DNA of 64,000 nt. Source: Siniperca chuatsi (Eukaryota > Chordata > Actinopteri > Centrarchiformes > Sinipercidae). Where the stretch lies: contig NC_058063.1 of NCBI RefSeq assembly GCF_020085105.1, forward strand, positions 14,935,762 through 14,999,761. The letters are read 5' to 3'. The notes beneath the pieces were generated by a model. That model made no database searches. It was not told the origin of the DNA and saw only the letters and a list, made by a program, of their open reading frames with translations. Of the stretch, positions 1 to 64,000 are shown piece by piece; position 1 is the first letter of the stretch; each line of letters opens with the position of its first letter. Made by a program: the position numbers and the translations under genes.

Positions 1-140
1 ATCTGGGACTATACCTAATGAATTAACAGGTATTTTCTGAATTAATCACTAAAAACTCCTGTGGAATTTCTTTCCATCTCTCCATGCTAGGTTTCACTTA
101 CTAACTCATCTGTCTTGTGCTTTATCTTCCACCTCTGTAG

Positions 141-3100
141 AGCAAGAACAAAGTGTCTCTACGCAACCTGTCTATGGTGCTGAGACAGCTGCCAGCAGCG
201 GACAGCGACACCCATGGCAAGCAGGTGCTGGAGAGTGTGGACATGGCGCGACAAGCTGTCCAGCTGGATGTCACAGACGGGACGTCCTGGTGTGAGTAGA
301 GCGTCTGGGTACTTAGTAAGCATAGAATATGAAAGAGTGTTGTGGGGAAGTGCTCCTTTTTCTCTCTGTAATGAGGGAGCTGTTTGTTACACAGATCCAG
401 AGTTAGAGTGAACAGTGATTTATGTGCTGTCTTAATATGGAAGTATATTGATGACAAAAGATTTGATCTTTGAGAGTGTACAGGCAAAGATTTGAAAGAG
501 CAGAATTAGATTTGTGCGCGAGGGAGGACAGAATCGTGACTTGAGCATGCAAAAGGGGTTCTCGCGTTTGTAATGATCAAAGCTGCTCGCACTCACTTTT
601 GGCAGTCTGAATCTCCTGAGTGCAAACTCAAACTGAGAGTGTCACCTGTTCAATTTGAACAGGAAATGAAGGGCCATCCTGTTACACCCTTCCTTCTACT
701 TTCAAAATAAGAGCTGGAACAGTGGCATTTTTTAAACCACCAAATGGAGATAAAGAGCAGCATTTGGTGTCTGTATTATCTTAAAAATCAAAATGTGTGG
801 ACAATAAATGACTAAGATCACATTCAATTTGTTGGCAAATTATGTAGTTTTTAAGCCATTATGAGAGTAATTTTCAGAGTCAAATTAATTTAAAAGTAGT
901 TACTAGCTATATATCATAGTGGCAATGTCAGCTTCATGTTAACTTCTACTTCTAGTGTGATTTTCTGAACCACATGAAGGGTTTTCCTATTTCTTCTTAC
1001 AAATCCGTGCCTGTAGCGCTCTCAAATGTTTACTTGCAGACTGAGTAGCACTCAGAATTTGTTTTGTGCTGTCTCAAATCTTTGGTCAAATTGTATTTTA
1101 TGTTATTGTTTTTACAGATATCCTGGGAAATGCCTATGTGTCCCTGTTTTTCACCTGCGGACAGAATCCACAGTTGTCTCAACAAGCTCTAAGTGCCTAT
1201 GCACAATCTGTGAGTGTGGAGCACTGAACGTTTGTTAAAATATATCAGCACTAATTTGCGCTATTGTACTAATATTTTACTTCTCTCCTCCCCATTTGTA
1301 GGAGAAAGTGGACAGAGCGGCCTCCTGTTACCCAGAGCTGCATTTCAACCGATCCACTCTGTTCCAGTATGAGGAGATGTTCGGATCTGCGCTTGGCGGC
1401 TACAGCCGAGCAGCAGCGCTGGACCCGGGCTGGGAGGAGCCTCCAGAGAGAGAGAAGCAGCTGCTGGAGTATCTGAAGAAAGTCACAGAACTCATACAGA
1501 ACAAGGTAGGAGACGGTGTTGCTCATTCTCACACTCACTGCAATTATCTGTGTCATTTGTTGTGATATTATGCCAGTTTGTTAATCATTTACAAAGTATT
1601 ACAACAATACTGGCACATCCTAATTAACATAACATGGAGTTTTATCAGATTTAATTTTAGTGTTTCATAATGGTAAGAGAAATGTAGAACAACACACTAC
1701 AACTACTGCGTTCAGGTTCTGGAGAGAAATGCATGGAAATACACTATTTTATCCCACCAATTCAACAAGCTAAATATGTATAGTATAGCAGTGTCTTTAA
1801 CATGTTGGAGAGAAAGCGGTGAATCATTTAGTCAGATTTGTGAATGTAGAATCAAGGGCTGCAGCTAAGGATTCTTTTCATTCATTAATTAGGAAGGTAA
1901 TCTACATAATTTTATTGATTAATTCCCAGAGCCTAAGGTGACGTCTTCAAATGTCTTGTTTTGTCAGATCAGATATTTAGATTACTGTCATAGAAGAAAA
2001 AGAAAACTAGAAAATATTTACATTTGAGAAGCTGGAAACAGTGAATTCCCAGTTTGGCAACTATTTTGTGTACATTTCAATCAACAAAACCTCAGTTTAA
2101 AAATGACATATATTTACTGAAAATGTTAAAGATCCCCGCTTTGAACAATGAAACTAAATTATGGTTATAGAAATCCTGTTGTTGATTTAAGATTAGAAAG
2201 AAATAACAAGATTCAAATAATGGAGCAAATTGCAACAAGGTGAAGAGGAACTGTACAATTTAAATGAAAGAAGCTGGAAGAAATTATGTTATTAGGAAAA
2301 ACAAATATATATGCCTGAACTTGTAAATATGTCCTGTATGTGTATTGTACTTTTGGCATCACCTCCTTTTGTGTTTTATTTTTTTTTTACCTCTAAGTCT
2401 GTATGTTTATCCTGTTTAGTCTTGTCTGTTTTTTAAAAATTGTAAAATATTTGTTTTATAAAATGTCATCTTTGAGCCTGTTTCTAGTTTCATCAAGCTG
2501 TCATTTAATTTTTCACCACAATGTGGCAGCAAAGCACAGCCAAATCTCTTGTTTTGTTTTGCTCCTGACGTTCAGTCTCTCCATCTCTTCAGGGGAAGGT
2601 GAAGGCGCGTCGGTTACGGACGATGCTCTCTAACCTCAACACGTCGGCCTTGGGTCCCTGCTCCTCCCCTCAGTTCCGTTCCCCAACTGGCCGTGTAGGC
2701 AGCCTGGAGCCTCGAACTCTTTCCTCCCTCACACACGGTCACAATGCCGGGGTGGCCGCCCTGGGCAAGGTGGTGTTCAGCCTGGCCTCTGAGGGTCGCA
2801 TGGCCTTGTGAGTGCAGCTTATTTTATTATTAATAGTTCACTTATCCACATGCTGTTTGCTTCAGTCTTGGTATGACAGTGGAGAAAAGATTCTGAATAT
2901 TTGGAGTGGTGTTGTAAAATCATGCCCTTATTTATTTATTTTTTTTCTCCAGTACATTTGGCATGGTGGATAGCGAGGAGACATGTATAGTGGTGATGGT
3001 ATACAACACAGCAGACAGCTGGGGCGTCCTGATAGGAGACACCGTAGTCATTCCTGAACCTCAGGTCAAACGAAACAGTATAACACATAAAGATGAGGTC

Positions 3101-3302
3101 AGTGTTTCATGTGTGTAGTTCAAAATGTATGCAGTTATGTCTATCTAAATGGCCTGACTTTCACATTTCCTCTCTCCGGCAGTCGTTTGACTTCAGAAGT
3201 ATACGAGTGGACTCTCCTCTGCTCCTCATTGTCAATGGCAAGAAACAAAACATCCAAAGTCAGATTGCTGCGTCTGTCAGCTACAAGCCCCAGAGCGAAT
3301 GA
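141..3302 (+). CDS. ttc5: TTC5 (STRAP), 3' part; 5' end lies outside the window
   Basis: Six exons were joined in phase: 141-291, 1118-1209, 1302-1505, 2593-2807, 2953-3097 and 3183-3302 (TGA at 3300-3302). They encode about 308 residues, so roughly the first 130 of a ~440-residue family member lie upstream of the window. The first exons hold the C-terminal tetratricopeptide repeats ([43 protein letters not shown]). The last three hold the OB-fold-like end ([33 protein letters not shown]). In mammals TTC5 is a stress-response p300/JMY cofactor and also reads nascent tubulin chains on ribosomes to trigger tubulin mRNA decay. The gene converges with CCNB1IP1 as in mammals. All donors are GT (gtgagt, gtagga, gtcagt) and all acceptors AG. 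Identification is confident; nothing looks broken. Confidence 0.93.
1857..2110 (+). repeat. Dispersed teleost repeat, copy 1 (TTC5 intron)
   Basis: This stretch starts gggctgcagctaagga, then gattaattcccagagcc and ggtgacgtcttcaaatg. The same order of blocks recurs at 5043-5310 and, inverted, at about 34865-35140. No coding potential. Family name unknown; limits approximate. Confidence 0.65.
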
Positions 3303-4431
3303 GCTGAACAAGAAGTGAGAGGACCAATGTGTTTGTCTGGATTTTGAAGAAAAGTTTTGCAAAATTATGGAAGTGTGAAGTTTCCAAAGTTTGTGCCTGT
3401 TTTTTGTGTTGTTTTGTAAATAGAGTTCACCCTGTTACTTTGTCTTTAGAGAGACAGTTTGTTTATATTTATAAATGTTTCTTTTTTTGTATTCTGTTGT
3501 TCATGTAGTTCTTTAGCAAATGAATGAACCTGTGATGATGAGGATGTGATGTCAGAATTGTGACTTAAGTTTACCCTGAAAGAAATTATTTTTATTGTAA
3601 ACATATTGTTTGCGTGTTGTCTTAAAACAGCAATTTTCAAAGTGGTCATGGGGTCACCATGGGTCCCCTCAAAAATGGGGGCGTCTCCTTATACTTCCAA
3701 TCAACAACCAACCAACTGGTCCAGTTTAAAATCACAAATCAAACAGTGTGCATGACAGACCACCTACTGTTATTCATTCAGTAACATGTGTACTGTATCA
3801 GTAAAGAAAAATGTATGACTTGATTTTTTTTTTTTTTTTTTTCAACTAGAAAAGTCAATGTGTATAGCATTCTTTATTTTTGTGGCCCAAAACAAGCCAT
3901 CCTGCTTAGGTTAACCCTTACCCCAACCCCCTGAACCTTTTATACTTTTCAGATATTAATCACATGTGAAAATACTGAAACGAACACAGTGGAGTCCGCC
4001 TGATTACATTAATTCCTTAAATCTGTTTTTGACAAGAAACAGGTGAAGCTTATACTATACTGTGCTATTTTCTTTTCGCTAAATCCGACACAATCTGCAT
4101 TAACAGAGGAGACTGTAAGACGGTGCTATGTGTAAACAAATAGTTTATGTTGTATTTACACTTCAAGTACTTCATAACACAAATGTATGCTTAGGTAGAG
4201 ACCAGGACTCAAAGCTGAACATTGGCATTTCAGTCCTAGTTTGAGTACAATATTTGTTATTATTGGTCAAAAACACATTTATACTTAAAAATTACAATAA
4301 ATGCTACAAAAAATGCACTCAGGAAAACACTGCCAACTAAACTAATACTAAAACAACAGAACACTTTAACGTATATAAATAAATGTAGTTAAGTTAAATG
4401 TGCTACAGTCACTATGAAACCTGTTCCTGTC
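3303..4431. other. Convergent 3' UTRs of TTC5 (+) and CCNB1IP1 (-)
   Basis: Between two tail-to-tail genes. It holds the TTC5 3' UTR, AT-rich sequence, a poly-T run near 3826-3842 and possible poly(A) signals on both strands (tttatt at about 3872 for the minus-strand gene, aataaa at about 4297 on plus). No coding exon is seen. Confidence 0.6.
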
Positions 4432-6776
4432 TCAGTGCTTCTTGACGAAGGTTCGGCCTCTCTCCCTGGCGGGGGAGCTGAACTGGAAGAAGCTCTTGGC
4501 TCCGTCAGCCTCCAGGCAGGAGAAGAATCTGCTGTCCCCATCGTAGCCCACGGAGAGGAACTGAGGGCTTCTCTGGGGAGTTGCCTGCCGAGCTACACCT
4601 GGGTGACACGCAGGGGGGTTGATGGATGTCTCAGTTGTTAAACTGAGGAAAATTCCCTTACATAGACAATCAGCTCATTACTCCTACTGTTCTGTCTTGA
4701 TGACCACTTCTTGACAAAACACCTACAGCTGTGTCTCCCTTTGAGCCGTTTAACATTATTCTCACTGTGCTTCCTTCCTATTGTCATTAATCAGTGTGGG
4801 CACAACATGACAACTGATTTAATAAAAGCATTCAATTCTCAGGCAGAGACAGAGAAACACATTATTTATCTTTCTCATCTGTACTGAATGAAAATTATAT
4901 TTTACTGCATATTAAAGGTTGATACTTTTTAAGGAGAAGCTGCTATTCTCCAACACAAGCTGCCCTGTGGATCTGCTGTCACCATCAGTGCATTAAGTAA
5001 CATTTACTACAAAGTCCATTTTTTTTTCTGCCAAACATTGTTTTGGGCTGCAACTAAGGAATATTTTCATTATCGATTAATCTGTGGCCTAATTCATCTG
5101 TCGATTTGTCATTTAGTCCACAAAATGTCAGAAAATTGTGATTAGAATTATATTATGTAATTACAGCTTCCCAGAGCTGGTGACGTCCTCATATTGCTTG
5201 TTTTGTCCGACCAACAGTCCAAAATCCCAAAACATTTCTGCTTAATAAATTACTAAATAACTGATTATCAAAATTGTTGGCGAAAAGTTTTGACTAATCA
5301 GCACAAATGTTTGACATTTGAATAGGATATTATTTAATAAACAAGTATTTAATTATTAAATACTTGTTAATATAAAAATCTTTGTTAAAATGTTTAAAAG
5401 TTTTTCCACATTTTCAAAAACTAATAATTGGAAACAGGAAAAAATTATAAATATACTACATAATACATAAAATATACTATATAATGCTTACTACTCATGA
5501 TTTTCCTTGTTTATAAAGAACAAGTTTCAAAAAGTTAGTGTATATGGGAGGACAGAATTTGTGTGCCTACGCTCACCTAAAATGTACTATTGTACAATTG
5601 TACTAATGTTCTGTTATTTAAAGAGTGTACCTTTAAACTTGTAAAGACATTCATCTAAGTTCAAATTGTTGATCTTACCAGTGTTGAAGTTGTGATGTCC
5701 TGGTTGTGGCAGCGTGTCTCTTTCCTCTACACCCACCACCATGTTGCGCAGCCTCAGAGAGTCGTACAGCCCCTGCAGTTTCTGGTACTGCCTGTTCCTC
5801 TCCATCAGCCGCTCGGACACCTCGCTGTACTTCCTTTTATACTCCTCCATCACCTGAAGGAAACACGGTTGTATACATGTCTACATATTCTTCTGATCTT
5901 ATAAGTTTGTAACTTTCTGAATCGAGCCCTAACTAGAATCACAATACCTAAAAGTTAAGATTTCAAGATCAAGAGCACACATGAGGAAAGAATGAGGGAG
6001 AGATAATGACCATGGACTCGGTGCCCCCCCCCCACCCCTCCAAAGGCCCTTTGTACAATCTTATCTCGGGTGTAACACATTACAGTATGCCAACGGTATT
6101 TCTTAGCAGGTCAGTGGGCATGCTTAAGCTATTTTTACCCAAAGTGAACTAACCAAATCATTTTGGCACTTGATAACAGTCAAATGTGACGTTATGAATT
6201 GTGGTTTACTTTCTTCAGGGAGGTGATTTCCCCCCTCATGGAGTTGAGCTCCAGTTCTCTGCTCTGGTTCTGCTGGGTCAGCACCTTCTCCATCTGCTTC
6301 AGCTGTGCCTCAGCCCGTGACAGACTGTACTCTTGATACATACGCTCCTGATGGACCTATTTACAAAGAGACTGACAAGCTGGGTGTTTTATGGGAAAAG
6401 ATAAGACAGTGACATTTCAAGACTTGCATAGCTACACTATGTTCATATACATACAGACAGAAAGATATTTGACCTGATAGCTCCAGAAGGCCAGAGCACG
6501 AGCACTGACGTCCAGAACTATGTCTGGTCGCAGACCTGCCAGCACCATGGCTTTGTACTCCTCAGAAGGTGACAGCTCCGTCCTCACAATGTCCATCTTC
6601 CCAGACAGCGCAGAGGAGCACGCCGGGCAGATGGCGGGGGAACGGCTGAACTCACCGGACCCGTGCTGATCGCAGAAAACATGTGAGCAAGCTGTGACCC
6701 AGGCGAAGCCGCTCAGCTTGGTCCGACACTTTGGGAAGTTACACAAGAGTGTGTCGTCGCAGAGAGACATGGTCAT
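4432..6776 (-). CDS. ccnb1ip1: CCNB1IP1 / HEI10, meiotic RING-finger crossover factor
   Basis: Four coding exons in phase on the minus strand: 6776-6474, 6356-6210, 5853-5679 and 4598-4432, giving about 263 residues (human ~277). The N-terminus is the diagnostic HEI10 RING-like domain (LLCNFPKCRTKLSGFAWVTA, then CSHVFCDQHGSGEFSRS and AICPAC), followed by VRTELSPSEEYKAMVLAGLR and a coiled coil over exons 2-3 (QLKQMEKV; RNRQYQKLQGLYDSLRLRN). The C-terminus is short and basic (RTFVKKH). The protein is a SUMO/ubiquitin E3-like factor that marks crossover sites on the synaptonemal complex. Start: two nearby Met codons (6776 and 6770); MSLCDD matches the mammalian start, so 6770 is equally plausible. 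The first coding donor is weak (GTCAAA) but is required by phase and by the next exon beginning VHQE. Confidence 0.93.
5043..5310 (+). repeat. Dispersed teleost repeat, copy 2 (CCNB1IP1 intron)
   Basis: Same family as 1857-2110: gggctgcaactaaggaatat, then cgattaatctg, cccagagctggtgacgtcct and ttgttttgtccgacc. Non-coding. Confidence 0.65.
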
Positions 6777-7900
6777 GACTGTGGAAAGTACAGTAACATT
6801 TCAGTAATGGAGATCAGTGCAATAGGCAAGTCATTAACTGAAGGTTCAATAAAGCAATCACATACATTTTGAGTTTGAAAAACCTTAACTGTATCAAGGT
6901 AAAGCAAATAAATAATCCATTTGGGACCAAGAGGCATCTCTTGGCAGGGCCAAGCCTGTGTGTGGGGTTATTATCTTGAACATCAACTTTTAGGAGGTTT
7001 CAAGGTCCTATGTGGTGAAATTTGAGGATGTGAAATCACCAGGTTTGGGGTAAAAATCTCTAATGTTTGTGTGTGTGAATATTGAATGATTTTTTTCTAA
7101 TGGGTTAAGACATTATACTGGTCACTGTCATGACTGACATCATAGAGGCAATATTTCTGGCTACTGATCTTAGCAAAGAAAAAAAAAAGATTAAATACTG
7201 GGCTAACTCTGCCTTTCAGTCCTCTTTAATCCTAAAATTGAGAGCTAGAGCAAACATCCATTTAAATGCTATATTTGTCAAAAAACCTTCAGTTTTATTT
7301 TCTGTAGGTGTCCTGTTAACTAGTTTAGTTAGTAAACCCACATCAAATAATGATGCTCCATTGTTTTACTAATTATAAATTGTATGTTATTGGGAATTTG
7401 CTTTACTAACTCCTCTAACTAACTTATGAGAACAATTTCATATAACTTTCCACTCTGATTTAATTTTGACTTCTAATGTTAATTAATCTAACGTTATTTC
7501 AAATTATCACTGAGAAAAATACTATTTCAGATAAGGAAATACTACATACTCCAAATATCATAACTAGGTTGTATGAAGAAGTAACTTATATAAATTTAGG
7601 TTACATAGCTAGCTTAATGTTAACTTACATCAACTGCCGTTAACCTGAATGTTAGCAATAGCGTTAACAGGATAGCAGGTAAAGTGATGAGCTCTCAGTC
7701 CACTCAGGCTAAACTTTACCGCTTTCTGTTGAGTGGCTGCTTTTGAAAAAATAAACTACTTTGACTTTTAAAACTATACTTTCTGTTAAACTTACACGGA
7801 CAACGCCTTTACGTTAATTTCGGGAGACACGCGACGTACCAGGCCGCAGCAGGTGACGTAATTGAATACTGTAATCTGATTGGCTGATTGCAACTAAAAA
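6777..7900 (-). promoter_or_regulatory. CCNB1IP1 5' UTR exon, intron and promoter
   Basis: On the minus strand a GTAAGT donor lies at 7795-7790, so a non-coding first exon probably ends at 7796. Just upstream of it are a CRE-like ggtgacgtaa (about 7851-7860) and inverted CCAAT boxes (attggctgattg, about 7879-7890). There is no TATA box. Promoter extent is inferred from position only. The remaining ~1 kb (6777-7789) is the first intron, with no other feature seen. Confidence 0.5.
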
Positions 7901-9373
7901 TCTCAACGGTAAAATCTCAAAACATTTACTTCAGATATTTAAAAATGATCCTACAACATATCTAAAAAATAGGCCTTTCAATTTGAGACATGTTCAGGAC
8001 AAAGAGAGAAAATAAAGGTTTTTTTGGAGCCATTCTGCTTAGGTTGAGAAGGCTACTTTTGGTGTAGCTAAATATTCTGATAATACTTAATAATAAAATA
8101 ATACTTTTATATAATTAGGCCTACTTTTACTTAACTGAAATTTTGAATTCAGGACTTTGACTTAATTGAGTATTTTTATAATATGGTATTGCTACTTGGC
8201 TAATTAAAGAATCTTAGAACTTCTTCCACTACTGAATATAACACTTAAAATAAAGCAACCTGGACTTTGACTTTACATCACCATTTTCTATTTATTTTCC
8301 AGGTGATGCTAATGAGCATGGATGAAGTCAGACACTTTATTGAGCAGCCCAAACTGAAACCCTTTAGATAAACATGGCAGTTATTTCCCCCAAATCAAAT
8401 AATGCCCTATTTTCTTACACAGCCTCTGAGTGGATATATGTATAACGTGAGACACCTACTTAAATATGGCCCCCCTCCTCCTCCCACTTTTTTTTCTTTC
8501 TCTCTTTTATCCATTTCTCCACGTGGTACAGGAGTAAAGGCGGGGGGTGAAAGAGGGGCATTGTGCTGTGCAGCAGTGGATCCGGGGGTTCATAGTGAGA
8601 GAGGGGAGATGCTCACTCAACTGTGTCCAGCACGCCATTGTCAAAGATTCCCATCTATTCTCTGCCTTTTAAATAGAGCTCCAGTGTAAGATGCTTTTTG
8701 GGGGTGGGAGGGGGGTATTAAGCGCTTGGTGATAACACACGAAATACATGCATGCATGTGGGAGGGCTGTGTGGCCCCAGTTGCACACAACAGCCACTCA
8801 CTGCATGGCTGATGATAATTGGCCCTATGGAAATCAAAGGGTAGAAATATCGCCTGTTCACTCCTCATCCGGCACAATAACACCACTGGGAAGACGGATT
8901 TTTGACTCTTTCTGATGGAAACCACCTGCCAGTCAATTATTATGGATGTGATTTCATTATTTATCCACCTTGCTGGATATTAGAAAGTAGATACACCTGA
9001 GGGTCCCAAAACAGATTCATAAGTCACCTGTTAGACTTCTTTTAAACATGTTTTTGCATCTTAATTTGACCCATGAGGATTTTATTCTCTTCCAGGAATT
9101 ATTAAAACATTTCCCATCTTTAGCAAAATGGCCAATTCCAACGCCTATTTATTGTTTTTGGGCATCCAACGGTTTTGACACCTAATTGTCATGTTTTATT
9201 GAAAGTTTATAGCTGCTGCCTGAGTGTGTAAAGAAAAATAAAGCTGGGGAGAAAGAGAAAGAGAGAACCGGGGAGGCTGTGTGTTACACGCCATTGAAAT
9301 GCAAATATCATTGAAGAACAAGGAGTGGTTCTGTGTGTGTGAGTGTGTACCGCGTGTGTGTGTGTGTTTGTAG

Positions 9374-9408
<35 letters not shown>

Positions 9409-9758
9409 CCTGTATGTGCATGCAGCGGGGCAGCAGTGGGAGAGGAGGGGCGCAAATTGGACAAGTTTTTTGGGGGAGAGGAGACTTTAGAAAACAGCCA
9501 CACGCACTCAGCAGCTTCATATGACACGGTGCAGACCTGCGGATTTCAGAACACCTATGTCCTGTCCTCTTTTTTGCGTTAAGAAGTGATCTTACACATT
9601 TTTAAAATTTCCTTTGTATCCAAGGGCTTGCGGGATTTGCGCGACTTTTGAACTTTAGATGCTTGGATGGTTTAAGGAGCGCTTCCAAGTGCGCAAAAAC
9701 GTGCCTACTGCCATTCAACCGACTGATGCCCCCCTCTCTGTCTGACTCGCCGTGAATC
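7901..9758. other. Intergenic and 5' flank of the SALL2-like gene
   Basis: Between the divergent CCNB1IP1 and SALL2-like genes. Mostly AT-rich to 8450, then mixed sequence that may carry the SALL2-like promoter and 5' UTR. A GT microsatellite lies at about 9333-9408. No coding exon other than the downstream one is supported. Confidence 0.5.
9333..9408. repeat. GT microsatellite upstream of SALL2-like start
   Basis: Interrupted (GT)n runs, the longest at about 9378-9408. They create long spurious open frames on both strands that are not genes. Confidence 0.9.
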
Positions 9759-12700
9759 ATGTCACGCCGGAAGCAGAAGCGACCCCAGCATCTCGTTAAC
9801 GCGGATCCAGGGGGCCCAAAGCTGCTATCTCACGGTGAGAAAACATCTTTACGAGTGTGCATGCGTTTTTTGTCTTGGATTTCTTGAAAGAGGGCAACCA
9901 TCCTGCATCCTAATGGTGCTCACATTGCATGTGGAATTGACTTTCTGAGGCTGAAAATCTTCAAAGAACTTTACAAAAGCAAATGTTTGGGGTTAGACTT
10001 ACATGAATTGTATATTTATTGTGTGGTTTCTCGTTGATTATGGTCGTTTTCACAAGTTTATTTATGCATGGCCACATTCCAACAAACGCACCTGACTTAG
10101 ACATAAAAGTTTAAGATCTAAGTTTGTCAACTAAAGAAATCCCTCCTGCTTAGTCATTCATTGTAATGGGCCCCATTAAATGGAGACCTTAGGCACTTTG
10201 GTTGGGGCTAATAAACTTGTCCCTGTGAAGTGAATAGAGTAGGATTAACTAACATACATCTGTGGCCATTTTCATGTGCTGGTCGTCCTCTAGGAAACCA
10301 ACAGGCTGCTCAGCGCTGGCTGCTGGAGGTCTTTGATTAGTATAAAGCACTCTCTTATTTGTTAACAATAAGGTGCATGGGTGGGGGGAAGGGAAGGCAG
10401 TGTTTTTGGTAAAGATTAATCTTCCACCCTTCTATTCTCTTCTTCTTTTGCTCTGCATCCATGCTTTTCTCTCCTATGCCCTCTTCCCCCATTTTCCACC
10501 TTCTCAATGCTTCCCTCCCCTTTCTTTCTCCCTCTTTCTCGCCCCCCAGCCCTATTGACTGTATACCCCTACATACATGGGGGGGCTCAGATGGTGGAGA
10601 AAAAAGATTCTGAAGGGATAGAGAGATTACTCTCGCACTTGTTGTGTTCTGTGTTGCAGTGGGTTATATCTTCAAGTGCACATATGTAAGACTCTCTGCA
10701 GGTAAACTTCCACAAATGAAAGTGGAAGTTTAGCCTAGGAGTTATTTTGTGTTTCCTGCAGGTTCAGGTTTGTTTAGGGAAGGAATTTCACAGAGGTACA
10801 GTCTTTCATTCCATCACTATATCTCTCCAGGAGGGAATAGTTAGTTTGTCTCTCCATTGTTGTTCCCTTCCCCCCCTTCTTTTTCTTTTACTCTTTCTCA
10901 CTCTGTGCTCAAGATTCTGAAAGAATTTGACCCCTGAGCAGCAGAGGTCAGATTAGTTGACCAATCAGAGTGTCTGAACAGTGCCCAGAACCCTTAGCGT
11001 GACCTGACCCTTGACCTCCACTGTGACGTAAGGGGGGAAGGGTAAAGAGGGAGATGAAAGACGTAACTGCTGTAGGGAGGGGGTGGGTTAAGAGGGGTTA
11101 TGGGTTGTCTTGGTGATGCCCATTGTCCTCTAAAATGTGTTGCCATAGCAGCAAGGTGGTCTGGAAGCTTTTTTGTGTGTGCAAGATGTTTGAGGAGTTT
11201 TGCTCCGGAGAGCACAGATTGAGACAAGACATTACAAAGACTCATATACTGTAGAGTTTCTTTCACTTGTTTATTTTTTTGTTTGCCATTTCTTTTGAAG
11301 TCAAAACAAGATCTTTTGGTATGCATGCAAATTTGCAAACAATAACTGTAAGCATTGAAATAAACACTCTGTAACTGAAACGTTTTAATTAATTTACATT
11401 CCTGGAAATCTGGACTGATAGTAGTGAGTAGTGAGTATTGCATAATAATGAAAAAAAACTCTTATTCTCCTTTTTTCTGTCAATCCTCAGATGACCACCT
11501 GGGCATGAAGTCACCATCCACATCTCTTGGCTCAGAAGTGACCTCATCAGGGTCATCCTCCTCGTCCCCCACCTCTCTCCAAGACTGCCAGCCGCCTCTG
11601 GCCCCTCGCCCATCCCCTGGTGGGCTCCACGCGCCCTCCTTACCCAGCGAGAGCTCACCTCCTCCCCACTGGCCCAGCCACATTGCCCCCTTCACAACCT
11701 CACTCCCCAATACCCACTCTTCCCTCTCCCCAGACTTTCCTCACCCCTCACTGTCATCCCAGACTCACTCACCTCCTCCCCTGGGTCAAACCTCAGGTTC
11801 CCACGGCCTGTCCCACCAAGGAAACTCTCACTCCACCATGACTTCCCCACCGATGGGAAGCTCAGCCACCACCACTACCTCCTCCTCCTCCTCCTCGTCT
11901 TCTCAGTGTGTGCCGCCTCACCGTGACAGCTCCAGTCCAGGTCATCAGCAGGCCTCCAGCTCTCCAGGGCAGCAGGGACAGATCCAGGTGCCACCTACCC
12001 TAGCAGTACTTCTAGAGGAGCTGAGGGTTTTACAGCAGAGGCAAATCCACCAGATGCAGATAACAGAGGAGATCTGTAGGCACGTTCTAAGGCTTGGAGG
12101 GGCTGTCTTTGGCCATGATAATAACACACAGGCCAGTGGTTCAGACAGCAACCAGAAGTCTACAGGAGCAGCATCTTCATCACCAACACACCCCTCCACT
12201 GCCACGCCAGTAACCACAGCCTCATCGCTTTTGACTGGCCTTCCATCTTCCCTCTTCCCCCAGCCATCCGTCTCCAAATCAGGTGCTTCACATGTCAATG
12301 GCAGCAGAGCTCCATCCTCCTCTACCTCTTCCTCATTATCTTCCTCATCTATTTCATCCACTATCAGCTCCTCTGTTGCCTCCCTACACCCTCTGTCCTT
12401 GTCATTGGGCCTACCACCGCGCTACCTCCATGAGAAATCATCCAACACCTCCTCTTTTGGTCATAGCAATGGTATCACTTTCCCAACTCCTCCCCTTTCT
12501 AACACCAGCCATTCCCAGGATCTCCAGCCCAGCTCCTCTCTGGGCTCTGCCTCCTCATCAGGGCGGCCTCAACATGCGTGCCGTTTTTGTGGGAAGGTGT
12601 TAAGCAGCGATTCATCACTCCAGATCCATCTGAGGTCACATACAGGTGAAAGGCCCTACCAGTGTCCAGTCTGCTTGAGCCGTTTTACAACCAGAGGGAA

Positions 12701-15233
12701 CCTCAAAGCCCATTTCCTGCGACACAGAGAGCAGAACCCAGAACTGTCCCTCTCCCTGCTGCCTCCAGCACTGTCGGAGCAAATGCAGAGTGGCTCTGCT
12801 CCTGCTGCCATCCAGAGAAGGAGAAAACGGCGGGCTGATGATGAAGAGCCATTTAATGGAGTGAAAGGAAGCATTCCTGGGATGACAGAGAACATGGCTT
12901 TAGGATTCCTGTCTGGTGCATCTACTCGGCCCTCGCCTTCCTCTCTACCTCTGCCCCCCTCAGTGGACATGGCGTTGCTGTCCACAGCCCATTCACTGCT
13001 ACAGCTGAACAGAGCCTCAGCTGCAGCTGCTGCCAGCGCATCTAGTACTGTACTGCCTTCTTCCTCTTCGCCATCGTCTTCCTCCTCCTCCATGAGCAGT
13101 CAGTTCAAAGGAGCAAAGCAGCAGCGATTTGACGAAAACACACCTCCTCACTCTACCCTCCATACAACTTCCCCATACTCCCAACTGGCCCACCTCCCCA
13201 AGATTCTCTTCCCTGGAGGTACCTCCCCTCACCACCTTGCACTTCTCCGGCCCCCAGGCCACCCATCCACCTCCCACCTCACTTCGCCTCATCAGCTACC
13301 CTTCCCCTTTCCACCTTTCCCCAAACCATCAACGTCCTCCCCCTCTTCATCCTCTCCCACCACCTCTACCCAGACCTCAGACACCTCCAAGTTGCAGCGC
13401 CTGGTACAGAAGCTTGAAAAGCAGCCACAGGGAGGTGCCTCTTCTTCTTCCACCTCCTCACAAACCCCTGCTGAAGCAAATGGGGACACACATGGCCATG
13501 ACCTGACCACCACCTCCAGTGCCTATCGCAGGGAAATGTTAGCTGCTCTTGGTCTGAGCCCAAGTGCCAATGCTGCTGGACTAGTGACCAGCCAGGGAGT
13601 CTCAGGTTCTGGCACTACAACTACCATGACTACCCCTTCTCTGCCAACTGCCCAGGCTGCTAATCAGTGTGGAGTGTGTATGCGTGTCCTCAGCTGCCCC
13701 AGAGCTCTGCGTTTGCACCAGGCCACACATCTGGGAGAGCGCCCGTTCCCTTGTAAGCTTTGTGGTCGATCCTTTTCCACGAAGGGTAGCCTTAGGGCCC
13801 ACCTGGCCACTCACCGTGCCAGACCGGCAAACTCCCGTGCCTTGAACTCCTGCCCATTGTGCCCACGCAAGTTCACCAATGCCTTGGTTCTTCAGCATCA
13901 TATCCGCTTGCACCTAGGAGGGCAAATACCACCTGACGAAGATATGTGTCCTGAAGACGGTGAAGAAAGGCAGACTGCCATCTTCAATGATGGTGAGAAT
14001 GACTCCATAGGCTCATCTAAAGCCCAACAACTCGTTCCTCTGGCCTTAACAACAAGCTCCAAGTCTTCAGTTGATGCTCTCAACTCAGGGTCCACTTCTA
14101 AGCAATCCACAGCTGCTAATGCCACTTCTGTGAAGACGGAGAAATCAGAGGGTTCAACACCCAGTGTTAGCCCACCCCTGACCCGTAATCCCCCTTCAGT
14201 GGGAGCCGAGGGCCCCCTGCGTCTGGGAGACAACGCCTTAGCTGATGGCAGCCCCATGAACTCTGAGGAGGAGACCAATGCTGACCTGGGCAGCACTAGC
14301 CCTTTCAAAGCACCCTTAGCCAGTTCTCATTCAGCTGTAGTGAACGGAGACACAGAGGCAGATGACACCCCTCTTTCCCTCTGTGTTTCAAAGCCTGTAT
14401 TAGAAAATGATATGCTGCATAGAGGGGTAAATAATGATGGAACCTGCTCCACAGACAAACCCACCACGAGTCCTGATTCTAACCCAAAACCCCCAGCTGC
14501 AAATCCCTTACCTGCAATCACCCCATCTGCCAGCCCCAAAGCTATCCCTGAAGCAGAAGAGGCCTGTGGCAGTGTACCACAGGAGTCACAAGAGAGAGAT
14601 GCTGCCCAAAGCAAAGGCAAGAGTGAGACCACCACACCCAGAGAGCCTTTGTCAGTGTTGGATCCAGAGCCGGAGAAGGACACTCCAATGGAGGAGGGTT
14701 ATGGTGTGCCAGAAAAGCCATCAGAGGACCCAGAGCCCTCTGTCCCAGCCCCAGCACTGCACATCCAGCCTCCTCGCCCGGACAAACCCTATAGCTGCTC
14801 CCAGTGTGGAAAGGCTTACGCCAGCCGTAGCGGACTTAAGGTAAGGGTTAAAGATATTGTGGATTTACACTGTTCTTGTGTCAAAAGACAATGATTTTGA
14901 TGTTGTAATATGAACATATTTATCTAATACATTTTTATGTCAAGACAAGATTTCATCCTTCTGGTGAGTAAATTACTATTGTGTTGTGTTACTCATTGAC
15001 AGGGCCATATGAAAACTCACCCTGGAGCGTTGACCAATACCCCCTCCAAGGCTCAAACCAATGACAATGACACTGCGGAGGATCACAGTTCACATTCAGC
15101 CAATAAGAACCTGGGACAGCAGGAAGAAAAGCAGGGATTGGCTAAATCCCATGAGAAAGGTGACAGCACAGATCGTCTACCAATCAGTGTTGTTTCTAGC
15201 GTGATGGACGAGCCTATGGACACTACTGTGTAG
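9759..15233 (+). CDS. sall2: SALL2-like spalt-family C2H2 zinc-finger transcription factor
   Basis: Three exons: 9759-9834, 11491-14840 and 15003-15233 (TAG), about 1,218 residues, longer than mammalian SALL2 (~1,007). Exon 1 gives [12 protein letters not shown], the N-terminal motif by which SALL proteins recruit the NuRD repressor. A Gln/Leu-rich segment at about 196-230 ([20 protein letters not shown]) matches the family's oligomerisation region. Zinc fingers: a pair at about 389-439 ([31 protein letters not shown]), three at about 752-838 ([46 protein letters not shown]), and one at about 1128, cut by the last intron ([21 protein letters not shown]). Linkers are Ser/Pro/Thr-rich and probably disordered. 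SALL2 is chosen over other SALL genes because of the flanking 14q11.2 synteny. Nuclear DNA-binding regulator of proliferation and eye development in mammals. Confidence 0.9.
9835..11490 (+). other. SALL2-like intron 1
   Basis: The donor cacg/gtgaga and acceptor cctcag/atgacc join in phase (H-D-D-H). The intron contains pyrimidine-rich stretches and no exon I can support. An alternative first exon, as known for mammalian SALL2, was not found. Confidence 0.6.
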
Positions 15234-16240
15234 AAGAGTTAGCATCGTTAAATGGCTGCAGTCAGTCTTTAAAGGGTCCTGACAAGGGAATGTATTTTTT
15301 TTTAATAGAATGAGATTTGTTTAGAGTTTCTTGATTCTAATTCATGTTTACCTTTTGTATTAGGCAGATAGATCTAGTTTGTATTGTAGCAACATTACAA
15401 GAAATTTGTGAATGTAGTATTTTAGCCATGTATTTTTGTATTTCAAAGACCACAGTGAGGCCTTATCTTACACACTTCATAGCATTGTCATAATGAGAAT
15501 TAATTGTTTGCGCTTTTTTGCTGACACCTATTTCAGCACATACTGTATAAGCTGATTTGAATAAGAGGACGGTCCAGAATTTTACAAGATGAACTCCATA
15601 CCAAAACCGGCCAAATGATTAATGGCCAATGTTTGTAAATATAAGCTGCGGTTACATTTTATGCCTTTTTATTGTTACTTTCTTCTTTCTTTTTTTAATG
15701 CCATGCTGCTGAAAGCATGTTTCTGATGTGCTGAGTTGCACTGAGTTGCACTGTGTCCTGTGCTGCCGAAACATCAACTTAAATAAACATGTTAGAAATG
15801 ATGATAACCATGATGTTGATAATAATAATGATGGCAATGATTGTGTTAGGTTGTCAGTACTTTTGTGAACAGTCCTTTTAGCTGTAAACTTTGCTAGCAG
15901 CAAATTACCTTATTCACATTGATGATTGTAAATGGTCTTTCTTGTTGTTGACGCTATCTGCAGGTTCAAATCGACAACAAGGATGAGCCCTTATAACTCC
16001 CCCTCCTTTATCTTTGCTTTCCCCCCCTCTTCCCCCCGCTCTCCTCTCTCAAAGCACTTGAGAGTTTTCTGCTCCTGCAGAAATTGTCTACACTCACTGC
16101 ATTCCTGCTTAGCCCAGTTTAGTATTTGTATGCTTTGCTTTACCCTTTGTAAACCCTTTTTTGTAGCAATGACAAAATATGTTCCCATGCTTCCCATGTG
16201 ATGTATAAAAGATAAATAAAACAATGGTGATGTGAAGAGG
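15234..16240 (+). other. SALL2-like 3' UTR with candidate poly(A) signals
   Basis: Non-coding sequence after the stop codon. Canonical aataaa occurs at 15782-15787 and 16215-16220; either could end the transcript. Confidence 0.55.
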
Positions 16241-16535
16241 AGACCTGTTTGTTGCTCGTCTGTGGTTTTTTGGGGCTAGGGGGGTTTTGTTTTTTTTGTC
16301 TGGGTTCAGTTTAAGCCTGCATCTCTGTGAATTCATTTATCTGTTTAAGTATTCTGTTTGCATAAATCTTATTCATGTGTGCGCCTGCATGTACACTGTT
16401 GGTCAGTTTTCGCTTGTTTGTTCCAGCTCTCTATGTGTCTGGATCAGGGGTCCTTTGTCTGGGGCGCTGGGCTAGCTGTCTCCTAATTCTGCCTTTTTTG
16501 CCCTCAATGTCTTTTAATATGTTTCAGTTCCCCAG

Positions 16536-16607
<72 letters not shown>

Positions 16608-17599
16608 AAAGGATAATCAGAGCCTGTATGAGTGTGATTGAGGGTGCAGCTGTAGCTGCCCCCCACCACCACCACCACCACCACCACCTTTCCCTCCCCA
16701 CTCTGTGTCATACGCTCTTTCATACGCACTCTTTCATTTTCTCTTTCATTTCTCTCCCTCACTCTTTCTGCTCACCCTGTCACCCCTGTACTCCCCATGT
16801 AATGAGCTGACACACAGGAAGCTCTAATCCTCACACAATGCCACCCCTCTTCCCCCCAGAGTGACTGGGAGCGGGACAGGGGGCAACAGGGACCAACCTG
16901 GCCCAGCTGTCCCCAAAATGGCCGCCTTTAATCCCTCCAGTTTGTAGCCTACTGGGGCTCCAGAAACCATGACAACTGGTAACCAAGGAAAAGAATGCTT
17001 AGGGCAGGGAGCGGGACAAAAGGAGTGAAAGGAGGCATGTGTGAGAAGTTTGTCCACATGCGTTCGTGGGCGACAAGGGACGTGTCTCAATCAAAAAAAA
17101 GAGAGGAAGAAAAAAGAAAAGTCATTTTTATAGTTTTCAGTTTAAGAAAGACACAAGGAGGTGGAGGTGAATACAAAAGTCCACAGGTGTGATGTGCTGA
17201 TTGCAGGCTTCGATCACATGTAACACATTTATCACTCATCAGTAAGCATTAATTAACTCTCTGTAGACATCAATCATCTTCAGTAGAGAGAACAAAGGTT
17301 TTTTGAGGTGTTAAAGGTCAGGTAATATGCATATTTATCCTACTATTAAAGAAGAATCAACAACTATTTGGAAGACAAAGAAGTTGTTTATCTCACTTTG
17401 GCCATTATTTCAGTAATTACAGCTGCCATTCAACTGGAATGTGACTACATCACTAGACCAGTTATAGACAAAGAAGTTTTGTGTTAATTGTTTTTCCCCC
17501 CATGATTTGCTTAATAGAGAATTTTTGTATTTGTTTATAAAGCAAAATCAGCAAAACATAGAAATGGCTGTTAAATAAACTTTTAGCAAACCCTAAAGG
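16241..17599. other. Intergenic between SALL2-like gene and slc7a7
   Basis: Contains a long GT microsatellite (16541-16600), a CCA triplet run (about 16664-16687) and GC-richer sequence at about 16830-17060, with a YY1-like aaatggccgcc at about 16916. No exon supported. Confidence 0.5.
16541..16600. repeat. (GT)n microsatellite
   Basis: About 30 uninterrupted GT units. The long reading frames here encode only Cys-Val or His-Thr repeats and are not genes. Confidence 0.95.
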
Positions 17600-17964
17600 G
17601 TAACACTTAATTTAAGTTCCTATTTAGCATTTATAAGCAGCATATAAACGGTCTAATAAATAATAAATGGTCTATAACACATTATAAGGTAGCCTAGTTG
17701 TAAGCCAATAAAGATGTTTATTAATGTATTTGTCAACAACACCCATAAATGCAGGTTGGTGTATAAACTGATAATAAATGACAATACAGTAAAACATATT
17801 TGTAACTATATAAAACATGTCTTCATAGGAGAAATTATAATTGTTGACAAATACTGTATATTAATAAATACTTAAACATCCTTATAGCTGGGTACAACTA
17901 CATTATTAAATGTTTGTATACTGCTTATAAATGGTAAATAGGGGGACTTAAAGTAAAGTGTTAC
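17600..17964. mobile_element. Fold-back MITE
   Basis: The ends are inverted copies of each other over ~45 bp: gtaacacttaatttaagt at the left and acttaaagtaaagtgttac at the right, with further matching blocks (catttataagcag / ctgcttataaatg). The interior is AT-rich and non-coding. Such elements move with a transposase supplied elsewhere. Family not assigned. Confidence 0.85.
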
Positions 17965-19186
17965 TGATATTTGACATGTTGTTTCAGGAGAGCTTTTAAA
18001 ACGTTTTTTGTTTTGTTTTGTTAATGAGTCACAACATTGTCTTTAGCCTATTATCAGGACAAGAGAGAGATGGCTTTTGTGGACAAAATACTATAGGTAT
18101 TCTTTTACACTCTGTACAAGTGTTGGTCAAACTTTCAGTAATTTACACATCACTTTATGGAAACTGAGAGTAGATAATATTTCCTTCATATACTTCATAA
18201 ACTCTCCTGTTGTGAATTTGAAAAGGACACACAAATATCTCAGCAAAGAGTAACATTCCTCTGAGGGACTTTAAAGTTCTACTTTTTAATAAAGTTTTTT
18301 TTTTTGTTCGTTTTAATTAGTGTATCTGTGTGTGATGACTGCTTTGTGTGACTTGTTGTGATGTCTATGTAGCCTATAACTTGTTCTCAGGTCTATCTTG
18401 TAAAAGAGAGCTGGATCTCAATGACATATCAACTAGACTAAACTACATGTTGAATCCAATTTAAACACGTTGTAGGAATATTACATGACCCTGGGAGATT
18501 ATAAAAGGCCTGCTGAAGTCAGAATAAACTCCACACACTGTGATTCTACGTCCTTCAGTATTTTATAAATCCACAAGAGGGAGCTATGATCCATCAAACG
18601 AGTACGATCACCAGACAGCGCATACTCAATATTTTGTCCGAATTATTTTACACTGGCATGATTATTACATCATTATTATGGTTAATCTTTCACAGAAATA
18701 GTAAACATCAGCTGATCCCCCCTGTTTGTTTTTATTCAATTTTGTTTAATTTATACTATTAGTAGTATTACAATTTGGTAACTTTAGAAATGTTTTCCTG
18801 TTATGTAAAGACAGATTCAACTTTTGCAAGCAAATCCCTTGCATTTTATCTTTCCACAGAAGGATTTTAGAGAGATTTATGAATGTAGACAAATCTCACA
18901 TCAGTGGAGGCTCACACATCCACTACTCATACATTTTTAGACCTTATTAAGAATCACTGCATTGATTTACAGTGTGCCGTTGGCACTGTAACGTTTATCA
19001 AAGGACTACCGGTAATAGGCCTAGTTCAGTGCCGATGATGATAACACCTGTTTGATGTGCGCGATAATTTAATTAAAACACCAACATTTCACAGCTCAAC
19101 TCACTCAGGAGACACAATGCGAGGCAGTTGAGCACCCCCTTCCTTCCTCATTCGTTTCCTTGGTAGTAAAGCGTTAGAAACAGAAG
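17965..19186. other. Intergenic, slc7a7 upstream region
   Basis: AT-rich with no exon seen. A CTCF-like ccacaagagggagct lies at 18571-18585; this is a motif match only. Confidence 0.4.
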
Positions 19187-19195
19187 TATATAAAG
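19187..19195 (+). promoter_or_regulatory. TATA box of slc7a7
   Basis: tatataaag lies about 25-30 bases before a purine-rich stretch that runs into a 5' UTR exon ending at 19411 with a GTGAGT donor. Position and spacing fit a TATA-driven start near 19215-19225. Confidence 0.6.
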
Positions 19196-19215
19196 CCACA
19201 AGTTCATCAGCTGAG

Positions 19216-19411
19216 GAGCGCAGAGGGGAACGAGCAAAGTCAAAACAAGAAGAAACAGCAGCGGAAAGACAGAGGAGGAAGGCTTGTTATTGGCTGGAAT
19301 AGAGAGAGAGAACAATGAGAGCTGGTGAAAAAATGTGAACCAAATCTGAAATTACACATTTATTTGTGGACACTTTCGACACCGGGAGGATCTGAAACGC
19401 GTTTAGAGAAG
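19216..19411 (+). other. slc7a7 non-coding first exon with short uORF
   Basis: Inferred 5' UTR exon: the start is placed by the TATA box and the end by gag-aag/gtgagt at 19411. It contains a 7-codon upstream reading frame (ATG 19315 to TGA 19338). Transcription start is approximate. Confidence 0.5.
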
Positions 19412-21622
19412 GTGAGTGCACAACAGCTGCTTCTACTTTACTGTATCTATTCAACAAGGATTTTCCTGATCATTCATGTAGGTGAACCACTTTACAAGAT
19501 TAGATTAGCCTTTATTGTCTGCCTTAGGAGAAATGTGTACTGGGCATTAGAGAGAACACAGTTGATGTAGCAGCACACATGTACAGTCAAACTACACTTA
19601 ATATGCAGAATCACACACAGACCTATAAACACCAGAACATGCACACCAAGATATCGCAGGGAAGCCCTCCAAGATAGGTACAATCAAGTTTACAACACAG
19701 GCAGATTAATTATTTATTAACTTGTAATGTCATTCCAAGTGCGCCTTGTTGTCTTTTAGCTCTGTATGTAAAACTGCATCCTTGAAATCAAATCAAGCCA
19801 GTGCTCTCTGAAACTAGCAATGTGACTGTAAGAGGCTTTTTCAGGGCTTTTAGATTTAGTCTCATTATCATTTCAAAAGGAACAAGTAACAAATAAAAAA
19901 AAAACGTGTTTTATAGGTAGTGTTACAAGTTACACAGGAGCCAGACATCCTGCAACCAGGTGATTCCTCCCCTGTCATCTTTCTGATATAATTTAAACTC
20001 CCATAAAAGAAACTGAATCCTCATGATAATAAAAATGTTAGTCTCAGAGGTAAATGCTCTATGAATCCCTAAAAAAAAGGAGCTGAATCATTTCACTATA
20101 TACTTGAGTTGAGAGAATTTTCTTGATCCAGGATGTAACCTTGAGTAACACATGAAGGACTACTTATCAGCAGCTTCTGGACCTTGCACTCTCTTTTCTG
20201 TAGGAGCCTCGCCTCTCAGTGTCTGTGGCACGCGTTTGATCACATGCAGGGGCTCTAAATCTACTGTCCTTCTCCTTTGCAGTCACTCCTTCAGGAACTC
20301 ACGTGCTGCTGCTAGTGCTTCCTCAAGGTATCTGAACTTTTCACTCACTTCTCCTTACAAGCTTCACACCGTCATATTTGTCTCTGATCTTCGTTCTACA
20401 GTAATCTACATCTATAGTAAAGTATGTCCTTGTGCATGTTGATATCAGGTTATCTCACTTACTTTGATGATCTTTTGGCTGCCTGACTCTCTTCTATATC
20501 TCTCCCACTGAATTACTTATTTAGTGTCTTCTGTTTGCTATCTTGGGATCATTTTTGACATAATTGTTCTTTCTGTCTAAATCTTTGGCTCTGCTTATCA
20601 AGAAATGCTTCAAGACATTTTTGGTGATTTGAAGGTGAAAAGTCAAAAAAAGAGTTAAAACTTGGATATGTTTGGTTGAAAAGTGGCAGTTTTTAGTTTT
20701 ACAAAACAGAAGGTAGGAAAACTTACAGCTAGTCTTTGAAATCACAGTGAAACAAATGTTACATTTAAATTTTCACTTTTCAACACAAAATATTCTGGGT
20801 GCTTAGATGTCTTTTCACCCTTAAATCACCCCAAAAATATGTGTTTTTGAAATGAAAACACATTTCAACTCAGCAGATTGCTAATTTTTCTTGAAAATCT
20901 TAATGTAATATTGCTGCAATCCTTGCCTTGACACAGAGCGTCCTTTCACATTAAAAACCCCATTAACATTTAATTTAATTTAAGGCAGTTAATTTGTAAG
21001 TTTGTGTGTGTTTGTACATTACATTGTGGCAAGCTGGAGCCCATTAACGCAGAGTGACATTAACGAATTGAAGGCAGTCATGCAGAAAGGTGAATGAACA
21101 TGCCGGCTAGCATGTGTCTGTCTCATCATCAAACTCCATACACGCTGAGAATAATGAACTTTGGAAAACATGTGACCGGCCACTGTGCTGGCTCTCTCAC
21201 TCTCAAACTCTGCGTGTGTGCATGTGGGTGGATTGGTGAGCAGTCAAAATGTGCGTGTGTGTGTGTCTCAGTCAGTAATTCTTCCTTAGCTAAACGTATG
21301 GTTACTAATGAAGAGCCGGTGTTTTCAGGCATGTGGCATGTTTGCTCCTCTCCCTCTCTCTGTCAATACACTCAACCTTAAAAGGCCATTTGCTGTGCAG
21401 CCTAATGGCTCTCAAATCCAACAGTGTGTACACTAGTGTGGTATTATGTGATTTTTTGCATGTTTGTTCCCACATTAACGCCTGTGGCACGTAAATATGT
21501 TTTTGTTTGACTAGATTTCGACAGGATTGAAACAACACAAGTATTTGCTGTATGTATGCTATGACAAATCAGTCTCCATGGTAACAGCATCACTGATATG
21601 ACCTTGTGCATTGCCTCTACAG
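19412..21622 (+). other. slc7a7 intron 1
   Basis: A ~2.2 kb intron between the inferred first exon and the exon that carries the start codon (acceptor ctctacag at 21622). No further exon or clear mobile element recognised. Confidence 0.5.
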
Positions 21623-21646
21623 ATGGCAGGAGATGATCACAGATAA
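21623..21646 (+). promoter_or_regulatory. uORF in slc7a7 5' UTR
   Basis: The exon that carries the real start begins exactly at an ATG (atggcaggagatgatcac), which stops after 7 codons at TAA, 127 bases before the coding start at 21774. Together with the uORF at 19315 it could restrain translation. Confidence 0.55.
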
Positions 21647-21773
21647 CTGGGGGAACAAGTTGAAGTCTACAGTCTCACATCAAGGCGAAAACTCCCCATT
21701 TGTGACTGAAATTTTGTTCAGAAAATAGTTTGTCACTTTCCTAATTAATAAATAAACCACCAAAACACGAACA

Positions 21774-24700
21774 ATGGCTTCCTACAGCCCCACCCCACCA
21801 CAGGAGGCGCCCAATGGCAGCCCCCCATCTGTGAAGTCTGAAGGCTTGGAGGAGTCCATGAAACTGAAGAAAGAGATCTCCCTCCTGAATGGGGTCTGCC
21901 TGATCGTGGGGAACATGATTGGGTCGGGGATCTTCGTCTCACCCAAGGGTGTCCTCATCCACAGCGCCTCCTACGGCCTCTCACTGGTCGTGTGGACCAT
22001 CGGAGGGATCTTCTCTGTGTTCGGGGCCCTGTGCTACGCCGAGCTGGGGACCACCATCACCAAGTCGGGGGCCTCCTATGCCTACATCCTGGAGGCCTTC
22101 GGGGGTTTCCTGGCCTTTATTCGCCTGTGGACATCGCTGCTGATCATCGAGCCAACCGGCCAGGCCGTCATAGCCATCACGTTCTCCAACTACATGATGC
22201 AGCCCATCTTCCCCACATGTATAGCTCCATACCTGGCCAACAGGCTGCTGGCTGCTGCTTGTATATGTAAGTACACATCTGGAGTGTGTGTCAATGTGTA
22301 TGTGTGTATGACATTGAGAGAATGAGTAAGAAAAAAACAGAAAGATGAGTCAGTGTATAAGCGAGTAAGTGATATAAAGAGACAATGATGATGTCTGTCA
22401 CAGTTAGTTTGACATCTCAGGGCTCAACAGTAACTTTTAAAGGCCTCAGCTTTTGGTTGCCGAAATTGAAAATATGGTTGCCATTTTTAGTAACCTTATA
22501 TTTTGTGTAATTAAGATATTATACAGTTATATGTCAGCTTAATAATAAAAAAAGTGACATAAAATAATGTTTAAAAGCTTTATTACAGTAACCGAACAAA
22601 ATTCTTTATTGTTTGTGTTTTATCTAATACTTTACAGAATTTGAATCTTAAGTGTTATCAGTTAACATGTCCACCCTCAATACCTGGTATACAAATACCA
22701 GCATTCGTTTGTGATGTTGACAGACTTTTCACCCCATGGTCAAACAACTCAGTTTGCTTTGTCATTGTCTCTAAAACAGATGCATGTGCGCATGCGAGTA
22801 AATGCACCAACGCACATGCAGCGTTGTCTGGTTCCGGTTCCAACTGTAACAGCAATATTTAAATCTCATATTTAAGACTCATCTGATTGCTGTCCCAATT
22901 TTTTATATGTTAAAAAGTAGTTGCCACAGATGGCAACCAAAGGCTAAAAATTGGTTGTCAATTTCTCAAAATGGTTGCCAATGGCAACCTGGAAACCGTT
23001 ACTGTCGAGCCCTGCATCCAAAAGAGAACACATGAGCTTTATAGACTAGAGAAGTGAAAAAGGGTGACACGACAGCTGTGGTCAGCAGGTCTGCATGAGA
23101 AAGACTCAGTGACATCAGATGAAAGAGGAACTGAACGACCCCTAAAACCTGTGCACCAGTTTGGAAGAGTAATGGGGAAAAAACAGTTTACTCAATCTCA
23201 GAGTACTGATTTAGAAATCCTTGCACATGAGGACTTGAGTCACAACTTTATTTTGCTGTGGGAACAGCAAGAAACTATTCATAAATGTAGAGGTAAACTT
23301 TGTATATGGATGCGGCCCAGATTGCTGAGGTAACTAGAACACAATGGCACTGAGAAAGAGCAAAGCTGACAAACTGAATTAATCAAACTAATAAGATCGC
23401 TTTAAGACATTCACAAAAATTGCTCACCGAGGTAACCAAGCACAACTTTAGAGGCACAGAAATACCAACACTAAGGCAACCAGACAAGGAGACAAGAAGC
23501 CAAAGACAGCCAGAGAGCTTGCTAAGGTAATATTTCACAGACAAGCCCTGAAATTCAAGATAAATAATATGCATATTGTGCTCGTTTATAAATATTAAGT
23601 TAATATTACTCATTCATCCATCCACCCACCTGAAAGGCATGCATGCATGAACACACACTTGTGCCGCAATGCACCGATAAGCAGTGCTCAAAGGAGGGTG
23701 CTGATTGATAGCTGTGAGGTAAAGTCCTTACTGCAGTGAGACTCTGACCTGAGAGGCTAACAGGTTACTGACAGCTCAGCACAGGAGTAGAGCTTAAAAC
23801 CAAACTAAACACGCTTCCTGTCAGTGAAAACTTTTACTCTCTGGGAGACTGAGACTGGGAAACTGTGCCTCTCCTGCTTGGAAATGTATAAGACCTGATT
23901 TTGTGGTCCCTCTGCACCCCAATTTTATTCTATTTTAGTTGAGATTTGAATAAACTTACTTAAACTATTATTGTTAAAAGTGAATTTTTACACCCTATTT
24001 TTTCTTAGCTCTAGGCAAAACTTCTTACATCCTATTTTTCTTAGCTCTAGGCAAAACTTCTCATGAAAATGTACGTCAGATTTAGTAGAAGTCCAATTTT
24101 ACGGAAGGCCGTTTGTGCCAGGAAAAAAAAAATAGCTGAAAAGTTACGCATGATGATGAAAAATAAAATACTCATGGTAAGACAAAATTACCACTGCTAC
24201 TAGACACTAAGTCAAAATTCTGAAAAAAACAAATTTTTAATTTAACTTTTTCATAGTTTAGTATCTCATAATTATGACTCAGTAAGTAAAAATGTTGGCT
24301 TAATATCTCACATTTTTAAATGGTAAGTAAAAATCTTGACTTAGTATCCAATAATTATAAACTTAGTACTCATTTTTTTTCAATCCCAACTTGTGATGCA
24401 TTTTTTTTCTTTTCTCCATGTAACGTAGGTACTGCAAAGGACCATAATATGTCCAATGATCTCAAACGTATCAGAAAAGCAGATTTACTACTTGAAAATC
24501 TCACATGAATGACATTTGTAGTTGAGCTATGAAGTGGGAAAGTCAGTGAACGTTTGGCTTCCCGAGTTTCTGAGTCGTGTGACAGAAATAAAACCTTTAA
24601 CTTTTACAAAAAGTATTTGTAAAATTTGTATCCATCACTAGTAAGAAAACACTTCCTCATTCACTCACTCAATAACACGTAAATTAACGCTTCTTAGCAG

Positions 24701-27700
24701 TCGACATCCAGAGTCCTGGATGTCAGCGCTTCCCACCTGCACATGAGTTCACAGTTGGTGGACTACTGAATGAGTTTTTGAAGATCTCCATTTCACTTCA
24801 CATCTGGACCATATTTGACCTCCACTACCAGTCAGCTGGCCTCCTAAACCCGATCTCACACCTCCCACATTTCTAACCTTTCACTGTCAACACACCATGC
24901 CTCTACTTCTGTGTGGCAAAGTCTACCTCTCCATCACTCATTGCTGGTCGCTTGCGTCCGGGGCGTTGCGTCTTGTTGTGATTGACCAGGCCTCCTGTTG
25001 GGAACGGACTTCTTATGATCCTCTACCTGTCAGTGTGCTGGAAGATGATAGTGTTATGATTCGTCCCCTCGCTGTGGCTGAAGGCTCTTTGGTGGTCAAC
25101 GTGGAGGAGAGGGCAGTGATGTAATCCTGTTTTGGACTCTTCTTTAAATGCCTTAAGTTATGTGGAGGTCAGTGTGGAGAGATAAGTGTAGTCTGTGAGT
25201 GGGAGCGGTTTGATGTACTGAACTGGATGCTATTGTAGAAAGAATATGTCCACTCAGCTAGTTTGCAGGTAAGTTTGTTTTGTTAGTTCTTACAAGACTT
25301 GTAGGGTCAAGAAGAAGATTTACACTACAAGAAATGCTGTTTTTTGACAGAAATTAGCAAAATTAATAATTATTACAGGAAGCGTAACTTATGTGAAACT
25401 CGCTGCTGCTCCTTAACAGTTGGATTGTTCAAAATGAGCTGACATCCTGTGCCTTACTATCTCCATGTTTATGAACTCAGAGGGAGTATGTGCTGATAAA
25501 GTGGCCAGAGAGAGAGATAGGTCACGGTGAGAAGCACATTTTCCAAGAACATCAATGCTCAAAGTGAAGGAGCAGTTGAGACTTTTCTTATCAGTCATTT
25601 CAGCTGTGGGTCACAAATCACCAATGTCGAGCAGAAATACACAAGGTCGTCGGCTCAGTGGTGGTTTCACAACACTCCTTTATAGCTTGTTATAATTTGT
25701 CTGACTTCTACGGCTGTACCTGTGTGCACTTGTGTGTGTGAGTAAGAGAGAGAGAGAGGTTGTATGTGCTGCACTCAGCTGTTTCCTCGTCTGAAAAACA
25801 ACAGGCCAGTCTGCTTGACTCAGCAGCTGCGTTTCCTTAAATCAGCCATACCCTCACGTGGAAACACACTGGCACACACATTTACAGAACAAATGTTACC
25901 CACTGAGACTGTTAAAGGATATGTTTCTGTGTGTGTGTGTGTGTGTAATATATGCATATTTATGTGTGTGCTTTGGTTGCTTCCCTTTAGGTTTGCTGAC
26001 CTTTGTGAACTGTGCCTATGTAAAGTGGGGCACCAGGGTCCAGGACTTCTCCACTTATGCCAAAGTCATCGCTCTCATCGCTGTCATCATCACTGGCCTG
26101 GTGAAGATCGGACAAGGTGCCAAAGTCATCGCCAACTCTTCTTTTTCATCTTAAACCTTCCTAGATATCTTAAAACTTTACCAGTGCGAATGCTTAGATT
26201 CTAAAAATAACAAGACTTTTATACCTGACATCTGCTGTTGGCTATTTCAAATATTTTTAAATGATGAGCTTAAGGTGATAATTGCTGCTTAAAATTACTG
26301 TATGGAGATTAGGAAATTGATTCTTCAGGTAATTTCATAATAATTAAATGATTTTATTGGTGTTTTCCAGGTCACACACAGAACTTTGAGGACCTGTTTG
26401 ATGGCTCATCTCAGGATCCAGGACACATTGCTCTGGCTCTGTACTCAGCTCTGTTCTCCTACTCGGGATGGGACACCCTCAACTTTGTCACAGAGGAGAT
26501 CAAGAACCCAGAGAGGTGAGGAGATAAAGTTGATATTGTTCACATATGAACAATATTCAAATACAAGTACCTTCAATTTGCACGTAAGTACAGTACTTGA
26601 GTAAATGTACTTAGTTACCACTGATGAGTACACATGTGATTGGATCACAAGCCTCTCCCAGAGTTCCCAGGCAGATTCATGTAACACCCACACCTGATCA
26701 CAATGCCCACCCTCCCCTCACCCACACAGTCGAACTGCTCTTGACCCAGAGACTCCTGAGGAAGCCTGAATGTCAGATGCTTCAAGTTTAAGACTCTTAT
26801 CTCTTTTGCCTCCCTCTGCTGTTTGTTTGTGTGAACTACAGGAATCTGCCACTGGCCATCGCTATTTCCATGCCCATAGTAACAGTGATCTACATTCTGA
26901 CCAACGTGGCTTACTACGCCATCCTCCCCATCAATGCAATCTTAGACAGTGAAGCTGTAGCTGTGGTAAGTGCATATAATCCTCAATAAATCATCTTACT
27001 TTGACTCTATATTCATCGAGTGCAGCTTTACACCATTTAATCTTCTCTTTCCAGACATTTGCAGACCAGGTATTTGGTGTAATGAACTGGACGATTCCCC
27101 TCGCTGTGGCTCTTTCCTGCTTCGGAGGACTCAACGCCTCAATCCTGGCCTCCTCCAGGTGAGTGATGAATGTTTTTTGCCGTCACTTCATCCCTGTTAT
27201 CAGCGCCCCACTCATTGTCACATCAACATCACTCATCAGTGCTCTCTTGCATATTTTTGTGTCTCTGAAGGCTGTTCTTCGTGGGCTCCAGAGAGGGCCA
27301 CCTGCCCGACTACTTGTGCATGATCCATGTCCACCGCTACACTCCCATCCCTGCACTGCTCTTCAACGTCAGTCAGCCCTCCCCATCTTTTACTTCCTGT
27401 TGTCTAATAGTTTATATTTAGTTGCCATGGAGTCTGTTTTTTTTATTCCACTGTTACATCTGTAGGAAAGCCCTCCCCACATTTTGCAGTCTGACTTACA
27501 CGATGTCTCTTATATGTCTCTGCAGGGCATGATGGCTCTGATATACCTGTGCGTAGAAGACGTCTTCAGGCTGATCAACTACTACAGCTTCAGCTACTGG
27601 TTCTTTGTGGGTCTGTCCATTTTTGGGCAACTGTATCTGCGCTGGAAGCAGCCAGACAGAAAGAGACCACTAAAGGTAACTTAGCTGAGCCTTTTACTGC

Positions 27701-28740
27701 AGTCGCTGCAGCAGATTGTGAACTTGGAGTTACAACAATGCTCAAAAGTACGAAAAGAGTACTCCACCAATTTAGCATTGCACTCCTATAACAATGTCGG
27801 ACTCACCATGGACAACAAAAAAAAAAGAAGGATAAAAATCAATGCAGCAGAACCAGAGATATCATCTTTTTCAATCCACCCATTCTTCTTCTTTGTCAAA
27901 ACCTGGCACCTAAATTACCCACAATGCAACCAGACCACTGACAGTTCGGTTTCCCTTAGCATCAGAGCAGCTGAGTCTGTGCCACATTTAAAAAAGCCAC
28001 CTGTATGCTTGCCTTTTTTAAACTCCAATGGTTTTATGTAGTTTTTATTTTATCTGTTTGACTATTCGCTTAAATTGTAGTTTGCCTACTTACATACAAA
28101 ATTTTCTTTCATACATATTTGACATCTCTCTTTTTCTCTGTTCCTCCCTCAGCTCAGTCTCTTCTACCCCATCGTTTTCTGTCTCCTCACCATTTTTCTG
28201 GTGGTGGTGCCGCTCTACAGTGACACCATCAACTCCCTGATCGGCATCGGCATCGCCCTGTCAGGAGTGCCCGTTTACTTCCTCTGCTGCTACACTCCAG
28301 CCAATAAGAGGCCACTGCAGCTACAGAGCCTCATTGGTAAGAGAGCCTCAGGGTTGTCTTGTTGTTTTCATATATTAAACCATCTTTGTCGATTTTTAAG
28401 GCAGTGGTCTCAAACTCAAATTACCCATGGGTCCCTGGGCATGTTCACTCCTAGGTGGGCTGCTTTAACACATTTAAACATTAACGTGTTGTTTAGTAGT
28501 GTAATGATATCACAGCTACAGAGTACCTAGCTTGGACCCAACATTGAGCTGTTGGTTTTTACTGATGTCAACTTAAATTCAGTTTTGATGCCAATGTTTA
28601 CAGCTGGATTCTGACTAATAATAGATCAACAGGTTGCCCTAACTTTTCTCCTGTCTCCACCTGTTTCAGCTAAATCTGCCATGCTGATTCAGAAGGTGTG
28701 CTACTCCGTTCTGACTGAAATGGATGACAAGGCAGAGTAA
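21774..28740 (+). CDS. slc7a7: SLC7A7, y+LAT1 light chain amino-acid transporter
   Basis: Nine coding exons in phase: 21774-22266, 25991-26116, 26371-26515, 26842-26965, 27055-27158, 27271-27367, 27526-27675, 28153-28336 and 28670-28740, for 497 residues (human 511). The first exon carries [19 protein letters not shown] and the APC-superfamily IGSGIF motif; later diagnostic blocks are [42 protein letters not shown] and [20 protein letters not shown]. Twelve membrane segments are expected. The cytosolic tail is short and differs from human. With the heavy chain SLC3A2 (4F2hc) the protein exchanges cationic amino acids for neutral ones plus sodium at basolateral membranes; human loss causes lysinuric protein intolerance. 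SLC7A6 is the near alternative, but the neighbour OXA1L favours SLC7A7. One donor (gtgcca after 26116) is weak but required by phase. Confidence 0.95.
22418..23014. mobile_element. Inverted-repeat DNA element (MITE-like)
   Basis: The left end cagggctcaacagtaac is inverted at the right end as gttactgtcgagccctg (one difference). Internal ttttggttgcc and ggcaaccaaaggc blocks are also inverted. Non-coding interior. The CAGGG..CCCTG ends suggest a hAT-type non-autonomous element; a target-site duplication is not clear. Confidence 0.8.
23993..24062. repeat. Two-copy tandem duplication (~34 bp)
   Basis: The block cttagctctaggcaaaactt with its flanks occurs twice in a row. Confidence 0.8.
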
Positions 28741-29626
28741 ATGTTTGGTTTTAACACCCTGCCGGAGCCAACCACACACACAGACGTAGAGGCTCATCCT
28801 GGACAGTCGCTGCCGCCACAAGGAATCGATGGATGGACATTTAGGTTTGAGCTGTACCCAGCTCTCTGACCTGTCAATCATCACCCGGTGATAACGTTAA
28901 TGAATGCGTGAATGATGGTGCCCGGGTGCTTGTTGGCAAGATTTCACTCTTGCTGACTGAGAGAACACTTTAACTCACCTGTTTCTATTTCAGTTGATAT
29001 TACTATTATTAATTGATATGTCAAGAAAAGTATTTTGTGTGAAATTACATACCTTTTTGATTTTACTGGAAGGTGGCAAATTATTATGGTTAACTTGTCA
29101 AAGTGGACAGGAGAACATCTTTGAAACTAAAAGCACTGCTGACCATACCCACAGCCTTGGTATTATTATTATTAGTGTTATGATTTGCACAAAGAAAATC
29201 AAGCAGTAACAGATACTAGAATGTGTTTCCACCTTCACTAATGTGGATAAAGTTCATGAAAAGTTTTATACTATCAGCTGAGGTCTAGTAAAGGGCTATT
29301 TTTACAGAAATTAACTAATTTTTTTTGCAGTGTCAGAAAACACGGCTGTTAAATGTAAGAGTTTGACAGTTGAGTTGAGCTACAAATACGTATTTATAAT
29401 AAAATGACTTGTTGACAACAGAAACTGAATAATTTCTTTCATTCTATTTCAGGGATGTTTCTGGGGAAGTGGATTAATGTGTTGTGTTTTCAAAAACACA
29501 CCAAAGTGGTTGTTTTGAGGCAGATTTTAAATTTTAATTAGAATAATACATAATGGCAACCCTTGTCTTCTCCATCCATAAATATGTACATAAATCATTA
29601 TACTGTCAAGCTATCAACCAGTCTGA
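28741..29626. other. Convergent 3' UTRs of slc7a7 (+) and oxa1l (-)
   Basis: No exon seen. A canonical aataaa at 29398-29403 is the likely slc7a7 poly(A) signal. Confidence 0.6.
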
Positions 29627-32600
29627 TTATCCAATAGTGTCCTTCCATGGCCTCACCTTGCCACTAGCTGGCTTGGCTTTAGCTGATGCTGCAGCCATAG
29701 GTGGGTTCTGCTGGAGGGGATTGTGGGTAAAAGTCTGCCTCAGTGGACCTGCAAAGAGGAATGAAGAGAAGACATTTGGCAAAAATTTAAGAAATGCTAA
29801 ACTGAAAGTTATACATGTGGTATAGTGTTCATTATTCACACATTCACAGTTTCAGTACACACAGAGTCAAAGCCTTGACAGCACAGAGGCAATTGTGCTA
29901 ATGGCCTTCAGGATGTGTAGGTTTATTTTATAAACACTGTGTTCCACTTGCTTAATGTGTGGTCTCCATCTTGAACAATGAGCTTTCATGTTTTTTTGTT
30001 GATAACACCTGCAACCTCCGTTTTACACAGTGCTAATCTAAAATGGCAAGAGCACTATAAATGGCACACAAAAGATGGAGAAAAAAAAGACTTGCTTGTT
30101 GTTGTAAATATGTTGCCTTTGTGACAGCAATATCAGTCACACTCAGAGTCCTTTATCACTTGCTGATTTTGCAGTGACACAGTTTTAAGGCCGTGTGGAC
30201 TCAACAGCAGCACACCTGTAAGTCTGTGAATCTGTAGCAAATTTTAAAATGTGTATATGTCTCGCGAGCTGCAGTCAGTGTCCGTTTAATCACACCTTAA
30301 CCTGTCCAAGAACAAACTGAATATCCAGCAAGAAACTATTTTTTAAGTTTGGAGGTCTGATTTAATAGTTGTTGAGTAAAAAACATGCATTTTCAGATGC
30401 AGGTAATAGTGTGAAAAAAAGTAATACTCCATCTGCTGGCTTTCAGTCTTGTGTACACTCATAATTACCATTAATACCCTGATACAGCCAATTTAGCATT
30501 TTAGCTTATTACTACAATAATTGGCTCTGGCCACAAGGGGGAGCACTTCCATTTCTATATCCAGTTATCACAAAGGCTACTGTGCATTACCCTATTATAC
30601 TGAGAAAACATATTTCTTAAACATTATTTAACAACATTATTTTGTTAAAAACATTAGTCAGCACGTTCCTATACAAGGGTGAGGGATTTCAAAACACGTT
30701 GTTTTAAAGTCCATATTAATAAGAGACTTAAAAAAAAGAAGTCATGGAGTATTGGTGTACCTTTTAATACATGCTAGGATTGAATAATTATTGAGATAAT
30801 ATGACATATTGTGATTATTTTAGCCAACCATAGCATTTGTATAATGCCAATGTTTTTTTTCCACCTGTCCAACTTCCACTTTTTTTTCTCCATCCTTTAT
30901 TCTCATTTAGAAACAACAGCCTGCTGTTTCTCTGTGGCACACAGCTGAAATAAAGCCAAACGAGGAATAAAAAGTCTGTCTATGTGAAGCTGAGGAAGTA
31001 GTGGGGAGACTGACCTTTAGCAGCTAGGTCCAGATGATTTTTGATTCTCCTTTCCCTCTCTTCCAGCTGCTGGGCCAGCTGAGCATTTTTCCAGCCTGGA
31101 GAGTTACAGCACGGACAAAGACAGAAATAATCAGTGCTGCAATTTCTCTATAGTTTAACATTACTAGTAAGAACCAATCCAGCAAATGTCCTTAAGTCCT
31201 AATCTATTTGATGCAAGGTTAGACACCAACCCTTCTTCATGCTTTCAATGAAGCCATCATTTTGGGGCAGGGCGGAGGCTGGGTGTTTGATCCTCTCCGG
31301 GATCCTCAACCTATCTCTGACAAAGGGGTGTCTGAGCAGGGCGACTTGACCCAAGGAGAAGCAGTTGGAGGTCAGCCAGTAGGTAAACACCGCCTGAAGT
31401 TTGTTTGAGAAGATTTTAGACACTGAATGTACAAAATCTGCAGCAGCAGTGGGTTTCTGATGTATTTCCTGGAACTAAGTACCCTTTCAGTATGTGAGGT
31501 GAGGTTAAACCACTAGAACAAAAACTGATGTGAGTGAATGACTGACCGTGGGGAAGTTGATAGTGAGGGGGAGGATGACAAAGGGCATGATCCTGAACAC
31601 AGTCTTCATGGCTCGCAGATTGGGGTTGTCGATACCAGACTCTGCACCCAACTAAAAGGGAAAAGGTAACCAATGCGGTGATTATTAAGGAAAAGCATGA
31701 TTACATTCAACAGTTCATAACAAGATCATAACACCACCTATCACAAATTCTGACAATCCTATTAGTTTCCTAATTGTGCTGATTGTTTATTCTGGCTGGC
31801 ATTGAAAGAGCATTGAAAAAAATACAGATTAACGGTTGATATTATTCTACAATAAATATGACATTTCCTTCTTTCTTTCTGACAAGTTGGGTAAAAGCTG
31901 GCTGACCTCAAGGATGAAGAACATGGTTCCAGTGACAGCCAAAGGCAGGATATAAAAAGGATCTGCTGCTGTCAGGTCTGGAAACCATAGCAGGCCCCCT
32001 GTCTGCAAGCTGGGCACCGGCAGATAGGCCATCTTCCTCAGTGCAATGAAGAAAGAGATGAAGACTGGTGCCTGGGGGAACAGTAGTGTAACATTTCTTT
32101 CATCAGCTCCTGCTAATGTTTTTAATCTCCTTTTATTGGCATAACAAACGTACCCATTGTTAAGTTGATTTTATTTCAGTCAATTTTGTCTCCACAAAAG
32201 GCCAACACATAGAAACACGGACATGAAAATGAATCCTACTTTGATAAAATTTGATACATGCATTGTTTTTGTCTCACAGCGCAGTACAATATAACAGGGA
32301 AACCAGTATAAAGAGATAAACTGACCTGCACCATAGGAACTAGGAAGCCACGGAGAGGATTTACATCATGCTTCTTCTGGAACAAGTTCAGGTCAGAGTA
32401 GGCTTTGGCAACTGTAACATGCAAACAGCAGCTTATGACAAGTTGATGAGGCTGGATTTTTACACACACACACACACACAAAAACTAACATCTAAATTGT
32501 GACTGAAAAGACAAATGCAAAGAAGAAAGCAGAGCGAAATTTTACAATCAAATTTGTTTCCGCTCTGTTTGGCCTCAGTCATCCTGGCAGTAAGTTTGGT

Positions 32601-35600
32601 CATCTCAGGCAGAACATTGTTCAGCTTGGCTGCCTCCCTCTGGCCCTTCACTATGACTGGAAACACAGCCAAACGAGCCAACACCGTTCCTATATGAGGG
32701 TGAGGGATTAATAGAAACAGGAAGGAGGTAGAACAGGATAAGGAAGGACACAGGAAATACAGTAGACATTGTTAGAATCGCTTTAAATGAGACTCAAGAA
32801 AAATATCAATCTCAGATACTGATATAACCTGCCTTGACTACTTTTCCCAGAATGTTGACATACTGATTTATATTCAGGTTTTTAAAATCTGTGCTTACCT
32901 ACAACAATGGCCCCCCACCAGGGCAAACCAAGATCCACGTGCATGAACTCTAACAAGTTCTGGATCAGGCCCACTGGCGTTTTGCCGGCCAATCCCAGTT
33001 CTGCTAAACTGGTTTCTGTAGTCACAGCCTGCAGGACCTCCACTGCAGTCGGTGCAGCATCAGCCACCTGCTCAATGACTGGCTGCGTTAAAATAGGGGT
33101 AATGTCAGCGGACACAAACTCAGGGGAGGAACCCAAGACAGGAGGATGAGGAGAGATGTCCCCTACTGGTACTGCCATGGAAACCGTTTCAACTGGGATC
33201 TGAAAATATCAATGAAAATGGAATTCAAGTTAGAAGATAAATAGAAGCCTTAGATAGATGATTTTATTTAAGATGTAGTCTCAGCCACCTCTTCAGTGAT
33301 TGGTTGTGCGATGATGGGAGTAGGGTCAGCGGGCAGAGAGACTGGAAGGCCGTCAGAAGCTTCCAACACCGGAGCTGCCAGGATTCCATCCTCAGGTGGT
33401 ATCTGCAAATATCAATATCAACATGGTACATAACGATTCATTCAAACAGCTGTTCAATTTGACTTTGATATTTCAGCAAAGATTCGGTGCATCATAAAAT
33501 CTCTGGCCACAACATGATTTCATTCACTTTGATAGATTTCAATACTTCCAAAATAAAAACACAGGAAAGGTGTAACATCTCTATAAATGTAAACTATACA
33601 ACTAACTGAAGGCACTAGTACAATAAAAAAACATTTCTTTTCAAGGCAAAACTTAACCTTAAAAAAAAAAAACAGACAGAGACTTCTTACAAATATTAAA
33701 ACATAACTCCACATAAAACGTTTGAGTTTTAAACAGATATTTAGTACAATTTAAATAAAAGAAATGCAGCCATAGCAGTCAAACATTTCACTACAAATGT
33801 GTTGGTGCTACATTACTCTCACTCACACTGTTAAATGTGAGAGGCAGCAGTTCAGTTGAAGATGCAGCCGTGTTCAAGAACAATACTGATGAATAAACAA
33901 ACACAAAATGTTCGACAATTCTTGTCATGCAGCTTTCAGTTATTAGCAGAATGGTAATCTACAGAATGCATTTATAAAATTTTATGATCAAAAGGGAAAA
34001 TGTCTCTGCAAAAAACCTATAGCGGTCTAATCAATTCTAGGTTAACCTTAACATAGAAATTATAACAGTTCACAATATAATAATAGTGAAATCTCTACAT
34101 TAAGTGAAACATGCCAAAGCAGGTGGACAATAGCCAGAACTGGAGGCAGTATTTTGATGCATTATAATGTAAAATATAGACTACTTGAGATTTCTGGCGT
34201 TTTAACATACTTATGAAACAAATTTGAATGCACAATCCACTAACTGGAGCCTGTTGTCACTTCCAAAATGTAGTTAATATTTCATGCATCAATGCTATGA
34301 AAAGTGTGTTTACATCACAGATGATTGTACACAACAGGGCAGTAAAACAGGCCCATATTTAAAATTCTGGTCATTTAAGAAATCCACAAGTCAAACTATT
34401 AAATTATATATCTGAATATATCTTTAACTCACATGGTTGAAAAAATAATACTGTGGACTGAGCTGTAACAGGATACTCTCACTCTTTCCTCTTGAGCTCT
34501 GATGAGGACAACCTGAGTTTGATCTTACTGAGGTGACGTTTACTGATGCAGCTCAACACCAGCTTTGCCATTAGACTGATCACCTGTATGCCAACTCACC
34601 TGTGAGCTGTTGTGTCTGACTGCCACAGTGTTCACCCAGAGGAACTTCCCATGCTGTCTGCGGCCCAGCAGAGTCTTGGCGGCTGGACTGCGACACTCAA
34701 ACACCGTGTGAAGATGAGACTTCTGGAGCAACCGCTGTTTGTGAACCAGAGGGACAGAGTGTCAGCCAGATGCACACTTTGAGTTTACACAATTAAATAC
34801 AACCTGACGACACATATGGGGGCTGTTTCCGTGTCACATAGCATCGTTTAGTTGCGGTTAAGAACCGGTTCAACTAAAACTAAAATATTTTCATAATCAA
34901 TTAATAATTTAAGTCTTTTATCAAGCAAAAAGGCTACATTATTTGGTTACAGTTTCTCAAATATGACTACTTTCTGCTTTTCTCTGTTTAATATCTGTGT
35001 AAATTTAAATCTTTAAGTTTTGTGCCGTGGGTCAGACAAAATCAATGGGCTCAGAGAAGCAGTGATGTCCCCCCCACATTTCAACTTAAAAACAACTGAA
35101 TTTATCCAATGAAAATAATCATTAGTTGCAGTCCTAACTCTGTTTGCACTGTCAAAATGAGCACAGGTCCTGCTGAACCTCAGCTAAACTGTATCTAATT
35201 TGGAGGTATTATAAAAGTAACCTTATTCAGAGGAGAGCTGCATAATAATGCTGTGTTTGTCTTCTTATCCTCTATAAACAGTAATGAAAGAAATTTAGAT
35301 TTCAGATTTTCCAGTTCAGCCAACAATAGCAACTGCTGGGGAAGAATTAAGAAACAAAACAATACACAGTATGTGTTTTGTTATTTATAGTCTAGTTGCA
35401 CAAAGTAACATTTTATAACACTATGCATTTAATGCAAATGTAAATCACATCATAGAACATTTTACCCTGTATCAGTAATTACTGCAGTAGCAGCTTTGCA
35501 GTGGGAATCTATCCTACAATACATCTAGTCTTGTTTGTTTTATGTGACTTAGCCTATAACCTGAGATAACACAACAATTTACAGGTGATTCACCTGCCAA

Positions 35601-36496
35601 CATTACTGACAAACCTACCACACTTACTGAACATGTAGTGGTGCATTAGTCAAAACGCTGTTGTTATAAATTTAGCCCTAAAGTTTGTCAGATAATCCTG
35701 TTTCTTGTGTCAAAAAAGAAATTGAGGCAGATGACTCTTTTAAAATGGTATTACACAATATTACATTGGGTTGACACTTACATGAACATTCATGATGAAA
35801 GATAAATGATAGAAATCTACCCTTTAACTGAACTTTATGAAACCTCAGAAAAACCAGGTGTACAGCAGGTTCAAGTTTAACCTCAGATACAGTGACCTCT
35901 AGTGGCATTTAGCTGATTTCTACAGGTTAGCTAATTTAGGTTTAAACCCTGGCTAAGCTAATGGCAGAGCAACAGCCAAAGTATCTTTACTTCAGGAGAA
36001 ATGTTGTGGTAGTTGTTGACAAAGCTAGCACCTGTTAACAGAGCCTTGCTAGCCTGTGGAGCCACGCAGATGTATGTTAGGTACACTTCAATAATGTCAA
36101 AAAAACTCCGGGTGGTGTTAAGCACGTATTTCAGTGCTTTTAGCTAAACTGCCCACATTGTTCTCGTTTAAAAACCTGGTGATTTACATGCTATATTAAA
36201 TATCGGAGACCTCTGTCTTTGCTGAGAAGCGGTTACTGTCAAAGTCACACAGAAGGCATGCACTCATAACTGCGCAGCGAGGATGCTAGCCGGCTAGCGA
36301 GTTAGCCGGGGGGAAATCGCTGTTTGTGTCTTTGTTTCAGAAGCACGGATAAAGTATCAGATGTGAAACTGTAAAGAAGACCTACGTGGTTCCAAATGTC
36401 TGAAAGGGGGTGGCTGCCCCGGCTCGGTTTTCCAGTCTGTCTCAGGAAGCATCTTGCTAGGCAACCCGGAGTCACCCCGCTCCTGATGGCAGCCAT
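29627..36496 (-). CDS. oxa1l: OXA1L, mitochondrial inner-membrane insertase
   Basis: Eleven coding exons in phase on the minus strand: 36496-36386, 34734-34600, 33402-33289, 33199-32899, 32689-32546, 32411-32326, 32071-31907, 31651-31547, 31393-31231, 31095-31015 and 29748-29627, about 508 residues. The N-terminus is rich in Arg, Ser and Thr and lacks early acidic residues, as expected of a mitochondrial presequence. The YidC/Oxa1/Alb3 core follows: [94 protein letters not shown]. The matrix C-terminus ([12 protein letters not shown]) matches the ribosome-binding tail of the human protein. It inserts mitochondrially encoded subunits co-translationally. The start at 36496 (MAAIRSG) overlaps a YY1-like acatggctgcc, common at mitochondrial-protein genes. 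Two neighbouring exons appear duplicated (see findings). Confidence 0.95.
29749..31014 (-). other. oxa1l last intron
   Basis: No exon seen. A CTCF-like ccacaagggggagcac lies at about 30532-30547, as a motif match only. Confidence 0.45.
34735..36385 (-). other. oxa1l intron 1 with dispersed repeat copy 3
   Basis: Intron between the presequence exon and exon 2. At about 34865-35140 it contains an inverted copy of the family seen at 1857 and 5043 (attttcataatcaattaata ... catcattagttgcagtcc-type ends). The rest is unremarkable. Confidence 0.55.
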
Positions 36497-37617
36497 GTTG
36501 GGAAAATAACCCACTACGGAAAGTGCGAGGAGTCAATTTTCTAGGCTGTTTGCAAAATGCTTGGTGTTCATGTTTGTTTTTGTTTGTTTGTTTTGTTTTC
36601 AACAGTGTAGTGTCATTCTGCTCAAATATGATTGCTATTTGCCTTTTTTCAGTGACTTCAGGACACACTAAGTACTCATAGAACATACTTTAGAACAAGT
36701 TTGAGTACTTGTTGGTACTGAAGAATTAACATTTAATACTACTTTATACCTCTACTCCACTATGCTACATTAGAAATGTAATTGTCTACCAAATTCTAAT
36801 ATTTAAAATATTTTGTGTCATTTCTAACTATGATATGTTATTCCTCCTGCCCTTTTGTGTCAAGTTCAAAGATTATCCTGAAATATAGAAAACAAAATAC
36901 ACATAAAGCACCTCACATTTATTTGGGCAATTAACAAGTATCTGTTTCTCTCTCTAACCATCATAACCTAATGATCTTCCAAAAAACAATGTTTCAAAGG
37001 CTGTATTTTATTTTATTTTTTAAGTATATCAGACAGTCTATCAGAATCTTGATTTTAAAGCATACAGTTACATGGCATGAGAGAAAACCAAGGTAACAGA
37101 CAACCTCCATTTCAAAACAGATTGCTAGGTGCACTTATACATTAATTCCACACTGTACCAATAAAAATGCAACTGTATAATCAAAACAATTTAGCTTTTT
37201 AGGATCAAAATGATCATAAAATTGTAACCATGTTAAAAGGGACAGAAGACACAGTCTGTGGGCAGTAATGCTTTGCATATTGTAATTTCCTGGTATCCTA
37301 AATTATACTATCAAGTCAACACAATATAGTTTATATATCAGTAAAATCAAAAACACATAATAAAGATAAAAACACATGAAATATCTATGCAAGGATTTAC
37401 ATTTTAACTTCCACACACATCACTTAACTGCAATCAATTACACATTACACTCTGTGATAGTTATTTATGTAAGCCTATCACTGAACGATTTAACTCAGAA
37501 ATGTAAGAAACTGCCAAAGAGAAGCGTAAGCCTAAGAAGAGTAAGTGATTATTCATACAGTGAATGTGATTTCGAAATTGCAAAGTATCAAGTTTAAAAA
37601 AGAAGCTTATGGACCAT
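36497..37617. other. Boundary between conserved block and immune-like cluster
   Basis: The oxa1l upstream region, then AT-rich sequence. A fragment near 36690-36790 resembles a common fish repeat (ctactttatacctctactcc). No exon supported. Confidence 0.45.
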
Positions 37618-38330
37618 ATGGGTCTTATTCCAAGTCTGATATCTCATCCACATTTTTCTGTCTTCTTAAAGTACAAAATACCCCAGATCTACTGTTATGT
37701 TCTTTCCCCTTTTCTGTGTTGCTTCAATGGGGCAGAGTGATGCCACCATCTTCTTTTCTTCTCATGTGCACTTTTTTTAGGTCATGTTTTATTCCAGCAG
37801 CTTGTTCTTGTGCATCAGACACTTTTTGCCTTTTTTCTGGCATTGACTGTTGTGTCTTTAGTTCCTCTTTCTTAACTTTCTAACATCATCTAGTCTTCCA
37901 CTGTCATTGTCCTCGGCACTCTCTTGTAGTTGAGTTTCTCTAGATAAGGTTTCACTCTTTTCTGCTTTGGCATGAGCTTCATTCCTTCATTCCTATCCTC
38001 ATTACACTCATACTCACTGTATGTTATGCTCTGCCAGGTATAATCTACATTAACGCACGAGTCAGGTGACAGCCCCAGTCCTCGAGACCCAACACTGACT
38101 GTTGTGTCTTTAGTTCCTGTTTCTTCATTTTTGTCGATGGAAACAGCCACTGTAGTGTCATTGCCCGCTTCTGCTGCCCCCTCAGCATGCTCTTTCTCTC
38201 TCATCTTTCCAGCATCTTGACACTTGTTGTCAAAAAATATGAGCTTACCTGCAGCTTAATATAAACGTCGGAATACTTTCTCTTTCACTTGATGACTCAC
38301 GGAAATGCTGCATTCAATGTCTTTTGTGAA
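37618..38330 (-). pseudogene. Partial copy of the USP gene: promoter and tail kept, protease lost
   Basis: On the minus strand this repeats pieces of the gene at 41199-47920. The part at about 38330-38245 matches that gene's promoter and non-coding exon 1, including an ISRE-like core at 38286-38275 and a GTAAGC donor at 38248. It is followed directly by sequence equal to the start of the tail exon (TGTCAAGATGCTGG onwards), with an open frame of 104 codons from ATG 38204 to TAG 37890 (AVSIDKNEETGTKDTTVSVG; SRGLGLSPDSCVNV). After an internal deletion, a piece matching the tail's end follows at about 37850-37700 (VSDAQEQAA). The whole catalytic domain is missing. It may be a pseudogene or a small new gene; the frame is largely intact. 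Confidence 0.75.
38275..38286 (-). promoter_or_regulatory. ISRE-like element of the USP partial copy
   Basis: Minus-strand GAAAGAGAAAGT fits GAAANNGAAAGT. It lies 26 bases upstream of the copied exon-1 donor edge, matching the arrangement at the intact gene. Confidence 0.6.
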
Positions 38331-39924
38331 TATGGCAATTAGGAGCAGATCGCGCACATGGCCTACCTCGAAGGTTAAATGGCAGACAGCATTGAAAACT
38401 GCATGAGAGAAGGATTTGGTGTGGTTTCTGTTGTAGATTCATTATGAAATTAAGACTATCTAGGTATTTAGCACATATTGTATCTGTTAATATTAGGAGT
38501 TCTCAAGCTTTAAATGTCAGAACCTTTGCATGTGCAGCTGTGTGTCATCTGTCATGTGTGGAAAGATTATAAAAGTAAAACATATTACACACTTTTGACA
38601 TTGGATTCTTCATTTTGTTCACTGAAAAACATGCAGTTATTTAATCTTGAAATAAAAGACCAGGCTGCCTTTTAATTGTGAGTTAAGTGAAGTGTAGGCC
38701 TGGTGAATTTTTAATTTTCTTCAGTAAACTAGTGCATCAATGTGACTGCAAATGCATCATTACCTAATGATTACCTTATGATTATTTAACATATAGTGAG
38801 ATAAAATATCATCCTACATTACCAAACTGACATGGAGCTACTGAGGTTTTACTGGGGATGCATATTTCTATGAACACCACAAAACAGAGACAGATGAATT
38901 CTCAATAAACAAATATAGAATTCACAACACATTAACTGTACATTCATATTCACATTCGTGTGTCATATATACACAGCCGATATCAACATCAAACAACTGA
39001 GATGAAAACTGAAAGCGAGGGTTTTTTTTGTGCATGTCATTGGGGGTGTGGGATTTTTTATTTTGTTAAAAAACATGCAGGAGATAAAGACTGTGCAGGT
39101 GAATTTTAAAAAGCTGCGCCAACACGGTGTACATTGTTGTTTACCTGTTAAATGTTCAATGTATTCCCAGCAGCTGCGGCATCTGATCAGAACAACACTT
39201 TCTTACCAGCTTGTCCACATACTTTTTTGTGTGATAAATAGCTGCTCAGACATCATGCACCACTTTTTAAATCAGTTAATTTATAGTATTTAATAGTATG
39301 GCAGCATGGTCATTAATGTGGAACAATAAGTATGTAATGGAAAATCATCTCAAAATCCAAATTCAAAGCAATGGAAAAATAATTTTAAAAAACTGCAAAA
39401 TAATAAAAAAATGAAGTTACATTTGAACCCCTCAGTTGAAATCAATCATTAAACATAGTTTATAGCTTCTAAAACTAAACCTGACAGTTCAGATGCCATG
39501 TGAATTCCTGTAAATGTGTGGGAGATTGAAAGTGAAAATCTAATCTCAGCTCTCTTTCACTATGACACAACATAGACTGTTGTTTTTGTATTCATGACAG
39601 CTTCATTTAGGTCTGAGTTAGAGGCAGGTGTATTTATAGCTCAAAGATATATTTCCTGGTACAAAGTGTTCTTTCAAAGTATACCTGATATGATCTCAGG
39701 TGTGGTTAAACCAGCAGAACGAGGATTTAAAAAAACACATATGAAAATCAGACTGACCGTGTGGAAGTGAGGGGAGGAGGCAAGGTTTTCAATACTCTGC
39801 CCCTAAAAGCAACACCTTTGGTGAATATTAATGAGAAGGACAAGTAACATTCAACTGTTCATACAATGACACAATATTGTCCAATGTAACTAATTACATA
39901 TTTAATTACTCTTCTCTTGTCCTT

Positions 39925-40075
39925 CCTGAAACGTACTCCTTTTTCCCCATTAAAGGAGTTTCTGGGAGTTTTTCCTTGAGGTCATAGAGGGTCATATGCA
40001 GTACAGATCGCGAATGAGGTCAATTTGTGATTTTGGGCAATAAAAACAAAATTGACTTGACTTGAAACTTGACTT
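39925..40075 (+). mobile_element. LINE-type 3' tail fragment
   Basis: Ends in a run typical of fish non-LTR element tails (gggcaataaaaacaaaattg, acttgacttg). A similar ending occurs at 45340-45411. Fragment only; no coding part. Confidence 0.45.
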
Positions 40076-40560
40076 CTCTGACTGTTTCGTGGTATAACAA
40101 GCCTATACAGGACAATGTAAGGTAAACTCTCCTGCCATCATAACGAACGACATTCCACAAAAACAGCTTGTCCAAGCATTTATTTCATTTTCTGTTTTTA
40201 TTATGTATGTAATTTTTTTAATAACCACCACAATCACACAATTGACACAAAGGTAAATGACAACACCACAATAGTTTGGTTCAAAGTGATAAACATAAAA
40301 TCTAAAGCATCTATAACATTAGTCAGCTGGCACTGCAGTAATAGTTTACAAGTGTAGTGTGCTCTTCTGGTAAACAATGCTGAGACCAAAGGACCTAATT
40401 ATTCCAATACTTATCAGTAAAATAAGAAAACACATTAAACATGTTAAAAGTAAAGAATAAAAAGATTTATTTTTGAATTTAATTTCCTCAAACAATCTCT
40501 TCTCTGAGATCATATTAGATGTTATATATATGCCATTAGATGTTATATATATGCCATTTA

Positions 40561-40565
<5 letters not shown>

Positions 40566-40645
<80 letters not shown>
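40566..40645. repeat. (AT)n microsatellite
   Basis: About 40 AT units, preceded by two copies of gccattagatgttatatat-like sequence. Reading frames through it are Tyr-Ile repeats and not real. Confidence 0.95.
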
Positions 40646-40653
<8 letters not shown>

Positions 40654-41198
40654 ATGTAATACACAAATGAACAATTTAACAAGAAATACATTTCTTCAAC
40701 TGTATAAATTTTAAAATTTAAAGAAAGTGAGAAGAGCATCAAAAGACAAGATGTTTGATCATTCGGTCTGTGAATGTGATTTCATTAAAGTCAGTTTCCA
40801 TTGCGTTACTCTCTCTCATTAAACCGTTTACATTTGATGCTATTTACACAAAAAAAACAATCCTGTGGCAAACAGGAAGTGATGCATTTTACATTCCCTC
40901 AAAACCAGCAACAGTGATCTGTTAAATAAACTGAACCAAACTGAACAAACAAAAACTACAGTACCAACAGACACTCAAACTGCATTAACCAAAAAGATCA
41001 AAGGGGAAATATTCTGTGTTATAGTACTGTCCATACTGCCTAATTGCTAACTGGTCTCTGGCAAGTAGAGTGCAATATTGCTAAGTATCAATAAACATCA
41101 ATTCAAAACTAAAAATACAATATTGTGGATCACCACAAAGACATGAAGTCTTGTAAAATAACAATTTGTGTTGTCCTGGACAAAGTATGTATTTCGTC

Positions 41199-44100
41199 TT
41201 AATCCGACTCTGAAGTCTGGTCTGCATTTTTTCGGCTTTTCCGAAACCAACAAAAACACCCAGTAGATTTTTTCTGGGAAGAGTGAAATTTTCTTTTCTT
41301 CTTATGTGCCCTTGTTTTTTTTTTACTTGCAAGTTTTATTGCAGCAGCTTGTTCTTGTGCATCAGACACATTTTGCTTTTTTATGGCATTTAAATAAATT
41401 GTACTGTTTGTTTTATTTCCAATGACTCTTTTGGTTCTACGTTTCTGTGCCTCTTGCAATGGTGACCCACTCAGTGTTAAATCCTGAAAACCCTTTGGCA
41501 AACTGACCTTTGCATCTGTTTTTGGATCATTTCTTTTGTTATTTTCTACCCAACTCCTGCCATCTTGTGAGGTTCCTTCTACAGTTTCTATGCTTATGTT
41601 CTTCGTTTCGATTGTTCTTTGAGTACCACTAGAGGTTTCCTTTATTTCTTCCTCAATTATCTTCCCATGACATTTTCTTGACTGCTTTGAACCATGTCTT
41701 CCTTCCATTGTACCCTCATGTCTTTCATAGTTGCTACTGCTCCCCTGTTGACACCTCTGATCATCTTTTGGCATGTTATGTTTACTATCACCAACTTTTC
41801 CATTTCCTTTGTCTTGACTCTCATCACAGCTCAGGTCATTTTTTAGATTTACTCTCCCTGATGCCATCCCTCTTTCATCACCTCCAGTTTTTTCTTCATT
41901 GTCGGCCTTAACATCTATTTCCATCATCTCCCCGTCTCCCTGTTTGTCCACACTAACAGGTTTAAGGTCATAATCTTGTCCAATTTTCTGTTTACCCTCC
42001 TGATTTTCATTCATGTTCTGTCTAACATTATCTACCCAACTCCTGCCATCTTGTGAGGTTCCTTCTACAGTTTCTATGCTTATGTTCTTCGTTTCGATTG
42101 TTCTTTGAGTACCACTAGAGGTTTCCTTTATTTCTTCCTCAATTATCTTCCCATGACATTTTCTTGACTGCTTTGAATCATGTCTTCCTTCCATTGTACC
42201 TTCATGTCTTTCATAGTTGCTACTGCTCCCCTGTTGACACCTCTGATCATCTTTTGGCATGTTATGTTTACTATCACCAACTCTTCCATTTCCTTTGTCT
42301 TGACTCTCATCACAGCTCAGGTCATTTTTTAGATTTACTCTCCCTGATGCCATCCCTCTTTCATCACCTCCAGTTTTTTCTTCATTGTCGGCCTTAACAT
42401 CTATTTCCATCATCTCCCCGTCTCCCTGTTTGTCCACACTAACAGGTTTAAGGTCATAATCTTGTCCAATTTTCTGTTTACCCTCCTGATTTTCATTCAT
42501 GTTCTGTCTAACATCATCTAACCTTTCATTGTCCTGATGCTCTGCATCCCTGTGGAGGTATTTTGTTGAAGCTTTTCCTCTCCTTTCTGACTGTTCATCA
42601 CCTGCCATCTTTCCATCCATGTCTCCATTTCCATCCATTGCCATCCCTTCCTCATCTCTCTGCATGTCCACACAAACTTGTTCAGGATAGTCATGTATGG
42701 CAGGCATGTTGCTGACTTCCTGTGGTCTCCTCTGTCTAACATCATTTAGTCTTCCACTGTCATTGTCCTGATCCTTGATACTCTCTTGAAGTTGAGTTTC
42801 TCTAGATAAGGTTTCTCTCTTTTCTGATTTGTCATGAGCTTCTGCATTTCGCAAGTCATTCCTATCCTCATTACACTCATACTCACTGTATGGTATGCTC
42901 TGCCTGGTATAAACTACATTAACGCACGAGTCAGGTGACAGCCCCAGTCCTCGAGACCCAACACTGACTGTTCTGTCTTTAGTTCCTATTTCTTCATTTT
43001 TGTCGATGGAAACAGCCACTGTAGTGTCATTACCCGCTTCTGCTGCCCCCTCAGCCTCCTCTCTCTCTCTCATCGTTCCAGCATCTTGACACTGGTTGTA
43101 GATATCGCTGGTAGCAAGCGGGAAGTCTCCAGGAGGAGAAACCTCCCTGATGTCTTGAGTACATCTATCTGCAGCATGCACTGGAAAGTAGGAATAAAAT
43201 AAATTCAGGCAGAGTACCAAACAATGTGATGATGTCATTCACAATACACATCAGTAAGCATAATGAACATGTTTGCCATCTTACCTTCAGCTTTCCTGTA
43301 AAAAAGAAGATAAGCACTGCTGGATCTAGTGAGAGAAATGTGAAAAGAAAGGAAGGTCATTTTCAAATACAGAAAAATGTATGGCTTGTGTGTAATACAG
43401 GGGCTGTCTGTTGTGCATGCACACATGCATGCATGTGTAGGTATACATGCATGTGCACATGAAAAAAGGGTTACTTTTTTGTTTTTTTCCCTGCAGACAC
43501 TATAAATACATAGATGTACAGTATATGTGTGCATGTGCATGTGTAGATTACTATGGGTGCTTTGGTCCATGCATGTCTGTATGCATGTCCTGTATAAGTC
43601 TGTGTGTGGATAAATCTGCAGATATTGAGAGATATACGTATCTGTACATTACATTCATTTTCATTGCTTTTCTCACCTATAAGGGGAGTGGTGGGGTAAG
43701 TGGGAGCGATTGGATTAGGGAACAGGTAAGAGAAACAATGTGCAGTTGTGGTCACATCATTGTGTAACACAGTCATTCAATATGTTCATGTGGTATATTC
43801 ACTGTTATGCATTCACCTGTGGATATACTCATGTGGAAACTCAATCAACAAATAATGGCAAAAAATGTATGGTGGGATGAAAAGAGGAACTAAAACTTAC
43901 TTCTCAAAGTTATCCACCTGGAAAGGCTGGTAATTAAGCTGTTGATGAAAAGAACCAATCATGAATCAGTTTTTGTACTGTAACATGTAACTGTACAACA
44001 AAGTGGTTTTGGAACAACTTCCAACAACACTGGAGTTAAAGTGATCAGTCTTACCAATGTGACCGTGTCATCATTGAAGCTATACCATCTCTCATCATCC

Positions 44101-44296
44101 TTGATTGTTGCAACGTAATGTCCACTTCTAAGATCTCCAAAGTGCTCCACAACCGCATACAGTTCATATGTCTGATTCTGATCACCAATGGAAAAAAATG
44201 ACAGACATTAGGACTAGGAATTAAAAAGAAATGTGTTCTGATAAAATACTAAAATATACAGTATATATACATACACACACACATACATACATACAT

Positions 44297-44350
<54 letters not shown>

Positions 44351-47300
44351 CTGGTATCTGTAGAGTGCAGGGAACATCCACAGTGCAGTTGATTTTGACA
44401 TATGTCATGTACCGGTAGTCAAACTCAAACCTCTTCAACAGCAGCATCAAAACCTCTGGATGATGCTTTATGACACATTTCTGAATGAAAAACACAGGTC
44501 CCAAACAAGTATTATCACGTTATTATAATGCCCTTATAACACCATGAACTCTTAATACTGTCACTGCAAAATCACACTGTTAATGTAGACAAATCAGTTC
44601 ATGTTTCCTCATTACTCACAATAGTAGCGTCAGATTTGGCATCACACTGGTCACAGTACATCTGGTTTTCTCCACTAAAATCTGAAGCTCTGAAATACTC
44701 CTCAATGCCATTCACCTGATAATAAAACCAAAGCCAGACAACCAATCAAGCAATGAATAGAATTAATAAAAACAAGAGTTTACAAGAGTTATAAAAAAGC
44801 ATCACATAAAAGTGACATAAAAGCTGACTGAACAGTAGTTTTACTGTTTAAAAAAAGACATCCTTTAATTCTATACAGAAAGCCTAGTTAGATTTTAAAT
44901 TTTTTGGTTAAACATTGAGTGGTATGGGTATCATTTAAATGTTTTAATGGCAGGACAGTCAGAGAGACTGGTGGACGTGGAGAATACCGTGTACTTTGTC
45001 TTGTCATCATTTAAAACAAGTCTATGATTAAGAAGTGAGGATTGGAAAGCATCAAAAGCAGACTGAATAACCTTCCTGCTGACATCTTGACAGTTTGACT
45101 TAGATGAGTCCTTTAAATCCAGACTTATAACTCATCTTTTTAGCGTAACTTTCAGTTAGTTGCTTATTCTTTGATTATGTCGGACCTTGTACCTGTTACC
45201 ATATCCCTTCTCAGTCTCAGTGAATCTATTAAGCCTAGCACTATAGTCCATGTTTGTCCTGCTGACGAGAATACTGTAAACTTTCAGAAAACCACTGCAT
45301 CGCTCTAACCCTCTGTTTGTTTGTTGTCCCACAAGCATCCACGTTGTGTGTAAAGCCCTTGAGGCAAGTTTGTGATTTGTGATATTAGACTACATAAATT
45401 AAATTGACTTGACGATGAGTTAGAGCGTGGGTCGGAGTGGAGCCAGAGGCATATAAAACTGTATCACCTGCATAAAAATAGACATTAAAGTACCGATTAA
45501 GGAGGATAATGTTTTGTATGTACAATCTAAATAGGAATGGACCCATTACTGATGGCTAGAGGGCTTGACTCAGCACCCGCAGCAACAGTCTGAGTTCTCC
45601 CTGTACGGTAAGCACAGAACCAACTGAGTGCGACATGATCTAGAGCTAAAGACTGTAGTTTGTTAAGCAGGATTTTATGATTGACCCTAAACAATGTCAT
45701 AGCAGGTTTTCATCACGTCTCAAACATTATCAATAAACATATTTATTGATATTGACATTTATTCATACCTCTATTACTGCTGTGCATTATCCTCCGTCTC
45801 ATTATAATCTTAATAAGCTATATTTAACTTGGCAGTTCATGCACTATTATATAATATACCGTATTATTATCATCAACCGGTAAACCCACTTTGTACTTCA
45901 CACTTATTTTATTTTATACTTACACCCACTTGATACTTAATTTATTTTCTGACCTGTGTTATAGTGTATTATATTTTTTTGCCTAGTACTTCTATTCCTG
46001 TGTGCACTCACGTGATAGTGAGCTGCTGTAGCAAAAGAGTTTCCCCTCAGGGATCAATAAAGTATTTCTGATTCTGATTCTGAAACACCTGCTGCGATAT
46101 CACTGACCATTCAGGTGTAACATGCTCGAAGGTTTCAACACATACAGTTGGGTGCAGTGCAGCAACATTTCTCTGTGGACACTGGCAACACGAGCAACAA
46201 CTTAGTAGAAACTCATGGGGATCTACAGTATATAAAGAATTTCTCTGTATGATTCAGTGCAGTATTCACATTTAACATTGATTATGTTCAAATCAAGTCT
46301 ACTTTGAAACCCTCCATGTTTCCAAACATTTTAAAGCTGTCTGTTTTTGTCTTTTATTACATGATGAAGTATGTTGGTGGATGATGTTTACCTATGCTCC
46401 ATGTAAAGTTTAGCTTAAATGTTTAGATGGACAGGGTCCATGCAATATTTTTTGATATATCACAAATGTTAATGGTGTTTCACTCAACTCTCTTTGACCA
46501 GAATGTTAGTCTGCAAATGGCATATTTAGTTTACTATATATCTCCTGGCAACATAAAAATGCTTCAAAGTTTGCAGGTTGTCACATTCTTACCACACTAT
46601 ATTCTTCACTGAAGGAATCCACCAATGCAAGAGGAAGATGCCAAAATGCCCCATTGGTGTCCATCTCTGTACAACATGCAGAACATATGGTCTTGTGTGT
46701 CAGCTGTCCGTGGAAGATCTGAAAGCACAAAAATACAGAGAATGATAAACAAGTATTTTTCAATGAACTTACAGATCCCCTTCGATATTGATGATGTCTT
46801 TACCTGCGATGCTTTAGGACTGGTCAGATTTAAAATCTTTTCAAAGTACTCAGCAGCATCACGCTGTTCATACACTGAGAGGGGAAGAGCAGAAATCAAT
46901 GTGCATTTCTTCAACAAAATACAAGGGTAAAATGACCATATTGACTTTTGGTCAACTTATCCCTTATGAAGCAAAAAAACAAAACCCTAACTCTGGATTA
47001 TTAAAGGGGTTATCAGGTATTTGTATCTGTGGGGCTTAAATTACTGAATATTAACACTTCTAGAGCACAGGATGCAGATCTAAATATTTTAATTAAAATT
47101 AAATAATTTTTTTGAGTGATAGGGATATACCCTAATGTAAACTGATCTAATTTCCCAAAAAGTGGGTTGGGACAACAGGTAGCTTATTCAAAGGCTTTGT
47201 TGGTCTGTGTGCTAACACATACTGTACCTCTGTCGATGCTCAGCTTATTTGTGATGTTATAGGTGTATGCCGTATGTCTTCTTAAGTCATCAAACAAGGT

Positions 47301-47709
47301 TTTAAGTTGATGATCAATACACTCTGTGTCAGGATTGTCACAGGTGTGCCTAAACAGAGTTAAGACATGGTCATGAGACATAAAAATGTGCACTGTAGCC
47401 TCAACTAAATTCAAATGCATTATTTGGTATGAAGTTGGACTTTGCAACAAACCTTTCCACAGCTTCTCTGAAGCCTTCGGTCATGAACAGCACCTGCAGC
47501 ACACTGTTCAGGTAGCATGTTGCTCCTTGGTTTAACAAGCCATGGTACTTATTGGCTGCTGGGAGGAGATTGATAATAATGCATGTAAATTGCACAGCTG
47601 TCTTAATACCATGACTGTGGATGATAAACCGGCCTAAAAGCAAGTACATCTTACCTGGAGGAGAAAAAGCATTGTCGAGAAACTGTCGACATTTTTCCAA
47701 GTAACTCAT
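41199..47709 (-). CDS. USP-family (C19) ubiquitin-like protease with long charged tail
   Basis: Eleven coding exons in phase on the minus strand: 47709-47655, 47555-47453, 47349-47228, 46874-46804, 46718-46593, 44715-44620, 44480-44349, 44177-44055, 43938-43901, 43325-43285 and 43180-41199; about 962 residues. Residues 1-302 are a compact USP fold: Cys box GLLNQGATCYLNSVLQ (C32), QRDAAEYFEKIL, zinc-ribbon CSAC (129-132) and CDQC (180-183), VLMLLLKRFEFDY, His box DLRSGHYVATIKDD (H255) with FNDD, and the closing SSAYLLFYRK. The triad is intact. The domain's size and ISRE resemble USP18, the ISG15 deconjugase, but the Cys box is closer to USP47/USP40-like fish proteins, so no symbol is given. 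Residues 304-962, one exon, are Glu/Lys/Asp/Gln-rich and disordered, with a 162-residue tandem repeat and a basic Cys-containing end (GCFCWFRKSRKN). An in-frame stop upstream supports the start. Confidence 0.85.
41545..42516 (-). repeat. 486-bp in-frame tandem duplication in the USP tail exon
   Basis: 41545-42030 and 42031-42516 are almost identical over 486 bases, i.e. 162 codons each (residues ~525-848). Few differences are seen (e.g. attatctaccc against atcatctaacc at the edge), which points to a recent duplication or ongoing homogenisation. Confidence 0.93.
43326..43900 (-). other. USP gene intron with ATGCA/CATG-rich sequence
   Basis: A short intron dominated by alternating purine-pyrimidine sequence (gcatgcatgtg, catgtgcatgtg). 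Frames open here are low-complexity and not supported. Confidence 0.5.
44276..44348 (-). repeat. CA/GT microsatellite forming a splice donor
   Basis: On the minus strand the exon 44480-44349 ends GAG and the intron begins directly with (GT)n, then TATG/TACA repeats. The donor is therefore gtgtgt with no gtragt consensus. Confidence 0.85.
45060..45411 (+). mobile_element. Non-LTR retroelement 3' fragment
   Basis: Contains cttataactcatctttttag, a UTR-like stretch and an ending gtgtaaagcccttgaggcaa ... aaattgacttgac, as seen in fish LINE tails. Non-coding. Confidence 0.45.
45780..46083 (+). mobile_element. Non-LTR retroelement tail with short terminal repeats
   Basis: Ends tttcccctcagggatcaata aagtatttct followed by ctgattctgattctg, the aataaag plus short tandem tail typical of fish LINE 3' ends. 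Confidence 0.6.
47556..47561 (-). other. Tandem (NAGNAG) splice acceptor of USP exon 2
   Basis: On the minus strand ..CCCAGCAG/CC gives two acceptors three bases apart; both keep the frame and differ by one Ala just before the Cys box. Confidence 0.6.
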
Positions 47710-47880
47710 TGATTCCTTTAGCAGTCCACCTCTACACTGCTGTCAGCTGCAAAGGATTTGACAATGAATTATTGACAATAAATGAATCGCAACAGTGGAA
47801 ACGAACACAAGTGCTGAAATATACGAGCCTACCTCCAGCTGTAAGATTCACACTTTCAAGAAATTCCCGCAGATTGTTAG
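47710..47880 (-). other. USP gene 5' UTR exon(s)
   Basis: A non-coding exon ending with a GTAGGC donor at 47832 follows the ISRE. A TTTGCAG acceptor near 47752 leads into the exon with the start codon. A 6-codon uORF (minus-strand ATGTCCGAGG, about 47897-47877) lies at the promoter edge and may or may not be transcribed. Confidence 0.5.
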
Positions 47881-47897
47881 AAAACGACCTCGGACAT

Positions 47898-47909
47898 ACT
47901 TTTACTTTC
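47898..47909 (-). promoter_or_regulatory. ISRE-like element of the USP gene
   Basis: Minus-strand GAAAGTAAAAGT, one mismatch from GAAANNGAAAGT, preceded by AGT. About 190 bases upstream of the coding start and 65 bases upstream of the exon-1 donor. Confidence 0.6.
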
Positions 47910-47939
47910 ACTTCTCGCCACACCTGCTAGAATGCTGCG

Positions 47940-49064
47940 TTCAGGGCGCGTCGGAAATACTTCGTTTTTATTGACAGACTAGCATGACTAACAAGGAAAT
48001 GTAATATTATTGTGCAAATAGTTGTAAAATATTGTAGCCTATTGCTGATGTAGTATTGAATTATTCAACTTAATGTGATTTCAAATTAAACTTATTAGAC
48101 AGTTTAAGGAACTGATTTTACTCATGGGATAATATATTAAAAAAAATTTGTTGTAGAACACTAGAGCCCTTGCAGGGACCCATGGTGGACCTTGTTCAAC
48201 ATTCAGAGAACCTTCCTGATGTTCTAGGACAGCGGTTCCCAACCTTTTTGGTCTAAGGTACCCCCACAGCCCTGTCAATAGAACTCACGTACGGCTTCAT
48301 CGATTGCCTCCTATCATGTACCAAATGTATGACACTTTTGATTATATAAAAGTGGATGTTGTTACATATTGTTGAAGTGTCAGTGTTAAGGTAGATTTGG
48401 TCAGCAATCATATTACTACCACTTGGAGTGAAGCTGAATGTAATTTATCCATTACTTTTAGCTAATTATTTTAGCCATTTATCCAACACTTTTAGCTATA
48501 TCATTTGAACTGTTTATCCCTTACTTTTAGCTACCTGTTTAGACTTCTGTGCTCGCACACACACTTACATAATTGCAACAGGTACAGTAGTGTTACAGCT
48601 GCCTTAATATGTGGATATATTCTTTTAATCAAATCATAATTTCCATTTTTTAAAATTAGTTGAGCCACTTCGCAATCTTTCTACATACCTCCAGGCAAAT
48701 GCACAAGCACCCCCTGGGGTAAAAGTACCTCTGGTTGGTAGTCACTGCTCTAGGATGTACATTCTTTGTCAGAAAACATCAATGAGGCTTTCTGTGTGTA
48801 TGTGATGCCCTGTTGATGTGGCTTCAGTGCAGGCTTTAGTAGGCCTCCTAATATCTGCACACTTAATTTGAGGATGAGGCATTAACGAGAATTTGTCTTT
48901 ATTTTGTACAACAAGAACAGATTTTTCAAACATCTTTAGAGGCACTTGGGTACATTAAAGGATTATTGCAATAAAACAGCCCATACAGTAAAGCTTTAAA
49001 AATGTGTAAACAGTGTCAGGAGATATCATTGAGCAGCTGCGGCAGCAGGAGAGGATGGTCTCTG
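47940..49064. other. Intergenic between Ubl and USP genes
   Basis: The USP upstream region, a hAT-like element (48230-48747) and the Ubl 3' UTR. No exon supported. Confidence 0.55.
48230..48747. mobile_element. hAT-like non-autonomous element with 8-bp target duplication
   Basis: Begins cagcggttcccaacc and ends ggttggtagtcactg, matching as imperfect inverted ends with CAG..CTG tips. It is flanked by ttctagga (48222-48229) and ctctagga (48748-48755), an 8-bp duplication with one change, as expected for hAT transposition. Confidence 0.85.
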
Positions 49065-50228
49065 TCAAGCAGTCAGTCCTCCAGGAACCCTCATCACAAT
49101 CATGATAAGGGACATGTGCTGGATTCCATAATCAGACAGCAGCTTGGAGTCTTCATCCAGGCTCTTGTCTGCGAAGATCAACCGCAGAGTCTCCTCTCCT
49201 ATACACAGACAGACGCACGCACAGACGCACACACACACACACACATACACACACAGAGACAAATAAACACACTCACAGAAAGCAAAGATATATAGCATTT
49301 AAAAATGTAAGTTTACTTTTAAGGTCAAGTTCAAATATATGTTCTTGGCCTTGCAACGATACCCTGGGACTGGGAATCTGTTTTTCCTCATCTGGTTGTA
49401 AGCTTGAATGTGGCTATGAAAGAGAGTAATGGTGGAAATTGCAGGTCTGAACTTCTGATTCAACACTGATCAGCACTGATTAGGTGATTGCAGGTTGAAA
49501 GACTAATTTGTTTTGTTTTTTTAAATATCTAACTGCTGTTTCAAAAGCAATTCAATGGCAAGTAGACCTCTAAAAACTTAAATTTTTCAACTAAATCTAT
49601 CTCAGTTTTAATCTAAACATCTTTTGGCCTGTAAATCACCGGTAGTGGAAAGTAACTAAGTACATTTACTCAAGTACTGTACTTAAGTAGCATGCCATTT
49701 TGAGGTAGCTACTGGTTCTTTGCTTGAGTGTTTTTATTTTGTGCTACTTTATACTTGCACTCCACTAGATTTTGGAGGGAAATATTGTAATTTTTACTCC
49801 ATTTATCTGACAGCTGTTGTCAGTAGTTACTTAGCAGATTCAGATTTTACACACAAAACACACCACCAGTTTATAAAATATAATGCATTGTTATTAGTTC
49901 AACTATCCAACAGTATATAAAGCAGTTTAAAGCAGCTCAATTTCAACCAACTACATTAAACTGCTGCTCATATGTAAAAGCATTAACAATAACAGCTAAT
50001 CCAATAATATAATAGCTTATAACAGTCTAAAACTGTCTAGCTTAACTATGTCAGATGGCTGCAAGTTCAATTACGACTCCTACCATTGTTCTCAGGAAGC
50101 TTCTGCGCTATCTTTTCCTTCAGCTGCAGCACTGTCATGCTCCGCATCTGCTCCTCCGTGTTGCACAGGTCGATCATCATCTTCTCCCCCCTTAGCCCAT
50201 TCACCACGACCTGGTAGATTTTACCCAT
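49065..50228 (-). CDS. Single-domain ubiquitin-like modifier (ISG15-like)
   Basis: Two coding exons in phase, 50228-50084 and 49198-49065, giving a 92-residue protein. One beta-grasp fold covers the whole length: MGKIYQVVVNGLRGEK, an inserted acidic loop (NTEEQMRSM), TVLQLKEKIAQKL, LRLIFADKSLDEDSKLL, SDYGIQHMSLIMIVMRVPGG, then LTA before the stop. The RLIFADK..L and SDYGIQ blocks match ubiquitin, and Gly88-Gly89 would be the conjugation end after removal of LTA. Fish and human ISG15 have two Ubl domains, so this is not a standard ISG15, but the ISRE-driven promoter and the neighbouring USP and RBR ligase suggest an interferon-induced modifier. The intron position inside the fold is shared with the broken copy at 55590-56245. 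Symbol withheld. Confidence 0.82.
49320..50047 (-). other. Ubl gene intron with common fish repeat
   Basis: The intron between the two Ubl exons, with a CA run at about 49221-49250. At about 49645-49780 a common teleost repeat (aagtaactaagtacatttac; ctccactagattttgga) is present; a related end occurs at 26584-26622. Confidence 0.5.
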
Positions 50229-50355
50229 TTTTGTGCTGTTGTTTTTGTTGCAGCGCTGCTTTCGGTTCTGCGTCTGAGAGGTAATGCCTCTTCGACATTC
50301 AGGGTGTTGTTCAGACTTATCAGCGGGATATGACGTAGGAAAGGGACTGAACATA

Positions 50356-50367
50356 CTTTCACTTTCT
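50356..50367 (-). promoter_or_regulatory. ISRE-like element of the Ubl gene
   Basis: Minus-strand GAAAGTGAAAGT, a full match to GAAANNGAAAGT, ~130 bases upstream of the Ubl start. An identical 12-mer sits before the broken second Ubl copy. Confidence 0.7.
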
Positions 50368-50370
50368 ACT

Positions 50371-51061
50371 TTAAAATAAAAAATATTTATTAAGTTTTTA
50401 GGTTCACGACCCTCTTTCCCTGTATTCTAATTGATTCAACTCAATGCTTAACTCTCTTGCTCTTTCAAACAATAAAACAAGCAACAGGTTCTTAGAATAT
50501 TACACAAACATATTTGATGAAACCCCCTGAAGTCAAATTAATCGCTCGTTTTCTAATGTCTGTCCTTATTTTTAATATTTGTTGTTATCAGCTCTACTGT
50601 ATTGTGTTGTGTACTTGTTTGTGCCTGACGTAATATGTACATTGCTTTGTTGAATAAAGCTGAAAAAAACCCGTTATATTTTACTGCCATAAAAAAGACT
50701 CACGACTTACAATGTCTGTGCAGCATTTCTAAAACAACCAATGCGTGAATGCATTTTTTTTTTTGTCAATTTCGCAATCCGGTGTTTGGAAATCACCTGA
50801 TACTCCAGCAGTGTTTGGCATCTGACCAAAGCAGTGTTTGTTTACCAGATGTTCCGCATTCTGGCTGCCTTACACAAAGCTGCTGTGAAACAACGCAATA
50901 ACAAAAATAGTTGGTTACAATAATGGCCTTTCCCCACAAATATGACCATAAACCAAGGCTGTCCGCAGTACGATTGTGCGTAAAAGTAAATAAAATGTAA
51001 CATGAACAGACCTGCCTTCCTGCATTCATGTTACGTCTTTTTACTGCCAGGGGGGGGGGGG
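50371..51061. other. Divergent intergenic region between Ubl and RBR genes
   Basis: Only ~700 bases separate the ISREs of the two divergently transcribed genes. It contains a G-run at about 51050-51062 next to the RBR ISRE. No exon supported. Confidence 0.55.
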
Positions 51062-51073
51062 GAAACTGAAAGT
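51062..51073 (+). promoter_or_regulatory. ISRE-like element of the RBR ligase gene
   Basis: gaaactgaaagt, one base from the textbook GAAACTGAAACT, followed by aaaaa, 133 bases before the start codon and in the right orientation. Confidence 0.75.
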
Positions 51074-51206
51074 AAAAAACAAAACAATCCTGTTGCAGTC
51101 AGTGAAGGTGACACAACAGGCAGCCTCGGAGCTCGCTGCTCATTTCCTGAGTGCAGACAGAGAAGACGTTTGTCGACGGAGAGCAGAGGAGCTGATCTAA
51201 AACAAA

Positions 51207-53599
51207 ATGACTACGGTGGAGAAAACATACGACCGCAAAGACACGACTCTGAAGTTTGTCAACAGGCCGGATGATCTGGATCCACTACGTAAGCACAAAA
51301 AAACAGTTGAATAGCAATTTATACTGTCGCACTGTGCAAGATATCCTTAATTCATGTTTGTTCTTTACGTTATCCTGATTATGCCAATTAAAGGAATTCC
51401 ATGCATTCTATTTTACTTTGTTGTTATGTAACAACAGATGAGATATTATAGCGATATTATTTTCTTAATTTTTTCTAAAGGAAGGCAGGTGATTGCGTTT
51501 TCCTCCATATTGGATGTGCAGTATATATGACTGTGATGCTGAGTTCAATGTCTGCTCTTGTTGTTGTGCCCACTCAGCCCCAGAGGAAGGAGACAAGTGT
51601 CTCCGAGCAGAAATGTCCTGCGGTCATGCCGTCACCCCAGAGTCTCTCACAGGGTGGTGTCGCAGCTTGCTGGATCAGGTAGCTACTTTCCGCCATTTCA
51701 GTTACAGGGTACAAAGGTGTGTCTCCACACGAGACTTATGTTCCGAAGTGTCTCCTAAAAATAACTTTCAAGTTATTATCTGCCACTGTATTTCATGGCC
51801 CTTTTTCTTGTCTGAAAGTCTGAAACTTATTAAACTACCATGTTTCATATTTTGACACATGTATTCCTTTCAGATTAATAATGGCACGCTGGCCTTCTCC
51901 TACCTACATCATTTTTATGTAAAATTTAGTTTTTGTTTCATTCTTGCCAATTAGGAAGTGGAAACAGGACTTACATCTCTACAGTGTTACACTGATTTAT
52001 TGTTCTGTTAAACCTTTTTTAAAACCTCTATATTCTGTATTTTTACAATAAAAATGACAGTGACAGTGTGAAAGGGGTCGCTCGTAGTAATGAACCCCAC
52101 ACAGAATTATCACCCAAATCTGCAGCGCCCCTCGGCTTTACGGAGCTTTATAGCGAGTTTCAGTTTTGTTTTTTGTTTTTTAGCTTTCTATCTGTAAATT
52201 TACTGTTTTGGTTCACTTTCACCTCTCTCAATGTGTTGTTTTCGGCTGCAGCATGCCACTGTTTTCACTGAAAAAGCTCTAAACCCGCCCCCAAGAGCCC
52301 CAAAACTCAGTTATGGGTGGTTTAAGTCTACACGTGTGGGATGCTCAACTCCCTGTCAGCCTGGTTCACCGCATTTTCGACTGGCAATATAACATAATCT
52401 GTCCTTTTAATTTCAGGGCCAGTACAAATTTAAGTGCCCTGCTTTAAAGCACGGTACCTTGCAAAAGTGTGATGCAGCGTGGTCTTATCAAGAGGTGCGC
52501 AGGCTGGCAGTGCTGACAGCTGAAGAGATGCAGTACTTCGAAGAGAACATGGCTCGTCTGGCTGTTACAGAATACTGTGAATTCAAAACAGTGAGTGTCC
52601 CGGTGATGTCGCTAACTTTAAAACATTACAGACTGGTTTAGTTATGAGTTCAGCAGAGATTGTTTGTTTCTCCAACATCCATCAGTCACACAGATAACGG
52701 AAATAACTTAAAGGAAAGTTAGATGAGAAGAGTGATACTACTCTCATTCTACTACGTACTGTAAATATTTAGCTCGAGCCATCAGCCAGTTAGCTTTTCT
52801 TTGCTCAATGATGGGAAACAGCTAGCCTGGCTCTGTCCAAAGCATTGACTGTATTCGGACCAAAGGCCTACCAGCACCTTTAAACCAGTTGCCAGGCAAA
52901 GAAGTAGTCTGTCACATAAAACAGCTGGGAAAAAATAGCATGTTTTCATTTTTACTCATCAGTTTTTGTACAGATTCAACAAAAGAGATGACGAGGTGCA
53001 GGTAGGCAGATTTTGTAACCTTTGTTATACCAGACAGAACTGAGAGTGGTCTCAATCTTCTCATCTAACTCAATATAGCCGGTGAGTGTATTTCCCAAGA
53101 TGTTGAACTATTCCTTTAATGTTTATCACATCCTTTCCAACAGTGTCCTGGGTGCAAAACCTATGTGGAGAGAGAGGACCTGACAAACCTCAGTGTGCAG
53201 TGCACAGTCTGCACAGCAGACAAGAAGAAAGTTTACCAGTTCTGCTGGCAGTGTCTGAAGCCGTGGAAAGGTACAGCTCCACGCTCTGACCGCTGCGACA
53301 ACAACGGCTGCATCAACCACGACCTCGAGCTACTCAAGAACTGCAAGACCACCGCCCTCCCTCAGGTGCAGGGGGTGGATGCGTGTCCCTCCATCCGGGC
53401 CTGTCCCACCTGTGGTCAGAGGGTGGAGCACGACAAAACGGGCTGTAAGAACATCATCTGTCCTCGCTGTCAGGTTGAGTTCTGCTTTGTGTGTCTGAAG
53501 CTCACTCCTGAGTGCCTGGAAACGAGCTCTTACTTCATCCCCTGCAGTGATGGTGTGGCTCCCAGACAAACCTCCATACCTGTGTGGCACAGAAACTAA
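51207..53599 (+). CDS. RBR-type (RING-IBR-RING) E3 ligase-like protein
   Basis: Four exons in phase: 51207-51288, 51578-51678, 52417-52590 and 53144-53599, 270 residues. After a short N-terminus comes a reduced RING1 (residues ~35-90: KCLRAEMSCGHAVTPESL, GWC, KCPA, KCDAAW), then a helix-rich linker. The IBR covers ~115-175 (CEFKTCPGC, CTVC, FCWQC, CDNNGC). The second RING/Rcat covers ~206-250 (CPTCGQRVEHDKTGCKNIIC, CPRCQVEFCFVC). Cys220 in KTGCKNIIC aligns with the thioester-forming Cys of HHARI and parkin, so transfer chemistry is probably kept. No auto-inhibitory Ariadne or UBL domain is present, so the protein is unusually small. Family role: taking a ubiquitin-like protein from an E2 and passing it to substrates. 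ISRE promoter; divergent from the Ubl gene. Poly(A) signal aataaa at 53873-53878. Confidence 0.87.
51679..52416 (+). other. RBR gene intron 2
   Basis: A ~0.7 kb intron (gtagct..tttcag) with no further feature recognised. Confidence 0.6.
52591..53143 (+). other. RBR gene intron 3
   Basis: Intron gtgagt..caacag; nothing else recognised. Confidence 0.6.
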
Positions 53600-55589
53600 G
53601 AGTGCAAACACATTCACTAGTCGTGTGTAGCTTACACCCTTCTTCTGTCACACTATACTGTACTTTTCCTGTTAGATTCTCTTTGCAACCGAAGCCAGTA
53701 GTGTAGGCTTATAGGTTTATTTGTTCATGTACAATGTGAGCATTAAAATGTTATGCTGTATTTTCTCATAATGTTGTATAATGCACTCTTTTTAATATTG
53801 CCACTGAAAGTTGCTTCCTCACAATTGATCTCTGCTCGATAATAGTTCATCATTAATAACTGAGCATCACTTAATAAAGTTTCCCTTTACATGAATACAG
53901 AATATCTATTTGATGTCTAACCCAAACAGGTGCATGTACAGTATGTTGGACAGAGTTAAATGACAGCAAAATAGTAACATTTAGACAACTATCAAATAGA
54001 TATTTCTCATTTAGTCATGTAGTTTAGCTGAAAATTGGCCAATTTGTGTAAAAATGTGCACACCTGTATGACCTTTCATGCAGAACAAAACCTGTTAATT
54101 TTGCAGAGTCCCAGGAGGAGCTGTAGCACCCTCTATAGATCAATCCCAAAATAACACTGAACAACTATGACACTGATGACAAGTCCTAAGGCTGGAAAAA
54201 TAGTTTAATATCAAACAAAGTTAGAAAAAGAAAAGTAACAAAAAAATACAGTTTTTAAAAAATATTTCTTTACATTTTAGGATTAAAACAATATACCCTT
54301 TTACCTCCAAATATTAATGACATTTTAAATATTTCTTTAGGTCTTTCTGAGTCTGATGATATTCCATGAGCCCATAGAAAATGCTTCAGTTTAATATTAA
54401 GGCCTGGAAAGTCTAGTAAGTGTGTACAAAACAAAGGGTATCAACATAAGAACTGGTACACTCATGCGTTTACTGTGAATACTGAAATAAGTTCAAAGAA
54501 GCAATGTTTTCACACACATTACTCAACACAAATATCTTTTTAACACTTTTAGAGTTAGGGATTTAGGGATTCATTTTAGAGCTTTTAACCTGCTTTTCTC
54601 TAGGGCTGCAAAGTGTTTATTATCCTTAACAGAAACTGGTAGGTAAAACAATCTGTTTTTAATGAGGTTATTACAAATAATTTGTGTGTGCTGATTAATA
54701 TTCATCTGATCTGTCACTAAGACAACAACAGTAAAATAAAAAACATAAGTCATAAAACACAGTTCAACTCAGACAGATCATCCTCAAACATTTTTTTTTT
54801 TTAAAACATCAAAATCCTGACAGGTCCAGCTAAAAAAGCACACTGGATGATTTTGTCCTTTTAATCCGTCCAGCTGGAATCCAGAAGTGACACCTGGAGC
54901 TGGTTTCACAAAGATATTTTCAGCTGGTGTTAGGCCAGTCTTAATTTTGCTCTTAGATTAGTTTAATACAAGCTAGATACTTACTCACAGAAATACAGAC
55001 TGACTTATCTTACAGCTAAAGGTTAAATCACCCTACCCCCAGGATACCTCAAAATCAAGAGCCACGTTTCCATGGTAACAATCAGTGACACCTGCTGTCA
55101 CTCTGCTACACATCTGCGCTGACATATGTTTATATATGGAAGTGTTTTTATATTGTCAAACTGAACATCAAATTTTCCCAGTGACATGTCGCTGTAACTG
55201 TCAATGTCTGTCTTTGTGAAAGTGGCCCTGGTTGGTAATAACTCTTGATCAGACCAGGATAACATCGGCCTTCTTGAAGACTCGTGGACCGACTTACTCC
55301 AATCATTTTACTTCCCCCTTGACTGATTAGACTTTGGGGTGAAACTTCCATTGAACTTCTTCCATACATAGGATTAGGTTAAGGGTTTCTTTTCACACTA
55401 AAATCACACCAGAGTGGCACTTGAGATAATTGTTAGGGCACTTGGGCTGCTGAGGTGAACATCTGGTCTGTTACTAAAATGTGTCCCAGTAAGGAACAGA
55501 TATATTCAGAGTGGATTTAAAAAATAAATACATTTTAAAAACTTCGGGTTTTGCCCTCCTTGTCACCCATTTCACCATCTCCCTTCCCC
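53600..55589. other. RBR 3' UTR and intergenic
   Basis: 3' UTR to about 53890, then AT-rich sequence. No exon or clear element supported. Confidence 0.5.
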
Positions 55590-55854
55590 AGATCCACCAC
55601 CAGTCCCAGAAGTGTACAGGTATGTGAATGACTGACATGTTGGATTTCATATTCAGACGGCAGAGCAGCATCTCGGTCCAGAAGGTTGTCTTTGAAGACC
55701 AGTTCCAGGTCCTCTACTACAACACAGACACACCTAGGAACACACACACACACAAACACACAGGAAGTCCAGGCACTAACAACATTTCTCCAAAAGGTAT
55801 CATTTATAATTCTCAAAACCCAAATTTACTTGCTTTGCTTTACTTGTTTAGACT

Positions 55855-56221
55855 ACATTGAAATGCCTGTTAACACATAGAGTGTTTTTGCATTAAAACA
55901 AAATATTTCTACACGTGAACACAACAAAAATTGACGCCTTAATGTGGCTTTTCTGGATGTAGCCAATGAGGGACCCTGAATGAAGGCACTTGCACATATT
56001 CATGAGGAAGATGGCATCAATGATGATCGAACAACAACGCAAGGGAGCACATTGCATATAAATGATTGATATGGGCGTCTAAGCACTCGTTACAGGAACC
56101 TAGGTCCTTCATTGACCCAAATCAGAAAAGCCATGTTGTGTCAATTTTTGTTGTTAATGTGTAGAAATATTTTGTGTTAAATACTACAAAACTCTACGTG
56201 TTAACATGCATTTTAATGTCG
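55855..56221. mobile_element. Fold-back MITE inside the broken Ubl copy
   Basis: Near-palindromic: the left arm (aaatgcctgttaacac, aaacaaaatatttctacac, aacaaaaattgac) reappears inverted at the right (gtcaatttttgtt, gtgtagaaatattttgtgtt, gttaacatgcatttt). The arms are about 75 bp. Confidence 0.85.
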
Positions 56222-56347
56222 TCTTTAAACTGCTCCTCAGTGTCTCACTCTCACAACCATTTCTGTGGTGTTCGTCTGTGAGTTAATCCAGCACTGTTCA
56301 CTTGGTGCAGATCACAGTGTGCGGTTGTGTTCACCTAACAAGGAAAT

Positions 56348-56359
56348 ACTTTCACTTTC
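56348..56359 (-). promoter_or_regulatory. ISRE-like relic of the broken Ubl copy
   Basis: Minus-strand GAAAGTGAAAGT, identical to the element at 50356-50367. Confidence 0.65.
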
Positions 56360-56466
56360 ATCCATATAATTAAACAAACATACACCAGCCATTCACTTAC
56401 AAGAAAACTTCGATCTCTTCAAATTTAAAACCTTTACTATAATTTAACCTCACCTACAGTAGCCTA

Positions 56467-56983
56467 TTAAAGAACCAGTTTGTAACTATTAGAACTGGAT
56501 ACCGGACCCCAAGATGGCGCCTATAGACTTTACATTGTGATGATGTTACAGACTTTTAAATCGCTTTTCTCATAAATAGAAAACCTTCATGGATCAAAAA
56601 TTCATAAGAGAAAGAGTCATAATTGTTTGTAGTTCGATGTGTCCTGTCAACAGTTTTACAGACGTCTCTTTTATAATGGTGGCCTATGGGGAAAATGCTT
56701 TTTGGGCCGCAGGGGGATTTTTCGTTGCAATACTGCGAATGGCCACTGGAAAAATTGGCTGCAAGGCTGAGTGGCAGCGCCATACGCTGTTCTTATTATA
56801 CATCCATGGTCCTGTTCCATTTCTTCAGAAGCCCAGAACGGACAAACCAAACACTGGCGTTTCGCACCACTGTAGTTTCTCCCACGTGTTTGCAAGGGGA
56901 GGGTGAGGCGAGGGGTATTCACATGGTTGCAATCTGCAACCTCACTGCTAGATGCCACTAAATCCTACACACTGGACCTTTAA
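56467..56983. mobile_element. Inverted-repeat element (common fish MITE type)
   Basis: The left end ttaaagaaccagtttgtaac pairs with the right end cctacacactggacctttaa (several mismatches). The interior is non-coding although frames of ~100 codons exist on both strands. Confidence 0.7.
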
Positions 56984-57264
56984 TTGTCATTTATTTACTC
57001 TCAATTTGAGTAGGTTTTAAATCCCTGATTTCTCTCTTTTTTAATCCCCTCTGTTGTTTTTAATGTTCCTGTTTCTGGCATTTGTCTTTATTTATTTTCT
57101 TTATCTTCTGAAGCACATTGTGGAAAAGGCCCCCTCACACTGAAGGAACGCTTTCTTTAAAAGGAGTTAGGGAGATTGAAAATTGTTTATTAAGAAGTTG
57201 AAGCGGTCTAAGTTTTGTATTTTTCATAAAGATACCTAAGAGCCTGTTTCACAGCGGTTAGGTT

Positions 57265-57432
57265 CTAAAGCAAAAATAAGACGGTGTAGTCCCTCATTCG
57301 TCCAGGAGTGTTCTATCGTAGAAAAGGTTTCAGTCGTAGTCATCTGGACACTGTTTTCAGAATCAAGACGTTTCGGCTCCCATCCGGAAGTCAATGAGAA
57401 TGACTTCCGGATGGGAGCTAAAGCAAAAATAA
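57265..57432. mobile_element. Short insertion with terminal hairpin and 15-bp target duplication
   Basis: ctaaagcaaaaataa occurs at 57265-57279 and 57418-57432. The 138-bp segment between ends in a perfect 18-bp inverted repeat (gctcccatccggaagtca, loop atgagaa, 57376-57418). The layout suggests a retroposed or snap-back insertion; the gaaacgtc-type block next to the hairpin recalls Penelope-like ends, but this is only suggestive. Confidence 0.65.
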
Positions 57433-59175
57433 ACACGCACACACAGCCGCACAACCCTGCGGCTAAATCACTGCAACGCCTGATTTGGTCTGAATGAAGC
57501 CTTGGACGTAGCCTGCAGTGGAATCATATATCCTTAAATGTTCAGTTTGTTGTATGTAAATGTGTAAATTGTTATAGAACACAGATATCTGGACCCAAAT
57601 GCAAGTCTTGACAGAGGTTAGTTGCAATTTAACACAGTTTATTTAGAAACCAGAAGAGATGGAATGGCAGAGCAAGGCAGGCAGCGTGAGCAGATCAGTG
57701 AGCTTGGTGAATGGTCTGGCATGGCAGAGAGCAAGGCAGGTAGCAGGTATCTCAGCGGAGAAGTGAACCTAAGCACAAGGAAACACAAGATTAATCAGGA
57801 GTACAAAAAACACAAGGAAACAACAGACTAAGAGGTTGGCCGTGACGTTATACCACGTTGGTATATAACTGAATGATCTGGCGAAAACTGGAGTGAAGAG
57901 CTGGGTAGATATATTGCAGAGTCTTGATTGAACACAAAGGAGTTGTAATGAGTTGACATTTATCCCTTTTTTGCGGTACATGTCAACATATCATCCAATT
58001 TAATTTCTGTGCTCCCTTTTAATAAAACATCTAAAATGGTGAGTAAGCAGAAAACACTCTTACAATCCCCACTAATTAATGTCCTTTCTCATCCCACACT
58101 GCATCATCATTAGGTCAGTTTCTCATACAGACCCTGCTGGAGTTCAGGTTTAACCGCCATGATGTTTGGTTAAATGGTCCTCATGAATGGCCACCATTTG
58201 ACTTCAGAAACATTTACGTTTACCTCCTAGACACTCCTGGTTAGTACATATCGAATTTATGTATTGAAATCTCAAAATATGTCACTATTTGCTCATGCTG
58301 TGGGTGGCTGATATATTGATTACTCATAATGGTGTTTAGAATTTGAGAATGATAATATTGGTGTGAGTGTACTACATTGTAACATTGTGTTAGATACTTA
58401 CACCTGTTTTAGACTGTTTTACTTGAATTGCATTTATTGCAAACTATCCCAAAACTATTGACTAAGCTGTTATCTCTATTTTCTTCACTTATGATTTTTT
58501 GTCCTAAAAGGGGCACATTTAGCAGATGACTACTTGTGAAAAAATCATTAATCTTACTACTTTTACTACTAATAAATTAATTGGTTTTACAATCCATTGG
58601 TTATGCACTGACAGACAAAAATAGAAATGTTTCAGTGATAACCTGAATGATTGTGCAATCTGCCTGCAGTCATCCTTGGTCTGACTCCTGCCTCCGTCCC
58701 ACTCCTGCTTTCCCTGGAACCTGCACTGGATCAGCACACTCTTCCTGGCTCTGTCTGCTTCTGTGTTCTGTGATTGGGTTCACTATTAGCCTCCTTAACA
58801 ATTAGGGAGGAGTCACAGGTGTGCAGGAGGTGGGCAGAAACACACACAGAATACAAACAGGGGACTGACAGGAAAACAAAGGAAATGGAGAGAGGCATAG
58901 CTGGACCATGACATAAATATGGTTTTATCAGAAATTGTAAACTCAAAGCCAAAGCCACATCTCATATGTTCTATTTTGAAGGAAATTAAATTTCATTAAC
59001 ACACATCACTCAGTAATATTGATGATGAAGGACAAAACTCTTGACTACAGGATGTATTCAGGGGTCTGGTTAAGCACTCCGCACAGTGATAATAGTGTAC
59101 TGTACGTATTAGCAGATAGAGAATCAACATTCACCAAGGATTACAGATGAACAGAAGTACAGTTGGATTTCAATT
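57433..59175. other. Intergenic with repeat debris and one orphan exon-like frame
   Basis: Contains repeat-like sequence at about 57575-57830 and 58665-58915 (ggaccatgacataaa). A 43-codon frame after an acceptor-like tcattag sits at 58116-58250 (QTLLEFRFNRHDVWLNG). No family recognised. Confidence 0.4.
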
Positions 59176-61538
59176 TCAGAGCTCAGTCTTTTGTCTTTTT
59201 TTTTTCTCAGAGCTTTTTCCCTCCTTGTGGAAGACTCTCCCATCAGGCTGCTCTCTCCACTTCAGGGTGACTCCACTCACTCCTTTCTCCTTCAGTCTGT
59301 CCTGGAGCTGGGAAACACAAATGGCAGCCGTTTTGAAAAATTCATACAGTTTTTAGTTTTGTCAGCCAGACAAAGTTTTCTTTGGATCTTCGTAACTGTT
59401 TTGTGATCACCAGACAAACGTCTGTCTTATTCAGTGATCCTGACATAGCAATCCTTCTGTTATTGCAGTGTGATCACGGAACCACTAAGGTTGTTCTGCC
59501 AAAATCAGGATTTTTTTCCTGATCTTAAAGGTGGGGTGTGCGATTATAATTCAATACAATTTTTTTATTAAATTCAGCGAATATCTCCCCACGGCCCGCT
59601 AGCTGTCCGTTCTGTGTGCGCGCTCAAAAAAAATCTGGTGTTTGTACACCCGGACCGGGCCACACAACACTATTCCAGCAGTGATTTGTGTGTCAGCTAA
59701 CATTAAATTACTTGCCCACGGATATTCAGCTTACTTTCTAGTTTGCCAAGATATGCTGCTGTTGTGATGTTAGCTATAGTAGCAGGAGAGTTGTGAGTAT
59801 CGCTGTCTGGAGCTGGTGTGCTGGCTCTGGGAAACCGTCTCGTCCTCTCTGGCTGTTAGCTTCACAGCAGCAACTGTAGGGACAGTTTGCTAACCCACAA
59901 CCTAGCTAACATTAGTTCCATTACTTGTTGTGTCATTGTTTGCTCTGTATAATAGTATTTGTCATGGTATTGGATTTCTCCAGAATCGCATACCCCACCT
60001 TTAAGAAAACACATCTAATTATATCCATGCCTGGAGTGATTATTTGTCATGTTGAGATGACAAAATAATAAAACCAGCCATTCAGTTTGATCCTAATCAT
60101 GATAATAACTCTTCTATATCCATTGTTGTGGCTGCTTTGCATTTGACTCTGTTGAGGCTGCTGCAGAAATGTGGTTTTTACAGTCACACAAACACTGTAG
60201 TGGCAAACCACAGAGCAAGCCAAATAAGCAAAGAAATGTAAATTTATTTGTAACTAATTTACATCTGTCCTGGGTGTGAATGGGTTAGTGTCTCAGGGTG
60301 GATTATGGAGACTCACCTTTTTGAGGATGTCTGCTTTCACAGCAGGGTCATTCAGATCCACAGAGGAGTCCTCCAGCTTCATCCTCAGCTTTACTACCTG
60401 TCGCATGACTGGTGTGTAGACACAGAGAACAACAACATGCTGTGGCATTACCTTTGTGATGCCAAACTCATATATGTAAATGAGCACAATGTTTGAGTAC
60501 AGTTTAACATCAGTTACAATGTAATGCAGTATTCTCTCTCTTCCACTGAAGCATAGTAAACTACTCACCAGGAAGTGGAGGGATGCTATAGCAGACAAAT
60601 GGTAATCTAGTTTCACAGGGAAGAAACTTCCATCTTCCTGAATTATCCAAAGCTGCAACACCACATGCGACACTCGAGAGAATTTTGTTGTAACCTGTGT
60701 CCCAGTATCTGAATGAGGAGCCACTCCCATCAGACCAGTAAATGTTTGGATCTCTGTACAAACCAATCCATGCCCAGTTAGAAAGCACCAAGCTCTGGAG
60801 CTCCTGGCTCTCAGTGGCGTTCCTCACAGTGGCCAGGTCTATGAAGTTCTCCCTGCAGTACCTCTGAGCACGGGACCAGTTCATGCTTTCATTCACAAAA
60901 ACAAATTCAGGATCCAGCTGTGTTCCTGCAGTTTGGGAAAAAAATATTTTTTGAGTTGACATACTGAACATAATCATTATCAGAGAAGAGATAATGCTTT
61001 GCTGGGTACTTACCATTATTACAGATGAATGGAAAATTCGCTAAGCAATTATTAGCCTGCCATGGTTGTTTATTTCCACTCAAAACACAGAAGTAATTGT
61101 ACACATAGTAAAAAGTTGGATGATCGATTATCCAGTTCCTATATTCAGCCCCTCTCCCTCTGTAGCCGTCTGACCACCTCCAGTCGATTATAGTGTACAG
61201 GCCAATCCAGACCTTAGTGTTGTTTTCAAACGATGAAACTGTGGTGATAAGTTGGTTCTTTTCTTCAGTGTTTTCAATGGTGGCAAGGTCTGTGTACGTC
61301 ACTCTGCAGTAGGTCTGAGCTTCAGTCCAATTCATAGGATCAGCAACATAGTGGTACTGATGGAGAAGGCATGAGGAGATGTTGCAGCCTGAGGACGACA
61401 CAATTCTTTCAAATGTAAGGTGGCTGAAAGTGATTTTTTTCTTCAGTATGACACAATAATAAGCACTGTTAGACATTATCAAATAATTCACTGACCTGAA
61501 AGATACAAGACACCCAGCAAGATCCAGTCCATCATCAT
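59176..61538 (-). CDS. Secreted tandem C-type lectin-domain protein
   Basis: Five exons in phase on the minus strand: 61538-61496, 61388-61014, 60925-60569, 60408-60317 and 59307-59176, 332 residues. Exon 1 encodes a signal peptide (MMMDWILLGVLYLSG). Exon 2 is CTLD1 (MNWTEAQTYCRVTYTDLATI; VWIGLY; WRWSDG; NYFCVLSG; FPFIC), exon 3 is CTLD2 (MNWSRAQRYCRENFIDLATV; WAWIGLYRD; YWSDGS; LPFVC). Exons 4-5 are a charged helical tail (KLRMKLEDSSVDLND; LQDRLKEKGVSGVTLKWREQ) common in a fish-expanded lectin family. The calcium/sugar residues EPN/QPD and WND are not seen (WQANN and WKFLP instead), so calcium-dependent sugar binding is doubtful. No transmembrane segment, so it is probably secreted. Exact family member not identified. 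Confidence 0.85.
59308..60316 (-). other. Lectin gene last intron with MITE
   Basis: The intron between the two tail exons; the inverted-repeat element 59524-60005 occupies half of it. Confidence 0.6.
59524..60005. mobile_element. Inverted-repeat MITE
   Basis: Left cttaaaggtggggtgtgcga and right tcgcataccccacctttaag are inverted copies (one mismatch). The interior is non-coding. Confidence 0.87.
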
Positions 61539-62969
61539 GCTGCTCTGTGGAGTGTGTGTGTCGATGTACACAACTAAGACGAAACACTACCTCTATATTT
61601 GCTGTTCTTAGTCAAATCGAGGTAATCTTAACAAAAGGCTTCTCTTCTCTGTTACTGGCAGGTCACTGTCATTCTTTATGCAAAAAGCATTGTGATGGCA
61701 GACATATGAAAATGTCTGTCTCCACAACACATTATCCGTGCGTAGCCAATGGGCATTTTTGGAGCCAGAGGTTTTTTTCAGTCACACCCGTTTGTCATGC
61801 GCATGTTTATTTGATGGGGTCAGTTCATCTCAATTACAAAAAACATATGTTCTCACTTATCTCTGGTGGTATCCAGCCATGCAGATGGTTTAATTTGACC
61901 AGGATAGGAAGAGGTTTCTGCCTCTATGTCTTCAGTAGAAAGTAGTTCCAAAGAGACCTGTTTACAAAGAAGCTGGATCGGATGTTTGAAATGTTCATCT
62001 ATTAATGAGAGCAGAAAAAGAAATTAAGGAAATAATACTTAGACAATGTGTAATGATGATAGTTCATCACACACACATATGATGGGAGCAAGGAACAGGA
62101 GAGAATAACATGCAGCCATGCAAATATATTTGAATTCTTATGCATGGCAGAGTACAGAAAATGTGATGTCCATCTCTGTTTCACAAACAAAAGCAAGTGC
62201 ATCCTGAGGATCCAAAGAGGGTGAGAAACCAGAAAATAAAGACTGAGGTTCATGAAATTTGAAAACAATCATTAATTTGTTATTCGTGCTGAATGAAGAC
62301 AACTTTCATTCAGGTGCCAGATGATTTTAACATCAACTGTAATACATAAAAAAGAATACAGGCTTTGTTGCTGTCTACTATCATGACTTTTGTACGTTCA
62401 AAATGGGGTAATTTGCTCCTATATACATAAACACTCATACATAATGTGCAGTTTATGTAGTCTCCACATTATAAATGTAACTTGCTCCTATACAAATATT
62501 ACAGAGCCACTCACTGACATTACAAAGCTGGCCTAGAGCTGCTTTAGGTGAGATCAGGTGAGTTTTTCCACCGCCTTTCAAGTGACACAAAGCATTTGAA
62601 ATGATGACAATCAAAAACACAGAAGGCTATTCTAGTGGGCTGACCAAGATAACAACACAAACTAGCCACTTGATATAAAGGACCATGTGTGTGAAAAGTT
62701 TGCTCCTCTCCCTTTTCACTAGGCTCTGTCAGTGTGGATCAAACTGTGGCTCACTTTTCATTGCTTTTACACAAAATCCATTCAATGATCACATCTTTCA
62801 AATTTCATGAACTGTTTTCTCACTCAAACTCAACCACCACCAAAACTCTCTCTATTTACACTCCATTTTACACACGTTTACATACTATTGTAAAAACTGT
62901 TAAACGTATGTTCAAAACATACACATAACTAAAAAGAAATTTTAAAATAATGTATAAACTCCTAACTGG
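61539..62969. other. Upstream of lectin gene, no gene seen
   Basis: A 132-codon plus-strand frame at 61547-61945 has no recognisable feature. The rest is AT-rich. No ISRE like those of the neighbouring cluster was noticed here. Confidence 0.45.
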
Positions 62970-63404
62970 GACACTGAGCGCCTCATATCTTTCCTTGATG
63001 ACCTCTATTCAAGACTTGTGGCATGTGAGGAAAGGGGGCAGGTGAGGCAGAATCCAGAACATTTTGCAATTGTATAGGACAATGTGGAGTTTCACCTGCC
63101 ACCTCTTCAGTGGTTTATAGACCATCCCAGGATAGTGTCACTTTTCCTTCCACCGTACTCTCCATTCCTCAACCCCAAAGAGGAAATCTTTTCCTCGTGG
63201 AGGTGGAAAGTTTCTGACCACCAGCCACATTATCAGATGTACCTCTTGGACACAATAAATGCTGGATGTCTGGACATATCTGAAGAAGATTGCCAGGGAT
63301 GGATCAGGCATGCGAAAGATTCTTTCCCAGGTGTATTAGACGAGCGGACGTGGTATGATGTGGATGAGAACCTGTGGCCAAATGCAGAAGACAGGGTTGA
63401 CTAG
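62970..63404 (+). pseudogene. Decayed Tc1/IS630-type (DDE) transposase fragment
   Basis: One reading frame from 62970 gives DTERLISFLDDLYSRLVACE, then a TAG at 63075-63077 where the family has a Trp next to the catalytic-region Asp-Asn (DNVEFH). It continues VSLFLPPYSPFLNPKEEIFS (catalytic Glu region), SWRWKV, CQGWIRHA, and ends at 63404. Only the C-terminal half of a transposase is present and no terminal repeats were found, so it is a dead fragment. Confidence 0.8.
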
Positions 63405-64000
63405 CACTGTTGTATTTCTATATCTGTAGCTGTCCTATACAAGTATGTATAATGAATATCTATAGTTCTGTATTGCATTAGTGGAATTACTTTAGTTTCA
63501 TTGTGTGCACTTGTGTGCAAAAATGGCAACAAAAAAGGAAGCACTATCCATGCAGTAAAGAAGTGACCTTATAAAATACAACTTTATCATTATCATTATT
63601 CTACCACTAAAAGAAGTAGAATGTTATTATCTTCATGTTTATTACACATTCTGCATCAAAACCATTTGCAACACTTAAATTAAAAGCACATTTTATATGT
63701 CATTAGGTGGGTTGTTGTTTTTGTGAAAGCCATGCAGGTAATAATGCATAATGTTTGAGTCCTCATAAGAAATTCCCAGTACATTGTTCTATTACCTCCA
63801 AATGCACTTGATTGTTCTGATTTGTGTCTAAAGTTCATGGGTGCTCAAAGACTCTTACTTCATATTCACCGCAGATAATATTGTCATTGTAGGATACTTT
63901 TTGGAAATTTTTTGCTTAAAGTTAAAACAGTTTTCCTAACATAAATCCACAATGTTTATTTGATAATTTTCTCATGTAGGTGTATGAATGTGAGTGAATG
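63405..64000. other. Window end, no gene seen
   Basis: AT-rich sequence without a supported exon or element. Confidence 0.5.

Follow-up and report, generated by a model that had tools for sequence, protein, structure and literature searches.

Adjoining ubiquitin-like modifier, USP protease and RBR ligase genes with ISRE-like promoter elements in Siniperca chuatsi: a candidate tagging cycle beside ISG15

Three adjoining genes of Siniperca chuatsi, for a USP-family protease, a ubiquitin-like modifier (UBL) and an RBR-type ligase, raise the question whether their products act on one another or are neighbors by chance. They lie in a stretch of 64,000 nucleotides, which was analyzed as a whole and is referred to here as the window. 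The original prediction placed modifier, protease and ligase side by side in a local module with interferon-type promoter sites; this arrangement is real, the gene models being intact and spliced with Pfam matches, and the module is moreover repeated as a set and separate from ISG15. We lean towards the reading that the tandem cassette [USP (-), UBL (-), RBR (+)] is interferon-inducible and constitutes a dedicated ubiquitin-like tagging cycle beside ISG15, in which conjugation of the UBL by the RBR, its cleavage by the USP and an antiviral effect are all putative.

The coordinates of the genes and associated elements are collected in Table 1. All 14 introns of the three window genes (10 in the USP, one in the UBL and three in the RBR) have GT-AG ends, with consistent phases and open frames; a tRNA scan returned nothing. 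The USP comprises a UCH domain of about 300 aa (PF00443, 1.5e-38) and a repeat-rich tail of 658 aa, with 41199-43180 as the last exon. Its anticipated intact triad is formed by Cys33, His256 and Asp272, and both the UCH fold and the Cys, His and Asp/Asn residues that define deubiquitinase family C19 are present. The closest PDB sequences are those of USP47 (2e-24), USP12/46 (7e-23 to 2e-22) and USP18 (5.6e-19).

Table 1. Features of the window and of the array beyond its right edge (positions marked "continued" carry the window numbering on past that edge)
Feature	Position	Strand	Basis or remark
Degenerate second copy of USP tail-exon pieces, downstream of USP	37634..38228	-	87.7% aa identity, 81 residues
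USP gene (USP18-like/USP47-like), 11 coding exons, 963 aa	41199..47709	-	gene model, Pfam UCH, PDB sequences
ISRE-like element GAAGTGAAAGTA, weaker variant, before USP	47903..47914	-	205 bp to USP ATG
UBL1 gene, 2 exons (50084-50228, 49065-49198), 92 aa	49065..50228	-	gene model, Pfam, family alignment
ISRE-like element GAAAGTGAAAGTA before UBL	50354..50366	-	138 bp to UBL ATG
ISRE-like element GAAACTGAAAGTA before RBR	51062..51074	+	145 bp to RBR ATG
RBR1, RBR-only ligase gene (probably ARIT / RNF144-like), 4 exons, 270 aa	51207..53599	+	gene model, Pfam, array-copy alignment
UBL exon-2 remnant	55631..55714	-	53.6% identity over 28 aa; without GG end
ISRE-like element GAAAGTGAAAGTA upstream of UBL remnant	56347..56359	-	
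Second USP	80078-76240 (continued)		
RBR2	82365-84031 (continued)		
UBL3	91586-90923 (continued)		
RBR3	91796-93209 (continued)		
USP3	110524-108751 (continued)		
UBL4	115525-114862 (continued)		
RBR4	115735-117139 (continued)		
USP4	about 118.1 kb (continued)		looks like a fragment, left out of the count
UBL5	120134-121168 (continued)		

The modifier has the expected GG end: UBL1 is a single ubiquitin fold with the C-terminus VMRVPGG-LTA, i.e. GG followed by a 3-aa tail, and in the alignment of three distinct UBL sequences the GG, followed by 1-3 residues, and the equivalent of ubiquitin's Arg72 are invariant. At the position of Arg74, UBL1, UBL3 and UBL4 have Pro; the C-terminus of UBL5 reads RRVLGGVGG. 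UBL1 and UBL3 match the ubiquitin family (PF00240) above the Pfam cut-off (1e-9 and 1e-6, respectively), while the match of UBL5 falls under it (1.1e-4). Among the UBL paralogues dN amounts to 0.46-0.49, which is fast for a modifier, and between UBL3 and UBL5 it exceeds dS (0.463 versus 0.399). A search of viral contigs with the UBL found no relative. The identification of the UBL as ISG15 was considered and rejected, because the two-fold ISG15 genes of this genome sit on another contig (163-aa frames of the ISG15 type on contig C5); the UBL has one fold with VPGG or LPGG. ISG15 is built of two ubiquitin folds with LRLRGG at its end; the cassette UBL ends in VPGG-LTA or LRLPGG-I, carries a 6-residue loop insertion, and is nearer to ubiquitin than to the ISG15 of the same genome.

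For the ligase, the prediction of an RBR with its acceptor Cys holds. The RING2 acceptor Cys220 is conserved in 4/4 RBR copies of the array, IBR_1 is found in RBR1 in two stretches (6.6e-12) and in RBR2 under the Pfam cut-off (4.1e-5), these two copies being those scanned, and RING2 of RBR1 aligns with that of Ariadne-1 (1wd2, E 0.0024). RING1, the usual E2-docking domain, is degenerate: instead of eight zinc ligands including C-x2-C pairs, it lacks such a pair both before and just after CGH, and upstream of the IBR only C42, H44, C55, C68 and C79 are invariant in the four copies. The Pfam RING models gave no match to RBR1 or RBR2. None of the four copies has a transmembrane segment (maximal KD19 0.73-1.19). 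The RBR1/RBR2 comparison (dN 0.214, dS 1.57) indicates purifying selection, and a search of viral contigs with the IBR-RING2 exon found no relative.

Each of the three window genes has the ISRE-like element ascribed to it, 138-205 bp upstream of the start codon, although that of the USP is a weaker variant. The pattern AA[CG]TGAAAGTA occurs four times in the window, compared with 0.2 expected under a first-order Markov model (60 simulations), and the four sites belong to the USP, the UBL, the RBR and the UBL remnant. The motif GAAASTGAAAGTA occurs 282 times in the genome of 718.8 Mb, i.e. 0.025 times expected per 64 kb, and three times in the window (Poisson P about 2.6e-6). Further along the array, one GAAACTGAAACT ISRE lies between the heads of each of the pairs UBL3/RBR3 and UBL4/RBR4; within 400 bp of UBL5 and of RBR2 none was found.

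The genes recur past the right edge of the window, and the array as a whole, with the window copies included, takes up about 80 kb. It holds four RBR genes that are intact, four UBL genes with open frames and three USP domains, counted where open from the Cys to the Asp box; OXA1L-like/SLC7-like and LDL-receptor-like genes flank it. UBL and RBR are head-to-head neighbors for 3/4 RBR copies, and in the pairs UBL3/RBR3 and UBL4/RBR4 the start codons are 210 bp apart. The array holds 13/13 RBR, 15/17 USP and 4/4 UBL matches of the whole-genome search; the UBL search reported UBL1 and UBL5 only, and since it missed UBL3 and UBL4, diverged UBLs may exist elsewhere. Module 2 is without a UBL and module 3 without a USP, and not every copy therefore needs all three genes.

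Ubiquitin is the usual substrate of the RBR and USP families, tandem arrays are common for fast-evolving immune genes, a C-type lectin exon lies near this array, and USP18 scores lower against the cassette USP than USP47 and USP12/46 do. Together with the incomplete modules, these points favor an explanation in which three unrelated interferon-stimulated genes became neighbors by chance and were co-amplified, the RBR and the USP acting on plain ubiquitin and the UBL being free or non-covalently bound. We nevertheless regard this explanation as unlikely in view of the two UBL/RBR pairs, each with a short divergent promoter in common and a single ISRE in it, the genome-wide confinement to the array of the RBR matches and of all but two USP matches, and the GG with a short cleavable tail kept in the UBLs. 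A three-way adjacency of UBL, USP and RBR by chance would be expected with a probability of about 5.5e-5 for the whole genome, given at least 18 RBR-profile and at least 43 ubiquitin-fold matches, to which some genes contribute more than one, and with the number of USP loci assumed to be 60.

Interferon induction of the cassette RBR and USP is probable, judging from the literature on their probable orthologues. A salmon study (PMC12234341) describes induction of the ARIT (RBR) and USP18-like families by IFN-gamma and virus, with log2FC values under rIFN-gamma of 13.45 and 11.59 for ARIT and 4.93 for USP18-like. These are very probably the same families as those of the cassette. By description, ARIT resembles the cassette RBR in being RBR-only, without a transmembrane segment and annotated as RNF144-like; the USP18-like (USP47-like) clade resembles the cassette USP in a catalytic domain near USP47 and less so USP18. 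Sections 3.2 and 3.6 of that study mention no UBL or USP linked to ARIT and no degenerate RING1. The cassette USP differs from the salmon clade in its linkage to UBL and RBR and in its repeat-rich tail. The study further reports no induction for any salmon ubiquitin-like gene in the cluster of UBB/UBC/UBA52/RPS27A; the cassette UBL may or may not have a counterpart among those examined. In rainbow trout, the locus numbers of an RNF144A-A-like RBR and a USP47-like USP end in 498 and 501 (PMC8467531), which suggests that RBR/USP adjacency extends beyond one species. For trout RNF144A-A, induction by IPNV has been reported in three or more leukocyte populations, and a UBL-annotated gene and RNF144A-A rank highest among the associations of one salmon eQTL. 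In open-licence PMC text we found no described UBL-RBR-USP cluster.

ISGylation (ISG15 / UBA7-UBE2L6-HERC5 / USP18) shares with the cassette interferon-type promoters, a GG-ended modifier, a ligase and a USP-family protease, but its ligase HERC5 is of the HECT type and the ISG15 genes of this genome lie elsewhere, whereas the cassette genes lie together. An RBR ligase, taken in the original prediction as a departure from ISGylation, is by itself none, because PMC12234341 already cites ARIH1, itself of the RBR type, as a ligase for ISG15. That paper also hints at an auxiliary role in ISGylation, with the RBR as an extra ISG15 ligase and the USP as an extra de-ISGylase, and it describes the USP18-like clade as sister to USP18; in this reading the cassette UBL would be a competitor or regulator of ISG15. 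ISG15 genes for such a machinery to serve are present in the genome, but the cassette travels with its own UBL and ISG15 is on contig C5, which makes this role distinctly improbable. That the UBL instead binds the RBR non-covalently and holds or releases it, with the USP as an antagonist on ubiquitin, as in a split version of parkin, which joins Ubl and RBR in a single chain, would suit the head-to-head gene pairs but is very hard to credit for UBLs that keep a GG end and tail needless for a pure docking domain.

In the dedicated tagging cycle that we favor, interferon would act through IRF/STAT at the ISREs to switch on USP, UBL and RBR together, and the USP would trim the short tail behind the GG of the UBL. 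A shared E1 and E2, both perhaps ISG15 enzymes, would charge the UBL, which keeps the Arg72 equivalent; the UBL would then pass to the RING2 cysteine of the RBR and on to host or viral proteins, from which the USP would later remove it. The E2 would be encoded away from the array: none of the 73 UQ_con matches lies in or near it, in agreement with the original statement for the window. The E1 profile PF09358 matches a single place in the genome, on contig C10, in two pieces. Against the tagging cycle count the degenerate RING1, the Pfam scores of RBR2 and UBL5 under the cut-off, the fast-evolving UBL, the incomplete modules, UBL5 and RBR2 without an ISRE, the lack of an E2 in or near the array, and the uninduced ubiquitin-like genes of salmon.

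More tentatively still, teleosts may have a further interferon-inducible modifier pathway that does not depend on ISG15, with a tag, a dedicated degenerate-RING1 RBR and a dedicated USP in a repeating divergent cassette. Here, if this is true, the Pro at the Arg74 position would make ordinary deubiquitinases recognize the tag poorly and leave its removal to the linked USP alone. Should the three proteins work as partners, a second tagging pathway driven by interferon would exist in fish, and two of its parts have probably already been reported in salmon as separate interferon-stimulated genes, without their partner; our proposal is that the cassette UBL is the substrate so far missing for both ARIT and USP18-like.

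Operon-like linkage of a tag with its eraser is unusual in vertebrates and known from bacterial defence: the bacterial ISG15-like (Bil) operons, like the cassette, encode a modifier and its protease together, but include E1 and E2 and have no RBR. FAT10/UBD, described as interferon-inducible in the literature, is like the cassette UBL a ubiquitin-like modifier besides ISG15. FAT10 has two folds where the cassette UBL has one, and no ligase or protease is known to be linked to it.

The window also contains traces of further copies. At the UBL exon-2 remnant an exon 1 was sought and none found, and the degenerate second copy of the USP tail exon has an in-frame stop within its 3' part.

Gene models at window positions 41199-53599 bear out the original prediction that genes for a modifier, a protease and a ligase lie there side by side. 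The window corresponds to C22:14935762-14999761, and its gene content points to a teleost. All three models are open and spliced, with GT-AG ends at 14/14 introns and agreeing phases, and are supported by Pfam: the USP-family protease (USP) matches UCH (1.5e-38), the single-fold ubiquitin-like modifier (UBL) matches ubiquitin (1e-9), and the RBR-only ligase (RBR; RING1, IBR, RING2) matches IBR_1 (6.6e-12). The catalytic triad of the USP, predicted to be intact, is kept in full (Cys33, His256, Asp272), and a PDB sequence search places the protein closest to USP47 (2e-24), followed by USP12/46 (7e-23 to 2e-22) and USP18 (5.6e-19). A 497-bp piece of the USP tail exon is tandemly duplicated at window 41541-42523 (98.8% identity, offset 486 bp), which lengthens the tail by ~160 residues.

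Examination of the adjoining 100 kb to the right of the window, numbered in continuation of it, reveals an array of four tandem modules of the cassette USP(-) UBL(-) RBR(+). By position, modules 1 and 4 contain all three genes, while module 2 is without UBL and module 3 without USP; a USP piece at ~118.1 kb (USP4) and UBL pieces at 55.7 and 65.1 kb appear broken. UBL3 and UBL4 encode an identical protein, and each lies head to head with its RBR neighbor, with 210 bp between the start codons and a single GAAACTGAAACT between them. These two segments are 94.9% identical across 3.7 kb, and thus represent a recent duplication and not independent cases. That the UBL-RBR-USP cassette is real we regard as practically certain.

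Genes of the array and ISRE-like elements upstream of their starts (positions beyond 64 kb continue the window numbering)
Gene	Position	Strand	Structure	ISRE-like element
USP1 (window)		minus	11 coding exons, 963 aa	GAAGTGAAAGTA, weaker, 205 bp upstream
UBL1 (window)		minus	2 exons, 92 aa	GAAAGTGAAAGTA, 138 bp upstream
RBR1 (window)		plus	4 exons, 270 aa	GAAACTGAAAGTA, 145 bp upstream
USP2, catalytic domain	80078-76240		9 exons, open, triad kept	
RBR2, intact	82365-84031		4 exons, layout and phases as RBR1	
UBL3	91586-90923		gene model	
RBR3, intact	91796-93209		4 exons, layout and phases as RBR1	
USP3, catalytic domain	110524-108751		7 exons, one GC donor; modelled from Cys box to Asp box only, open there	
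UBL4	115525-114862		gene model	
RBR4, intact	115735-117139		4 exons, layout and phases as RBR1	
UBL5	120134-121168		gene model	

The array also contains other sequences. A unit of ~889 bp carrying open reading frames on either strand seems to be amplified ~12-fold at 98.4-112.5 kb; it possibly represents the tail exon of a further USP in the array. C-type lectin-like exons occur at window 60564-61611 (Lectin_C 4.6e-14 for 60564-61040), and, as judged by eye, similar frames are found at 67.9-69.1 kb and an open frame resembling a transposase DDE segment at window 63078-63401.

Whole-genome searches, covering 719 Mb in 65 contigs, placed in the array 13/13 reported RBR matches and 15/17 USP matches, the other two being weak and located on C1 and C14. 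The UBL matches also fall in the array (4/4), but they come solely from the UBL1 and UBL5 exons; it took a more sensitive local search to detect UBL3 and UBL4, which the genome-wide one missed, so diverged UBLs may exist elsewhere. Confinement to a single place is weaker for the UBL, and the claim is carried by RBR and USP. The array is flanked by a block that we take to be OXA1-like/SLC7-like on the window side (Pfam; the OXA1 match is below cut-off) and by presumably LDL-receptor-like exons on the far side.

The ISRE-like elements predicted for the three window genes are present 138-205 bp before their starts, USP1 having only a variant. The pattern AA[CG]TGAAAGTA occurs 4 times in the window vs 0.2 expected under a first-order Markov model, the fourth site preceding a UBL remnant. 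GAAASTGAAAGTA is not enriched in the genome generally, since its 282 occurrences compare with 265 for the reversed control, but the 64-kb window contains 3 vs 0.025 expected (P ~2.6e-6). Over 164 kb, 4/20 sites of GAAA.[TC]GAAA lie within 400 bp before the 11 starts checked, which leave out USP3, vs 0.49 expected; RBR2 and UBL5 have none in that interval, and for USP2 and the USP4 fragment the nearest is farther off, at 1361 and 430 bp, respectively.

The best explanation, towards which we lean by a modest degree, is a single interferon-driven tagging cycle in which all three proteins take part through putative enzyme-substrate links; their co-location, repetition and shared promoters would otherwise be hard to account for. 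The weaker confinement of the UBL leaves this assessment unchanged, as RBR and USP carry the confinement. None of the 73 UQ_con (E2) matches genome-wide lies near the array, and for E1 the profile PF09358 matched a single place, on C10, in two pieces; E1 and E2 would be supplied from outside the array.

The ligase was predicted as an RBR with its acceptor Cys, and this stands for RING2, kept with that Cys in 4/4 array RBRs, and not for a canonical RING1: in the alignment of array RBRs no C-x2-C pair precedes CGH or directly follows it, and no Pfam RING model matches either of the two copies scanned. Upstream of IBR only C42, H44, C55, C68 and C79 are invariant, and the IBR_1 score of RBR2 (4.1e-5) is under the Pfam cut-off. 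By our own assignment, RING1 appears to have lost its first zinc site and kept the second. RING1 is the usual E2-docking site of RBRs, so E2 use may differ here. Judging from coding-sequence comparisons, the ligase is under constraint and the tag is fast-changing: dN and dS are 0.214 and 1.57 for RBR1/RBR2, 0.056 and 0.093 for RBR3/RBR4, 0.487 and 1.23 for UBL1/UBL3, and 0.463 and 0.399 for UBL3/UBL5, where dS >1 approaches saturation.

The array UBL is not ISG15: it has one fold, whereas ISG15-type genes have two and are located on C5, at three positions each in 1.115-1.127 Mb and 18.434-18.443 Mb (PF00240), with a 163-aa open frame in 5/6 and an LRLRGG terminus in 4/4 proteins read. All three positions of the 18.43-Mb cluster encode the same protein, and one member of the 1.12-Mb cluster is apparently disrupted (103- and 80-aa frames). 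A loop insertion of six residues (C-N/D-x-x-E-Q) and GIQHMS are common to the array UBLs, whose similarity to ubiquitin (36-40% identity, E 7e-8 to 2e-10) exceeds that to ISG15 (best E 1e-4). The expected GG end is invariant in the three distinct UBL sequences, as is the equivalent of ubiquitin Arg72, while Arg74 is replaced by Pro in UBL1 and UBL3/4, and by Leu in UBL5. Another ubiquitin-fold match, with two stops, lies ~120 kb past the array (C22:15180132-15180236).

Neighboring genes tend to carry consecutive locus numbers. Our search of open-licence PMC text retrieved no description of a UBL-RBR-USP cluster, and the available part of a fish ISG review (PMC13030082) does not mention such a module. 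The salmonid genes described below are likely the same as those of the array. A new salmon RBR-only clade, ARIT, tabulated as "ankyrin repeat and IBR domain", responds to rIFN-gamma with log2FC 13.45 and 11.59, and a USP18-like clade, which carries the annotation USP47-like, reaches 4.93; the accessible text links them neither to each other nor to a UBL (Grimholt et al. 2025, PMC12234341). In a trout table (PMC8467531), three proteasome genes are numbered consecutively (488346-488348), and RNF144A-A (LOC110500498, 5.2-fold) and USP47-like (LOC110500501, 3.1-fold) nearly so, with two numbers between, which suggests that these two are adjacent in trout. IPNV also upregulates this RNF144A-A in three or more leukocyte populations (PMC11258392). 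In salmon, RNF144A-A and a ubiquitin-like protein have the strongest association with one eQTL (PMC7316828), and reovirus-challenge expression tables (PMC3511526) list both names.
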